From Burkholderiaceae bacterium (lineage in GTDB: Bacteria > Pseudomonadota > Gammaproteobacteria > Burkholderiales > Burkholderiaceae_B), in NCBI GenBank assembly GCA_020851995.1, contig JADZBO010000250.1, positions 1 through 47,851 of the forward strand: a stretch of DNA of 47,851 nt. Direction: 5' to 3'. Position numbers and translations under genes: made by a program. Shown here piece after piece: positions 1 through 47,851 of the stretch (positions are counted from its first letter, which is position 1; every line of letters begins with the position of its first letter). Under the pieces are notes generated by a model. It was not told the DNA's origin and did not search any database. It saw only the letters and a program-made list of their open reading frames with translations.

Positions 1-293
1 GACAGATCTATCTTGCAGCGCTGCGCGAAGGGCTGATCGAAATCCTCACGACGGCCGGGGCATCGTTTGAGGCCGCCGGTTGCGGCACCTGTGTGGGCAT
101 CACGAATCACCTCGTCCCGGGGGACGGCGACACCGTCATTTCGAGCGCGAACCGCAATTTCAAAGGGCGACTGGTGAACAAGAACGCGGATATCTGGCTG
201 GGGTCGGCGGCAACGGTCGCCGCCTCTGCGCTGACGGGCTTCATCACCGATCCCCGCACCGTCGACGGTGGTACCTGGAGGAGCGCGGCATGA
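1..293 (+). CDS. Aconitase-type hydro-lyase large subunit, C-terminal part (LeuC/DmdA-like), partial
   Basis: The frame is open from the left edge to the TGA at 291-293, so only about the last 96 residues are present. They include the conserved CGTCVG stretch near the [4Fe-4S] ligand region and the NRNFKGR motif typical of the 3-isopropylmalate/homoaconitate dehydratase large-subunit family. The protein would bind a 4Fe-4S cluster and dehydrate or hydrate a 2- or 3-hydroxy di- or tricarboxylate together with the small subunit encoded next. The stop overlaps the small-subunit start (ATGA, 290-293), so the two are translationally coupled. The family is clear. The substrate is not: the following lyase gene makes 2,3-dimethylmalate or a similar acid at least as likely as leucine biosynthesis. 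Confidence 0.85.
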   Translation, partial: QIYLAALREGLIEILTTAGASFEAAGCGTCVGITNHLVPGDGDTVISSANRNFKGRLVNKNADIWLGSAATVAASALTGFITDPRTVDGGTWRSAA

Positions 294-802
294 GTCAGCC
301 ACCAGTGATCGAAGGCCTGGCGTTTGTGCTGGGCGATGATGTCAATACCGATATCCATTGCTCGAACAAGTACCTTCCAGGCAAGGATCCGGACTACGTC
401 GCGGCACATGCGTTTGAGCAACTCGACCCGGCAATGGCCAGCCAGATCTCAGGGCAGGGCGGAGGCATTCTGGTCGCCGGGGAGCATTTCGGGATCAACT
501 CATCGCGCGAGCAGGCAGTGCATGTTTTGAAGATCATGAAGGTGCGTGCAATCGTTGCAAAATCCTTTGGCCGACAGTTTTTTCGCAATGCGATCAACAA
601 CGGCATGCCAGTGTTCGAGTGTGACACTGACCGCATCGTCGCAGGCGAGCTGCTGACCCTGGATTTGACTTCCGGATCGATCCGGCTTGGCGGCGGCGCT
701 GAAATTGCAACGCAGCCGTTGCCGCCGGAAATCCTGGCTATTCTTCGCGTGGGAGGGCTCATCCCCTTCCTTCAACGTTACCCTGACTGGAGATTTGCAT
801 GA
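290..802 (+). CDS. Aconitase-type hydro-lyase small subunit (LeuD/DmdB-like)
   Basis: This 170-residue protein has the swivelling aconitase domain. The key stretches are GDDVNTDIHCSNKYLPG near the N-terminus, a HFGINSSREQA motif around residues 66-76 that matches the GxNFGxGSSREHA signature (here GINSSREQA), and AKSFGRQFFRNAINNGMPV. The length fits the short archaeal/HACN-type small subunit rather than the roughly 200-residue LeuD of the bacterial leucine operon. The ATG at 290 is chosen because it overlaps the stop of the large subunit; the open frame upstream is the large subunit read in another frame. Its own stop overlaps the start of the downstream lyase (ATGA, 799-802), so three genes form one coupled unit. 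The function is dehydration or hydration of a substituted malate; the exact substrate is inferred only from the neighbour. Confidence 0.87.
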   Translation: MSQPPVIEGLAFVLGDDVNTDIHCSNKYLPGKDPDYVAAHAFEQLDPAMASQISGQGGGILVAGEHFGINSSREQAVHVLKIMKVRAIVAKSFGRQFFRNAINNGMPVFECDTDRIVAGELLTLDLTSGSIRLGGGAEIATQPLPPEILAILRVGGLIPFLQRYPDWRFA

Positions 803-1713
803 ACGTGTCCGCGTCCGAAAAGCGCAAGCGGTTGCGGCGGCAACTCCACTCGGATCGCGTCGTACGCGCTCCGGGGATTTACGACGGCTATGGCGCGCGG
901 CTGGTTGAACAGGCTGGGTTTGACGCGGTTTATATGACAGGCAACGGTGTTTCGGCAGCATTGCTTGGCTGCCCGGATGTCGGTCTGGTTGACCTCACGA
1001 TGATCTCCGATCATGCCCGGCGGGTTGCACGTTGTGTTGACATTGCGTTGATCTGCGATGCTGATACCGGTTATGGCAATGTGGTCAACGTGGCCCGCAC
1101 GGTTGCCGAATTCGAGGCGGCCGGGGTCGCGGCGATCCATATCGAGGATCAGGTTTCGCCCAAACGCTGTGCGCAGATGGCGGGCGCGCGCACCGTGCTG
1201 GATTTTGACGAATCCGTGGCCAAGATCGCCGCGGCTGTCGCAGCGCGAATCGATCCGGATTTCCTCGTGATTGCACGTACCGACAGCGCCGAGTCACTCG
1301 GACTGGACGAGGCGATTCGCCGTGCATGCGCCTTTTCCACGGCAGGGGCCGACGCGGTCTTCCTTGAAATCAAGGCGAACCCGGACATTCTGGCCCAGGT
1401 GCGTCTGGCTCGCGACCGGGTCGGCGTGCCGCTCGTCGTCAACATGGATACGGGTGGCGCGTTGCGCACCCTGCACGCCGATGGGTTGAAGGCGGCGGGC
1501 ATCGATCTGGCCATCTATCCGGCTCTGGCCCGTGGGGTGTTCGGTCAGGCAATGACCGAGGCGCTGACGCATTTGCGCGACGCGGGCAATATCGCCGGGT
1601 ACGTGGACAGGATGTTTTCTCCGGCGCAGTACAACGCTGCGCTTGGTCTCGCCGAAATCGAGCAATGGGAGACGCGATTCAGCGGGCCAGCTGTTTCCGG
1701 AAAACTGCGCTGA
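799..1713 (+). CDS. Isocitrate lyase/PEP mutase superfamily lyase (dimethylmalate or methylisocitrate lyase-like)
   Basis: This 304-residue TIM-barrel protein has the superfamily layout: a PGIYDGYGARL substrate region (25-35), the Mg2+-binding CDADTGYGN (86-94), HIEDQ (114-118) and a catalytic-loop motif PKRCAQ (121-126). Classical lyases carry KKCGH or KRCGH here. In this protein Lys-Arg-Cys is kept but Gly-His is replaced by Ala-Gln, so substrate or chemistry may differ. Known members cleave a C-C bond of 2-methylisocitrate, 2,3-dimethylmalate or oxaloacetate. Overlap with the aconitase-type pair mirrors the dmdA-dmdB-dml order of the nicotinate pathway, in which dimethylmaleate is hydrated and 2,3-dimethylmalate is split to propionate and pyruvate. 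That specific role is an inference. Confidence 0.85.
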   Translation: MNVSASEKRKRLRRQLHSDRVVRAPGIYDGYGARLVEQAGFDAVYMTGNGVSAALLGCPDVGLVDLTMISDHARRVARCVDIALICDADTGYGNVVNVARTVAEFEAAGVAAIHIEDQVSPKRCAQMAGARTVLDFDESVAKIAAAVAARIDPDFLVIARTDSAESLGLDEAIRRACAFSTAGADAVFLEIKANPDILAQVRLARDRVGVPLVVNMDTGGALRTLHADGLKAAGIDLAIYPALARGVFGQAMTEALTHLRDAGNIAGYVDRMFSPAQYNAALGLAEIEQWETRFSGPAVSGKLR

Positions 1714-1830
1714 ATCGCTGTTCGGTGAAGCCCGCTTCCAGGGATGAGACTGAGACAAGACGACTCGTTCAGAGCTGATTTATTCAGACTTTCCTGAATT
1801 GGAGGAATTTATCGCGCTGATTGCGCGATG
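1714..1830. other. Intergenic stretch with a weak hairpin
   Basis: No gene is seen between the lyase stop and the terC promoter. The only structure noticed is an inverted repeat ATTCAG / CTGAAT (1782-1787 and 1794-1799). It is A/T-rich and has no U tract, so it is a poor intrinsic terminator. Confidence 0.4.
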
Positions 1831-1832
1831 GA

Positions 1833-1861
1833 TTGACACCGCGCCCACACTTTCCTAGACT
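1833..1861 (+). promoter_or_regulatory. Sigma70-type promoter for the terC leader
   Basis: A consensus -35 TTGACA (1833-1838) is followed by exactly 17 bases and then TAGACT (1856-1861), a 4/6 match to the -10 box. Initiation would fall near 1868, about 40 bases before the riboswitch-like core, which fits a leader transcript that carries the element into terC. Confidence 0.7.
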
Positions 1862-1902
1862 CCGCCGCCGTACCTGATTCGCGGCGAGGCAATTGCGCCG
1901 TG

Positions 1903-2062
1903 TTTCACAAGGAGAGTAGCTAATCGCGCGGGCAGTCCGTGCGAGGGTATGTTCGGCATTACGGCGCTTCGGGCGTCCGGGTGTACCCGCGGCACATCGG
2001 CCCCATCGGGCCGTGCGTTGCCAGCAAGACCTTGACGGCAGTGATCTTGCCGGCAAGGGGGA
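1903..2062 (+). ncRNA. yybP-ykoY (manganese) riboswitch-like leader
   Basis: The leader contains the two most recognisable pieces of the yybP-ykoY class: a GGAGAGTAGCTAAT box (1911-1924; family form GGGGAGUAGC) and, about 100 bases later, a GCAAGACCTTG box (2024-2034). The latter runs into a hairpin in which CTTGaCGGCA pairs with TGCCGGCAAG. The class binds Mn2+ and controls Mn exporters and TerC-family membrane proteins in many bacteria. The gene immediately downstream is a TerC-family gene, which independently supports the call. I recognised the element by eye; the exact helices and borders are approximate, and whether control is transcriptional or translational cannot be read from the sequence. 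Confidence 0.82.
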
Positions 2063-2135
2063 TAGCGCTCACCTTTGTCCATCGGCATGATTTCACTTCC
2101 GGGTTTCGCCCCTCAAGAGCGCACAGGAGTCATCA

Positions 2136-2840
2136 TTGGATATTTTTTCCGTCGAGTTTTTAGCCGCCCTCGGGGCCATTGTCGTCATCGATCTTGTTCT
2201 GGCGGGTGATAATGCGCTCGTCATCGCCATGGCTGCGCGTAACTTGCCGCCGGATCTGCAACGCCGGGCGATTTTCTGGGGAACGGCTGGCGCGATCGTC
2301 GTGCGTGCCGTGATGGCGCTTGCCCTGGTATGGCTGTTAAAGATTCCCGGCCTCATGCTGGCGGGTGGTCTCCTGCTGGTCTGGATTGCGATCAAACTGC
2401 TGCTGCCGCAGGACAAGCACGCATCGGAGGGGGGGCACAGCGGATCGACCGGTTTCTGGGGTGCCATGAAGACGATCATCATTGCCGATGCGGTCGTGGG
2501 CATCGACAACGTGTTAGGTGTCGCGGGTGCAGCGCAGGGGAGTTTTTTGCTGGTCGTGATCGGTTTGTTGTTGAGCAGTCTCTTGGTCGTCTGGTGCAGC
2601 ACAGTGGTTCGCAGGCTGGTCGAGCGCTTTCCCGCCGTGATTTATGCGGGTTCCGCCGTTCTGGCGGCCACGGCTGCAAAAATGGTGATGGGCGAGCCTC
2701 TGTTGGCGGGCTGGGTCGATCATCTCGCGCAGTGGTCATGGCTGTTGATCGCATCGACCGTCGTGCTGGTTGTGCTGGTCGGCCTGCTGACTCGCAGGGA
2801 AGACATCAAAGGGCTCGATGCGCCTGCAGAAGGAGGCTAA
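2136..2840 (+). CDS. TerC family integral membrane protein (YkoY/YjbE-like, probable Mn2+ exporter)
   Basis: This 234-residue, strongly hydrophobic protein has about seven membrane segments. It carries the two acidic family motifs: DLVLAGDN in the first helix pair (about 19-26) and ADAVVGIDN in the middle (about 116-124), which probably form the metal path. The start is a TTG at 2136, chosen because an AGGAG Shine-Dalgarno sequence lies six bases upstream and translation then begins directly at the first hydrophobic segment. TerC proteins preceded by yybP-ykoY riboswitches export Mn2+ or metallate exported enzymes, so expression here is expected to rise with Mn2+. A decayed relative lies just downstream on the other strand. 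Confidence 0.88.
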   Translation: MDIFSVEFLAALGAIVVIDLVLAGDNALVIAMAARNLPPDLQRRAIFWGTAGAIVVRAVMALALVWLLKIPGLMLAGGLLLVWIAIKLLLPQDKHASEGGHSGSTGFWGAMKTIIIADAVVGIDNVLGVAGAAQGSFLLVVIGLLLSSLLVVWCSTVVRRLVERFPAVIYAGSAVLAATAAKMVMGEPLLAGWVDHLAQWSWLLIASTVVLVVLVGLLTRREDIKGLDAPAEGG

Positions 2841-2841
2841 A

Positions 2842-3015
2842 GGGAAGCGCTCCATGGCTTTCAACAACAACGTCGCGCCAAAGATCACAAGCGGAATGCT
2901 GAGTGCACGGCCGATGATGCTATGGATACTGAAGCAACGCAACGGCGAAGATCGTCAGAAAGATCCGCACGAAAATGGCGGCTCCGGACCTGTCCCGCGT
3001 GTGGGCATATCTAAA
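2842..3015 (-). pseudogene. Relic of a second TerC-family gene
   Basis: Two fragments read on the minus strand look like separate parts of a TerC protein. GAAIFVRIFLTIFAVALLQ (about 2990-2927) matches the second-helix region of TerC proteins. LSIPLVIFGATLLLKAMERF (about 2905-2848, shifted frame) matches the helix before the conserved ERFP, seen as RLVERFP in the intact neighbour. The frames differ, the middle of the gene is missing, and no start or metal motif remains, so it cannot be functional. It lies tail to tail with the intact terC and downstream of rpiB on the same strand. Similarity was judged by eye from family memory. Confidence 0.55.
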
Positions 3016-3091
3016 AAGAGAATCGCCAGACTCACAGCCGGAGGCGGAACGTTGGCCAGACCCACGGACAGAGGCCGAAATTTCGCCCGAT

Positions 3092-3541
3092 TCAGGGCCG
3101 ACTCGCAGCCTCGTATTCCGAGATCAGATCCACCTTGGGTTGGGATCGCCCCCCGTCGAAGGTGCTGTTCAACCAGGAGTCGACGATCGCTTTGGCCAGC
3201 TCGGGGCCGACGACCCGGGCACCGATGGTCATGATCTGGGCGTCATTGCTGCGGCTGGCGCGCTCAGCTGAATAGGTGTCGTGACACTGAGCCGCACGGA
3301 TGCCCGGCACCTTGTTCGCAGAGATCGCCATGCCGATTCCCGTGCCGCACAGCAGCAGTCCACGCGGGAACGTTCCCCGGGCGACATCCTCCGCCAATGC
3401 GAACGCGATATTCGGATACAGCACCGGCTTGCCGTCATGCGTACCGAAGTCAGTCACATCGTGACCGGTGTCGACCAAGTGCTGTTTGATGACTTGCTTC
3501 AGGTCGTAGGCTGCTTCGTCGCAGCCGATGGCGAGTTTCAT
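3092..3541 (-). CDS. RpiB/LacAB-family sugar-phosphate isomerase
   Basis: This 149-residue protein has the full RpiB fold signature: MKLAIGCDEAAYDLK at the N-terminus, LLLCGTGIGMAISANK with the catalytic-type Cys65, IRAAQCHDTYSAE (His87), and SNDAQIMTIGARVVG. The first motif is CDEAA where ribose-5-phosphate isomerases have SDHAG, which points to a different sugar phosphate. RpiB relatives also isomerise C4 phosphates such as D-erythrulose-4-phosphate to erythrose-4-phosphate. It is the last gene of a minus-strand operon, 43 bases after the DhaK-type kinase gene, and the kinase product would be its substrate if the tetrulose reading is right. Ribose-5-phosphate isomerase activity remains possible. 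Confidence 0.88.
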   Translation of the reverse strand: MKLAIGCDEAAYDLKQVIKQHLVDTGHDVTDFGTHDGKPVLYPNIAFALAEDVARGTFPRGLLLCGTGIGMAISANKVPGIRAAQCHDTYSAERASRSNDAQIMTIGARVVGPELAKAIVDSWLNSTFDGGRSQPKVDLISEYEAASRP

Positions 3542-3584
3542 GGAGGTATCGTCCGCGGGGGTCGGTCAGTGGGATGGTTTTAGT

Positions 3585-5336
3585 TCAGGTCGCGTCATGA
3601 CGTGACAGGCTTGTCGCCATGGACTGCAGGATCAGAAAGCACGAGGTGGCTCCCGCGTCGAGCACGCCGATCGAGCGTGGCCCCAGTCGCGCCGAGCGAC
3701 CAATGCGCGCCTGCAGATTTTTGGTTGAATCCTTGCCGGCTTCAGCCGCAGCGGTCATGGCGGCCAGGGATTGCCGGAAGTCCTTGCCAGCAGCAATCGC
3801 TTCCCGGTAAGCGGTCAGCGCTGGAACCAGCGTGTCGATCAGCGTCTTGTCGCCAACCTGGGCGTTGCCCATTGCCTGAACACTTGCGACGGCACTTGCG
3901 AATGCCTCGCCAAAAAGAACCGCGTCCATTCGTGCATAGGGTGCCAGTGTGCGTGCGAAGGCTGAGAAAAAGTTGCCGTAGAGTGGTCCCATCGAGCCGC
4001 CGATATCATCCATCAGCGCCTCGGACAGCTGCATCAGGGCCGCAGGAAGGTTCTCGGCTCCCGCACCCATGCGGTCGAGTCGTTCTGCGCATCCCGAGAA
4101 GCCTTTGGCCATGTTGATGCCATGATCGCCGTCGCCGATCAAGCCGTCGATCTCACTTAATAACTGACGATTGCGCACAATCGTGTCGATCAGGTCGCGA
4201 ACCACATCGCCGCAGGTGTCGATTGCGATGGCGGGGCCGGCGATCTCGCGAACGGGTGTCGTGCCGGCAGGTGCATCGCGGGATTCCGCCGCAAGCACAG
4301 ACTCGTGGTGGCTGTAAGACTGGCTGCCCGACGAAGGGCCGATCACAGTCACACCCACGGACTGGCAGGGCGCGAGCAGGCATTCGAGCAGTTCGTCGTC
4401 GAGTCGCATCAGGGTGAGCGTGACACCCATCATCTCCAGCGACGTGAACAGGTTGCCAACCAGGTTGAAGGCGATCTCGATGCCGTGGGCCTGCAGGCGC
4501 GCGGCGATTTCGCCAAAAAGAATGTATTGCTCCATCACGGGCGTCGCGCCGAGACCCGAAATCAGTACGGCGATACGATCACCCTGGCCGAAGGGAAGGT
4601 CCGGAAGCACGACGTCCAGCATCATCTGCGCCATGTCGGATGCGCTGACCGTCGCGCGAACATCGATGCCCGGTTCACCGTGGTGACCGATGCCGACCTC
4701 CATGGTGCCGTGCTCGATCGTGAAATTGGCTTTGCCGACTGCCGGAATCACGCACGCGGAAAGCCCGATACCGATGCTGCGCGTCGAGTCGATGGCTTTT
4801 TGCGCGACGGTGATCACTTCATCGAGCGAGCCGCCCATCGCGGCCTTGGCCGCACCCACCTTCCACATCAGAATCTCGCCCGCAACGCCCCGGCGTTTGG
4901 CCTCCTCGCCCTTGGGCGCAGACGGCACATCGTCGTTGGCGACGACGGTGCGCACCGCAATGCCTTCCTGCGCGGCGCTTTGCATGGCCATGCGAACGTT
5001 CATGTTGTCGCCGGCGTAGTTGCCATAGAGGCACGCCACGCCAGCGCCCCCATCGGCAGCCCGCATGGCGTCAAGAAAACTTTTGGCCGTGGGCGACGAG
5101 AAAATTTCGCCGATCGCAACGGCGTCCACCATGCCATCCCCGACATAGCCGAGAAACGCCGGTTCGTGGCCGGATCCGCCGCCGGTCACGATGCCAACCT
5201 TGCCCCGCTCCGGAGCGCGCAGTCGCTTGACCACGCGCGGATTGCCGGTGGCGCAGACGCTGTCGGCGTGCGCCAGCAGCCAGCCTCGCAACATGTCTTC
5301 GACGACGAGATCCGGATTATTGATGACGCGATTCAT
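3585..5336 (-). CDS. DhaK-DhaL fused kinase (dihydroxyacetone or erythrulose kinase family)
   Basis: This 583-residue single-chain, ATP-dependent type kinase has two domains. The DhaK domain (about 1-330) carries GGGSGHEPAFLGYVG for substrate phosphate-loop contacts and GHHGEPG, which holds the histidine that binds the ketose carbonyl covalently. The DhaL ATP domain (about 375-575) carries the Mg-binding IGDGDHGINMAKG. The ATG at 5336 gives the usual MNRVINNPDLVVEDML start; the frame is open eight codons further without a better start. Known activities are phosphorylation of dihydroxyacetone, glyceraldehyde and D- or L-erythrulose. The gene lies between a TIM-barrel isomerase and an RpiB-type isomerase, and that company favours a C4 ketose over dihydroxyacetone, which would need neither partner. 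Confidence 0.9.
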   Translation of the reverse strand: MNRVINNPDLVVEDMLRGWLLAHADSVCATGNPRVVKRLRAPERGKVGIVTGGGSGHEPAFLGYVGDGMVDAVAIGEIFSSPTAKSFLDAMRAADGGAGVACLYGNYAGDNMNVRMAMQSAAQEGIAVRTVVANDDVPSAPKGEEAKRRGVAGEILMWKVGAAKAAMGGSLDEVITVAQKAIDSTRSIGIGLSACVIPAVGKANFTIEHGTMEVGIGHHGEPGIDVRATVSASDMAQMMLDVVLPDLPFGQGDRIAVLISGLGATPVMEQYILFGEIAARLQAHGIEIAFNLVGNLFTSLEMMGVTLTLMRLDDELLECLLAPCQSVGVTVIGPSSGSQSYSHHESVLAAESRDAPAGTTPVREIAGPAIAIDTCGDVVRDLIDTIVRNRQLLSEIDGLIGDGDHGINMAKGFSGCAERLDRMGAGAENLPAALMQLSEALMDDIGGSMGPLYGNFFSAFARTLAPYARMDAVLFGEAFASAVASVQAMGNAQVGDKTLIDTLVPALTAYREAIAAGKDFRQSLAAMTAAAEAGKDSTKNLQARIGRSARLGPRSIGVLDAGATSCFLILQSMATSLSRHDAT

Positions 5337-5365
5337 GCTCGGACTCCCGGCGGGTGACAACTGGC

Positions 5366-6235
5366 TTATCGAAGGTGCGCAGCGACAAAATCAAGGGCAG
5401 CGCGAAGCCGGGACTCGATTTGATCAAGCGGCACGCGCTGCGCTTCACGGGCTGGCTGGGCGTTTGGCATCCGGTGAATGCGCATGGGCATTTCAACCGA
5501 CAGGCAGAGCGGTGTGCGAGCCACCTCACGCAGGATTTTGGCGCAATCGACGCGGCCGGTACCAAAGTCGCTGAACCAGTATCCGTCATCCTGGACGCGA
5601 ACATCCTTGATGTGCGTGTGCACGCAATACGGCATGGCATCGAGCGCGTCGCGCGTTGCGTCCACTGCGGGACGGTGGGAAATCGTGTTGCCCGCGTCGT
5701 AATTCAGGCCCACGCGGTCGCTGCCAATGCGTTCGAGCAGACCGGCCGCGTCGCTTGCCACATTCAGCAGATTGTCGGAACCGTCACCGGGGTTCTCAAG
5801 ACCAATCCACATATCCAGTGCTTCGGCATGACGGGCCAGCACGGCAATATTGTCAAAAAAACGCGGACCGGTGGCCCGTGCGGATGCATTGGTGTTGATG
5901 ACGCGGGCACCGACCTTGCGCGCGAAATCCATGCGCGCGAGAAAAACGGCTACAGCATCTTCGCGACCGAGGTCGATGTGCGAGGAGAAAGCGAAGCAGC
6001 GGATGCCGGCGTCGGCCAGCCAGCGCGCGTATTGCGTGGCGTTGGCCTCGGTGAACGTGCTTTCATCGAAGGGCTCGGTGTAGCCGACGATGAAGGCGGG
6101 CTCGACATGTCTGACGCCAAGACGCCCCAGGCTTTCAAGCATATCCGGGAAGGCATAGCCATCGTAGGGAGCCCCGGACACCGACACGATACGATCGGTG
6201 GCGTACTGGCGGGCCGCGGTGTTCAATGCGGTCAT
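5366..6235 (-). CDS. TIM-barrel sugar (phosphate) isomerase/epimerase, AP endonuclease 2-like family
   Basis: This roughly 289-residue protein of the xylose isomerase-like TIM-barrel family has metal-ligand-like motifs in order: HVEPAF, IGLENPG (Glu), NYDAGN (Asp), HTHIKDV (His-x-His) and LSVEMP (Glu). Members isomerise or epimerise ketoses and ketose phosphates using a divalent metal. The ATG at 6235 is preferred because an AGGG lies nine bases upstream; an in-frame ATG at 6253 and a TTG at 6274 are alternatives. It is the second gene of the SDR-isomerase-kinase-RpiB operon. In mycobacterial tetritol catabolism a protein of this family (LerI-type) converts L-erythrulose-1-phosphate to D-erythrulose-4-phosphate, the step expected between the kinase and RpiB genes here. 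That match is inferred from context. Confidence 0.82.
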   Translation of the reverse strand: MTALNTAARQYATDRIVSVSGAPYDGYAFPDMLESLGRLGVRHVEPAFIVGYTEPFDESTFTEANATQYARWLADAGIRCFAFSSHIDLGREDAVAVFLARMDFARKVGARVINTNASARATGPRFFDNIAVLARHAEALDMWIGLENPGDGSDNLLNVASDAAGLLERIGSDRVGLNYDAGNTISHRPAVDATRDALDAMPYCVHTHIKDVRVQDDGYWFSDFGTGRVDCAKILREVARTPLCLSVEMPMRIHRMPNAQPAREAQRVPLDQIESRLRAALDFVAAHLR

Positions 6236-6289
6236 GATTTGTTGCCCTGGCATCCGTGGGGCGGGCTTGTGCAACCCGCCTTCCGGTCA

Positions 6290-7039
6290 TTAATGAATCA
6301 GCATGCCGCCGTTGCAGTCCAGCGTCACGCCGGTGACGTACTTGGCGAGGTCGCTGGCGAGGAAGGTCACACAACCTGCCACGTCCGCGGGCTCGCCAAT
6401 GCGACCGAGCGGGATGCCTTCGAGAATGGCTCCGCGTTTTTCCTCGGGAATCTTGCCTTTGTTGATGTCGGTCGCGATCAGGCCGGGCGTCACGCAGTTC
6501 ACGCGAATGCCGTTGGGGCCGAAGTCACGCGCCATCGCGCGGGCAAGGCCCAGGACGCCCGCTTTCGCTGCCGAGTAGTGGGGGCCGCCGAGGATGCCGC
6601 CGCCGCGTTGGGCCGAAACCGAAGAGATGCAGACGATCGAACCACTGTTCTGTGCAACCATGGTTGGCAGGACGGCCTGGGAGGCGAGCAAAGTGCCCTT
6701 CAGGCTGACGTCGAGCACCGCCTCGTAGTCGGCGACCGTGATGTCGAGCAGTTTGCGCGGCTGGGTGATGCCGGCATTATTGACCAGGATGTCGATGCGG
6801 CCAGTCTGGCGCACGATTTCGGCGACCGCCTTTTCCAGCGAGTCCTTGTCCGTGACATTGGCGACCAGACCGATATGGCCGGCCCCCAGGCGGGCGGCAG
6901 CGCCCGCTGGATCCGCAGCCTCGAGATCGAGGATGACCACGCGCGCACCCTGCGCTGCCATCATCTTCGCCGTGCCGAAGCCGAGCCCGTTGGGACCGGC
7001 GCCGCCGGTAATTACCGCTACCTTGTCTTTTAACAACAT
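6290..7039 (-). CDS. Short-chain dehydrogenase/reductase (SDR)
   Basis: This 249-residue classical SDR has the cofactor glycine motif TGGAGPNGLGFG near residue 10, DLEAAD after beta-2 (an acidic residue favouring NAD), NNAG near 87, the catalytic Ser of SSVSAQ, and YSAAK (Tyr-x-x-x-Lys). The ATG at 7039 has a GGAG sequence nine bases upstream; the open frame before it (to 7117) lacks SDR similarity and overlaps an A/T-rich promoter-like region. It is the first gene of the operon, so a likely job is oxidation of the entry substrate, for example a tetritol to a tetrulose. SDR family membership alone does not establish the substrate. Confidence 0.9.
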   Translation of the reverse strand: MLLKDKVAVITGGAGPNGLGFGTAKMMAAQGARVVILDLEAADPAGAAARLGAGHIGLVANVTDKDSLEKAVAEIVRQTGRIDILVNNAGITQPRKLLDITVADYEAVLDVSLKGTLLASQAVLPTMVAQNSGSIVCISSVSAQRGGGILGGPHYSAAKAGVLGLARAMARDFGPNGIRVNCVTPGLIATDINKGKIPEEKRGAILEGIPLGRIGEPADVAGCVTFLASDLAKYVTGVTLDCNGGMLIH

Positions 7040-7113
7040 GTGCCTTGCTCCAGAAGGGGAAAATCTGGGCGCGATTTTTAACGCTTGAGGCTTTGAAGGC
7101 AAATGATAAATAA

Positions 7114-7127
7114 TCAACTCGCGTTGA
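7114..7127. promoter_or_regulatory. Candidate operator palindrome upstream of the SDR operon
   Basis: A perfect inverted repeat TCAAC-TCGC-GTTGA sits in a locally A/T-rich stretch 75 bases upstream of the SDR start. Its size and position suit a dimeric repressor or activator site controlling the minus-strand catabolic operon. No regulator gene is adjacent in the window, and no convincing -35/-10 pair was found. Confidence 0.35.
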
Positions 7128-7164
7128 ATTTAATTCATATTGCACTGCAGCGTTGTGCGAAAGG

Positions 7165-7221
7165 CGGTGTGCCGGCCGCTCAGTCGGTGTGCCGGCCGCA
7201 CAGTCGGTGTGCCGGCCGTGC
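7165..7221. repeat. 20-bp tandem repeat, about 2.8 copies
   Basis: Three units start at 7165, 7185 and 7205, each beginning CGGTGTGCCGGCCG and ending TCAGT, ACAGT or a diverged tail. The last unit is partial. GCCGGC is self-complementary, and on the minus strand CACA/TGTG pairs with flanking GGCC to give strong hairpins. The array lies between the nitroreductase 3' end and the SDR promoter region, so it may stop transcription from the beta-oxidation operon, but it lacks a U tract. Confidence 0.75.
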
Positions 7222-7228
7222 CCGGCGA

Positions 7229-7924
7229 TTAATCCAGAAAAGTGGTGAAAGCGCACGCGGGCTCGCGCTCGCTGATCAGGGAATTTTCGATACGTGAATG
7301 GTCCGCATACCCCAGCGAAAGGCTGCACACCATGACTTCGCTCTCCGGGATGCCCGTGATTTCGCGCACGATGGTATGAAAATGATTGAAAGCCGCCTGT
7401 GCGCAGGTGTCCAGGCCCCGGGCTCGCGCCGCGATCATCAGGTTCTGGACAAAACATCCGATATCCAGCCACGAGCCCTGATTCATGGTTCTGTGCATCG
7501 TGACGATCATGCCGACCGGAGCGTCAAAGTAGTGATAATTGCGCGAGTGCTGGGCCTGCATTCCGGCCTTGTCGTCGCGTCCGAGTCCAAGCAGGCGATA
7601 GAGGTCCAGGCCGACCTTGCGCCGCCGGTCGATGAATGGCGAGGTCCAGGTGTCCGGGTAATAGCGGTATTCCGCCTTGTGAATCGTCGCGTGGTCCGGA
7701 TCCATGAACGCTGCGGTGACGGCATCACTCAGCCGCTGCTTGCGCTCTCCGGTGAGGACGTAAACCTTCCAGGGCTGGATATTGGACCCCGACGGCGCGC
7801 GCGCCGCGACGTCCAGCATGCGCTCGATGTCCTCGCGCGCGACGGGTGTGGGAAGGAACGCGCGAATCGAATGGCGCGATGTAATCGCCTCATCGACAAT
7901 GCGTTGCTCAGGGGTCTCGATCAT
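7229..7924 (-). CDS. Nitroreductase family FMN-dependent oxidoreductase
   Basis: This 231-residue protein has nitroreductase-fold landmarks: SRHSIRAFLPTPV and ARAPSGSNIQPWKVYV for FMN phosphate binding, an LDIGCFVQNLMIAARARGL helix, and a C-terminal CSLSLGYAD. The start at 7924 (MIETPEQRI) has a GAGG sequence upstream; the open frame before it overlaps the preceding gene. The family transfers electrons from NAD(P)H to nitro groups, quinones or enones through FMN. It begins seven bases after the stop of the FadJ-type gene, so it is the third gene of a thiolase-FadJ-nitroreductase operon. A role in reducing an enoyl or aromatic intermediate, rather than detoxification, is a reasonable but unproved guess. 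Confidence 0.87.
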   Translation of the reverse strand: MIETPEQRIVDEAITSRHSIRAFLPTPVAREDIERMLDVAARAPSGSNIQPWKVYVLTGERKQRLSDAVTAAFMDPDHATIHKAEYRYYPDTWTSPFIDRRRKVGLDLYRLLGLGRDDKAGMQAQHSRNYHYFDAPVGMIVTMHRTMNQGSWLDIGCFVQNLMIAARARGLDTCAQAAFNHFHTIVREITGIPESEVMVCSLSLGYADHSRIENSLISEREPACAFTTFLD

Positions 7925-7931
7925 GTGATCC

Positions 7932-10079
7932 TCACGCGAACGTTTCGCCCGTCGCTGCCATGCGCAGCAGCAGGGCGGGTGGATCGAACCGGCTGCCGTA
8001 GCGCGCAGCGAGCTCGCGTGATCGCGCGACAAAGGGTTCAAGCCCGATCTGGTTGATGTACTGGAGAACCCCGCCTGTCCAGCGAGGGAATCCGATCCCC
8101 AGAATGGATCCGACATTGGCGTCGCGTGACGACTCCAGTACGCCCTCGTCGAGGCAACGTACCGATTCCAGCGCCTGAACGTAGAGGATGCGGTCCTTCA
8201 TATCCTGAAAAGAGACGTCTGCGCCCGCCTTGCGAGGGAAATGGCCGGCCAGTCCTTCCCAGAGGTGCTTTTTGCCACCCGCGGGATATTCGTAAAATCC
8301 ACCGCCACCCGCGCGCCCCGGCCGGTTGAGTTCAACGACCATCTTCTCGACCACCGCATCCGCCGGGTGCGGCAAGTAGGTTGTGCCTTCGGCGGCCAGG
8401 TCGGCGATGGTTTGACGCGTGACCGACAGGGAAAGCGCCATCGAGACCTCGTCGGCGACCGCCAGCGGTCCGACCGGCATACCGACCTGAAGGCTGGCGT
8501 TTTCAATCATCGCGGGATTCAATCCCTCGGCCAGCATGCCCAGACCTTCATTGCGGAATGTGCGGAACACGCGCGAAGTGAAAAATCCGCGGCTGTCGTT
8601 GACCACAATGGGCGTTTTGCCGATTTGCGTGACGAAATCGTAGGCGCGAGCGAGGGTTTCCGGGGATGTCTGGTGTCCCTTGATGATCTCCACCAGCGGC
8701 ATTTTGTCGACTGGCGAAAAGAAGTGCAGGCCGATGAAGTTCGCCGGGTTTGCCGAGGCCTGCGCCAGGCCCGTGATCGGCAGCGTGGACGTATTGGAGG
8801 CCATGATGCCAGCGTCGACCAGAAAGGGCTCTGCCTCACGGGTGACAGCTGCTTTCAGTTCGCGCTTCTCGAAGACCGCCTCAATGATCAACTCGCATCC
8901 GGCCAACACGCTGGCGTCCGCAGCTGGTGTGATCCTTCCGAGGATCTCATCCCGGCGTTGCGGCGTCATACTGCCTTTTTCGACACGCTTGTCGAGCAGT
9001 TTGCGACTGTACGCCTTGCCCTGTTCGGCCTTTTCAGGCGTCACGTCCTTCAGCACTGTGGCTACACCGCGCGAGGCGCTCGCGTAGGCGATGCCGGCGC
9101 CCATCAGGCCCGCACCCAATACGCCGATTTTGCTGAAGGAGGCGCGTGCGACGTCGTTTGGTCTGCTTTTCCCTGACTTGATTTCGCCCATCTGGAAGAA
9201 GAAGGTGCGAATCATGTTCTTCGACACGGGATGAATCACCAGGCTTGTCATGTAGCGTGACTCAATGCGCAACGCCGTATCGACGTCGACCATGAGGCCT
9301 TCGACGGCCGCGCTGAGTATTGCCTCGGGTGCCGGGTAGCAGCCACGTGTTTTCTTTTGCAGTATCGCGGGCGCGGTGCGCACGAAGGCGACGTTTTCCG
9401 GTGCATTCGGCTTGCCGCCCGGTACGCTGTAGCCCTCGCGGTCCCACGGTTGCGCTGCCGCCGGGTTGGCCTTGATCCATGCCCGTGCCTGCGCGAGCAG
9501 TGCGTCGCGATCAGGGGCCAGTCCGTTGAGTAGCCCGCCACGCAAACCTTCTGCCGGGCTGAACAAGCGGCCCTCAAGCAAGTACGGCAGCGCAGCCTTG
9601 AGTCCGAGCAGCCGGGTCATGCGCACGATGCCTCCGGCGCCGGGCAGCAGACCCAGCGTGACTTCCGGCAGGCCCAGGGTGATCTTGTCGTCATCCAGTG
9701 CAAAGCGGGCATGACTCATGAGGCAGATTTCCCAGCCTCCGCCGAGCGCCGCGCCGTTAATGGCTGCTACGACGGGTTTGCCAAGTTTCTCCAGGCGCCG
9801 GTGGCCAGCCTTGACCGCCAGCGATCGCTCGAAAAATGCGCCGGCCTCGTCGGGCCTGACTGCCAGAAGGTCGTTCAGGTTTCCGCCAGCGAAGAATGTT
9901 TTCTTGGCCGACGTGATGATGACCCCGGTGATGTCGGCTTTCTCGCTTTCAAGTCGTGTGATGGCTTCCTGAAACGCCTCTTTGAACGGCGCGCTCATGG
10001 TGTTGACGGATTGGTCCGGGTCGTCGAACGTCAGTGTGACGATGCCGTCCGCATCCTGCGAATACTTGATCGGATTCAT
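7932..10079 (-). CDS. Bifunctional enoyl-CoA hydratase / 3-hydroxyacyl-CoA dehydrogenase (FadJ/FadB type)
   Basis: This 715-residue protein has an N-terminal crotonase domain (about 1-200) with the oxyanion-hole segments FFAGGNLNDL and NGAALGGGWEICL and the acidic pair of LPEVTLGLLPGAGG. A 3-hydroxyacyl-CoA dehydrogenase NAD domain starts near 315 (GVLGAGLMGAGIAYASA) and carries the catalytic-type FIGLHFFSPVDKMPLVEII. A C-terminal dehydrogenase domain completes it. It hydrates trans-2-enoyl-CoA and oxidises the 3-hydroxyacyl-CoA, the two middle steps of beta-oxidation. The thiolase gene lies 24 bases upstream on the same strand, so hydratase, dehydrogenase and thiolase are co-expressed. Length and order of domains are normal for the family. 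Confidence 0.93.
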   Translation of the reverse strand: MNPIKYSQDADGIVTLTFDDPDQSVNTMSAPFKEAFQEAITRLESEKADITGVIITSAKKTFFAGGNLNDLLAVRPDEAGAFFERSLAVKAGHRRLEKLGKPVVAAINGAALGGGWEICLMSHARFALDDDKITLGLPEVTLGLLPGAGGIVRMTRLLGLKAALPYLLEGRLFSPAEGLRGGLLNGLAPDRDALLAQARAWIKANPAAAQPWDREGYSVPGGKPNAPENVAFVRTAPAILQKKTRGCYPAPEAILSAAVEGLMVDVDTALRIESRYMTSLVIHPVSKNMIRTFFFQMGEIKSGKSRPNDVARASFSKIGVLGAGLMGAGIAYASASRGVATVLKDVTPEKAEQGKAYSRKLLDKRVEKGSMTPQRRDEILGRITPAADASVLAGCELIIEAVFEKRELKAAVTREAEPFLVDAGIMASNTSTLPITGLAQASANPANFIGLHFFSPVDKMPLVEIIKGHQTSPETLARAYDFVTQIGKTPIVVNDSRGFFTSRVFRTFRNEGLGMLAEGLNPAMIENASLQVGMPVGPLAVADEVSMALSLSVTRQTIADLAAEGTTYLPHPADAVVEKMVVELNRPGRAGGGGFYEYPAGGKKHLWEGLAGHFPRKAGADVSFQDMKDRILYVQALESVRCLDEGVLESSRDANVGSILGIGFPRWTGGVLQYINQIGLEPFVARSRELAARYGSRFDPPALLLRMAATGETFA

Positions 10080-10103
10080 GTTGGATTCTCTGTGCCGAAG
10101 TGT

Positions 10104-11306
10104 TCAAACGCGCTCGATGATGGTGGCAATGCCCATGCCGCCCGCCACGCACAGCGTGATCAGGCCGCGGCGCAGATTGCGCCGTTCGAGCTCGTCGAGC
10201 AGTGTGCCAAGCAGCATGGCTCCGGTCGCACCCAGCGGGTGGCCCATGGCGATCGCGCCGCCATTGACGTTCACTTTTTCCGCCGGAACCTGCATCTCGC
10301 GCATGAATCGCATCACCACCGACGCGAAGGCTTCATTGACTTCGAAGAGATCAATGTCATCAATCGTCAGGCCGGCTTTATCGAGCGCCTTGCGCGTGGC
10401 GGGCGTCGGGCCATCCAGCATGATGGTCGGTTCTGCGCCGACCACCGCCGTGGCAACGACCCGCGCGCGGGGCTTGAGCCCCAGCGACCGGCCGATGGAT
10501 TCCGACCCCATCAGGACAAGCGAGGCGCCATCCACGATCCCCGAGGAGTTACCCCCCGTGTGAACGTGAGAGATCCGGTCGACCTGCGGATACGCGAACT
10601 GCGCCATTGCGTCGTACATGGCTTCGCCGGCCGCCTCGAAGGCAGGTTTGAGGCGGCCAAGCGTCTCGAGCGTTGTGGCTGGCTTGATCGTCTCATCCTC
10701 GGCGAGGATCGTGATGCCGTTCAGGTCCCGAACCGGCACCAGCGAGCGTTTGAAATATCCCTGCGACCGTGCGTGCGCCGCCCGTTGCTGAGATTGCACG
10801 GCGAAGCTGTCCACATCCTCGCGGCTGAACCCGTCCAGCGTGGCGATCAGGTCTGCGCCGATGCCCTGTGGAACCGTATGCATGCGCAGCAACACTGGCG
10901 GCGCATCGCGCGAGCCCAGCATGCTGCCCATCGGCACGCGCGACATCGATTCAACCCCGCCCGCGACGATCAGGTCTTCCCAGCCCGACCGGATCTTGGC
11001 TGCAGCGAGGTTCACCGACTCCAGGCCGGAACCGCAGTACCGGTCCAGCTGCACACCGGCAACGCGCCAATCCCAACCGGATGCCAGCGCAGCCGTTTTG
11101 GCAATGCAACTTGCCTGATCTCCCCAGGGCTGCACGCAGCCGATCAGGACATCATCGATTTTCGCCGTGTCGAGCTGATGTCGCGACTGCATTTCCTGCA
11201 TCAGTCCGATCAGCAACTGCACCGGCCGGACTTCATGCAGGCTTCCATCCTGTCGTCCTCTGCCGCGCGGTGTGCGGATGGCATCGAAGATCATCGCTTC
11301 GTTCAC
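10104..11306 (-). CDS. Acetyl-CoA acyltransferase (thiolase)
   Basis: This 400-residue thiolase has the acyl-enzyme cysteine in DRYCGSGLE (Cys91), the conserved GGVESMSR, the [16 protein letters not shown] histidine motif near 350, and the second cysteine in CVAGGMG near 386. It cleaves 3-ketoacyl-CoA with CoA to acetyl-CoA and a shortened acyl-CoA. The start is a GTG at 11306, giving [17 protein letters not shown], the usual thiolase beginning; an internal ATG four codons later would cut into it. It is first in the operon with the FadJ-type and nitroreductase genes. The upstream 149 bases are shared with the divergent CoA-transferase family gene and contain an inverted repeat at 11322-11335. 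Confidence 0.93.
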
Positions 11307-11321
11307 GTTCGTCTCACTTAT

Positions 11322-11335
11322 CGATAGGTTTATCG
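11322..11335. promoter_or_regulatory. Inverted repeat in the divergent thiolase / racemase promoter region
   Basis: CGATA-GGTT-TATCG is a perfect 5-4-5 inverted repeat 16 bases upstream of the thiolase GTG, in the 149-base region shared with the divergent plus-strand gene. It is placed to act as an operator for the minus-strand operon. The regulator is unknown. Confidence 0.35.
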
Positions 11336-11455
11336 GAGGGATATTAACGGAAGCCGCAAGGTCAATCCTGAGTGGCAGCGCGTCGCGTTACGATGAGAGG
11401 TTGGGTGTCGGAATCGCTTCAGGGCGGCACCAGTCATTTTTTGCGGGGGATCGTC

Positions 11456-12592
11456 ATGTCGGGGCCATTGCAGGGCATCAGAATCGTTGAAATGTCGGGA
11501 TTGGGGCCTGCGCCCTTCGCGTGCATGATGCTGGCCGACCTCGGCGCCGAAGTCATTTGTGTCGATCGGCTGGCCGCGGCCGACTCGCCGGAGCCCGTGG
11601 CTGCGGACATTTTTCGCCGCGGCAAACGCACGATTGCGGTTGATCTCAAGCAGCCCAGCGCACTGCAGGCGGTGCTCAGGCTGATTGAGTCAGCCGATAT
11701 CCTCATCGAAGGATTCCGCCCGGGCGTCATGGAGCGGTTGGGACTGGGGCCCGAGGTTTGCCTTGCGCGCAATGCGAAACTGGTCTACGGTCGCATGACA
11801 GGGTGGGGCCAGACCGGCCCCCTGGCCGCCGCCGCCGGGCATGACATCAATTACATTGCGCTGTCGGGGGCCTTGCACGCGATTGGCACTGCCGTGCAAC
11901 CGATTGCGCCCCTGAATCTGGTCGGCGATTTTGGTGGCGGCGGCATGCTGCTGGCGGTCGGCGTTCTGTCTGCGGTTCTGAATGCCCGATCCAGCGGCAA
12001 GGGCCAGGTTGTCGATGCCGCGATGACCGACGGTTCCGCGCTGCTGATGTCCATGATGTACGGGTGGAAGGCTGGCGGGCACTGGATTGATCGTCGCGGG
12101 GTCAACATGCTCGATGGCGGCGCCCATTTCTATGGCACGTATCAGTGTTCCGATGGCGAATGGGTCGCGATCGGGTCCATTGAGCCGCAGTTCTATTCCT
12201 TATTGGTCGCGAAAGCCGGTCTCACGGATGTCGATCTCTCGACTCAGCGCGACAGCGCCACCTGGGCTCCGATGCATGCGCGCCTCGCAGAGGTTTTCGC
12301 GCGTCGCACGCGTGCCGAGTGGTGTACTTTGATGGAAGGCACCGATGTCTGTTTTTCGCCCGTCCTGAGCATGACCGAGGCACCGCGGCATCCGCACAAC
12401 GCCGCGCGCCAGACCTTTGTCGAAGTGCAGGGAGTGACGCAACCGGCACCGGCCCCCCGATTCAGCGCAACGCCAGCCGCGATCGACTCGCCCCCCGCGC
12501 GTGCCGGCACGCACACCATCGAGGTTCTTCGCTCGGTCGGCCTGGACGACGATGCGATTGCGGCGTTGCGCAGTGCGCGCGCGATTACCTGA
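11456..12592 (+). CDS. CaiB/BaiF CoA-transferase family protein, alpha-methylacyl-CoA racemase type
   Basis: This 378-residue protein opens with [22 protein letters not shown] and continues with [12 protein letters not shown] and [14 protein letters not shown], the pattern of alpha-methylacyl-CoA racemases. The catalytic trio of that group is visible: His129 in [13 protein letters not shown], Asp158 in [10 protein letters not shown] and Glu243 in SIEPQFY. It would interconvert 2R- and 2S-methylacyl-CoA so that the acyl-CoA dehydrogenase can act. The start at 11456 ([13 protein letters not shown]) has a GGGGGA sequence upstream and matches family starts; the frame is open 28 codons earlier without similarity. 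It is divergent from the thiolase operon and followed by the acyl-CoA dehydrogenase gene, which fits breakdown of methyl-branched chains or sterol side chains. Confidence 0.9.
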
Positions 12593-12681
12593 TGCCAGGC
12601 CGCCTGCCCGTGTCCGGAACCGGGTGACGACGCTGCCCCGATAGATTCACGAAAACAATTCAGTCAACAGGAGTATCCAAG

Positions 12682-14979
12682 ATGTCCGACGATGCAATGC
12701 AGGCCTTTCGCGACAGTGCGCGCGATTTGCTCTCCAGATCCGACACGCTGGCTCGTCTGCGTAACCTGCGCGGATCGCGGCCGGGCTTTGACCGCGCAGT
12801 GTGGGTTGAACTCGCCGACGCCGGCTGGTTTGGCGTGCTCGTGCCAGAGGAAGACGGCGGGCTCGGTCTGGGTTTGCGCGAGATCTGCGCAATCTCTGAG
12901 CAGGTCGGTCAGTTCCTGTTGCCCGAACCCTACATCGCCGGAGCCGTTCAGGCGGCCTGCGCACTGGTTGCCAGTGACCCGGGTGCGCGACGCGCGGCGT
13001 TGCTGGAGCAACTGGTCGCCGGCGAACTGGTGGCCGGCCTCGCCTGGCAGGACACACTGGGTCAGGTGAACGCAGGGCTTGGTGATGCGCAGGCGCGGTC
13101 CGAAGGCGACGCTTGCGTCGTGTCAGGTACCAAACGGTTCGTCACGCCCGCCGAAGGCGCCGATGGCTGGATCGTTCTGGTCGATCTGGAGGGATCCCCC
13201 GCACTGGTCTGGATCGCCGCGACGACGCCCGGAGTGCAACTCGCCAGTCAGCATTGCGTGGACGGCAGTCTGACAAGCGATCTGATTCTCGATGGCGTTC
13301 GGGTCGCTCGCCCCGACGTCCTTGCCGTGGGGGCCACGGTGCTGGCCGCGGTCGATCGCGCCAACGACTGCGCGCGTATCGTCCAGGCGGCCGAGCTGCT
13401 GGGAGTCATGCGGCGGTTGCAAACCCTGACGCTGGAGTTTCTCTGCACGCGCAAACAGTTTGGCCGTGCCATCGGAAGTTTTCAGGCCATTAAACATCGC
13501 GCGGTAGACGGATATATTCAGGTGGAGCTGTCGTCAGCCTGCCTGGCAGAAATCCTGAACCAGGCAGACGAGGGCTCAGGCCTCGCCCCACTGGCAAGTC
13601 GCGCCAAGGCGCGTTGTGCGCACGCAGCACTGTTCATGGGCCGGATGGCGATCCAGTTTCACGGCGCGATGGGCTACACCGATGAATGCGACATTGGGCT
13701 GTATTTCAAACGGGCGATGCATCTGAGCGCCTGGTTGGGCAATGCCAGTGCGCATCGCTCGCGCTATCTTCACGCGCGAGCTCCGGAGACCGCGGATGAG
13801 GCATCCGCCGAATTCAGTACGTTTCCCCAGGACGCTGACTGGGACGCAATGCCGGAACAACAGTTCCGCCAGATGCTGCGGGCGTTCTACCGAAAGCACT
13901 ACCCGGACGCGATGCGCAATCTGCCCCGGCGCTTGCGCTGGGCCGAGGTGCGCGACTGGACAATGACACTCTCCCGCCAGGGTTGGCTCGCGCCGGCCTG
14001 GCCGAAGCGGTTTGGCGGCATGGGTCTGCCACCGGACAAGATGATCGCCTACGTCGAAGAGCAGGAGCAATACGGCATTGCGCGCGCGCCCGACATGGGT
14101 ATCCTGATGATCGGGCCGTTGCTGATCCATCATGGTACTGCCGCCCAGCAGCAAAAGTTCCTGCCGAAAATCATCGCGGGCGAGCACATCTGGTGTCAGG
14201 GATATTCCGAGCCCAACGCCGGCTCCGATCTGGCTTCGCTGCGCACCGAGGCGATACCGGACGGTGGCGAATTCATTGTCAATGGTCAGAAAATCTGGAC
14301 CACGCTGGCACAGGATGCCACGCACATGTTCGCGCTGGTGCGCACCGACAAGGAAGCGCGCAAGCAGGCGGGGATCAGCTTTCTCCTGATTGATCTTGCC
14401 ACGCCGGGCATCACGATCCGGCCGATCCGCGATATTGGCGGTCACGAGGAATTTTGCGAAGTCTTTCTGGAGAATGTCCGCGTGCCCGCCGACAACCTGG
14501 TTGGCGAAATCAACCAGGGCTGGACGATGGCCAAGACATTGCTCGGCTTTGAGCGCATTTTTCTCGGCAGCCCGAAGCAGTCGCGCTACGCCCTGAGCCA
14601 GCTCAGCGCGCTGGCCGAACATCGCGGCCTGCTTGGCGATCCAGTCTTTGCCAGCCGCTATGCGGAACTGTTGCTGGATGTCGAGGATCAGGTGGCGGCT
14701 TACACGCACTTCGCGGATATCGTCAAACGCGGCGAAACCCTGCCGCCGGGCGTTTCGCTGCTTAAACTCTGGGGGACCGACACCTACCAGCGCATCTGCA
14801 CGCTACTGGTCGAATTGGCTGAGGAGCATGGCAGTACCGGGCTTAACCTTGAAGTGGCGGCAGAGGGCCTTGACGTCCCCGCGATCCTGTTTAATGCGAT
14901 TCCTTCGACAATCTATGGGGGCAGTACTGAAATCCAGAAGGAAATCATCGCCAAGAACGTGCTGCGCTTGCCCGACTAA
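12682..14979 (+). CDS. Fused double acyl-CoA dehydrogenase
   Basis: This 765-residue protein is about twice the usual acyl-CoA dehydrogenase length because two complete dehydrogenase domains are joined. The first (about 1-370) has CTRKQFGRAIGSFQAIKH (FAD-adenine contacts) and HGAMGYTDECDIGLYFKRA. The second (about 385-765) has WCQGYSEPNAGSDLASL, QKIWTT and a C-terminal YGGSTEIQKEIIAKNVL. The pairing resembles the alpha and beta chains of actinobacterial heteromeric sterol side-chain dehydrogenases, here on one chain. In the second half the position often held by a catalytic Glu (YEG) is Gly (YGG), so the halves may share the work. An AGGAG sequence lies 11 bases before the ATG. It is expected to feed the FadJ-type and thiolase steps. 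Confidence 0.88.
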   Translation: MSDDAMQAFRDSARDLLSRSDTLARLRNLRGSRPGFDRAVWVELADAGWFGVLVPEEDGGLGLGLREICAISEQVGQFLLPEPYIAGAVQAACALVASDPGARRAALLEQLVAGELVAGLAWQDTLGQVNAGLGDAQARSEGDACVVSGTKRFVTPAEGADGWIVLVDLEGSPALVWIAATTPGVQLASQHCVDGSLTSDLILDGVRVARPDVLAVGATVLAAVDRANDCARIVQAAELLGVMRRLQTLTLEFLCTRKQFGRAIGSFQAIKHRAVDGYIQVELSSACLAEILNQADEGSGLAPLASRAKARCAHAALFMGRMAIQFHGAMGYTDECDIGLYFKRAMHLSAWLGNASAHRSRYLHARAPETADEASAEFSTFPQDADWDAMPEQQFRQMLRAFYRKHYPDAMRNLPRRLRWAEVRDWTMTLSRQGWLAPAWPKRFGGMGLPPDKMIAYVEEQEQYGIARAPDMGILMIGPLLIHHGTAAQQQKFLPKIIAGEHIWCQGYSEPNAGSDLASLRTEAIPDGGEFIVNGQKIWTTLAQDATHMFALVRTDKEARKQAGISFLLIDLATPGITIRPIRDIGGHEEFCEVFLENVRVPADNLVGEINQGWTMAKTLLGFERIFLGSPKQSRYALSQLSALAEHRGLLGDPVFASRYAELLLDVEDQVAAYTHFADIVKRGETLPPGVSLLKLWGTDTYQRICTLLVELAEEHGSTGLNLEVAAEGLDVPAILFNAIPSTIYGGSTEIQKEIIAKNVLRLPD

Positions 14980-14997
14980 CTGAACGCGGGGAATGTC

Positions 14998-15627
14998 GTG
15001 AGCATGCAATCGGGGCGCGACACACGCATTCCGGTGATCGCCGTGATCGGGCTGCCGGGAAGCGGCAAGACCCGGTTTCTGAATCGGATGTTGGGTGCGC
15101 AGCCCATGCACGATACGGTTGTGCTGCTCAGCGCGCCTGCGCGCCCTGATGCAATGCCGCTTGCGTATCCTCGTCGCATCGTCGTGGCGGGAATGAACCC
15201 GGATCCGGCGACCGGTTGCCTGTGCTGCGGGATCCGCAGCGGAGTTGGCGACGCACTGCGGGAGTTGTTCTTCAAGGCGCTGTCCCGGCGCGTGCCGCCC
15301 GTGGCGCGCGTGATCGTTGAGTCAGCGACGACCGACAGCGCCGCCTTGCGGTTCACCCTGCGACACGCTCCGTTTCTTGGACAACGGTACCTCCTGGTTG
15401 CGACCCTGCTCGTACTCGACGCCAGAGTGGTGCTCGCTGACGCGTCCTGCAATGTGGCTCAAGCCGGGGTGCAAGCGGCGGACTGCGTGGTGCTTTCGCA
15501 CTGTGATCTGATGCCGGAGGCGGATTCCGCGAGTGCCATTGCGATGGTTCAGGCCCGGGTGCCAGGAACCCCTGTGGTACTTCCGGATTTCGGGGTTGAA
15601 GCATTGGCCTCTGTTGGGCTACACTAG
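14998..15627 (+). CDS. Short CobW/HypB-like (G3E) GTPase, lacking the C-terminal domain
   Basis: This 209-residue P-loop GTPase has Walker A GLPGSGKT (18-25), the metal-binding GCLCC motif typical of CobW/COG0523 proteins, a VIVES segment (Walker B-like) and SHCD in place of the usual NKxD guanine-specificity motif. Typical COG0523 proteins have about 320-400 residues with a CobW C-terminal domain; that domain is absent and the frame ends at 15627. The family inserts or supplies Zn, Co or Fe to client enzymes. The start is taken as the GTG at 14998, with an ATG two codons later as alternative. It follows the acyl-CoA dehydrogenase by 18 bases. The substituted G4 motif and missing domain could mean a specialised or decaying gene. 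Confidence 0.72.
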   Translation: MSMQSGRDTRIPVIAVIGLPGSGKTRFLNRMLGAQPMHDTVVLLSAPARPDAMPLAYPRRIVVAGMNPDPATGCLCCGIRSGVGDALRELFFKALSRRVPPVARVIVESATTDSAALRFTLRHAPFLGQRYLLVATLLVLDARVVLADASCNVAQAGVQAADCVVLSHCDLMPEADSASAIAMVQARVPGTPVVLPDFGVEALASVGLH

Positions 15628-15920
15628 GAGTCTGTTGCAGGTCCGCGTAGTAGCTGGTTTGCCAACACTTAGATCTAACCGGCAAAACGACCTGTGTTTC
15701 GCCGTACCCTGGCAACTGTCGCGTTCGGCGCGTAGTTCGGTCCGGGATTGCAGATGCGGCCCCGATGTTTGCCGCTTAGCCCACTATCCACTGATTTGAC
15801 TGACCCTTGTCGGTTTGATGCATTGCGCGTGCGGGCGTTTGCGGGCTTTGAACAAGCACTCGCCCCCAACGCTGGTGTGTTCGACCGGGCAAAAGGGCAT
15901 TCGACTGGAAACCGGGGCTC
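15628..15920. other. Intergenic stretch without a recognisable gene
   Basis: Neither strand shows a reading frame with familiar similarity between the CobW-type gene and the tRNA terminator. A 96-codon minus-strand frame (15675-15965) has no recognisable motif and runs into the tRNA terminator, so it is not called. The stretch may be decayed sequence. Confidence 0.5.
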
Positions 15921-15945
15921 AAAAGCAAAACTGGCCGAACGCCAG
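15921..15945 (-). terminator. Rho-independent terminator of the initiator tRNA
   Basis: On the minus strand CTGGC-GTTCG-GCCAG forms a stem-loop followed by TTTTGCTTTT, 21 bases after the tRNA CCA end. The stem is short but the U tract and position fit a tRNA terminator. Confidence 0.72.
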
Positions 15946-15966
15946 AAGCGATCGACCAGTTGCATT

Positions 15967-16043
<77 letters not shown>

Positions 16044-16056
16044 TCTGAAGAACAGA

Positions 16057-16085
16057 AGTATAGCGGATCTTGACGATCAGCACAA
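16057..16085 (-). promoter_or_regulatory. Promoter of tRNA-fMet
   Basis: On the minus strand TTGTGC (16085-16080) and TATACT (16062-16057) are separated by exactly 17 bases, with initiation expected near 16050, about seven bases before the mature tRNA 5' end. The scpB start lies 35 bases away on the other strand, so the two genes diverge from here. Confidence 0.65.
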
Positions 16086-16119
16086 GTTGCCCACTGGGAA
16101 TGAAGGATTAGAAACAAGC

Positions 16120-17145
16120 ATGGATGATCAGCAAGCCACTCTGGTACTGGAGGCAGCACTGCTTTGCTCTCCGGCGCCGATGCCGCTGTCCGAACTGCGT
16201 CGGCTCTTTGACGACGAATCGTTTTCCCAGGGTCGCGTGCTGCAATTGCTGGAGCAACTGCAGCAGTCCTGGACGGCACGCAACCTTGAGCTGGTTGAAT
16301 TGGCCACGGGCTGGCGATTTCAGAGCAACGCCGGTATGCAGCGATACCTCGAGCGTCTTAGCCCTGAGCGCGTGCCCAAGTACTCGCGCGCGGTCATGGA
16401 AACCCTCGCAATCATTGCCTGGCGGCAACCTGTAACGCGCGGCGACATTGAGGATATTCGTGGCGTGACAGTCTCGTCGCAAATCGTCAAGACGCTGGAA
16501 GATCGCGGGTGGATTGAAGTCATTGGCCATCGCGATGGCCCAGGCCGTCCTGGATTGCTGGGGACAACTCGGCAGTTTCTTGACGATCTCGGGTTGCGTG
16601 CGCTGGACGAACTGCCGGCGCTTGCGTCGCTCGACCTTGCAGGCGCAACCATGGATGCGGTGCCCTCGGCCGTCGCTCAGATCGCTCTCGGTTCAACGGG
16701 TGCGCAGGACAATCAAATTGAACCAGCGGGTGCGCAGGACAATCAAATTGAACGGCAGGTTGAGCGGGTGCCTGAGAGCGGCGCGATGGTCGGCGAAGTC
16801 GAAGGCGAAATTGCCGGCGCGCTCGAACTCGAACTCGAACTCGAAATCGACATTGACATCGACATTGAAGTCGGATCGAAACCCGAATCCGACATTGAAA
16901 CAGCACTGCAAGAGGGGCCACTGTTGCCTGAGGGCCTCGAAACCGATATCGAGTCGGAGCAGGTTGAAACCGCCGAGGTTTCCGCCGCGACCGGCACGGC
17001 CGAATTCCCCGCAGCGGCCCAGGAAGCGCTTGATGCGCAAGCTCTGAATATGGACGAGACCGAGTTCGAGGCCCTTGCGCCCGAAGCCGAGTCCGACGAC
17101 GAGCATGGCCAGAATGAAACAGATCAACAATCGGAGTCCAAGTGA
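16120..17145 (+). CDS. scpB: Segregation and condensation protein ScpB with a long acidic tail
   Basis: The first 190 or so residues are the ScpB winged-helix pair, with [40 protein letters not shown] and GRPGLLGTT, all characteristic. ScpB forms the kleisin-associated part of the SMC-ScpAB condensin that compacts and segregates the chromosome. The ATG at 16120 starts the domain directly; the frame stays open far upstream across the tRNA, but that is not coding. Residues from about 190 to 341 form an unusual acidic tail with a duplicated GAQDNQIE unit and runs of alternating Glu-Leu and Asp-Ile from hexanucleotide repeats. No scpA is next to it in this window. The stop overlaps the GTG of rluB. 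Confidence 0.9.
16697..16753 (+). repeat. 30-bp in-frame tandem repeat in scpB
   Basis: Two nearly identical units begin at 16697 and 16727 (CGGGTGCGCAGGACAATC...). They encode the duplicated GAQDNQIE in the acidic tail. The period is a multiple of three, so copy change alters tail length without a frameshift. Confidence 0.85.
16822..16869 (+). repeat. Hexanucleotide repeat (CTCGAA)4 followed by (ATYGAM)4 in scpB
   Basis: Four exact CTCGAA units (16822-16845) are followed by four ATCGAC/ATTGAC/ATTGAA variants, coding Leu-Glu and Ile-Asp pairs. Such short units can slip in replication, and the six-base period keeps the frame. Confidence 0.85.
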
Positions 17146-18851
17146 CCAATCCTAATACAGACAGCAATATCCCGCGGACCGACGTTTCGCCTGAGCCGAC
17201 CGGTGATGCCCAGTCGCCAGCCATCGCTGCATTGAAACCGGACGGTGACGGCTCCGCGGCGACCCGTCAGGATGCAGGCGCCCCGCGATCGCGTGGCCGC
17301 AAGTTGCGCACGCCATTTCGGCGTCGCCGCAGCGAATCCGCCCCGTCCGAAGCGCAGCCCGAATTCTCGTCGAGTGATCAGAACGACGCCGTGTCTGCCG
17401 AACCGATGGACGAGGCGGCGATTGCTGCTGCTGAACAGGATGCTGCTCAGGCACTTGCCTATCTGGGCGGTGCTGATCGTAGCGAACAGCGCCTGGGCAA
17501 GTACCTTAACAGCGACCTGTTGATGCCGAAGCTGCACAAGGTGCTTGCCGATGCTGGTGTCGGTTCGCGCCGCGAAATGGAGGAGTTGATCCTTGCCGGG
17601 CGGGTCTCGGTCAACGGCGAACCCGCGCACATCGGGCAGCGGGTTGGCTCGAATGACGTCGTTCGGGTCAACGGTAAGCCAGTTGCCCGCACCAACACGC
17701 GCAAGCCGCCGCGCGTGATCCTGTACCACAAACCTGCCGGCGAAATCGTCAGTCATGACGATCCGGGTGGACGAGCTAACGTTTTTGCCCGTTTGCCCAA
17801 GCTCAAGATCGGCAAGTGGTTGTCGATCGGTCGCCTCGACCTCAACACGGAGGGCTTGCTGATTCTCACCACTTCCGGAGACCTCTCCAACCGCCTCCTG
17901 CACCCGCGCTATGGCAACGAACGTGAATATGCCGTGCGCGTTCTTGGGGAACTGGGGCCGGAACAGCGCCAGTCGCTGCTCGATGGCGTGCAACTCGACG
18001 ACGGCCCGGCAAGCTTTGGCATGATCGAGTTTCTGGGGGGCGAGGGCAGCAACCGCTGGTACCGCATCACGCTCAACGAGGGTCGCAACCGTGAGGTCCG
18101 CCGCATGTTCGAATCGGTTGGGCTGACAGTCAGTCGCCTGATTCGCACCCGCTTTGGCGACATCGTCCTGCCGACCAATCTGCGCAGGGGGCGCTGGGAA
18201 GAACTCGATCCAAAACTGGTTTCAGCCCTGATGGTGCAGGTTGGTTTGCTGCGCGACGAGGAGGACGGCCCCGGTGGGCGCGCACGCGAGCAGCGTCAGC
18301 CCGACTCGCATGACAGCGCGCTGCCGCCAGGCTTCGGCACGATGGAGCGCAACGGGTCGCATGGCGCCCGCGCCGGTGCCCGTGGCAAGGTGCGCGGTGG
18401 GGCACGAAACCAGCAGCCGATGCAACCCTACGCCATCGCGGGGGAGCCGGTGCCGACGACGCTGACCGTAGGTGGCGGCTACGCAAATGGCCACCCGCAG
18501 GGTGTCGGGCGGGGTAAGGGACGCGGACGTCCTGGCGCTGGAAAGTCAGCAGGTCCGGGGGCCGGTCAGGCGGGTCAGGGCGGGCAGGGTGCCAGGCCCG
18601 GCAAGTCGCGCGGTCCGGGTGCGCAAGCGGGACAGGGTGCGCAAGGTGCGACACCGGGTCGAGCCGGCAAACCGGGTTCGCGAGGGCCGGCCAAGCCCGG
18701 TGCGGGTGGCGTGCCGGGTCAGCCCCGAGCCAAGACGGGCAAGCCGCCTCGTGCACGGCAGGCGACGGCACGCGGCGACGACTGGCAACCAAGCGGGGCG
18801 TCAGCCCATGAGTCCAGGCTCGGGTTTGCCAAGTCTGGCAGAGGCCGGTGA
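17142..18851 (+). CDS. rluB: 23S rRNA pseudouridine synthase RluB-like, with extended N- and C-termini
   Basis: The 569-residue protein has a roughly 115-residue low-complexity N-terminal extension, an S4 RNA-binding domain ([20 protein letters not shown]), then the RsuA/RluB catalytic domain with [15 protein letters not shown], where Asp233 is the nucleophile, and [13 protein letters not shown]. It is expected to make pseudouridine in 23S rRNA helix 89 (position 2605 in E. coli numbering). From about residue 390 a Gly/Ala/Lys/Arg/Pro-rich tail of some 180 residues follows, probably disordered and RNA-binding. The GTG start at 17142 overlaps the scpB stop (GTGA), which indicates translational coupling. 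RluE/RluF-type specificity is not excluded, but the scpB-rluB pairing supports RluB. Confidence 0.9.
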
Positions 18852-18898
18852 GTTGAGTGGTTCGGGGCGGTCCTGAGCGTCTAACTATTTGGCGCGAC

Positions 18899-18927
18899 AA
18901 GACATTTCCCCCGGAAGCTGCTAAAAT
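18899..18927 (+). promoter_or_regulatory. Promoter of the rimP leader
   Basis: AAGACA (18899-18904, 4/6 to the -35 consensus) is followed by 17 bases and TAAAAT (18922-18927, 5/6 to the -10 consensus). Initiation near 18934 would give a leader of about 100 bases before rimP. Confidence 0.6.
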
Positions 18928-18933
18928 GTATGG

Positions 18934-19028
18934 CTTTACTGCCCATCCGGGGTGACACGGTATACGTGCTTCCTGGAGCGCGTGCACCGTTTTATGCAAA
19001 TGGGCTGGGTTGTCAGCCCATTTTTTTT
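18934..19028 (+). ncRNA. Structured rimP leader with attenuator terminator
   Basis: The region between the promoter and rimP holds an extended hairpin (ACGGT 18957-18961 with ACCGT 18986-18990, inside it CGTGCT 18965-18970 with AGCGCG 18977-18982). A strong intrinsic terminator follows: AATGGGCTG (18999-19007), a six-base loop, CAGCCCATT (19014-19022) and eight T. Only eight bases separate the T run from the rimP ATG, so readthrough decides expression of the whole rimP-nusA-infB operon. A second GCCCAT near the 5' end (18941-18946) can pair with the terminator's ATGGGC, giving an alternative antitermination fold. Leaders with terminators before rimP are known in gammaproteobacteria; equivalence to those is inferred. 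Confidence 0.7.
18999..19028 (+). terminator. Intrinsic terminator immediately before rimP
   Basis: A nine-base-pair stem (AATGGGCTG / CAGCCCATT) with a GGTTGT loop is followed by an uninterrupted T run (19021-19028). It is complete enough to end transcription and lies inside the leader of the rimP operon rather than after a gene, rluB having ended 150 bases earlier. Confidence 0.88.
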
Positions 19029-19036
19029 GACTGTAG

Positions 19037-19531
19037 ATGACCGATCTCTTTACGCTAACTCAGCAAGCTCTTGCCTCGATGGATGTCGAGCTCGTCGACG
19101 TCGAGCGCGGGGCGCTTGGCCTGTTGCGGGTCACGATTGACCGGCCCGAGGGTGTTCGTATCGAGGATTGCGAGCAGGCCTCGCGCCAGCTCTCCCGGGT
19201 GTTCGAGGTCGAAAACGTCGATTACAGGCGGCTGGAAGTTGGCTCTCCGGGCGTTGATCGCCCGCTCAGGACTCAGGCGGATTTACTCCGTTTTGCAGGC
19301 GAGCGGGTCGAGATCAAACTGCGCGAAGCGGTCAACAATCAAAAAGTATTTTCGGGTGTGCTGATCAGGGCGTCGCAGGGCGATGGTGCCCCCGACGCAA
19401 CGAGCGCAGAGCGGTTTTCGATCGAATTCGAGGCAAAAAAGGGCGAGCTCCGGCAGGTTTCGTTCACGTTTTCCGACGTTGAGCGTGCAAAGCTGGATCC
19501 GGTTCTGGATTTCAAGGGCAAAAAGCGATGA
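19037..19531 (+). CDS. rimP: Ribosome maturation factor RimP
   Basis: This 164-residue protein of the RimP/YhbC family assists maturation of the 30S subunit. Characteristic segments are [31 protein letters not shown]-like in the N-terminal alpha/beta domain, and [18 protein letters not shown]-terminal SH3-like domain follows. The ATG at 19037 begins eight bases after the leader terminator T run. The stop overlaps the nusA start (ATGA, 19528-19531), so the two are translationally coupled, which is the usual operon order. Length is normal for betaproteobacteria. Confidence 0.95.
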
Positions 19532-21006
19532 GTCGCGAAATTCTTCTGTTGGTGGACGCGCTGGCGCGCGAAAAAAACGTCGCACGTGATGTCGTGTTCG
19601 ACGCTCTCGAAGGTGCGCTTGCTTCGGCCATGAAAAAGCGTTTCAAGGAAGATGCGGACATTCGCGTTTCGGTCAACCGCGCCAATGGCGATCACGACGG
19701 GTTCCGCCGCTGGCTGGTGGTTCCCGATGAAGCAGGTCTCCAGGAGCCCGACCGCGAGGAAATGCTTTCCGATGCCCGCGAAATCGTCTCCGACATCGAA
19801 GTCGGCGAGTACATCGAAGAGGCGCTTGAGCCGATCGAGTTTGGCCGCATCGGTGCGCAGGCCGCAAAGCAGGCGATCCTGCAGCGCATCCGCGACGCTG
19901 AACGTGAACAGGTCCTCAACGACTTCCTTGAGCGTGGCGAAACCATCATCTCCGGCTCCATCAAGCGCATGGACAAGGGTGATGCGATCATCGAAACGGG
20001 CAAGATCGAAGCGCGCCTCCCCCGCAGCGAAATGATCCCGAAGGAAAACCTCCGGGTGGGCGACCGTATTCGCGCCTTCGTGCTCAAGATCGACCGCACG
20101 GCCCGCGGCCAGCAGGTCATCCTTTCGCGCAACGCGCCGGAATTCATTCGGCAGTTGTTTGAAAACGAAGTGCCCGAAATCGAGCAGGGTCTGCTTGAGA
20201 TCAAGGGTGCAGCCCGTGATCCGGGTGTTCGCGCCAAGATTGCCGTGATTGCCTACGACAAGCGGATCGACCCGATTGGCACCTGTGTCGGGATGCGTGG
20301 TTCGCGTGTGACTGCAGTGCGCAACGAACTCGGTGGCGAGCAGGTCGATATCGTCCTCTGGTCCGAGGATCCGGCGCAGTTTGTCATTGGCGCGCTTGCC
20401 CCTGCCAACGTGGAATCCATCGTTGTGGATGAGGACCGTCACGCCATGGATGTCGTGGTCGACGAGGAAAACCTTCCCAAGGCGATCGGTTCAAAGGGCC
20501 AGAACGTGCGCCTTGCTTCCGAACTGACCGGCTGGCAGATCAATATCATGACGCCGGAAGAAAGCCAGAACCGCCAGGAGCTGGAGCGTTCCGAGCTGCG
20601 CAACACCTTCATGAGTCGTCTCGATGTCGATGAGGAAGTCGCCGATATCCTGATCGACGAGGGCTTCACCGGTCTTGAGGAAATCGCCTACGTGCCGTTG
20701 CAGGAGCTGCTCGAAATCGATGCCTTCGATGAAGACACGATTAACGAACTTCGCACCCGAGCGCGCAACGCCCTGCTCACCGAGGCAATTGCCCAGGAAG
20801 AGCGCGTTGAAATCGCACAGGATCTGCTGTCGCTCGAGGGCATGACGACCGAATTTGTCGCCAAGCTCAAAGAAAACAATATCAACACCCGGGATGACCT
20901 GGCCGAACTCGCGACCGACGAGCTCGCTGAAATCGCGGGGATCGATGAAGAGTCCGCCAGCAAGTTCATCATGGCGGCACGGGCACACTGGTTTGAGGAT
21001 CAATAA
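19528..21006 (+). CDS. nusA: Transcription termination/antitermination factor NusA
   Basis: This 492-residue protein has the RNA polymerase-binding N-terminal domain (1 to about 125), an S1 domain containing [16 protein letters not shown], two KH domains ([17 protein letters not shown] and [18 protein letters not shown]) and the two acidic C-terminal repeats found in proteobacterial NusA (about 365-490, each with an LL...GMT/GF helical hairpin). It modulates pausing, termination and rRNA antitermination. In enterobacteria NusA feeds back on its own operon, so the terminator in the rimP leader is a natural target for NusA here. The start overlaps the rimP stop. Confidence 0.97.
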
Positions 21007-21074
21007 CATCCGATCCGCAGGCCAAGTCGTATGCCCGGAGTTGTCACGCTGTAAAAAAGGTAAGAGAGAGCCTA

Positions 21075-24044
<2,970 letters not shown>

Positions 24045-24054
24045 CCAACCACCG

Positions 24055-24459
24055 ATGTCCTCCCGTCACAAACAAAAAACCGCTTCTGGCCGGAATATCC
24101 GGCTGGCCGACCAGATCCAGAAGGATCTGGCGGTGATTATCCAGCGCGAGATCGACATATCCCGCGCCGGGTTAATCACGCTGTCGGGCGTTGAGTTGTC
24201 GGCAGATTATGCACATGCGAAGGTATATTTCACGGTTCTTGGCGCAGAGCCTGAGCTTGCAGCCAATCTGCTCAATGAAAAGGCCGGGTGGTTGCATTCC
24301 CAGTTGTTCAAACTGCTGCATATCCATACAGTGCCGTCGCTGCGTTTCTTTCACGATCCGCAATTGAAGCGGGGCATTGAAATGTCCCAGCTGATCGACC
24401 AGGCAAATCTTCCCGGGCAGTACGCCGGCGTTCCTGACGAGCCTGAAGACCAGCGCTGA
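24055..24459 (+). CDS. rbfA: 30S ribosome-binding factor RbfA
   Basis: This 134-residue KH-like protein binds immature 30S subunits and helps process the 16S rRNA 5' end. Family segments are [18 protein letters not shown], the strand pair around AKVYFTVLG, and the C-terminal [20 protein letters not shown], including the expected D-x-x-x-x-R-G pattern. The ATG at 24055 follows infB by ten bases; the frame is open further upstream inside infB but carries no similarity there. Its place between infB and truB is canonical. Confidence 0.94.
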
Positions 24460-24489
24460 CGCTGTCGTCTTTTTATCCGGAATCTGACG

Positions 24490-25248
24490 ATGGCAAAGCA
24501 ACGCGGGCGCGTGCTCGACGGCGTATTATTGCTGGACAAACCTGTGGGTTTGTCGAGTAACCATGCTTTGCAGCGTGCGAGACGTGCCATGGATGCGCGT
24601 AAAGCCGGCCACACGGGCACACTCGACCCGTTCGCTACGGGTTTATTGGTGTGCTGCATGGGTCGTGCGACGAAAATTTCCGGCGCAATGCTCAATGCCG
24701 ACAAGACGTACCTCGCCACGATTGCCTTCGGAAGCGAAACCGATTCGGGTGACCTCACCGGGTTGACCGTCGCGCAGGCGGAACAAGGTTTCGCAGGTGT
24801 GGACGAAGCGTCTCTGGTCAGGGTTCTCGAAGGCTTCGTGGGACCGCAAAGCCAGATTCCGCCGATGGTGTCGGCGCTCAAGCGCGATGGCAAACCGCTG
24901 TACGAGTACGCCCGTCAGGGCATTGTTCTGGAGCGTGAACCGCGGCAGATCACGATCCGTCACATACGGTTGCTATCGTTCGAACCGATGTATGCGCAAA
25001 TCGAAGTGGCCTGCAGCAAAGGCACCTATATCCGCACCCTGGCTCAGGACATAGGCCGTGCGCTCGGTTGCTTCGCTCACCTGTCGGCGTTGCGACGCAC
25101 GCAGGTGGGCCCGTTCAGTCTGGATAACGCCATCGCGCTCGAGGCGTTGCAGTCCATGGAGTTGCCCGAGCGCATGTTGCTGGAAATGCACCAATTGCCG
25201 GCCGGCCTGGTGCCCGGCCCCGAATCGAAAACCGCGGCGGGCGATTGA
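24490..25248 (+). CDS. truB: tRNA pseudouridine-55 synthase TruB
   Basis: This 252-residue protein isomerises U55 in the T-loop of nearly all tRNAs. The catalytic aspartate is Asp46 in GHTGTLDPFATGLL. GVLLLDKPVGLSSN at the N-terminus, the Tyr of QIPPMVSALKRDGKPLYEYAR and CSKGTYIRTLAQDIG are the other conserved blocks. E. coli TruB has about 314 residues; this one stops after the catalytic core plus a short tail and lacks most of the C-terminal PUA-like domain, as in several betaproteobacterial homologues. It lies 30 bases after rbfA in the same operon. Confidence 0.95.
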   Translation: MAKQRGRVLDGVLLLDKPVGLSSNHALQRARRAMDARKAGHTGTLDPFATGLLVCCMGRATKISGAMLNADKTYLATIAFGSETDSGDLTGLTVAQAEQGFAGVDEASLVRVLEGFVGPQSQIPPMVSALKRDGKPLYEYARQGIVLEREPRQITIRHIRLLSFEPMYAQIEVACSKGTYIRTLAQDIGRALGCFAHLSALRRTQVGPFSLDNAIALEALQSMELPERMLLEMHQLPAGLVPGPESKTAAGD

Positions 25249-25275
25249 CCTGTCGCGACAAACTAAAGGATATTT

Positions 25276-27096
25276 ATGTCTCGCGCATTGCGTAACGTCG
25301 CCATCATCGCCCACGTCGATCATGGCAAGACAACTCTCGTTGACCAGTTGCTTCGTCAGTCCGGCACCTTTCGTTCAAACGAAAAGGTGACGGAGCGGGT
25401 AATGGATTCGAACGATCTTGAAAAAGAACGTGGCATTACGATTCTTTCCAAGAACTGTGCCGTTGAGTACGAGGGCACACACATCAACATCGTCGACACC
25501 CCGGGTCACGCCGACTTCGGTGGTGAAGTCGAGCGCGTTCTGTCGATGGTCGATGGCGTGTTGTTGCTGGTTGATGCCGTCGAAGGCCCCATGCCGCAGA
25601 CACGTTTCGTGACTAAGAAGGCTCTTGCACTCGGCCTCAAGCCGATCGTCGTCATCAACAAGGTGGATCGTCCCGGCGCGCGCTGCGACTATGTCATCAA
25701 TGCCACTTTCGAGTTGTTCGACAAACTCGGTGCCACCGAAGAGCAGCTTGACTTCCCGGTCATTTTTGCCTCCGGCCTGAACGGCTATGCCGGTCCGACC
25801 GAAGATGTACGCGAAGGCGATATGCGCCCCCTGTTCGATGCCATCGTCAAATACGTCCCCCAGCGCGATGACGATGTCGAAGGTCCGTTGCAATTGCAGA
25901 TTTCTTCGATCGACTACAGCAGCTACGTAGGCAAGATTGGCATTGGACGCATCCGTCGCGGTCGTATCAAAGCCGGCATGGACGTGGCCTGTGCGAATGG
26001 TCCGGACGGCGAAGTTTTCAAGGGCCGAATCAACCAGGTCCTGAAGTTCAGCGGACTGGAGCGCGAAGTGGTCGCCGAAGCGCTGGCGGGCGATATCGTG
26101 CTGGTCAACGGCATCGAAGATCTCGCGATTGGCACCACCATTTGTGCGCCTGATGCCGTCGAAGCGTTGCCCATGCTGATGATTGACGAGCCGACGCTCA
26201 CCATGAACTTCATGGTCAACACCAGCCCGCTGGCCGGGCGCGAAGGCAAGTTCGTCACCAGCCGTCAGCTTCGCGACCGTCTTGATCGCGAACTCAAGTC
26301 AAACATGGCGTTGCGCGTGCGCGAAACCGACGACGACACCGTGTTCGAAGTTTCGGGGCGTGGCGAACTACACCTGACCATTCTGATCGAAACCATGCGT
26401 CGCGAGGGCTATGAGCTTGCCGTCTCGCGTCCGCGTGTCGTCTTCCACGAAGAGGACGGCGTCAAGCTTGAACCCTACGAAAACCTGACGATCGATCTTG
26501 AGGACACGACCCAGGGCGCCGTCATGGAAGAACTTGGTCAGCGCAAGGCCGAACTTCTGGATATGGTCAGTGATGGTAAAGGGCGTACGCGCCTGGAGTA
26601 TCGCGTGCCAGCCCGCGGCCTGATCGGCTTTCAGGGCGACTTCATGACCATGACGCGCGGCAACGGCCTCATGAGCCACACTTTTGACGCCTACGGCCCG
26701 GTCAAGGATGGCCTGCTTGGCGAGCGTCGTAACGGCGTGCTGATCAGCCAGGATGACGGTGCCGCGGTGGCGTATGCCCTGTGGAAACTGCAGGATCGTG
26801 GTCGTATGTTCGTTTCGCACAATGATCCGGTCTACGAAGGCATGATCATTGGCATTCACAGCCGTGACAACGACCTCGTCGTCAATCCGATCAAGGGCAA
26901 GCAACTGACCAACGTGCGCGCCTCGGGTACGGATGAGGCTGTCCGCCTGGTGCCGCCGATCGACCTCAACCTCGAATACGCGGTCGAGTTCATCTCCGAT
27001 GACGAACTGGTCGAAGTCACTCCCAAGAGCATTCGCCTGCGCAAGCGCTACCTGAAAGAGCACGAGCGCCGCAAGATGTCGCGCGAAGCCGCCTGA
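25276..27096 (+). CDS. typA: Ribosome-associated GTPase TypA/BipA
   Basis: This 606-residue translational GTPase has G1 [10 protein letters not shown] (about 11-20), the switch I region ERGITIL, G3 [17 protein letters not shown]4 NKVDRPGAR, and the BipA-specific C-terminal region with [16 protein letters not shown]. BipA assists 50S assembly under stress or at low temperature. AAAGGAT lies seven bases before the ATG. It follows truB by 27 bases, and transcription ends at a strong terminator 15 bases after the stop. Confidence 0.96.
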
Positions 27097-27110
27097 TCCA
27101 CCGCGCCGAC

Positions 27111-27146
27111 AAGAAAATGGCGCACCCTCGGGTGCGCCATTTTCTT
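27111..27146. terminator. Bidirectional intrinsic terminator between typA and gabD
   Basis: A perfect 17-base inverted repeat, AAGAAAATGGCGCACCC, a TC loop and GGGTGCGCCATTTTCTT. The G/C core is flanked by A and T runs on both sides, so it can terminate typA from the left and gabD from the right. The typA stop is 15 bases away and the gabD stop about 110 bases away. Confidence 0.93.
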
Positions 27147-27257
27147 GTGCGTCCTGCCTGATCTCCGATTCCGCCGAAAAACATCCTCAGAAGAGAATGC
27201 GCAAGCCCGAGGCAGATCCGCAGCCGGATCGTCACCCCGGGGCGTGCAGGCCCACGC

Positions 27258-28742
27258 TTAAATCCCACCCAGGCAAACGTACTTCATTTCGGTGAAGTCA
27301 TCCATGCCATAGACCGATCCCTCACGGCCCAGACCGGACTGCTTGACACCGCCAAACGGTGCCACTTCGTTGGAAATCAACCCGGTGTTGACGCCCACCA
27401 TGCCGTATTCAAGCGCCTCGGCAACCCGGAAAATACGTCCGATATCACGACTGTAGAAGTACGAGGCGAGCCCGTACTCGGTGTTATTGGCAAGGCGCAC
27501 GACATCAGATTCATCCGTGAACCTGACCACCGGTGCCATCGGACCAAACGTCTCCTCCTGCATGCACAACATGTCCTCGCTGACATTGGCCAGTACTGTG
27601 GGCTGATAAAACCTTCCGCCACGCGCGTCCCGACCGCCGCCCACGATGACCCGGGCACCTTTGCTGACCGCGTCCTGCACATGCTGCTCAACCTTGGCAA
27701 TTGCCGCGTCGTCGATCAGCGGGCCGGTCGTCACCTTGTCCTCGAAGCCTTCACCCACGACCAGCGTGCCCGAAACCCGGGCCGCAAGCTTTTCGACGAA
27801 AGCGTCGTAGACTTTGTCATGCACATAGAGCCGGTTGGCGCAGACGCAGGTCTGACCGGCGTTGCGGTATTTAGACACCATGGCACCGTCAACGGCCGCA
27901 TCGATGTCTGCATCGTCAAACACAATGAAGGGGGCGAGGCCACCGAGTTCGAGCGACATTTTCTTCACGGTGGGGGCCGATTGCTGCATCAGGATGCGTC
28001 CGACTTGTGTCGACCCCGTGAACGTGACTTTGCGCACGATCGGACTTGCACAGAGCACCTTGCCGACCTCGATCGAACGCTCGCTGTCGGATGAAATGAT
28101 ATTGAGCACCCCAGCCGGAAACCCTGCGCGCTCAGCCAGTTCGGCCAGCGCAAGCGCCGACAGGGGAGTCTGTTCCGCTGGCTTGAGGACAATCGTGCAG
28201 CCCGCAGCGATCGCCGGGGCGACCTTGCGGGTAATCATCGCGGTCGGAAAGTTCCAGGGCGTGATGGCCGCGCACACGCCGATCGGTTCGCGCAGCACCA
28301 GGATCCGGGAATTGACGTTGGGTGACGCGATGGTGTCGCCCATCAGGCGTTTGGCCTGCTCGGCGAACCATTCCACGAAAGATGCGCCATAGGCGATTTC
28401 GCCCTTGGCTTCGGGGAAGGGCTTGCCCTGTTCGATCGTCATGATCCGGGCCAGATCGTCGGTGCTGGCAATGATCAGTTCAAACCACTTGCGCAGAATC
28501 GCCGAGCGCTCTTTCGCGGTGCGGGCACGCCATGCCGGAAACGCACGATTGGCTGCGTCAATCGCGACTTGCGCTTCGGAAGGCCCGAGATTGGCCACAT
28601 GCGCGATCGTGGCGCCAGTGGCGGGATTGTCGACCGCGAAGTGCGATCCGTCCTTTGCAGCCACCCATTGACCGTCGATATAGGCCTGGGTGCGGAGCAG
28701 GGCGGGATTGTTCAATTTTGCTGGAAATACGGCTTGATTCAT
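27258..28742 (-). CDS. gabD: NAD(P)-dependent succinate-semialdehyde dehydrogenase (aldehyde dehydrogenase family)
   Basis: This 494-residue aldehyde dehydrogenase has the cofactor segment ITPWNFPTAMITRKVAPA and FTGSTQVGRIL, the general base Glu in LELGG, and the catalytic cysteine in NAGQTCVCANR; the adjacent Cys is typical of GabD. The C-terminal GGVKQSGLGREGS and MDDFTEMKYVCLGG are GabD-like. It oxidises succinate semialdehyde to succinate, the last step of 4-aminobutyrate use, or a related semialdehyde such as glutarate semialdehyde. AGGGGA precedes the ATG. No transaminase or GABA transporter is adjacent, so the physiological substrate is not shown by context. Confidence 0.9.
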   Translation of the reverse strand: MNQAVFPAKLNNPALLRTQAYIDGQWVAAKDGSHFAVDNPATGATIAHVANLGPSEAQVAIDAANRAFPAWRARTAKERSAILRKWFELIIASTDDLARIMTIEQGKPFPEAKGEIAYGASFVEWFAEQAKRLMGDTIASPNVNSRILVLREPIGVCAAITPWNFPTAMITRKVAPAIAAGCTIVLKPAEQTPLSALALAELAERAGFPAGVLNIISSDSERSIEVGKVLCASPIVRKVTFTGSTQVGRILMQQSAPTVKKMSLELGGLAPFIVFDDADIDAAVDGAMVSKYRNAGQTCVCANRLYVHDKVYDAFVEKLAARVSGTLVVGEGFEDKVTTGPLIDDAAIAKVEQHVQDAVSKGARVIVGGGRDARGGRFYQPTVLANVSEDMLCMQEETFGPMAPVVRFTDESDVVRLANNTEYGLASYFYSRDIGRIFRVAEALEYGMVGVNTGLISNEVAPFGGVKQSGLGREGSVYGMDDFTEMKYVCLGGI

Positions 28743-28866
28743 GGTGTTCCCCTGATTTTGATTGGTATTGCCGACGTGTCTGCTTCAGCAATCTGTGGGC
28801 ATTTCAGTATGCAGGTCGGTGTTTCAGTACTTGTGTCATCACATTGCCGGGCTGGAGTTGCAGCGT

Positions 28867-29547
28867 TCAGAGGGGCAGAGTAGGGCGATCGCGCAGCCGT
28901 GATCCATTGTGACGGTAATAACGCTCAATATGAGCGACCACCGCGTCAGGCTCGTCCTCGATCACAAAGGCCGCCGGAACGGCGGAATCGACCAGACCGC
29001 TGCCCAGCAACTGTTCGTTGATCCAGTGCGCAAGGCCCGACCAGAATACCTTCCCTACCAGAATGACCGGAGCGGCAGGCATTTTACCGGTTTGCATCAG
29101 CACCAGCGCCTCGAAGAGTTCGTCCAGAGTGCCGTACCCGCCTGGCAAAGCCACGTAGGCGATGCTGTGCATGAAAAACGCCGCCTTGCGTGGCGCGAAA
29201 TGTCGAAACGAGAGGCTGATGGTCTGGTGTGGATTTGGTCTGGATTCTTTTGGCAGCACAATATGCAGGCCGACACTGCTGCCGCCCGCCTCGTGAGCCC
29301 CCTGGTTGGCCGCATGCATGATGCCAGGACCACCACCGGCGAGCACCACGAAGCCAGCCTTGGCCAGGCGTTCGCCGATCTGGCGGGCGCGCTCGTAATG
29401 AATTGACTCCGGTTTGATGCGGGCGCTGCCAAAAACGCTGACCGCAGGCCCGATGTGCGCCAGGGTTTCAGCTGCGTGCAGCATCTCTGACATAATCTGG
29501 CTTGTCTGCTCGGCAATAGCCGAGCCTGTGTTCTGATGATTACTCAT
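28867..29547 (-). CDS. LOG family (TIGR00730) Rossmann-fold nucleotide hydrolase
   Basis: This 226-residue protein has the family signatures VLAGGGPGIMHAANQGA and LPGGYGTLDELFEAL; these two motifs hold the Arg/Glu and phosphate sites of cytokinin nucleoside 5'-monophosphate phosphoribohydrolases (LOG). Bacterial members remove the base from AMP-like nucleotides; older databases mislabel them as lysine decarboxylases. The start at 29547 shares the four bases CATG with the ATG of divergent polA, so the reading frames overlap by two bases head to head. An AAGG lies about ten bases upstream. An internal Met 20 codons in (MSEMLHAAETL) is a possible alternative that would clear the overlap. Confidence 0.88.
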   Translation of the reverse strand: MSNHQNTGSAIAEQTSQIMSEMLHAAETLAHIGPAVSVFGSARIKPESIHYERARQIGERLAKAGFVVLAGGGPGIMHAANQGAHEAGGSSVGLHIVLPKESRPNPHQTISLSFRHFAPRKAAFFMHSIAYVALPGGYGTLDELFEALVLMQTGKMPAAPVILVGKVFWSGLAHWINEQLLGSGLVDSAVPAAFVIEDEPDAVVAHIERYYRHNGSRLRDRPTLPL

Positions 29548-32266
29548 GAAAAAAACCTTGTTACTGGTAGATGGGTCTAGCTACCTGTATCGCGCCTATC
29601 ACGCGATGCCGGATTTGCGCAACGCGCAAGGCGAACCCACAGGTGCACTATATGGCGTAGTCAACATGATGCGCAAATTGGTGCAGGACTACCAGGCCGA
29701 CTATGCGGCTTGCATTTTCGATGTGCGGGGCAAAACCTTCCGGGAAGACCTGTATCCGGAATACAAGGCGCACCGGCCGCCCATGCCCGAAGATCTTGCC
29801 GCCCAGATCGAGCCGATCAACCAGGCGATTCGCGCGTTGGGTTGGGCTGTGATCGGGATTCAGGGCGTCGAGGCAGACGACGTGATCGGCACGCTGGCGC
29901 ACTGGGCTGTTGACCACGATGTGCAGACAATCATTTCCACCGGCGACAAGGATCTTGCCCAACTGGTGACGCCGGATGTGTCTTTGGTCAATACCATGTC
30001 CGGGGAAAAACTCGATCCGGATGGGGTGCAGCGCAAGTTTGGCGTGAGCCCGGACCGCATCGTCGATTACCTGATGCTGGTGGGCGACGCGGTCGACAAC
30101 GTGCCGGGTGTTCACAAGGTGGGGCCAAAGACGGCGGCCAAGTGGCTGCAGGAATACGGTTCAATCGACGCGCTGGTCGAGCAGGCTGACCAGATCAAAG
30201 GCGCTGCAGGCGAAAACCTGCGCGCTGCGCTTGGCCAGTTCCCGCTCACCCGTGAACTGCTGACCGTGAAGATTGATTGCGATATCAGCCGCGACGTACC
30301 CGACATCGGGACGCTGGCGCCGCGTCCGCCCGACAAGGAGGCACTGGCTTCGCTGTATGAACGCTACGGCTTCCGAACCTGGTTGCGCGATCTGACCGGC
30401 GAGCAAACCCGCATTCCGACGGGCGATGGCCGCGTGGCGCCTGAGGCGACGCGTCCCGAGGCGCCTGTCTCAAACGACTACCAGACGATTACCGATTGGG
30501 ATGCGCTGGATACCTGGGTTCAGCGCATCGGCCAGGCCTCCTGCGTGGCACTCGACACCGAGACCACCTCGCTCGATGAAATGCTGGCGCGCGTGGTCGG
30601 GATCTCGCTGTCGGTCGAACCGGGTGTTGCCTGCTACATTCCGCTGGGCCACCGAGGCCCGGATGCGCAGGGTCAGTTGCCGCGCGATGGCGTTCTGGCA
30701 AGGCTCAAACCCTGGCTTGAGGATTCCCGGCCAACCAAGGTGCTGCATCACGCCAAATACGATACCCATGTGTTCGCCAACGAGGGGATCGATCTGCAAG
30801 GTGTTGCCGATGACACCATGTTGCAGGCCTATGTGCTTGAGTCCCATCGCAGCGTTGCGCTGCACGAGTTAACGCAGCGATTGCTTGGGATCAAGGGTGT
30901 TTCCTACGAGGAACTCTGCGGCAAGGGCGCACACCAGATCGGTTTTGACGAAGTCGACATTGCGCGTGCGGCGCATTACGCGGCCGAGGACGCCGATTTC
31001 ACCCTGCGCCTGCACCGGGTGCTGCGCCCCATGGTCACTGCCAACGCACGTCTGGACGACATCTATCGCCTGGAAATGCGCGTATCGCGCGTGCTGTTCG
31101 AAATCGAGCGCAACGGAGTCAAAATCGATGCGGTCGAACTTGGACGCCAGAGCCATGTGCTGGGCCAGGAAATGCTCTCCCTGGAACAACGGGCCTACGC
31201 GCTCGCGGGACAACCGTTCAACCTCAACTCACCCAAGCAGCTTGGTGAAATCCTGTTTGGCCGGATGCAGTTGCCCGTGGTGCGCAAGACCGCGAGCGGC
31301 GTGCCGTCGACCGACGAAGAGGTGCTGACGCGCCTGGCTCAGGATTATCCTCTGCCGCAAGTGCTGCTGGAATATCGGGGCCTTGCCAAACTGAAGTCGA
31401 CCTACACCGATAAACTGCCCAAGATGGTGAACCCCTCGACCGGTCGGGTCCATACGCATTACGCGCAGGCCGCCGTCATTACCGGTCGGCTTGCCTCGTC
31501 GGACCCCAATCTGCAGAATATTCCTGTCCGCTCAGAAGCCGGACGGCGGGTGCGTGAGGCGTTCGTCGCGACCGATGGTGTGATTATCTCGGCGGATTAT
31601 TCGCAAATCGAGCTGCGTGTCATGGCCCACGTCTCCAATGACGCCGGTCTGCAACGCGCCTTTGCCGCCGGGGAAGATATCCACCGTGCCACGGCGGCGG
31701 AGGTCTTTGGCGTACCGGTCGGCGAGGTCACATCCGAGCAGCGTCGTGCCGCCAAGGTGATCAACTTCGGGTTAATCTACGGTATGGGAGCATTCGGGCT
31801 GGCGTCGAACCTCGGCATCTCGCGCGATGCCGCGCAGGCCTACATTGACCGATATTTCGTGCGCTATCCGGGCGTGGCACAGTACATGGCGGAAACCCGC
31901 ACGCTGGCACACTCGCAGGGGTTCGTGGAAACCGTGTTCGGGCGTCGCCTCTGGCTCGCCGACATCAATGCCGCGGGCGCCCGCCGCGCCGGCGCCGAGC
32001 GGGCGGCAATCAATGCGCCCATGCAGGGCACCGCAGCCGATCTGATCAAGATGGCGATGGTGGCGGCACAGGATTGGCTGGTGGCCAATGCGATGCGCGC
32101 AAAACTGGTCATGCAGGTCCATGACGAACTCGTACTGGACGTCCCTACGGATGAAATCGCCGCAGTGCGGGAGCACTTGCCCGGCCTGATGTGCGATGTG
32201 GCGACGCTTAAGGTGCCGCTGGTCGCCGAGGTCGGGATGGGAGCAAATTGGGAGCAGGCGCACTAA
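29546..32266 (+). CDS. polA: DNA polymerase I
   Basis: This 906-residue, three-domain enzyme begins with the 5'-3' flap nuclease (LLVDGSSYLYRAYHAMPDL, acidic clusters EADDVIGTLA and STGDKDLAQLV). The 3'-5' proofreading domain is intact: DTETTSLD near 336, HHAKYD and YAAEDADF. The polymerase domain has motif A DYSQIELR (about 684), motif B RRAAKVINFGLIYG (about 733) and motif C QVHDELVLDV (about 857). All three activities should therefore be present. The start is fixed by the family N-terminus MKKTLLLVDGSS; no strong Shine-Dalgarno sequence is seen, and the promoter must lie inside the divergent LOG-family gene. A ZIP transporter gene follows two bases after the stop. Confidence 0.97.
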   Translation: MKKTLLLVDGSSYLYRAYHAMPDLRNAQGEPTGALYGVVNMMRKLVQDYQADYAACIFDVRGKTFREDLYPEYKAHRPPMPEDLAAQIEPINQAIRALGWAVIGIQGVEADDVIGTLAHWAVDHDVQTIISTGDKDLAQLVTPDVSLVNTMSGEKLDPDGVQRKFGVSPDRIVDYLMLVGDAVDNVPGVHKVGPKTAAKWLQEYGSIDALVEQADQIKGAAGENLRAALGQFPLTRELLTVKIDCDISRDVPDIGTLAPRPPDKEALASLYERYGFRTWLRDLTGEQTRIPTGDGRVAPEATRPEAPVSNDYQTITDWDALDTWVQRIGQASCVALDTETTSLDEMLARVVGISLSVEPGVACYIPLGHRGPDAQGQLPRDGVLARLKPWLEDSRPTKVLHHAKYDTHVFANEGIDLQGVADDTMLQAYVLESHRSVALHELTQRLLGIKGVSYEELCGKGAHQIGFDEVDIARAAHYAAEDADFTLRLHRVLRPMVTANARLDDIYRLEMRVSRVLFEIERNGVKIDAVELGRQSHVLGQEMLSLEQRAYALAGQPFNLNSPKQLGEILFGRMQLPVVRKTASGVPSTDEEVLTRLAQDYPLPQVLLEYRGLAKLKSTYTDKLPKMVNPSTGRVHTHYAQAAVITGRLASSDPNLQNIPVRSEAGRRVREAFVATDGVIISADYSQIELRVMAHVSNDAGLQRAFAAGEDIHRATAAEVFGVPVGEVTSEQRRAAKVINFGLIYGMGAFGLASNLGISRDAAQAYIDRYFVRYPGVAQYMAETRTLAHSQGFVETVFGRRLWLADINAAGARRAGAERAAINAPMQGTAADLIKMAMVAAQDWLVANAMRAKLVMQVHDELVLDVPTDEIAAVREHLPGLMCDVATLKVPLVAEVGMGANWEQAH

Positions 32267-32267
32267 C

Positions 32268-33047
32268 ATGTTATTGGTCTGGATTGTTTTGTCAGCAGTC
32301 ACTGGCGGGTTGTTTGCTCTGGGCGTTGCGCACTGGCTGGCCTACCGCGTTTTTGCCGGTTATCTTCACCACATGGTTAGCCTCTCGGTGGGCGTGTTGC
32401 TGGCGGTCGCGCTGCTGCACCTGTTGCCGGAGGCGGCCGAAGCCGACCTTGATCCGCATGCACTTTTTGCCTGCATGCTGGCTGCGATCATCGGGTTTTT
32501 TGTCCTCGAAAAAATTGCACTGCTCCGGCACAGCCACCATCACGAGGGCGATGGTCATCATCACCATTCCGGCCACGATCGCCACGAGGCAGGCAAGGGC
32601 GGCATGCTGATTCTCATCGGCAGCTCGCTGCACAATCTGGTTGACGGCATACTCATTGCCGCTGCGTTTCTGGTAGATCCCATTCTCGGGGTTCTGACTG
32701 CCGCGTCGATCATCCTGCACGAGGTGCCGCATAAACTCAGCGATTTTGTCGTCCTGATCAACGCGGGGTTGAGCAGGGGCAGGGCGTTTCAGCTGATCCT
32801 GTTTACCAGTCTGTGCTCCGCACTGGGCGGTGTGCTGGGATACTTCGTCCTGAGCGCCCTGGAAACGTGGCTTCCCTATATCCTGGTAGTCGCGGCGAGC
32901 AGTTTCCTCTATATTTCGATTGCAGACCTCATGCCACAGATGCACCGGCGCAGTTCGCTTCGCGAAGCGGGTCCGCAGTTATTGCTGGTGGCTATTGGCG
33001 TGAGCCTGATCTACGCCGTGACCCTGGTGCTGCACCTCGTGCATTGA
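32268..33047 (+). CDS. ZIP family divalent metal transporter
   Basis: This 259-residue protein has about eight membrane helices. Between helices III and IV is a histidine-rich loop (about 92-112, SHHHEGDGHHHH and flanking His). Helix IV carries SLHNLVDGILIAAAF and helix V ILHEVPHKLSDF, the His/Asn/Asp/Glu metal path of ZIP proteins. It would import Zn2+ or another divalent metal into the cytoplasm. The ATG at 32268 follows the polA stop with one base between, and GGGAG lies inside the polA end, so it is co-transcribed with polA. Zn2+ or Mn2+ supply to polymerase is a tempting but unsupported link. Confidence 0.9.
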   Translation: MLLVWIVLSAVTGGLFALGVAHWLAYRVFAGYLHHMVSLSVGVLLAVALLHLLPEAAEADLDPHALFACMLAAIIGFFVLEKIALLRHSHHHEGDGHHHHSGHDRHEAGKGGMLILIGSSLHNLVDGILIAAAFLVDPILGVLTAASIILHEVPHKLSDFVVLINAGLSRGRAFQLILFTSLCSALGGVLGYFVLSALETWLPYILVVAASSFLYISIADLMPQMHRRSSLREAGPQLLLVAIGVSLIYAVTLVLHLVH

Positions 33048-33095
33048 AGGTAGCTCCGCGCGGGCGCTTCACTTCTGATCCCGAAGGAGCTCGCC

Positions 33096-33881
33096 GTGAA
33101 AACTCAGGGCAAGGGCAAGGGCAAAGTCATCGTGACGACTTGCGATGGACTGCGCCATGGCAATTTTCAGCTACCGGTTGCGGATGGCAGCATCGATGCG
33201 TACTTCGCCGCACCTGATCGTCCCGGCCGTGCGCCGATCATTCTGGTGATCCAGGAGATTTTTGGCCTGCACGAACACATACGGGATATTTGCCGTCGTT
33301 TCGCGCATGTGGGCTATCTGGCCGTCGCCCCCCAGCTCTTCCAGCGTCAGGGTGATGCGTCGGCGTACACGGACAACGCGGCGCTGGTCAGCGAAATTGT
33401 CAGCAAGGTTCCGGATTCACAGGTCATGGCAGATCTTGATGCCTGCCTGGTCTGGGCCGGACTGCACGGTGGCAACCTGTCTCAGGTGGCGGTCACCGGC
33501 TTTTGCTGGGGTGGCCGATTGACATGGATGTACGCAGAGCATCAGCCGAAGGTCAACTCGGCGGTCGCCTGGTACGGACGGCTGACGGTGGGGCACGGTC
33601 CATTGCAGACACGCAATCCGCTCGATCTGGCCGGAACCCTGGTGTGCCCGGTTCTCGGGTTGTATGGCGGCCAGGATGCGAGCATCCCGATGGCCGATGT
33701 GCAGCGAATGCGTGAGGCGCTTGCCCGCGGCAATGCCCACGCGCGTGAATCAAACATCCACGTCTACCAGGAGGCCGGTCACGCTTTCTACGCGGATTAC
33801 CGGCCGGGTTATCAAGCCCCGGCAGCACAAGATGGCTGGCAGAGATGCCTTGCCTGGATCGCCCGGCACACGCGCGCGTGA
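33096..33881 (+). CDS. Dienelactone hydrolase family protein (carboxymethylenebutenolidase-like)
   Basis: This 261-residue alpha/beta hydrolase has the catalytic triad Cys137 (GFCWGG), Asp194 (GGQDASIP) and His229 (AGHAFYAD), with Glu54 in VIQEIFGLHEHIRD, which activates the cysteine in dienelactone hydrolases. The GTG start at 33096 has a perfect AAGGAG seven bases upstream. Classical members hydrolyse dienelactone to maleylacetate in chloroaromatic breakdown; many chromosomal copies have unknown esters as substrates. No ring-cleavage genes are adjacent, so only the family is claimed. It converges with htpX. Confidence 0.9.
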   Translation: MKTQGKGKGKVIVTTCDGLRHGNFQLPVADGSIDAYFAAPDRPGRAPIILVIQEIFGLHEHIRDICRRFAHVGYLAVAPQLFQRQGDASAYTDNAALVSEIVSKVPDSQVMADLDACLVWAGLHGGNLSQVAVTGFCWGGRLTWMYAEHQPKVNSAVAWYGRLTVGHGPLQTRNPLDLAGTLVCPVLGLYGGQDASIPMADVQRMREALARGNAHARESNIHVYQEAGHAFYADYRPGYQAPAAQDGWQRCLAWIARHTRA

Positions 33882-33909
33882 ATGCAAGCGCCCGGTGCAG
33901 TGGCTCAGT

Positions 33910-34791
33910 TCAGCCTACGCGCATTTGCTGCAAGGCCTGGATGCGTGCCGCTATGGGGGGATGCGTGGAGAAGAGGGCGCTGACTGCTGCCCCGCCGTTG
34001 ATGCCGGATGCCTCAAAGCTCTTGGGTAGTTCGCCCGGGGTCAGGCCACCAAGCCGGGCAAGCGCGCGGATCATCGGCTCGCGCGAACTGAGCAGCGAGG
34101 CCGAGCCTGCGTCAGCACGGTATTCGCGCCGGCGCGAAAACCACGCCACGATAATGCTGGCAAGCACGCCAAACGCGATTTCGCAGGCGATCACGGTGAC
34201 GAAATAGCCAATGCCGGTTTCCCTGTCGTTTTTGAGCACGACCCGGTCGACGAAGTAACCCACGATGCGGGCAAAAAACACCACGAAGGTATTGACCACG
34301 CCTTGAATCAACGTCAGCGTGACCATGTCGCCATTGGCGATGTGAGCGATCTCGTGACCCAGTACAGCCGTAATCTCCTCCTCGGTCATGCTGTCGAGCA
34401 GGCCAGTTGATACCGCCACCAGGGCATCATTGCGGAACGCGCCGGTGGCGAACGCATTGGGTTCGCCCTCGTAAATGGCGACCTCCGGGCGACCGATGCC
34501 AGCCCGGTCAGCCAGCTGATGTACCGTATCGACGAGCCAGGCCTCACGCGGCCCGCCCGGCGCCTGCGGATCGATCACGTGCGCGCCGGTACTTCGCTTG
34601 GCCATGAATTTGCTCATGAGCAGCGAGATGATCGAGCCTGAGAAGCCCACGATGAGCGAGAACACCAGCAGCGCCTGAACATTGAGACCCTGCTGGGAGA
34701 GAAACCGGTCGACGCCCAGAATGCGAAGCGACGCGCTCAGAACCAGCATGACGGCCAGGTTAGTCAGGATGTAGAGAAAAATTCGATTCAT
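33910..34791 (-). CDS. htpX: Membrane zinc metalloprotease HtpX
   Basis: This 293-residue M48 family protease has two N-terminal membrane helices (about 5-24 and 38-58), the zinc motif HEIAH at 146-150, two further hydrophobic segments (about 160-178 and 195-215), and the third ligand region EYRADAGSA. The active site faces the cytoplasm and degrades misfolded membrane proteins together with FtsH. The ATG at 34791 gives [15 protein letters not shown], the normal family start. In enterobacteria it is under envelope stress control; no clear heat-shock promoter was identified upstream here. Confidence 0.95.
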
Positions 34792-34871
34792 GGTGATTGC
34801 GAGGAAAGTAAAAGTTCGTCGGCCAGGCGCGACGGCTAACCATAAGCAAGTCGACCGCGCGCAACCGAAAG

Positions 34872-34917
34872 AGTTCCCGATAGTGCCTCAAGCCAGTTCC
34901 CGATTTTGCCTTAAGCC
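34872..34917. repeat. 23-bp tandem duplication between htpX and the DMT gene
   Basis: Two adjacent 23-base units, AGTTCCCGATAGTGCCTCAA(GCC) and AGTTCCCGATTTTGCCTTAA(GCC), differ at three positions. They lie in the 188-base intergenic region, between the htpX start and a TATAGT -10-like box at 34943-34948 ahead of the transporter gene. Tandem regulator sites are one explanation. Confidence 0.75.
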
Positions 34918-34979
34918 GGCTGGTCGTACGTTGCAGGCAGAGTATAGTAGCGGGCGTTACCTTTCAGGCAGCTTTTCCC

Positions 34980-35837
34980 ATGCAGGCTTTGTGGACGTTG
35001 TTGGCTTCTGCCATGTTTGCCGCCATGGGCTCGTTCGTAAAACTGGCGGCCGAGCATCATGCGTCGATGCCCCAGATCGTGCTGTTTCGGGGCTTGCCGT
35101 CGATTGTGATGCTGGTGCTCTGGGCCCATACCCGAAAACTCACCCTGACACCGGTCGCCTGGCGGCCTCACCTGATTCGTAACGCGACTGGCGTCACATC
35201 CATGTGGCTCGGTTTCTACGCGATCGCCAATCTGCCGCTGGCCACCGCCACCAGCCTCACCTACACAGCGCCGCTCTTTATCGCAGGATGGATCCTGACA
35301 CGTGCCAGCGCGCATCGTGACCCAGTGTGCATTGCTTCGGTGGTCTTCGGGTTTCTGGGCGTCCTGGCGGTGCTGCGACCAGAACTTTCAACTCAGCAGT
35401 TGCTGCCGGCCGGGCTTGGCCTGCTGGCGGGCGGGCTGTCCGCGATCGCGATGATGCAGCTACGCTCGCTTGGCCGCATGGGGGAAGCCGAATGGCGCAC
35501 TGTCCTGATTTTTTCGGCCATCGTGGTGGCCAGCAGTCTTGTCGGATTGCTGATGGTTCCCTGGGGTGCCTCGGACTGGGTCGGCTGGAGTTCGCTTCTG
35601 GCGATCGGCGCCTCGGGCCTCGTCGGTCAGTTGGCGATGACCCGCGCGTTTGGTCAGGGATCGGCGCTGCTCAATGCCGCGCTGCAGTACACAACCATCA
35701 TTTTCGCCGCGTTGATCGGGTTGGGCTTCTGGAATGAAAGCCTGGATGCCATCGCCGTCGCCGGCATCGTTTGCGTGATTTCGGCCGGGCTGCTGTCGAT
35801 GTGGCGAACCATGCGGTCCGCCGCGCCAGCGCGGTAG
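34980..35837 (+). CDS. DMT superfamily (EamA) transporter
   Basis: This 285-residue protein has ten predicted membrane helices in two five-helix EamA repeats (about 1-135 and 145-280). Typical segments are LFRGLPSIVMLVLWA, GFYAIANLPLATATSLTYTAPLF in the first repeat and ALLNAALQYTTIIFAALIG in the second. Members export metabolites such as amino acids or S-adenosylmethionine; the substrate cannot be read from sequence. The ATG at 34980 begins directly with the first helix. A TATAGT box lies about 32 bases upstream but no good -35 was found. It converges with the Rieske oxygenase gene. Confidence 0.9.
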   Translation: MQALWTLLASAMFAAMGSFVKLAAEHHASMPQIVLFRGLPSIVMLVLWAHTRKLTLTPVAWRPHLIRNATGVTSMWLGFYAIANLPLATATSLTYTAPLFIAGWILTRASAHRDPVCIASVVFGFLGVLAVLRPELSTQQLLPAGLGLLAGGLSAIAMMQLRSLGRMGEAEWRTVLIFSAIVVASSLVGLLMVPWGASDWVGWSSLLAIGASGLVGQLAMTRAFGQGSALLNAALQYTTIIFAALIGLGFWNESLDAIAVAGIVCVISAGLLSMWRTMRSAAPAR

Positions 35838-35844
35838 CAAGGCA

Positions 35845-35926
35845 GGATCAGACCAGATCGCCGACCAACTGGCGATGCCATTCATGGATCAGACCAGATC
35901 GCCGACCATCTGGCGATACCATTCAT
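35845..35926. repeat. 41-bp tandem duplication of the Rieske gene 3' end
   Basis: Two adjacent 41-base units begin GGATCAGACCAGATCGCC at 35845 and 35886 and differ at only two positions. On the minus strand the second unit is the real end of the oxygenase gene (WYRQMVGDLV and stop). The first unit is an untranslated copy that would encode WHRQLVGDLV and its own stop. Confidence 0.92.
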
Positions 35927-37037
35927 GGAAGTGCTGCATGCCGTCTTCCATCGGCGACTGGTACGGGCCAACCTCGTTGGTGCCACGCTGCATCAGAGCC
36001 AGACGACCCGCGTCCATGCGTTCGCCAATTTCGTCGTCTTCGACCGCGGTTTCCATGTAGGCTGCACGCTGCGCTTCGACAAACTCGCGCTCGAAGAGTG
36101 CGATCTCCTCGGGATAGTAGAACTCAACTACATTGATGGTTTCCTGCGGTGATTTCGGGTAAAGCGTCGAGAGCACGAGCACGTGCGGGTAAAGCTCGAT
36201 CATGTGGGTCGGGAAGTAGGTGACCCACACGGCACCAAAATCCGGTGACTTGCCTTGCCGGAACTGCAGCAGCTTCTGGTGCCAGACCTTGTAGGCAGGC
36301 GACCCGGGCTGCGCCAGGGCACGATGCACGCCGACGCGCTGCAGACTGTAGTTTTCGGCGAATTCCCAGGAGAGATCGTCGCACGTGACAAAGTGGCCCA
36401 GCCCGGGGTGAAAGGGCGCGACGTGATAGTCCTCAAGGTAGACCTCGATGAAGGTCTTCCAGTTGTAATTGCACTGATGGACTTCGACGTGGTCCAGAAC
36501 GTAATCCGAAAAGTCGAACTCCGGCCTTGCGAACAAGTGCCCGAGATCCCGTCTGGCGTCCCCGGGGCCGTCAAACAGCAGACCGTGACAGTTTTGCAGT
36601 TCGAACCGCTGAAGATTGAGACAGGGCTTGTCGTCAAACTGTGGGGCGCCGAGAAGCTTTCCGGATTTGTCGTAAGTCCAGCGATGCAGCGGACAGACGA
36701 TGTTGCCACCGCTGTCGCGCAGGTTTCCGTGGGTATTGACGTGGCCTGCGACATTGCCTGGCTCGCCGCCAAGCATGACCGCCTGGCGGTGGCGACAGAC
36801 ATTCGAGAGCAATTCGACGCCGCGATCGCCGCGCACCAGAATGCGACCGCCGCGCTCTGCCGACAGGGTGCGCCAGTCACCTGGCTCGGGGACGAGCTTT
36901 TCGTGCCCGACATAAATAGGGGACTGCTTGAAGATAAGGTCCTGCTCACGTGCGAACAACGCTTCGTCAAAATAGGATGTGACGGGAAGTTGTGTGCGCG
37001 CCGGCGCAATGTGCGCCATCCGACCAATGTCGGTCAT
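35889..37037 (-). CDS. Rieske 2Fe-2S aromatic ring-hydroxylating oxygenase, large subunit-like
   Basis: This 382-residue protein has a Rieske domain with Cys81-x-His83 (CRH) and Cys115-x-x-His118 (CPLH) and a C-terminal catalytic domain whose mononuclear iron ligands include His205 and His210 (YLEDYHVAPFHPG). The spacing between the two Rieske pairs is 31 residues instead of the usual 15-18, so an insertion sits in the cluster-binding loop. The ATG at 37037 has a GGAGG sequence six bases upstream; the frame is open 66 codons earlier through the promoter region but without similarity. Family members hydroxylate or demethylate aromatics or quaternary amines using electrons from a separate reductase, not encoded nearby. 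It is divergent from xseB. Confidence 0.88.
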   Translation of the reverse strand: MTDIGRMAHIAPARTQLPVTSYFDEALFAREQDLIFKQSPIYVGHEKLVPEPGDWRTLSAERGGRILVRGDRGVELLSNVCRHRQAVMLGGEPGNVAGHVNTHGNLRDSGGNIVCPLHRWTYDKSGKLLGAPQFDDKPCLNLQRFELQNCHGLLFDGPGDARRDLGHLFARPEFDFSDYVLDHVEVHQCNYNWKTFIEVYLEDYHVAPFHPGLGHFVTCDDLSWEFAENYSLQRVGVHRALAQPGSPAYKVWHQKLLQFRQGKSPDFGAVWVTYFPTHMIELYPHVLVLSTLYPKSPQETINVVEFYYPEEIALFEREFVEAQRAAYMETAVEDDEIGERMDAGRLALMQRGTNEVGPYQSPMEDGMQHFHEWYRQMVGDLV

Positions 37038-37129
37038 GATTCCCTCCGCTCGGATCACAAAGCCAGCCGGGCGAAGACCGTGCTGGCGCGAAGAAAAATC
37101 GGATTGGCCGATCACCATATAGAAGGTCG

Positions 37130-37219
37130 GATTGTACCTTAACGCCCGAGGGGGCGACGATCTCGTACAATCTCCGGTTAGCGTCGTGTTTGACGCTTGA
37201 GGGCACGGTTTTAAGTGCC
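37130..37219. promoter_or_regulatory. Palindrome-rich divergent promoter region, Rieske gene / xseB
   Basis: GATTGTAC (37130-37137) and GTACAATC (37165-37172) form an 8-base inverted repeat with a 27-base spacer, each arm giving a TACAAT -10-like box pointing outward. It is followed by AGCGTC-GTGTTT-GACGCT (37180-37197) and GGCAC...GTGCC (37202-37219), which can form two hairpins in the xseB leader. No good -35 boxes accompany the TACAAT boxes, so factor-dependent promoters are possible. Confidence 0.4.
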
Positions 37220-37286
37220 TGAGAGCGTCGAACACTACACTGATCTATAAAAGCAGAAAATCAAAGCAGACTCCCGGAGCCCCTGA

Positions 37287-37556
37287 TTGACCAAAGCCAA
37301 ACCGCCAGTAGCGCCCGATGATGATGCCGGATTGCCAGTGGATTTCGAATCCGCGCTGGCCGAACTGGAGTTGCTCGTGGTGACCATGGAGTCCGGTTCG
37401 CTGTCGCTTGAGCAGTCGCTTGCCGCTTATCGGCGCGGCGTTGCGCTCACGCGCACTTGTCAGCAGTTGCTCGCTCAGGCAGAGCAGCAGGTCAAGGTGC
37501 TTGAAGCCGGCATGCTGCGTCCCCTGGACGGACTTGACACGGATTCATCTGAATAA
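37287..37556 (+). CDS. xseB: Exodeoxyribonuclease VII small subunit
   Basis: This 89-residue protein has the XseB helical core DFESALAELELLVVTMESG, LEQSLAAYRRGVALT and QQLLAQAEQQVKVLE. It joins XseA to degrade single-stranded DNA. The start is TTG at 37287 with GGAG nine bases upstream; no ATG occurs before the conserved core. The stop codon TAA overlaps the ispA ATG (TAATG), and the xseB-ispA-dxs order is common in proteobacteria. Confidence 0.92.
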   Translation: MTKAKPPVAPDDDAGLPVDFESALAELELLVVTMESGSLSLEQSLAAYRRGVALTRTCQQLLAQAEQQVKVLEAGMLRPLDGLDTDSSE

Positions 37557-38470
37557 TGGCGTACGCGGAGGATTTTTCAGACTGGGTATCAGGCCGTGCG
37601 CAGCGCGTTGAGCGCCTGCTGGATCAATGGCTGCCGGGTTCCGATATTCTGCCGATGCGTTTGCACGACGCCATGCGGTACGCGGTGCTCGGCGGGGGTA
37701 AGCGGGTGCGTGCGGCTCTGGTTTATGCCGCCGGTTGCGCCTGTGCGGGCGCAACCGCGCCGGCCGCCTCCGGGATTGAAACCGCGCTCGACCGGGCGGC
37801 GGCTGCCGTCGAACTGGTTCACGCCTACTCGCTCGTGCACGACGATCTTCCCTGCATGGACGACGACACCCTGCGCCGCGGCAGACCGACATTGCATGTC
37901 CAGTACGACGAGGCCACTGCGCTGCTGGCCGGAGACGCCCTGCAGCCCCTGGCGTTTGACTGGCTGGCACAGATGCCAGTGCCGCCCGCACAGGTCGTGC
38001 GGGCGATTCGTCTGCTGGCGCAAGCTGCTGGCAGTCAGGGTATGGCGGGTGGCCAGGCGATCGACCTGGAAAGCGTGGGCAAGGTGCTCACTCAGGCGGA
38101 GTTGCAGAGGATGCACACGCTCAAAACCGGTGCACTGCTTGCGGCAAGCGTTGAACTGGGCGGGATGGCCGCATCGGCAACGCCCGCCGAGCGCGCGGCG
38201 CTTGACGCCTATGGTCAGGCCATGGGGTTGGCTTTTCAGGTGGTCGACGATGTGCTGGATGTGACCGGCGATACGGCCCAGTTGGGTAAGACGGCAGGCA
38301 AGGACGCGGCCGACAACAAGCCCACGTACGTGGCATTGCTCGGGTTGGACGCGGCGCGTGCTCTTGCAGGCGAACTCCACGAGAAGGCACTGGCATCACT
38401 CGAACCCCTCGGGGAATCCGGGCGATGGCTGGCCGGGGTCGCGGATTTCATCGTCCTGCGCAATAACTGA
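37556..38470 (+). CDS. ispA: Farnesyl diphosphate synthase (polyprenyl synthetase family)
   Basis: This 304-residue all-helical prenyltransferase has GGGKRVRAAL near 47, the first aspartate-rich motif HDDLPCMDDD (95-104) and the second VVDDVLD near 227. The two extra residues in the first motif (DDxxxxD type) are typical of bacterial FPP synthases. It condenses IPP with DMAPP and GPP to C15 farnesyl diphosphate for ubiquinone and undecaprenyl phosphate. It is translationally coupled to xseB and precedes dxs, which makes the pathway's first dedicated intermediate. Confidence 0.94.
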   Translation: MAYAEDFSDWVSGRAQRVERLLDQWLPGSDILPMRLHDAMRYAVLGGGKRVRAALVYAAGCACAGATAPAASGIETALDRAAAAVELVHAYSLVHDDLPCMDDDTLRRGRPTLHVQYDEATALLAGDALQPLAFDWLAQMPVPPAQVVRAIRLLAQAAGSQGMAGGQAIDLESVGKVLTQAELQRMHTLKTGALLAASVELGGMAASATPAERAALDAYGQAMGLAFQVVDDVLDVTGDTAQLGKTAGKDAADNKPTYVALLGLDAARALAGELHEKALASLEPLGESGRWLAGVADFIVLRNN

Positions 38471-38515
38471 TGGTTTCTGGCATGATTTCGTGCTCTGGAT
38501 CGAGTGTATTTTTTT

Positions 38516-40378
38516 ATGTCGACACAACTTCTTGACCGCATCCACTCGCCCGCCGATCTCAAGGGACTCGACCGGCGTGACCTCAAACAGGTCGCCAACG
38601 AGTTGCGCGAGTGCGTTCTGCAGTCCGTGTCCCGCACGGGAGGCCACCTCTCGTCCAACCTCGGCACGATCGAGCTCACGGTCGCGCTGCATTACGTTTT
38701 CGATACGCCCCATGACCGCATCGTCTGGGATGTCGGGCACCAGTCCTACCCGCATAAAATTCTGACCGGTCGCCGTGAGGCAATGTCCACGCTGCGTCAG
38801 TTCGGCGGCATTTCCGGATTCCCCAAACGCTCGGAATCCGAATACGACGCCTTTGGTACCGCGCATTCGTCCACCTCGATCTCGGCCGCGCTGGGCATGG
38901 CGGTCGCCTCGCGCAATGCCGGCGTCTCGCGCCAGCACGTCGCCGTGATCGGCGACGGCGCCATGACGGCCGGCATGGTGTTCGAGGCAATGAACAATGC
39001 CGGTGTCACCCCGGATATCCACTTGCTGGTGATTCTCAACGATAACGACATGTCGATCTCGCCACCCGTGGGAGCGCTCAACCGCTACCTCGCGCGGCTG
39101 ATGTCCGGGCAGTTTTACGCCGCTGCCCGCGATGTGGGGCGTGCCGTGCTGCGTCACATGCCGCCCATGCTAGAACTGGCGCGCAAGCTGGAAGAGCACG
39201 CCAAGGGCATGATCATGCCGGCCACGCTGTTTGAAGAGCTCGGCTTTAACTACGTCGGCCCGATCGACGGCCATGACCTGGATGCGCTGATCCCGATGCT
39301 GCAAAACATGCGTGCGCTGAAGGGGCCGCAGTTCCTGCACGTCGTCACCCGCAAGGGGCAGGGCTACAAGCTGGCTGAGGCGGATCCGGTGCTCTATCAC
39401 GGGCCTGGCAAATTTGACCCGGCCGTTGGGATCCTGAAGCCAGCAGCCGCACCCAAGACGACCTTCACCCAGGTTTTTGGCCACTGGCTGTGTGACATGG
39501 CCGACCACGATACGCGCCTCGTCGGCATAACGCCCGCCATGCGCGAGGGCAGCGGCATGGTCGAGTTCGAGCGCCGTTTCCCGCGCCGTTACTTCGACGT
39601 TGGCATTGCCGAGCAACACGCGGTGACCTTTGCCGCGGGCCTGGCCTGCGAAGGCCAGAAACCCGTGGTGGCGATCTACTCGACTTTCCTGCAGCGGGGC
39701 TACGACCAACTCATCCACGATGTGGCGCTCCAGAACCTCGACGTCACGTTCGCGCTGGATCGCGCCGGGTTGGTGGGCGCCGACGGCGCGACCCATGCCG
39801 GTAACTACGACATTGTCTTCCTGCGCTGCATCCCCAACATGGTGGTCGCGACGCCCTCGGACGAGTGCGAAACCCGGCTGCTGCTGACCACGTGTTATCA
39901 GCATCCCGGGCCGGCCGCCGTGCGCTATCCGCGCGGATCCGGCAGCGGCGCTGCGATTCCGCGCGAGCTTGATTCAGTGCCCCTCGGGCGCGGAATCATC
40001 CGCCGGCGCGGTTCGCGCATCGCATTGCTGGTATTCGGCACCCTGCTGCCTGCCGCCCGGACAGTTGCCGACGCGCTTGACCTCACGCTGTCGGACATGC
40101 GTTTCGTCAAACCCATCGATACCGAACTGATTCTTGAGCTGGCCCAGGACCACGACGCGCTCGTCACGATCGAGGAAGGTGCCATCATGGGCGGCGCGGG
40201 CAGTGCGGTTGCCGAAGCGCTTGCCGCCAATGGGGTGGTGTGCCCGTTGCTGCACCTCGGCTTGCCCGACCGGTTTATCGATCATGGCGAGCAGTCCGCA
40301 TTGCTTGCCAGCGTCGGACTGGACGCCGCAGGGATCGAGCGATCAATTCGCGCCCGTTTCGGCGACAGTCTCGTGTGA
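38516..40378 (+). CDS. dxs: 1-deoxy-D-xylulose-5-phosphate synthase
   Basis: This 620-residue thiamine diphosphate enzyme has [19 protein letters not shown] and the His of [15 protein letters not shown], the ThDP motif [18 protein letters not shown], and the second-domain catalytic [12 protein letters not shown] plus the [13 protein letters not shown] loop. It condenses pyruvate and glyceraldehyde-3-phosphate, the entry step of the MEP isoprenoid pathway. The ATG at 38516 gives [12 protein letters not shown]; the frame is open four codons earlier (GTG) with no better ribosome site. It lies 45 bases after ispA in the same operon. Confidence 0.96.
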
Positions 40379-40389
40379 GCAATGCGACC

Positions 40390-40453
40390 GGGCCAGGCCG
40401 GGCTGAGTTGCATACAGCCTCATCCCGGCCTCACCCGGCCTGACCCGGCCTCA
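40390..40453 (+). repeat. 10-bp tandem repeats and hairpin after dxs
   Basis: Three 10-base units CCCGGCCTSA lie at 40424-40453. An upstream segment (40390-40407) is nearly complementary to 40430-40446, giving a long G/C-rich hairpin shortly after the dxs stop. There is no U tract, so it could be a factor-assisted terminator or an RNA-stabilising stem. Confidence 0.6.
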
Positions 40454-40475
40454 CCTGCATCTCTCAGTGTTCAGT

Positions 40476-40504
40476 TTGCTTTATCCCGCTAACTGCGCGA
40501 TAAT
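40476..40504 (+). promoter_or_regulatory. Promoter of the rpsF operon
   Basis: TTGCTT (40476-40481), 17 bases, then GATAAT (40499-40504, 5/6 to the -10 consensus). It lies about 110 bases before rpsF, leaving a leader in which S6-S18 autoregulation could act, as known for this operon in other bacteria; no such element was positively identified. Confidence 0.6.
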
Positions 40505-40615
40505 GCACGGCTTTCTTGCTCGACCGTCCAGTTGCGCCTTCTGCGCAAATCGTGCCGGCGGGCTGTCCCCGGAGTGCAAATTTGCCCATCCGGACATCCT
40601 CAGGAGTACTTCTGC

Positions 40616-40990
40616 ATGCGTAATTACGAAGTCGTTTTCATTGTTCATCCAGACCAGAGCGAGCAAGTGCCCGCCATGGTCGAGCGTTACCAGACGCTCG
40701 TCACCAGCCAGGGCGGCAAGATTCACCGCCTGGAAGACTGGGGCCGTCGCCAGCTGGCCTACCCGATCCAGAAGCTCGTCAAGGCGCATTACGTCTGCTT
40801 CAACATCGAGTGCGGTCAGGCTACCCTCGACGAACTCGAACACTCGTTCCGTTACAACGATGCCGTCCTGCGTCACATGGTGATCAAGACGAAAACCGCC
40901 CAGACCGCGCCATCGATCATGATGAAGCAAGTCGAGCGCGACGAAGCCCGCAAGGCCTCCGCCGAAGCATCGCCGAGCGAAGCCGAGTAA
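40616..40990 (+). CDS. rpsF: 30S ribosomal protein S6
   Basis: This 124-residue protein matches S6: [30 protein letters not shown] and HYVCFNIE, followed by a short acidic C-terminal tail. It binds S18 and 16S rRNA in the platform of the small subunit. The ATG at 40616 has CAGGAG upstream and the family N-terminus; the open frame before it is leader sequence. It is first in rpsF-priB-rpsR-rplI. Confidence 0.96.
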
Positions 40991-40999
40991 TCCGTCGTC

Positions 41000-41308
41000 G
41001 TGCCAGGCCAGCCGCAGTCAAACCGGCTCGAGTTGACAGGACAGGTTGTCGAGGTCTCCCCACTCAGGTTCACACCGGCCGGGGTACCAGTTCTCGAATT
41101 CCTGATCTCACACGAGTCCGAGGTGACCGAAGCGGGCCAGCAACGCCGGGTTGCACTCACGATACCCGTGATTGCGCTAGGCGATTTGGCACGGATGTCG
41201 GGGGTGTTGCAATTAGGCGGTTCGGTGCGGATTCAGGGTTTTCTGGCCCCGCAACGAAAGGATTCTCCAAGATTCAGGCTGCATGCGCAGCTTATTCAAC
41301 AAATTTGA
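41000..41308 (+). CDS. priB: Primosomal replication protein PriB
   Basis: This 102-residue single OB-fold protein begins NRLELTGQVVEVSPLRFTPAG, with the LEF strand and a C-terminal GSVRIQGFLA strand characteristic of PriB between rpsF and rpsR. It binds single-stranded DNA and helps PriA reload DnaB at stalled forks; DnaB is encoded 1.7 kb downstream. The start is a GTG at 41000, nine bases after rpsF, with no ATG before the conserved region. Confidence 0.92.
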   Translation: MPGQPQSNRLELTGQVVEVSPLRFTPAGVPVLEFLISHESEVTEAGQQRRVALTIPVIALGDLARMSGVLQLGGSVRIQGFLAPQRKDSPRFRLHAQLIQQI

Positions 41309-41320
41309 ACAAGGCATATC

Positions 41321-41593
41321 ATGGCTTTCTTCGGCAAGCGTAAAGAAAAAAAGAAGTTCACCCAGCAGAACCCGCTGTTCAAGCGTCGCAAGTTCTGCCG
41401 CTTCAGCGCCGCGGGCGTTGACGAAATCGATTACAAAGATCTCGACACCCTGCGTGACTTCATCCAGGAAAACGGCAAGATCATCCCGGCTCGTCTGACG
41501 GGCACCAAGGCGCTCTACCAGCGCCAACTCGACACCGCCATCAAGCGCGCGCGCTTCCTGGCGTTGTTGCCCTTCACCGACAACCACAACTGA
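41321..41593 (+). CDS. rpsR: 30S ribosomal protein S18
   Basis: This 90-residue protein has the S18 core [45 protein letters not shown] and [14 protein letters not shown]. It pairs with S6. A lysine-rich N-terminal stretch precedes the core. It lies 12 bases after priB and 14 bases before rplI in one operon. Confidence 0.97.
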
Positions 41594-41607
41594 TCCGGGG
41601 GCCAAAC

Positions 41608-42063
41608 ATGCAAATCATTCTGCTCGAAAAAGTCGTCAACGTTGGCAACCTTGGCGAAGTCGTGCGCGTGCGCGACGGTTATGCCCGCAATTTCCTGATT
41701 CCGCAAAAGAAAGCCCGCCGGGCAACCGAAGCGGCGCTCAAAGAGTTCGAAGCGCGTCGCGCCGAACTCGAAAAGGTCCAGGCCGAGAAGCTCGCCGCTT
41801 CGCAGGCTCTGGGCGAGCGCCTCGAAGGCTACGTCCTGTCGATCTCGCAGAAGGCCGGCGTCGACGGTCGTCTGTTCGGGTCGGTCACCAACATGGACGT
41901 CGCTTCCGGGCTGATCGCTGCGGGCTTTGCTGGCATCGAAAAGGCGCAAGTTCGCCTGCCCGAAGGTCCACTCAAGACCATTGGCGAAGCCGAGATCCAG
42001 GTTGCCCTGCATCCCGACGTCGTCAGCACGATCAAGGTCGTGGTGGTCGGCGAAGTGGCCTGA
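41608..42063 (+). CDS. rplI: 50S ribosomal protein L9
   Basis: This 151-residue protein has the L9 N-terminal domain [19 protein letters not shown] and [13 protein letters not shown], the long connecting helix (about 40-75, Glu/Ala/Lys-rich) and the C-terminal [14 protein letters not shown] domain. L9 reaches across ribosomes and limits frameshifting. It ends the ribosomal operon and is followed 30 bases later by a strong terminator. Confidence 0.97.
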
Positions 42064-42093
42064 TTGACGATCAAGTCAGTCACCGCATCGTGC

Positions 42094-42120
42094 AAAAAGC
42101 CGGCCCAAAGCCGGCTTTTT
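42094..42120 (+). terminator. Intrinsic terminator after rplI
   Basis: AAAAAGCCGGC (42094-42104), a CCAAA loop and GCCGGCTTTTT (42110-42120) form a perfect 11-base stem whose right arm is the T run. It closes the rpsF operon 25 bases before the next gene. Confidence 0.93.
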
Positions 42121-42144
42121 GTTGCCTGTTGACTCTCCTGTCCC

Positions 42145-42978
42145 ATGTCTGACAACGACGACACCAGTTTTAACGCGGCGCTTGCCCAGTGGCTTGCCAG
42201 CCACGCTGGTGATCGCCCGGGTGTGCGCCTGATCGAACTCGATGGCCGCCGTTGCGTCGTCAAGCGGCGCCACGATACGTTCTGGACGCGGGCCACGTTT
42301 TTTCTGCGCTATCTGCGCTCGTCTATCAGCGCGATCGTCTGCCTGCTGACCCTCGGGGAGTTTCCATCGGTTCGCGTTTTGCTGCGCAACGGCCTTGATG
42401 ACGAGGCCGAGCGCCTGCGCCTGTTGCGTGCCGCCGGGCAACGGGTGCCGGCCATTCTTCACCACGGGCGCGGCGTGCTGGTGCTTGAATTCGTGGGTCA
42501 GGACCTCCCTTACCTCATCCGGATCGGAACGCCTGCCGAGCGGCTGCAGTGGATGGCGGCCGCCGCGCGCGATCTGGCCGAGTTTCACGGGGCCGGGTTT
42601 GTACATGGCGGCGCACAACTGCGTAATCTGATGTGGCGGGATTCGCTGACCCGAATCGACTTCGAGGAAAACATCGGTGCAGCGCTCTCGCGCCCGCTAG
42701 GGCAGGCCTACGATGTCTACCAGATGATCTCGTCCATGGCCGGGCTCAGGGGTCACGAATTCAATCCGGTCAACCGCCAGGAGCTATGCGACGCATTGCT
42801 GGACGCTTATCTTCTGGCGAATCCGGATCCGGCTGTCAGGGCGCAGCTTCAACGGATGGCCAAAGCGCTCGCAAGAGTGCGCCGTCAACTGGGCTGGTTG
42901 CTGGTCAGGGCTCCGGGCCGCGATCTTCAGGGTGTCGTGCACGTTGCGGATGCCCTTGCGGTTATGATTGTTCAATGA
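42145..42978 (+). CDS. Kinase-fold protein with non-canonical catalytic loop (Bud32/RIO/WaaP-like)
   Basis: This 277-residue protein shows protein kinase-like fold landmarks in order: RRCVVKRRH with the beta-3 lysine Lys40, an acidic ERLRLLRAAG helix, the hinge-like VLEFVG, then HGGAQLRNLM (154-163) and IDFEENIG (171-178). In active Bud32/RIO/lipopolysaccharide kinases these last motifs are HGDxxxxN and DFG/DFD. Here the catalytic Asp is Gly156, while Asn161 and the metal Asp172 are kept. A hydrophobic segment at about 51-70 may contact the membrane. The stop overlaps the dnaB start (ATGA), so the gene is translationally coupled to the replicative helicase. Substrate and activity are unknown; sugar-lipid or protein phosphorylation and pseudokinase are all open. 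Confidence 0.72.
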   Translation: MSDNDDTSFNAALAQWLASHAGDRPGVRLIELDGRRCVVKRRHDTFWTRATFFLRYLRSSISAIVCLLTLGEFPSVRVLLRNGLDDEAERLRLLRAAGQRVPAILHHGRGVLVLEFVGQDLPYLIRIGTPAERLQWMAAAARDLAEFHGAGFVHGGAQLRNLMWRDSLTRIDFEENIGAALSRPLGQAYDVYQMISSMAGLRGHEFNPVNRQELCDALLDAYLLANPDPAVRAQLQRMAKALARVRRQLGWLLVRAPGRDLQGVVHVADALAVMIVQ

Positions 42979-44351
42979 GCCTGTCGCAAGATCCCCAACT
43001 TGATTACCTCCGTGTTCCGCCGCACTCGATTGAGGCCGAGCAGTCCGTTCTGGGCGGCCTGCTGCTCGATAACGCCGCCTGGGAACGCATCACCGATGTC
43101 GTCGGTGAAGATGATTTCTACCGGCACGATCACAAGCTGATCTGGCAGCATATTGCCCGTCTGATCAATCTTTCGCGTCCGGCGGATGTCGTGACGGTGC
43201 ACGAATCCCTCACCAGCGTCGCCAAGGCCGACGAAGCCGGTGGCCTTGGCTACCTGAATGCGCTGGCGCACAATACGCCATCGGCCGCCAACATCCGGCG
43301 TTACGCAGAGATCGTGCGCGAGCGCGCCATGCTGCGCAAGCTCGTCGCCGTAGCCGACGAGATTTCCGAAACCGCCTTCAATCCCCAGGGTAAGGAGGCA
43401 CGTCAGCTGCTCGACGAAGCCGAATCCAAAGTGTTTCGGATCGCCCAGGAAGGCTCCAAGAATGCCGCGGGCTTTCGTGCAATTCAGCCGCTGCTTTCCG
43501 AAGTGGTCGAGCGCATTGATGAGCTCTATCACCGCGAGGGCGATTCCGATGTCACCGGGGTGCCGACCGGCTTTACCGACCTGGACAAAATGACCTCGGG
43601 ATTTCAGGCGGGCGACCTGATCATTGTGGCGGGCCGTCCATCCATGGGCAAAACGTCCTTTGCCATGAACGTCGGAGAGCACGTCGCGATCGAGCAGGGT
43701 CTTCCGGTTGCCGTGTTTTCGATGGAAATGGGTGCGGTCCAGCTCGCCATGCGGATGCTGGGTTCGGTCGGCATGCTGGATCAGCAACGCATGCGAACCG
43801 GCAAACTGCTGGCCGACGACTGGCCCCGGGTGACGCACGCGGTGCAACGCATGCAGGATGCCTCGCTGTATATCGACGAGACCCCGGCGCTTACCTCGGT
43901 GGAAGTGCGCGCGCGCGCCAGGCGCCTGGCGCGTCAGTACGGCAAGCTCGGGCTGATCATCATCGATTACCTGCAACTCATGGGGTCGAGTTCCTCCGGG
44001 GAAAATCGTGCCACCGAGATTTCGGAAATCAGCCGTTCGCTCAAGGCGCTTGCCAAAGAACTCGAATGTCCCCTGATCGCGCTTTCCCAGCTCAACCGCA
44101 GTCTGGAGCAACGTCCGAACAAACGCCCGGTGATGAGTGATCTGCGCGAATCCGGCGCCATCGAGCAGGATGCGGACATCATTCTTTTCATTTATCGGGA
44201 TGAGGTCTACAACCCCGATTCCCCCGACAAGGGGACCGCTGAAATCATCATCGGCAAGCAGCGTAACGGCCCCATCGGCCACGTGCGGCTGACCTTCCAG
44301 GGATCAAGTACCCGGTTCCTGAACTTCAGTTCGGGTGGTGGTGGTTATTGA
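42975..44351 (+). CDS. dnaB: Replicative DNA helicase DnaB
   Basis: This 458-residue hexameric helicase has the N-terminal collar domain (PPHSIEAEQSVLGGLLLD and the LGYLNALAHNTPSAANIRRYA linker), then the RecA-like motor with Walker A GRPSMGKTSFAMN (about 219-231), MEMGAVQLAMRM, Walker B LIIIDYLQLM and the C-terminal QRNGPIGHVRLTF. It unwinds DNA ahead of the fork. The ATG at 42975 overlaps the stop of the kinase-fold gene. No intein is present. It converges with the endopeptidase gene, with 12 bases between stops. Confidence 0.97.
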   Translation: MSLSQDPQLDYLRVPPHSIEAEQSVLGGLLLDNAAWERITDVVGEDDFYRHDHKLIWQHIARLINLSRPADVVTVHESLTSVAKADEAGGLGYLNALAHNTPSAANIRRYAEIVRERAMLRKLVAVADEISETAFNPQGKEARQLLDEAESKVFRIAQEGSKNAAGFRAIQPLLSEVVERIDELYHREGDSDVTGVPTGFTDLDKMTSGFQAGDLIIVAGRPSMGKTSFAMNVGEHVAIEQGLPVAVFSMEMGAVQLAMRMLGSVGMLDQQRMRTGKLLADDWPRVTHAVQRMQDASLYIDETPALTSVEVRARARRLARQYGKLGLIIIDYLQLMGSSSSGENRATEISEISRSLKALAKELECPLIALSQLNRSLEQRPNKRPVMSDLRESGAIEQDADIILFIYRDEVYNPDSPDKGTAEIIIGKQRNGPIGHVRLTFQGSSTRFLNFSSGGGGY

Positions 44352-44363
44352 ACTTTTCCAGCG

Positions 44364-45443
44364 TTAGAGCACCGTATCGGGCGCTGACGCAAGCTCCTTG
44401 CGCTGGACGAGTTGCCGAATCCGGATGGCATCACCGATTCGCGTTGATTTGCCTTCGGCGTTCAGCAAAACGATCGCGGTGTCGCGATTGTTGATGCGCG
44501 CCACCATCACAAGGCACTGACCGGCTTCATTGATGTAACCCGTCTTGGACACCCGGATGTCCCAGTCGCGATTGGCCACCAGCATGTTGGTGTTGCGAAA
44601 GAGGGTGGTGCGCCCGCTTTTGAACTTGACCTCGTGCTCCTGGTCGGTGGTGTAGCGGTGGATCGCTTCGCGCGAGGCGGAGGCCTGGAGCAGTTTGACC
44701 AGGTCGCTTGGTGTGGCTACGTTGTCGCTGGACAAGCCGGTTGGCTCGACAAACTGTGAGCGAGACATGCCGATCTCCTGGGCCTTCGCGTTCATCGCGG
44801 CGACAAACGCAGGAAGGCCACCCGGATACGTCCGTCCAAGCGCGTTGGCGGCACGGTTTTCGGAGGACATCAGCGCAAGGTGGAGCATCTCCGCGCGGGT
44901 CAGTTTGGTACCCACCGCAAGGCGCGAGCGGCTGTGTTTGACCGTATCCACATCGTCTTGCGTGACTTCGATGACATCGCTCAGCGGTAGCTTGGAGTCA
45001 ACGATCACGATGGCTGTCATCAGCTTCGTGATGGAAGCGATCGGGCGGGGGACATCGTCGTTACGGGAGTAAAGTACCGCGCTGCTGGAGAGATCCTGCA
45101 CGTAGACGACATGCGAGCGCACCGCACCGTAGGACGTGACCTTGGCCACCGGGGCGGCTTTTGCCGCAGCTGTTTTGGCAGCCGCCTGTTTGGAACTGTT
45201 GGCAGCCGACTTGGCCTTTGTGTTCTTGGCTTCCGGCTTTTTAGCCGTCGTGGAGGATTTGGGTGCTGATTTCGCCGGGGTTTCGGCGGACTTTTTGGCA
45301 CCGCTGCCAGATTTTTGCTGGGATTGCGATGTGCTGGACGCTTTATCCTGACCGACAGCGATCCCGGCAGAGAGCGAAAGCGCCACCGCGAGCAGTGACG
45401 TCAGACAGGACTTGCGATACTTCCATTGCAGCGGCAAATGCAT
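44364..45443 (-). CDS. D-alanyl-D-alanine endopeptidase, peptidase S11 family (PbpG/PBP7-like)
   Basis: This 359-residue secreted protein has a signal peptide (about 1-31, basic YRK then SLLAVALSLSAGIAVG and cleavage near AVGQD). A roughly 70-residue Lys/Ala/Ser-rich linker follows, then the penicillin-binding fold with SITK (Ser137-Lys140), SEN (194-196) and KTG near 305. It acts in the periplasm on peptidoglycan cross-links and is penicillin-sensitive. The basic linker probably runs along the cell wall. The start at 45443 gives a normal signal peptide. A TATAAT box lies about 35 bases upstream. Confidence 0.92.
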   Translation of the reverse strand: MHLPLQWKYRKSCLTSLLAVALSLSAGIAVGQDKASSTSQSQQKSGSGAKKSAETPAKSAPKSSTTAKKPEAKNTKAKSAANSSKQAAAKTAAAKAAPVAKVTSYGAVRSHVVYVQDLSSSAVLYSRNDDVPRPIASITKLMTAIVIVDSKLPLSDVIEVTQDDVDTVKHSRSRLAVGTKLTRAEMLHLALMSSENRAANALGRTYPGGLPAFVAAMNAKAQEIGMSRSQFVEPTGLSSDNVATPSDLVKLLQASASREAIHRYTTDQEHEVKFKSGRTTLFRNTNMLVANRDWDIRVSKTGYINEAGQCLVMVARINNRDTAIVLLNAEGKSTRIGDAIRIRQLVQRKELASAPDTVL

Positions 45444-45701
45444 CCCTAATGCCCGGTTTTTTTTTAAAATCTAATCGAATTATATAGTTAGAGATGAAAC
45501 TTAAACCTGTTTTTACGTAAATATTTGCTACAGCAGTGTGGTCTTTTGATGTGTCGAAACAAACTCTGTCCTTGCGAATGAACTCTGTCCTTCGGCAACT
45601 TCGCTCAATGCATTTGAAAGTGGCTATATTTTGCAGCTAAATGCTGAACAATTTCTCGCAACAAGCGGTTCGCAATGTTTCTGGAACTCTGCATCAGCCA
45701 C
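45444..45701. other. A/T-rich intergenic region with a short direct repeat
   Basis: This 258-base region separates the endopeptidase start from the end of the GGDEF-EAL gene. It is clearly richer in A and T than the rest of the window. AACTCTGTCCTT occurs at 45562-45573 and 45581-45592. No gene and no clear terminator for the GGDEF-EAL gene were found. Confidence 0.5.
45479..45484 (-). promoter_or_regulatory. Consensus -10 box of the endopeptidase gene
   Basis: A perfect TATAAT on the minus strand lies 35 bases before the ATG in an A/T-rich stretch. The -35 region is weak (GGTTTA at a 17-base spacing), so an activator or an alternative -35 is possible. Confidence 0.5.
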
Positions 45702-47851
45702 TCATGCCGAATGCTTGAAGAGTGCCTCAAACGTCTCGATCGGAACGGGTGCGCTCAACAGATAGCCTTGGTAATGGTGACAACCCAAGCCAAGCAATAG
45801 ATCTCGCTGTGCCGCGGTTTCAACCCCTTCGGCGATGACTTGCAGACCCATGGCCTCAGCCAGGACGATCACCATCTTTGCAATGGCGGCATCGTTCGAG
45901 TCGATCAAAATGTCGCGGACAAATTCCTGGGCGATCTTAAGTTGATCAAGTGGTAGGCGCTTGAGGTACGAAAGAGACGAATAGCCGGTGCCGAAGTCAT
46001 CCAGCGAGAAGCTCACGCCGAGTTCCTTGATCACGTTCATCTTGGAAATAATTTCTTCCACATCTTCAACCAACACGCTTTCGGTCAGTTCAAGCTTTAG
46101 TCGACGGGGGTTTGCACCTGTCTCATTGATGACGTGCCGTACTTCTTCCGCAAATTTTGGTTGCCTGAATTCCCGGGCGCTGACGTTCACTGAAATAATC
46201 AGGTGAGCCATCCCGGGCTGCGCTGCCCACAGGGCCAATTGAGTGCAAGCCGCATGCAACACCCAACGCCCCAAGGGGAGAATCAGCCCGCTAGCCTCGG
46301 CCACTGCGATAAAGTCGCCTGGCGAGACAAGACCTCGCTGCGGGTGTCGCCAGCGCACCAGGGCTTCCGCTCCGGTCAAGTGGTTAATATCGTCACCCTG
46401 AGGCTGGTAATACAGAACGAACTGATCACCCTGCAAGGCGTGGCGCAGTCCTTCTTCGAGTTGCACGCGCGCGCTAACGACTGCCTTCATCTCCTGCTCG
46501 AAGAACCGCAAAACATTACGCCCGGCAGCCTTTGCGTCGTACATGGCTAGTTCGCTACGTTTGAGAAGCTCTTCGACAGTCTCATTTCGGTCAGCGCCAA
46601 ACAGAGTGACGCCGATACTGGCGCTTCCGTATTGCTCATGACTGTCTAGCTGATATGGCTTGGAAAGCGCAGTCAGGATTTTTGATCCCACCACGCCGCT
46701 CTGCTCAGTGGCCTCGATTGTTCCACCGTTCAGATTTTCCAGCAACACCACAAACTCGTCGCCGCCGAGCCGTGCCACGGTGTCGCCCTCGCGCACGCAC
46801 GATTTGAGTCGCATGGCGACGTCCTTCAGAAGGACGTCTCCCGTGTCGTGACCCAACGTGTCATTCACCATCTTGAAGTTATCCAGATCAATGAACAACA
46901 AAGCGCTGAGTTGTTGATTGCGATGCGCCAGGACCAGCGCCCGCTCGAGCCGATCCATCAGAAGCCGGCGATTGGGCAGGCCGGTGAGCGGATCTGAAAA
47001 AGCCAGCCGCTCGATCTGGCTCTCCGCTCGCTTACGCTCGCTGATGTCGCGCGCGGTTGCCGACACACCGATAATCTGATTTTGTAAATTGCGAATCGGC
47101 GAAATAGTGAAGGAGACGTCAATGAGCCGACCATCTTTTCGGATACGCTCGGTTTCAAATTGGTAGATCGACTCGCCGCGTGCAACGGCCCCAAGGAAAT
47201 TCTGCTCCTCCTGCTGCCGTTCCGCAGGAAGAAGGCTTAACACGGAATGCCCGATCATTTCTTCGGCTGTATATCCGAAAATCCTTTCTGCGGCCCGGTT
47301 CCAACTCGTCACGATTCCATCGGGTGTTTTCCCGATAATCGCATCGCCACTTGACTCGACAATGGCTGCGAGCAGCGAAACATTCCGCTCCAAATTGGAT
47401 TTAGCAACGTTGTGTGCCAACCGGAGCTCTTCTTCAACTTGCCTGCGATGTGAGATCTCGTTTTGCAGCGCCTCATTGGCCTTTTTGAGTTGCATCGGAC
47501 TCGGTAGCTTTAGCGCTTGCGGCAGCAGGGGCCAGAGTACGATAGCGGTCACGACTGAAATGGCGGCAGTACATGCCTTGAGCAGCGCGTCGAACGCGTA
47601 CATCGGCTTATACAGCACGATTGCGCCCATCAAGTGCGTTGCGCCACAGGCCAGAATGAATGCTGAAAACAGCCATAACAGCCAACGATAGGGAAAATCC
47701 TCCCGTTTTCGGGCGAAGTAGCCCAATGCGACTGGCATCGACATATAGGACAAGAAAATCAGAACGTCGCTGATAACAAAGGTGACAACCAGCGGTGGCG
47801 ACCAACTCAGGCAATAGCCATGCGGGATATAGCCATTAACCGCCAATAGTC
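45702..47851 (-). CDS. Ethylene-receptor-like membrane sensor with PAS-GGDEF-EAL (c-di-GMP turnover), N-terminus at window edge
   Basis: At least 714 residues from a TTG at 47846; the frame is still open at the edge, so a few N-terminal residues may be missing. Numbering is from that TTG. Three membrane helices (about 18-110) match the ETR1 ethylene-binding domain: Asp27, Tyr34, Pro38, Ile64, Cys67 and His71 (in CGATHL) correspond to ETR1 Asp25, Tyr32, Pro36, Ile62 and the copper ligands Cys65 and His69 at identical spacing; ETR1 Ile35 is Met37. A coiled coil, a PAS domain (about 158-277), a GGDEF domain with intact LGGDEF and an upstream REGD inhibitory-type site, and an EAL domain with EALVRW, ELTES, DDFGTGYSS and AEGVET follow. 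Both catalytic domains look complete. The ligand is inferred, not shown. Confidence 0.88.
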   Translation of the reverse strand, partial: LLAVNGYIPHGYCLSWSPPLVVTFVISDVLIFLSYMSMPVALGYFARKREDFPYRWLLWLFSAFILACGATHLMGAIVLYKPMYAFDALLKACTAAISVVTAIVLWPLLPQALKLPSPMQLKKANEALQNEISHRRQVEEELRLAHNVAKSNLERNVSLLAAIVESSGDAIIGKTPDGIVTSWNRAAERIFGYTAEEMIGHSVLSLLPAERQQEEQNFLGAVARGESIYQFETERIRKDGRLIDVSFTISPIRNLQNQIIGVSATARDISERKRAESQIERLAFSDPLTGLPNRRLLMDRLERALVLAHRNQQLSALLFIDLDNFKMVNDTLGHDTGDVLLKDVAMRLKSCVREGDTVARLGGDEFVVLLENLNGGTIEATEQSGVVGSKILTALSKPYQLDSHEQYGSASIGVTLFGADRNETVEELLKRSELAMYDAKAAGRNVLRFFEQEMKAVVSARVQLEEGLRHALQGDQFVLYYQPQGDDINHLTGAEALVRWRHPQRGLVSPGDFIAVAEASGLILPLGRWVLHAACTQLALWAAQPGMAHLIISVNVSAREFRQPKFAEEVRHVINETGANPRRLKLELTESVLVEDVEEIISKMNVIKELGVSFSLDDFGTGYSSLSYLKRLPLDQLKIAQEFVRDILIDSNDAAIAKMVIVLAEAMGLQVIAEGVETAAQRDLLLGLGCHHYQGYLLSAPVPIETFEALFKHSA

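Follow-up and report, generated by a model that had tools for sequence, protein, structure and literature searches.

A protein with an ethylene-receptor-type sensor domain and PAS, GGDEF, and EAL domains at a contig end of a Burkholderiaceae bacterium

The window (the whole stretch of DNA that we analyzed, 47,851 nucleotides) ends where its contig ends (G000:C250:1-47851), and the last gene, on the minus strand, runs into that end, so its first codons are cut off. The visible 715 amino acids hold four domains in one frame, and each exceeds its Pfam cut-off: ETR1_N at residues 20–115, PAS at about 160–274, GGDEF at 283–445, and EAL at 468–701. The fusion described in the first-pass annotation of this DNA, of a sensor to PAS, GGDEF, and EAL domains, is thus confirmed. 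A histidine kinase domain is absent among the eight Pfam matches of this protein. The features are:

45702..47849, minus strand: open reading frame with an ethylene-binding-type domain (EBD), PAS, GGDEF, and EAL; 715 amino acids visible, open at the 5' end at the contig end
47505..47792, minus strand: ETR1_N (PF25487), the ethylene-binding-type domain; residues 20–115, with D28, Y35, M38, P39, I65, C68, H72, and K91
47352..47498, minus strand: long predicted helix from the sensor to the PAS domain; residues 118–166, block pLDDT 50–66 over most of it
47028..47372, minus strand: PAS domain (Pfam); residues 160–274
46515..47003, minus strand: GGDEF diguanylate cyclase domain; GGDEF motif and RxxD I-site intact (REGD-TVARL-GGDEF)
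45747..46448, minus strand: EAL domain; the Asp that binds the M2 metal is replaced by A640

A TTG codon had been proposed as the start. But the gene runs past the contig end and its close relatives are longer at the N terminus; the proposed TTG is therefore artefactual, and the real start is lost. The window's frame opens at LLAVNGY; the relatives L020 and L022 begin earlier, with M-I-D-E-L-S-R. The extension relative to the 715-residue frame is seven residues in most of the close relatives shown and three in L018. We found no promoter- or terminator-like site in 45400–45760.

Two other genes in the window caught our attention. A small kinase-like gene lies just upstream of dnaB (42145–42978, plus strand), and its matches to RIO1 and Bud32 are weak and below the cut-off. 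A 765-amino-acid open reading frame (12682–14979, plus strand) matches acyl-CoA dehydrogenase models in tandem (PimD-like at residues 9–362 and PimC-like at 392–763, both below curated cut-offs); two subunits are apparently fused in one protein.

The sensor domain

In a Pfam scan of the open reading frame, ETR1_N (PF25487) scored 119.8 bits against a cut-off of 27 (E = 6e-35). It is the only match to this family in its own genome (E = 6e-36), and there were none in 14 control genomes, so the match is not due to chance. The ETR1-like sensor that was first noticed from the sequence is real.

Also as first noticed, six of the seven residues that are reported as required for ethylene binding are kept, and Ile35 of ETR1 is replaced by Met. 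(Our numbers, for the 715-residue frame, are one higher than those in the first-pass annotation.) In our alignment, the copper-site residues C65 and H69 of ETR1 correspond to C68 and H72, D25 corresponds to D28, and K91 is equivalent to K91 of ETR1. The columns that we take to be those of ETR1 Y32, I35, P36, and I62 were assigned by the ETR1 numbering. For D25, C65, H69, and K91, our columns agree with the mapping excerpted from PMC11819568, in which these residues correspond to D35, C75, H79, and K98 of the bacterial receptor AzoEtr1. I35, P36, and I62 are listed among the residues that are essential in ETR1 (PMC6586836).

A structure model of the sensor has three predicted helices (residues 18–48, 55–80, and 84–113; mean pLDDT 75.4), and we predict that all three are inserted in the membrane. 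The full-length model is modest (pLDDT 69.5, pTM 0.41). We found no solved structure of the sensor by sequence (best E of 0.8) or by fold at E ≤ 0.001.

The domain has relatives among known receptors. Like the window protein, AzoEtr1 from Azospirillum brasilense Sp7 (L100) has an N-terminal EBD with the copper-site residues and then a PAS domain, and the two EBDs are 51% identical. Unlike the window protein, AzoEtr1 has Ile at the I35 position, and it acts through a histidine kinase and a separate response regulator. AzoEtr1(1-130) binds ethylene, according to PMC11819568. SynEtr1 (slr1212) from Synechocystis also has a functional ethylene-binding domain, but there the EBD is followed by a cyanobacteriochrome and a histidine kinase (PMC6682694). 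The contrast that was originally drawn with plant receptors, as signaling through histidine kinases, is dated: PMC11819568 states that they signal mainly by a route that is independent of the histidine kinase.

Does the Met at the I35 column indicate that the gene is decaying? We rejected this explanation. Met is invariant at this column throughout the alignment of the window with its 13 close relatives. It is also found in 19 of the 89 aligned sequences of our first set and in 19 of the 165 of the larger set (the sets are described below). Eighteen of the Met sequences are in our tree of EBDs, where a single branch with a support of 100 separates exactly these 18 from all other sequences, and 11 of the 18 are kinases. 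(The nineteenth, L029, is truncated at its end and is outside the tree.) Given the invariance and the single well-supported branch, Met at I35 is a trait of a clade. Still, the replaced Ile belongs to the seven residues that are reported to be needed, and we counted its loss against ethylene binding. We know of no protein with Met35 that has been tested for ethylene binding.

So we also considered that the membrane domain might no longer be an ethylene sensor. It could respond to copper, redox state, or another small ligand, or it could act as an anchor or help in dimerization, with the PAS domain doing the sensing. The Met at I35 fits this idea. So does the presence of a PAS domain, which is itself a sensor domain; this too we counted against ethylene. 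Furthermore, an Azospirillum PAS-GGDEF-EAL protein carries MHYT, a predicted copper-containing membrane sensor of O2, CO, or NO (PMC5845226). However, the EBD is strongly conserved (66–79% identity over 134 residues in the 13 relatives) and its copper-site residues are kept, while the outputs that it is attached to vary; faster drift would be expected of a mere anchor. We consider the loss of ethylene sensing to be unlikely, and we favor ethylene as the ligand.

The EBD-GGDEF proteins that lack an EAL domain are a separate case. At the position of D25, 5 of 6 in the first alignment and 5 of 15 in the larger set have Asn (L046, L047, L050, L052, and L055). Because loss of D25 abolishes ethylene binding by ETR1 (PMC11819568), proteins of this group may bind another ligand or none.

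The GGDEF and EAL domains

Both output domains had been described as having intact motifs. This is correct for the GGDEF domain, whose namesake motif and RxxD I-site are both intact:

REGDTVARLGGDEF

It is not correct for the EAL domain. Nine of the residues that we checked are kept (E495, N555, E587, D617, D618, K638, E674, E677, and Q694), but A640 takes the place of the Asp in the usual KID. The M2 magnesium of PA3825 is coordinated by Asp161 and Asp183; Asp160-161 are the DD of DDFGTG (PMC5301497). By spacing, A640 corresponds to Asp183 (D617 + 23 = A640 and 160 + 23 = 183). The GGDEF-EAL proteins with solved structures 4rnh and 5m3c have Asp at the A640 column, in a gap-free alignment.

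We compared 50 distinct EAL domains (55 rows, 52 of them distinct, of which 50 cover the sites), and the M2 column has Asp in 47, Ala in two (the window and L116), and Ser in one (L150, from the window's own genome). Among the 44 complete EBD-GGDEF-EAL proteins of our later set, the Asp is missing from six: the window, L116, L271, and L293 have Ala, L288 has Gly, and L272 has Pro along with further changes. (L116, L271, and L293 are from genus g327; L288 and L272 are from genus g641.)

Could the EAL domain nevertheless be the working output, so that ethylene switches a net phosphodiesterase that tolerates the missing Asp? Many PAS-GGDEF-EAL proteins are phosphodiesterases. The nine other residues are kept, including the glutamates of EGVE, and the four top-scoring NCBIfam models are all for phosphodiesterases, albeit far below their cut-offs (DibA had 498.7 of 980 bits). 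Also, PMC12900916 lists EAL domains that function although their signatures deviate in part. By the rule given there, an EAL domain with a changed signature residue and an intact catalytic base has uncertain activity; judged from its sequence, the window's EAL domain falls in this class, and the missing Asp does not prove that it is inactive. On the other hand, an M2 ligand that is Asp in nearly all of the EAL domains we compared is Ala here, and the intact I-site and GGDEF motif suit an active cyclase. A net phosphodiesterase therefore seems improbable to us. Instead, because the M2 magnesium ligand is missing, we think that the EAL domain is more likely weak or regulatory than a strong phosphodiesterase, and that the net output is probably that of a cyclase.

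A gas sensor attached to a GGDEF-EAL module has a precedent in DosP, an O2-sensing c-di-GMP phosphodiesterase whose output region matches the window protein by sequence. The sensor of DosP is a soluble haem-PAS domain, while the sensor in the window is a membrane domain of the copper type.

The genome has further c-di-GMP genes, with 27 GGDEF matches and 15 EAL matches (some are partial, and one EAL match is below the cut-off). Its sole PilZ match is in an 861-amino-acid glycosyltransferase that resembles cellulose synthase (L303 738-3320, minus strand, G000:C159). So a change in c-di-GMP would have at least one likely target.

Distribution and origin

We scanned genomes for PF25487 (E ≤ 0.001; the samples overlap, and most of them include a few matches below the cut-off of the Pfam family). 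Of 268 genomes from the window's family, 15 had a match; the counts were 27 of 399 for its order, 16 of 369 for its class, and 29 of 398 for its phylum. In the order of G788 the count was 88 of 176 genomes, and in the family of G380 it was 28 of 170. Within the order of G788, five or six matches occur in some genomes (G1491, G1402, and G1536), which indicates that the ethylene-type domain multiplied in that order. An older study, as cited in PMC4686702, reported that such domains are generally missing from eubacteria other than cyanobacteria; our genome scans contradict this.

To see what these domains are attached to, we kept the longest protein for each identical EBD core. The first set of 89 proteins has 53 with a kinase, 7 with GGDEF and EAL (including the window), 6 with GGDEF only, and 23 with none of these, some of which are truncated. 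The later set adds 60 stretches from the scans of the order of G788 and the family of G380 that were chosen mostly for their long open reading frames, and it is therefore biased (57 of the 60 yielded a protein that was kept). It has 148 proteins that are complete at the 3' end: 67 with a kinase, 44 with GGDEF and EAL, 12 with GGDEF, and 25 others. (EBD cores under 40 residues were dropped, and 14 frames open at the 3' end were tallied separately.)

The first-pass annotation implied that the fusion is rare. This is not supported: GGDEF or GGDEF-EAL outputs are found in 13 of the 89 proteins of the first set and in 56 of the 148 of the later set, which was partly chosen for long open reading frames. 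Among the added complete proteins, GGDEF and EAL occur together in 16 of 19 from family f25 and in 21 of 38 from the order of G788. From these two groups and the 44 proteins of the later set, we conclude that the EBD-GGDEF-EAL architecture is recurrent. A 2020 review describes varied putative outputs for bacterial ethylene-domain proteins, including some that are absent from plant receptors (PMC7700396). We met no description of an EBD-GGDEF-EAL protein in the part of the literature that we consulted. The window protein is a real and well-formed representative of a kind that recurs in proteobacteria; its gene is truncated at the 5' end, and its EAL domain is probably weakened.

Two groups share the architecture of the window protein. 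Sterolibacterium metagenome-assembled genomes (L021 and L022) encode proteins with the same domain order (with one or two PAS matches), with Met at I35, and with EBDs that are 72–77% identical to that of the window protein, but they retain the M2 Asp (KID). Family f25 supplies 18 more such proteins (L107, L108, and 16 of the 19 complete ones among L240–L259), which are 750–880 amino acids long. Their EBDs are 43–55% identical to that of the window protein, all 18 keep the M2 Asp, and L107 and L108 have Ile at I35.

We considered whether the window protein and those of L021 and L022 descend from a single fusion, but this is not supported. The GGDEF-EAL half of the window protein is about 60–61% identical to those of L022, of L260 and L265 (from a distant order), and of L154 and L155 (from the window's own genus), so L022 is no nearer than the others. 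More broadly, close relatives of the sensor are from Rhodocyclales or Rhodocyclaceae, Sterolibacterium, Accumulibacter, Rhodoferax, Polaromonas, Magnetococcales, and unresolved proteobacteria, and at least 7 of the 14 loci in the close alignment encode kinases.

Our tree of EBDs is a quick one (162 of 165 rows, 109 columns), and 82 of its 159 inner branches are open, with several long rows placed unsurely. It includes three cyanobacterial sequences, which are from plasmids; it has no plant sequence. Of the 18 rows in the starred set that holds the window protein, 11 are kinases, 3 are GGDEF-EAL proteins, 3 are others, and 1 is truncated. Over all rows, the starred branches force at least five changes of the GGDEF-EAL label, with many forks open.

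The domain was found in just 1 of 32 genomes of the window's genus, so the gene was probably acquired horizontally. Horizontal gain along with repeated swapping of outputs would be the simplest reading. The gene's composition also stands out: its G+C content is 54.7%, versus 60.9% for the window, and its GC3 is 62.6, versus 70–79 in twelve of the thirteen other genes that we checked. (The exception is a short gene, 41000–41308, with a GC3 of 61.2.) An assembly artefact, in which the contig end is chimeric or misbinned and does not belong to the genome, is very improbable: the gene does lie at the extreme contig end, with a lower G+C content and a domain that is rare in its genus, but the 2.1-kb frame is unbroken, it shares its contig with dxs and dnaB, its composition also fits horizontal transfer, and the genome's estimated contamination is 1.11%. 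The DnaB encoded in the window is 60–71% identical to its counterparts in 11 of 12 genomes searched, most of them labeled as betaproteobacterial, and 49% identical to that of a Magnetococcales metagenome-assembled genome.

An EBD kinase and a response regulator are also found on plasmid p2 of Novosphingobium sp. ES2-1 (L101 1-2183 and 2962-4429). They are near a gene annotated as Cas9, and the plasmid is typed as conjugative.

A proposed switch from ethylene to c-di-GMP

We propose, with a probability of roughly 0.55, that the window protein is a membrane-bound switch that links ethylene to c-di-GMP within one protein and whose net output is probably that of a cyclase. The receptor would probably be dimeric, with the sensor and c-di-GMP turnover in the same polypeptide. 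We infer that Cu(I), held by C68 and H72 of the three-helix domain, would bind ethylene. The signal would then travel along the long helix, through the PAS domain, and on to a pair of GGDEF domains, and c-di-GMP synthesis would be altered.

The direction of the effect can be guessed from known receptors. Ethylene inhibits the kinase activity of AtETR1; for SynEtr1 the evidence is indirect, and for AzoEtr1 the same effect is predicted. In A. brasilense, c-di-GMP fell under ethylene (all from PMC11819568). By analogy, we expect that ethylene would lower the cyclase output; the lower c-di-GMP would favor motility over attachment. But in A. brasilense the effect runs through a histidine kinase receptor, and in Komagataeibacter, for which no receptor was known, cellulose production is reported to rise under ethylene (PMC4686702), so the direction may differ among organisms.

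A stricter version of our proposal, which we find doubtful, is that ethylene controls synthesis only, with no phosphorelay, and that the EAL domain became non-catalytic or regulatory once its M2 ligand was lost. The Asp is also missing from proteins of two other genera (g327 and g641), so ethylene-domain fusions would then have drifted to a cyclase-only output more than once.

If such proteins bind ethylene, then a gas made by plants and in soil would directly set the level of a bacterial second messenger. The EBD-GGDEF(-EAL) proteins that we found would then be test cases that do not need a phosphorelay partner, and they would be a model for the fall in c-di-GMP under ethylene in A. brasilense (PMC11819568).
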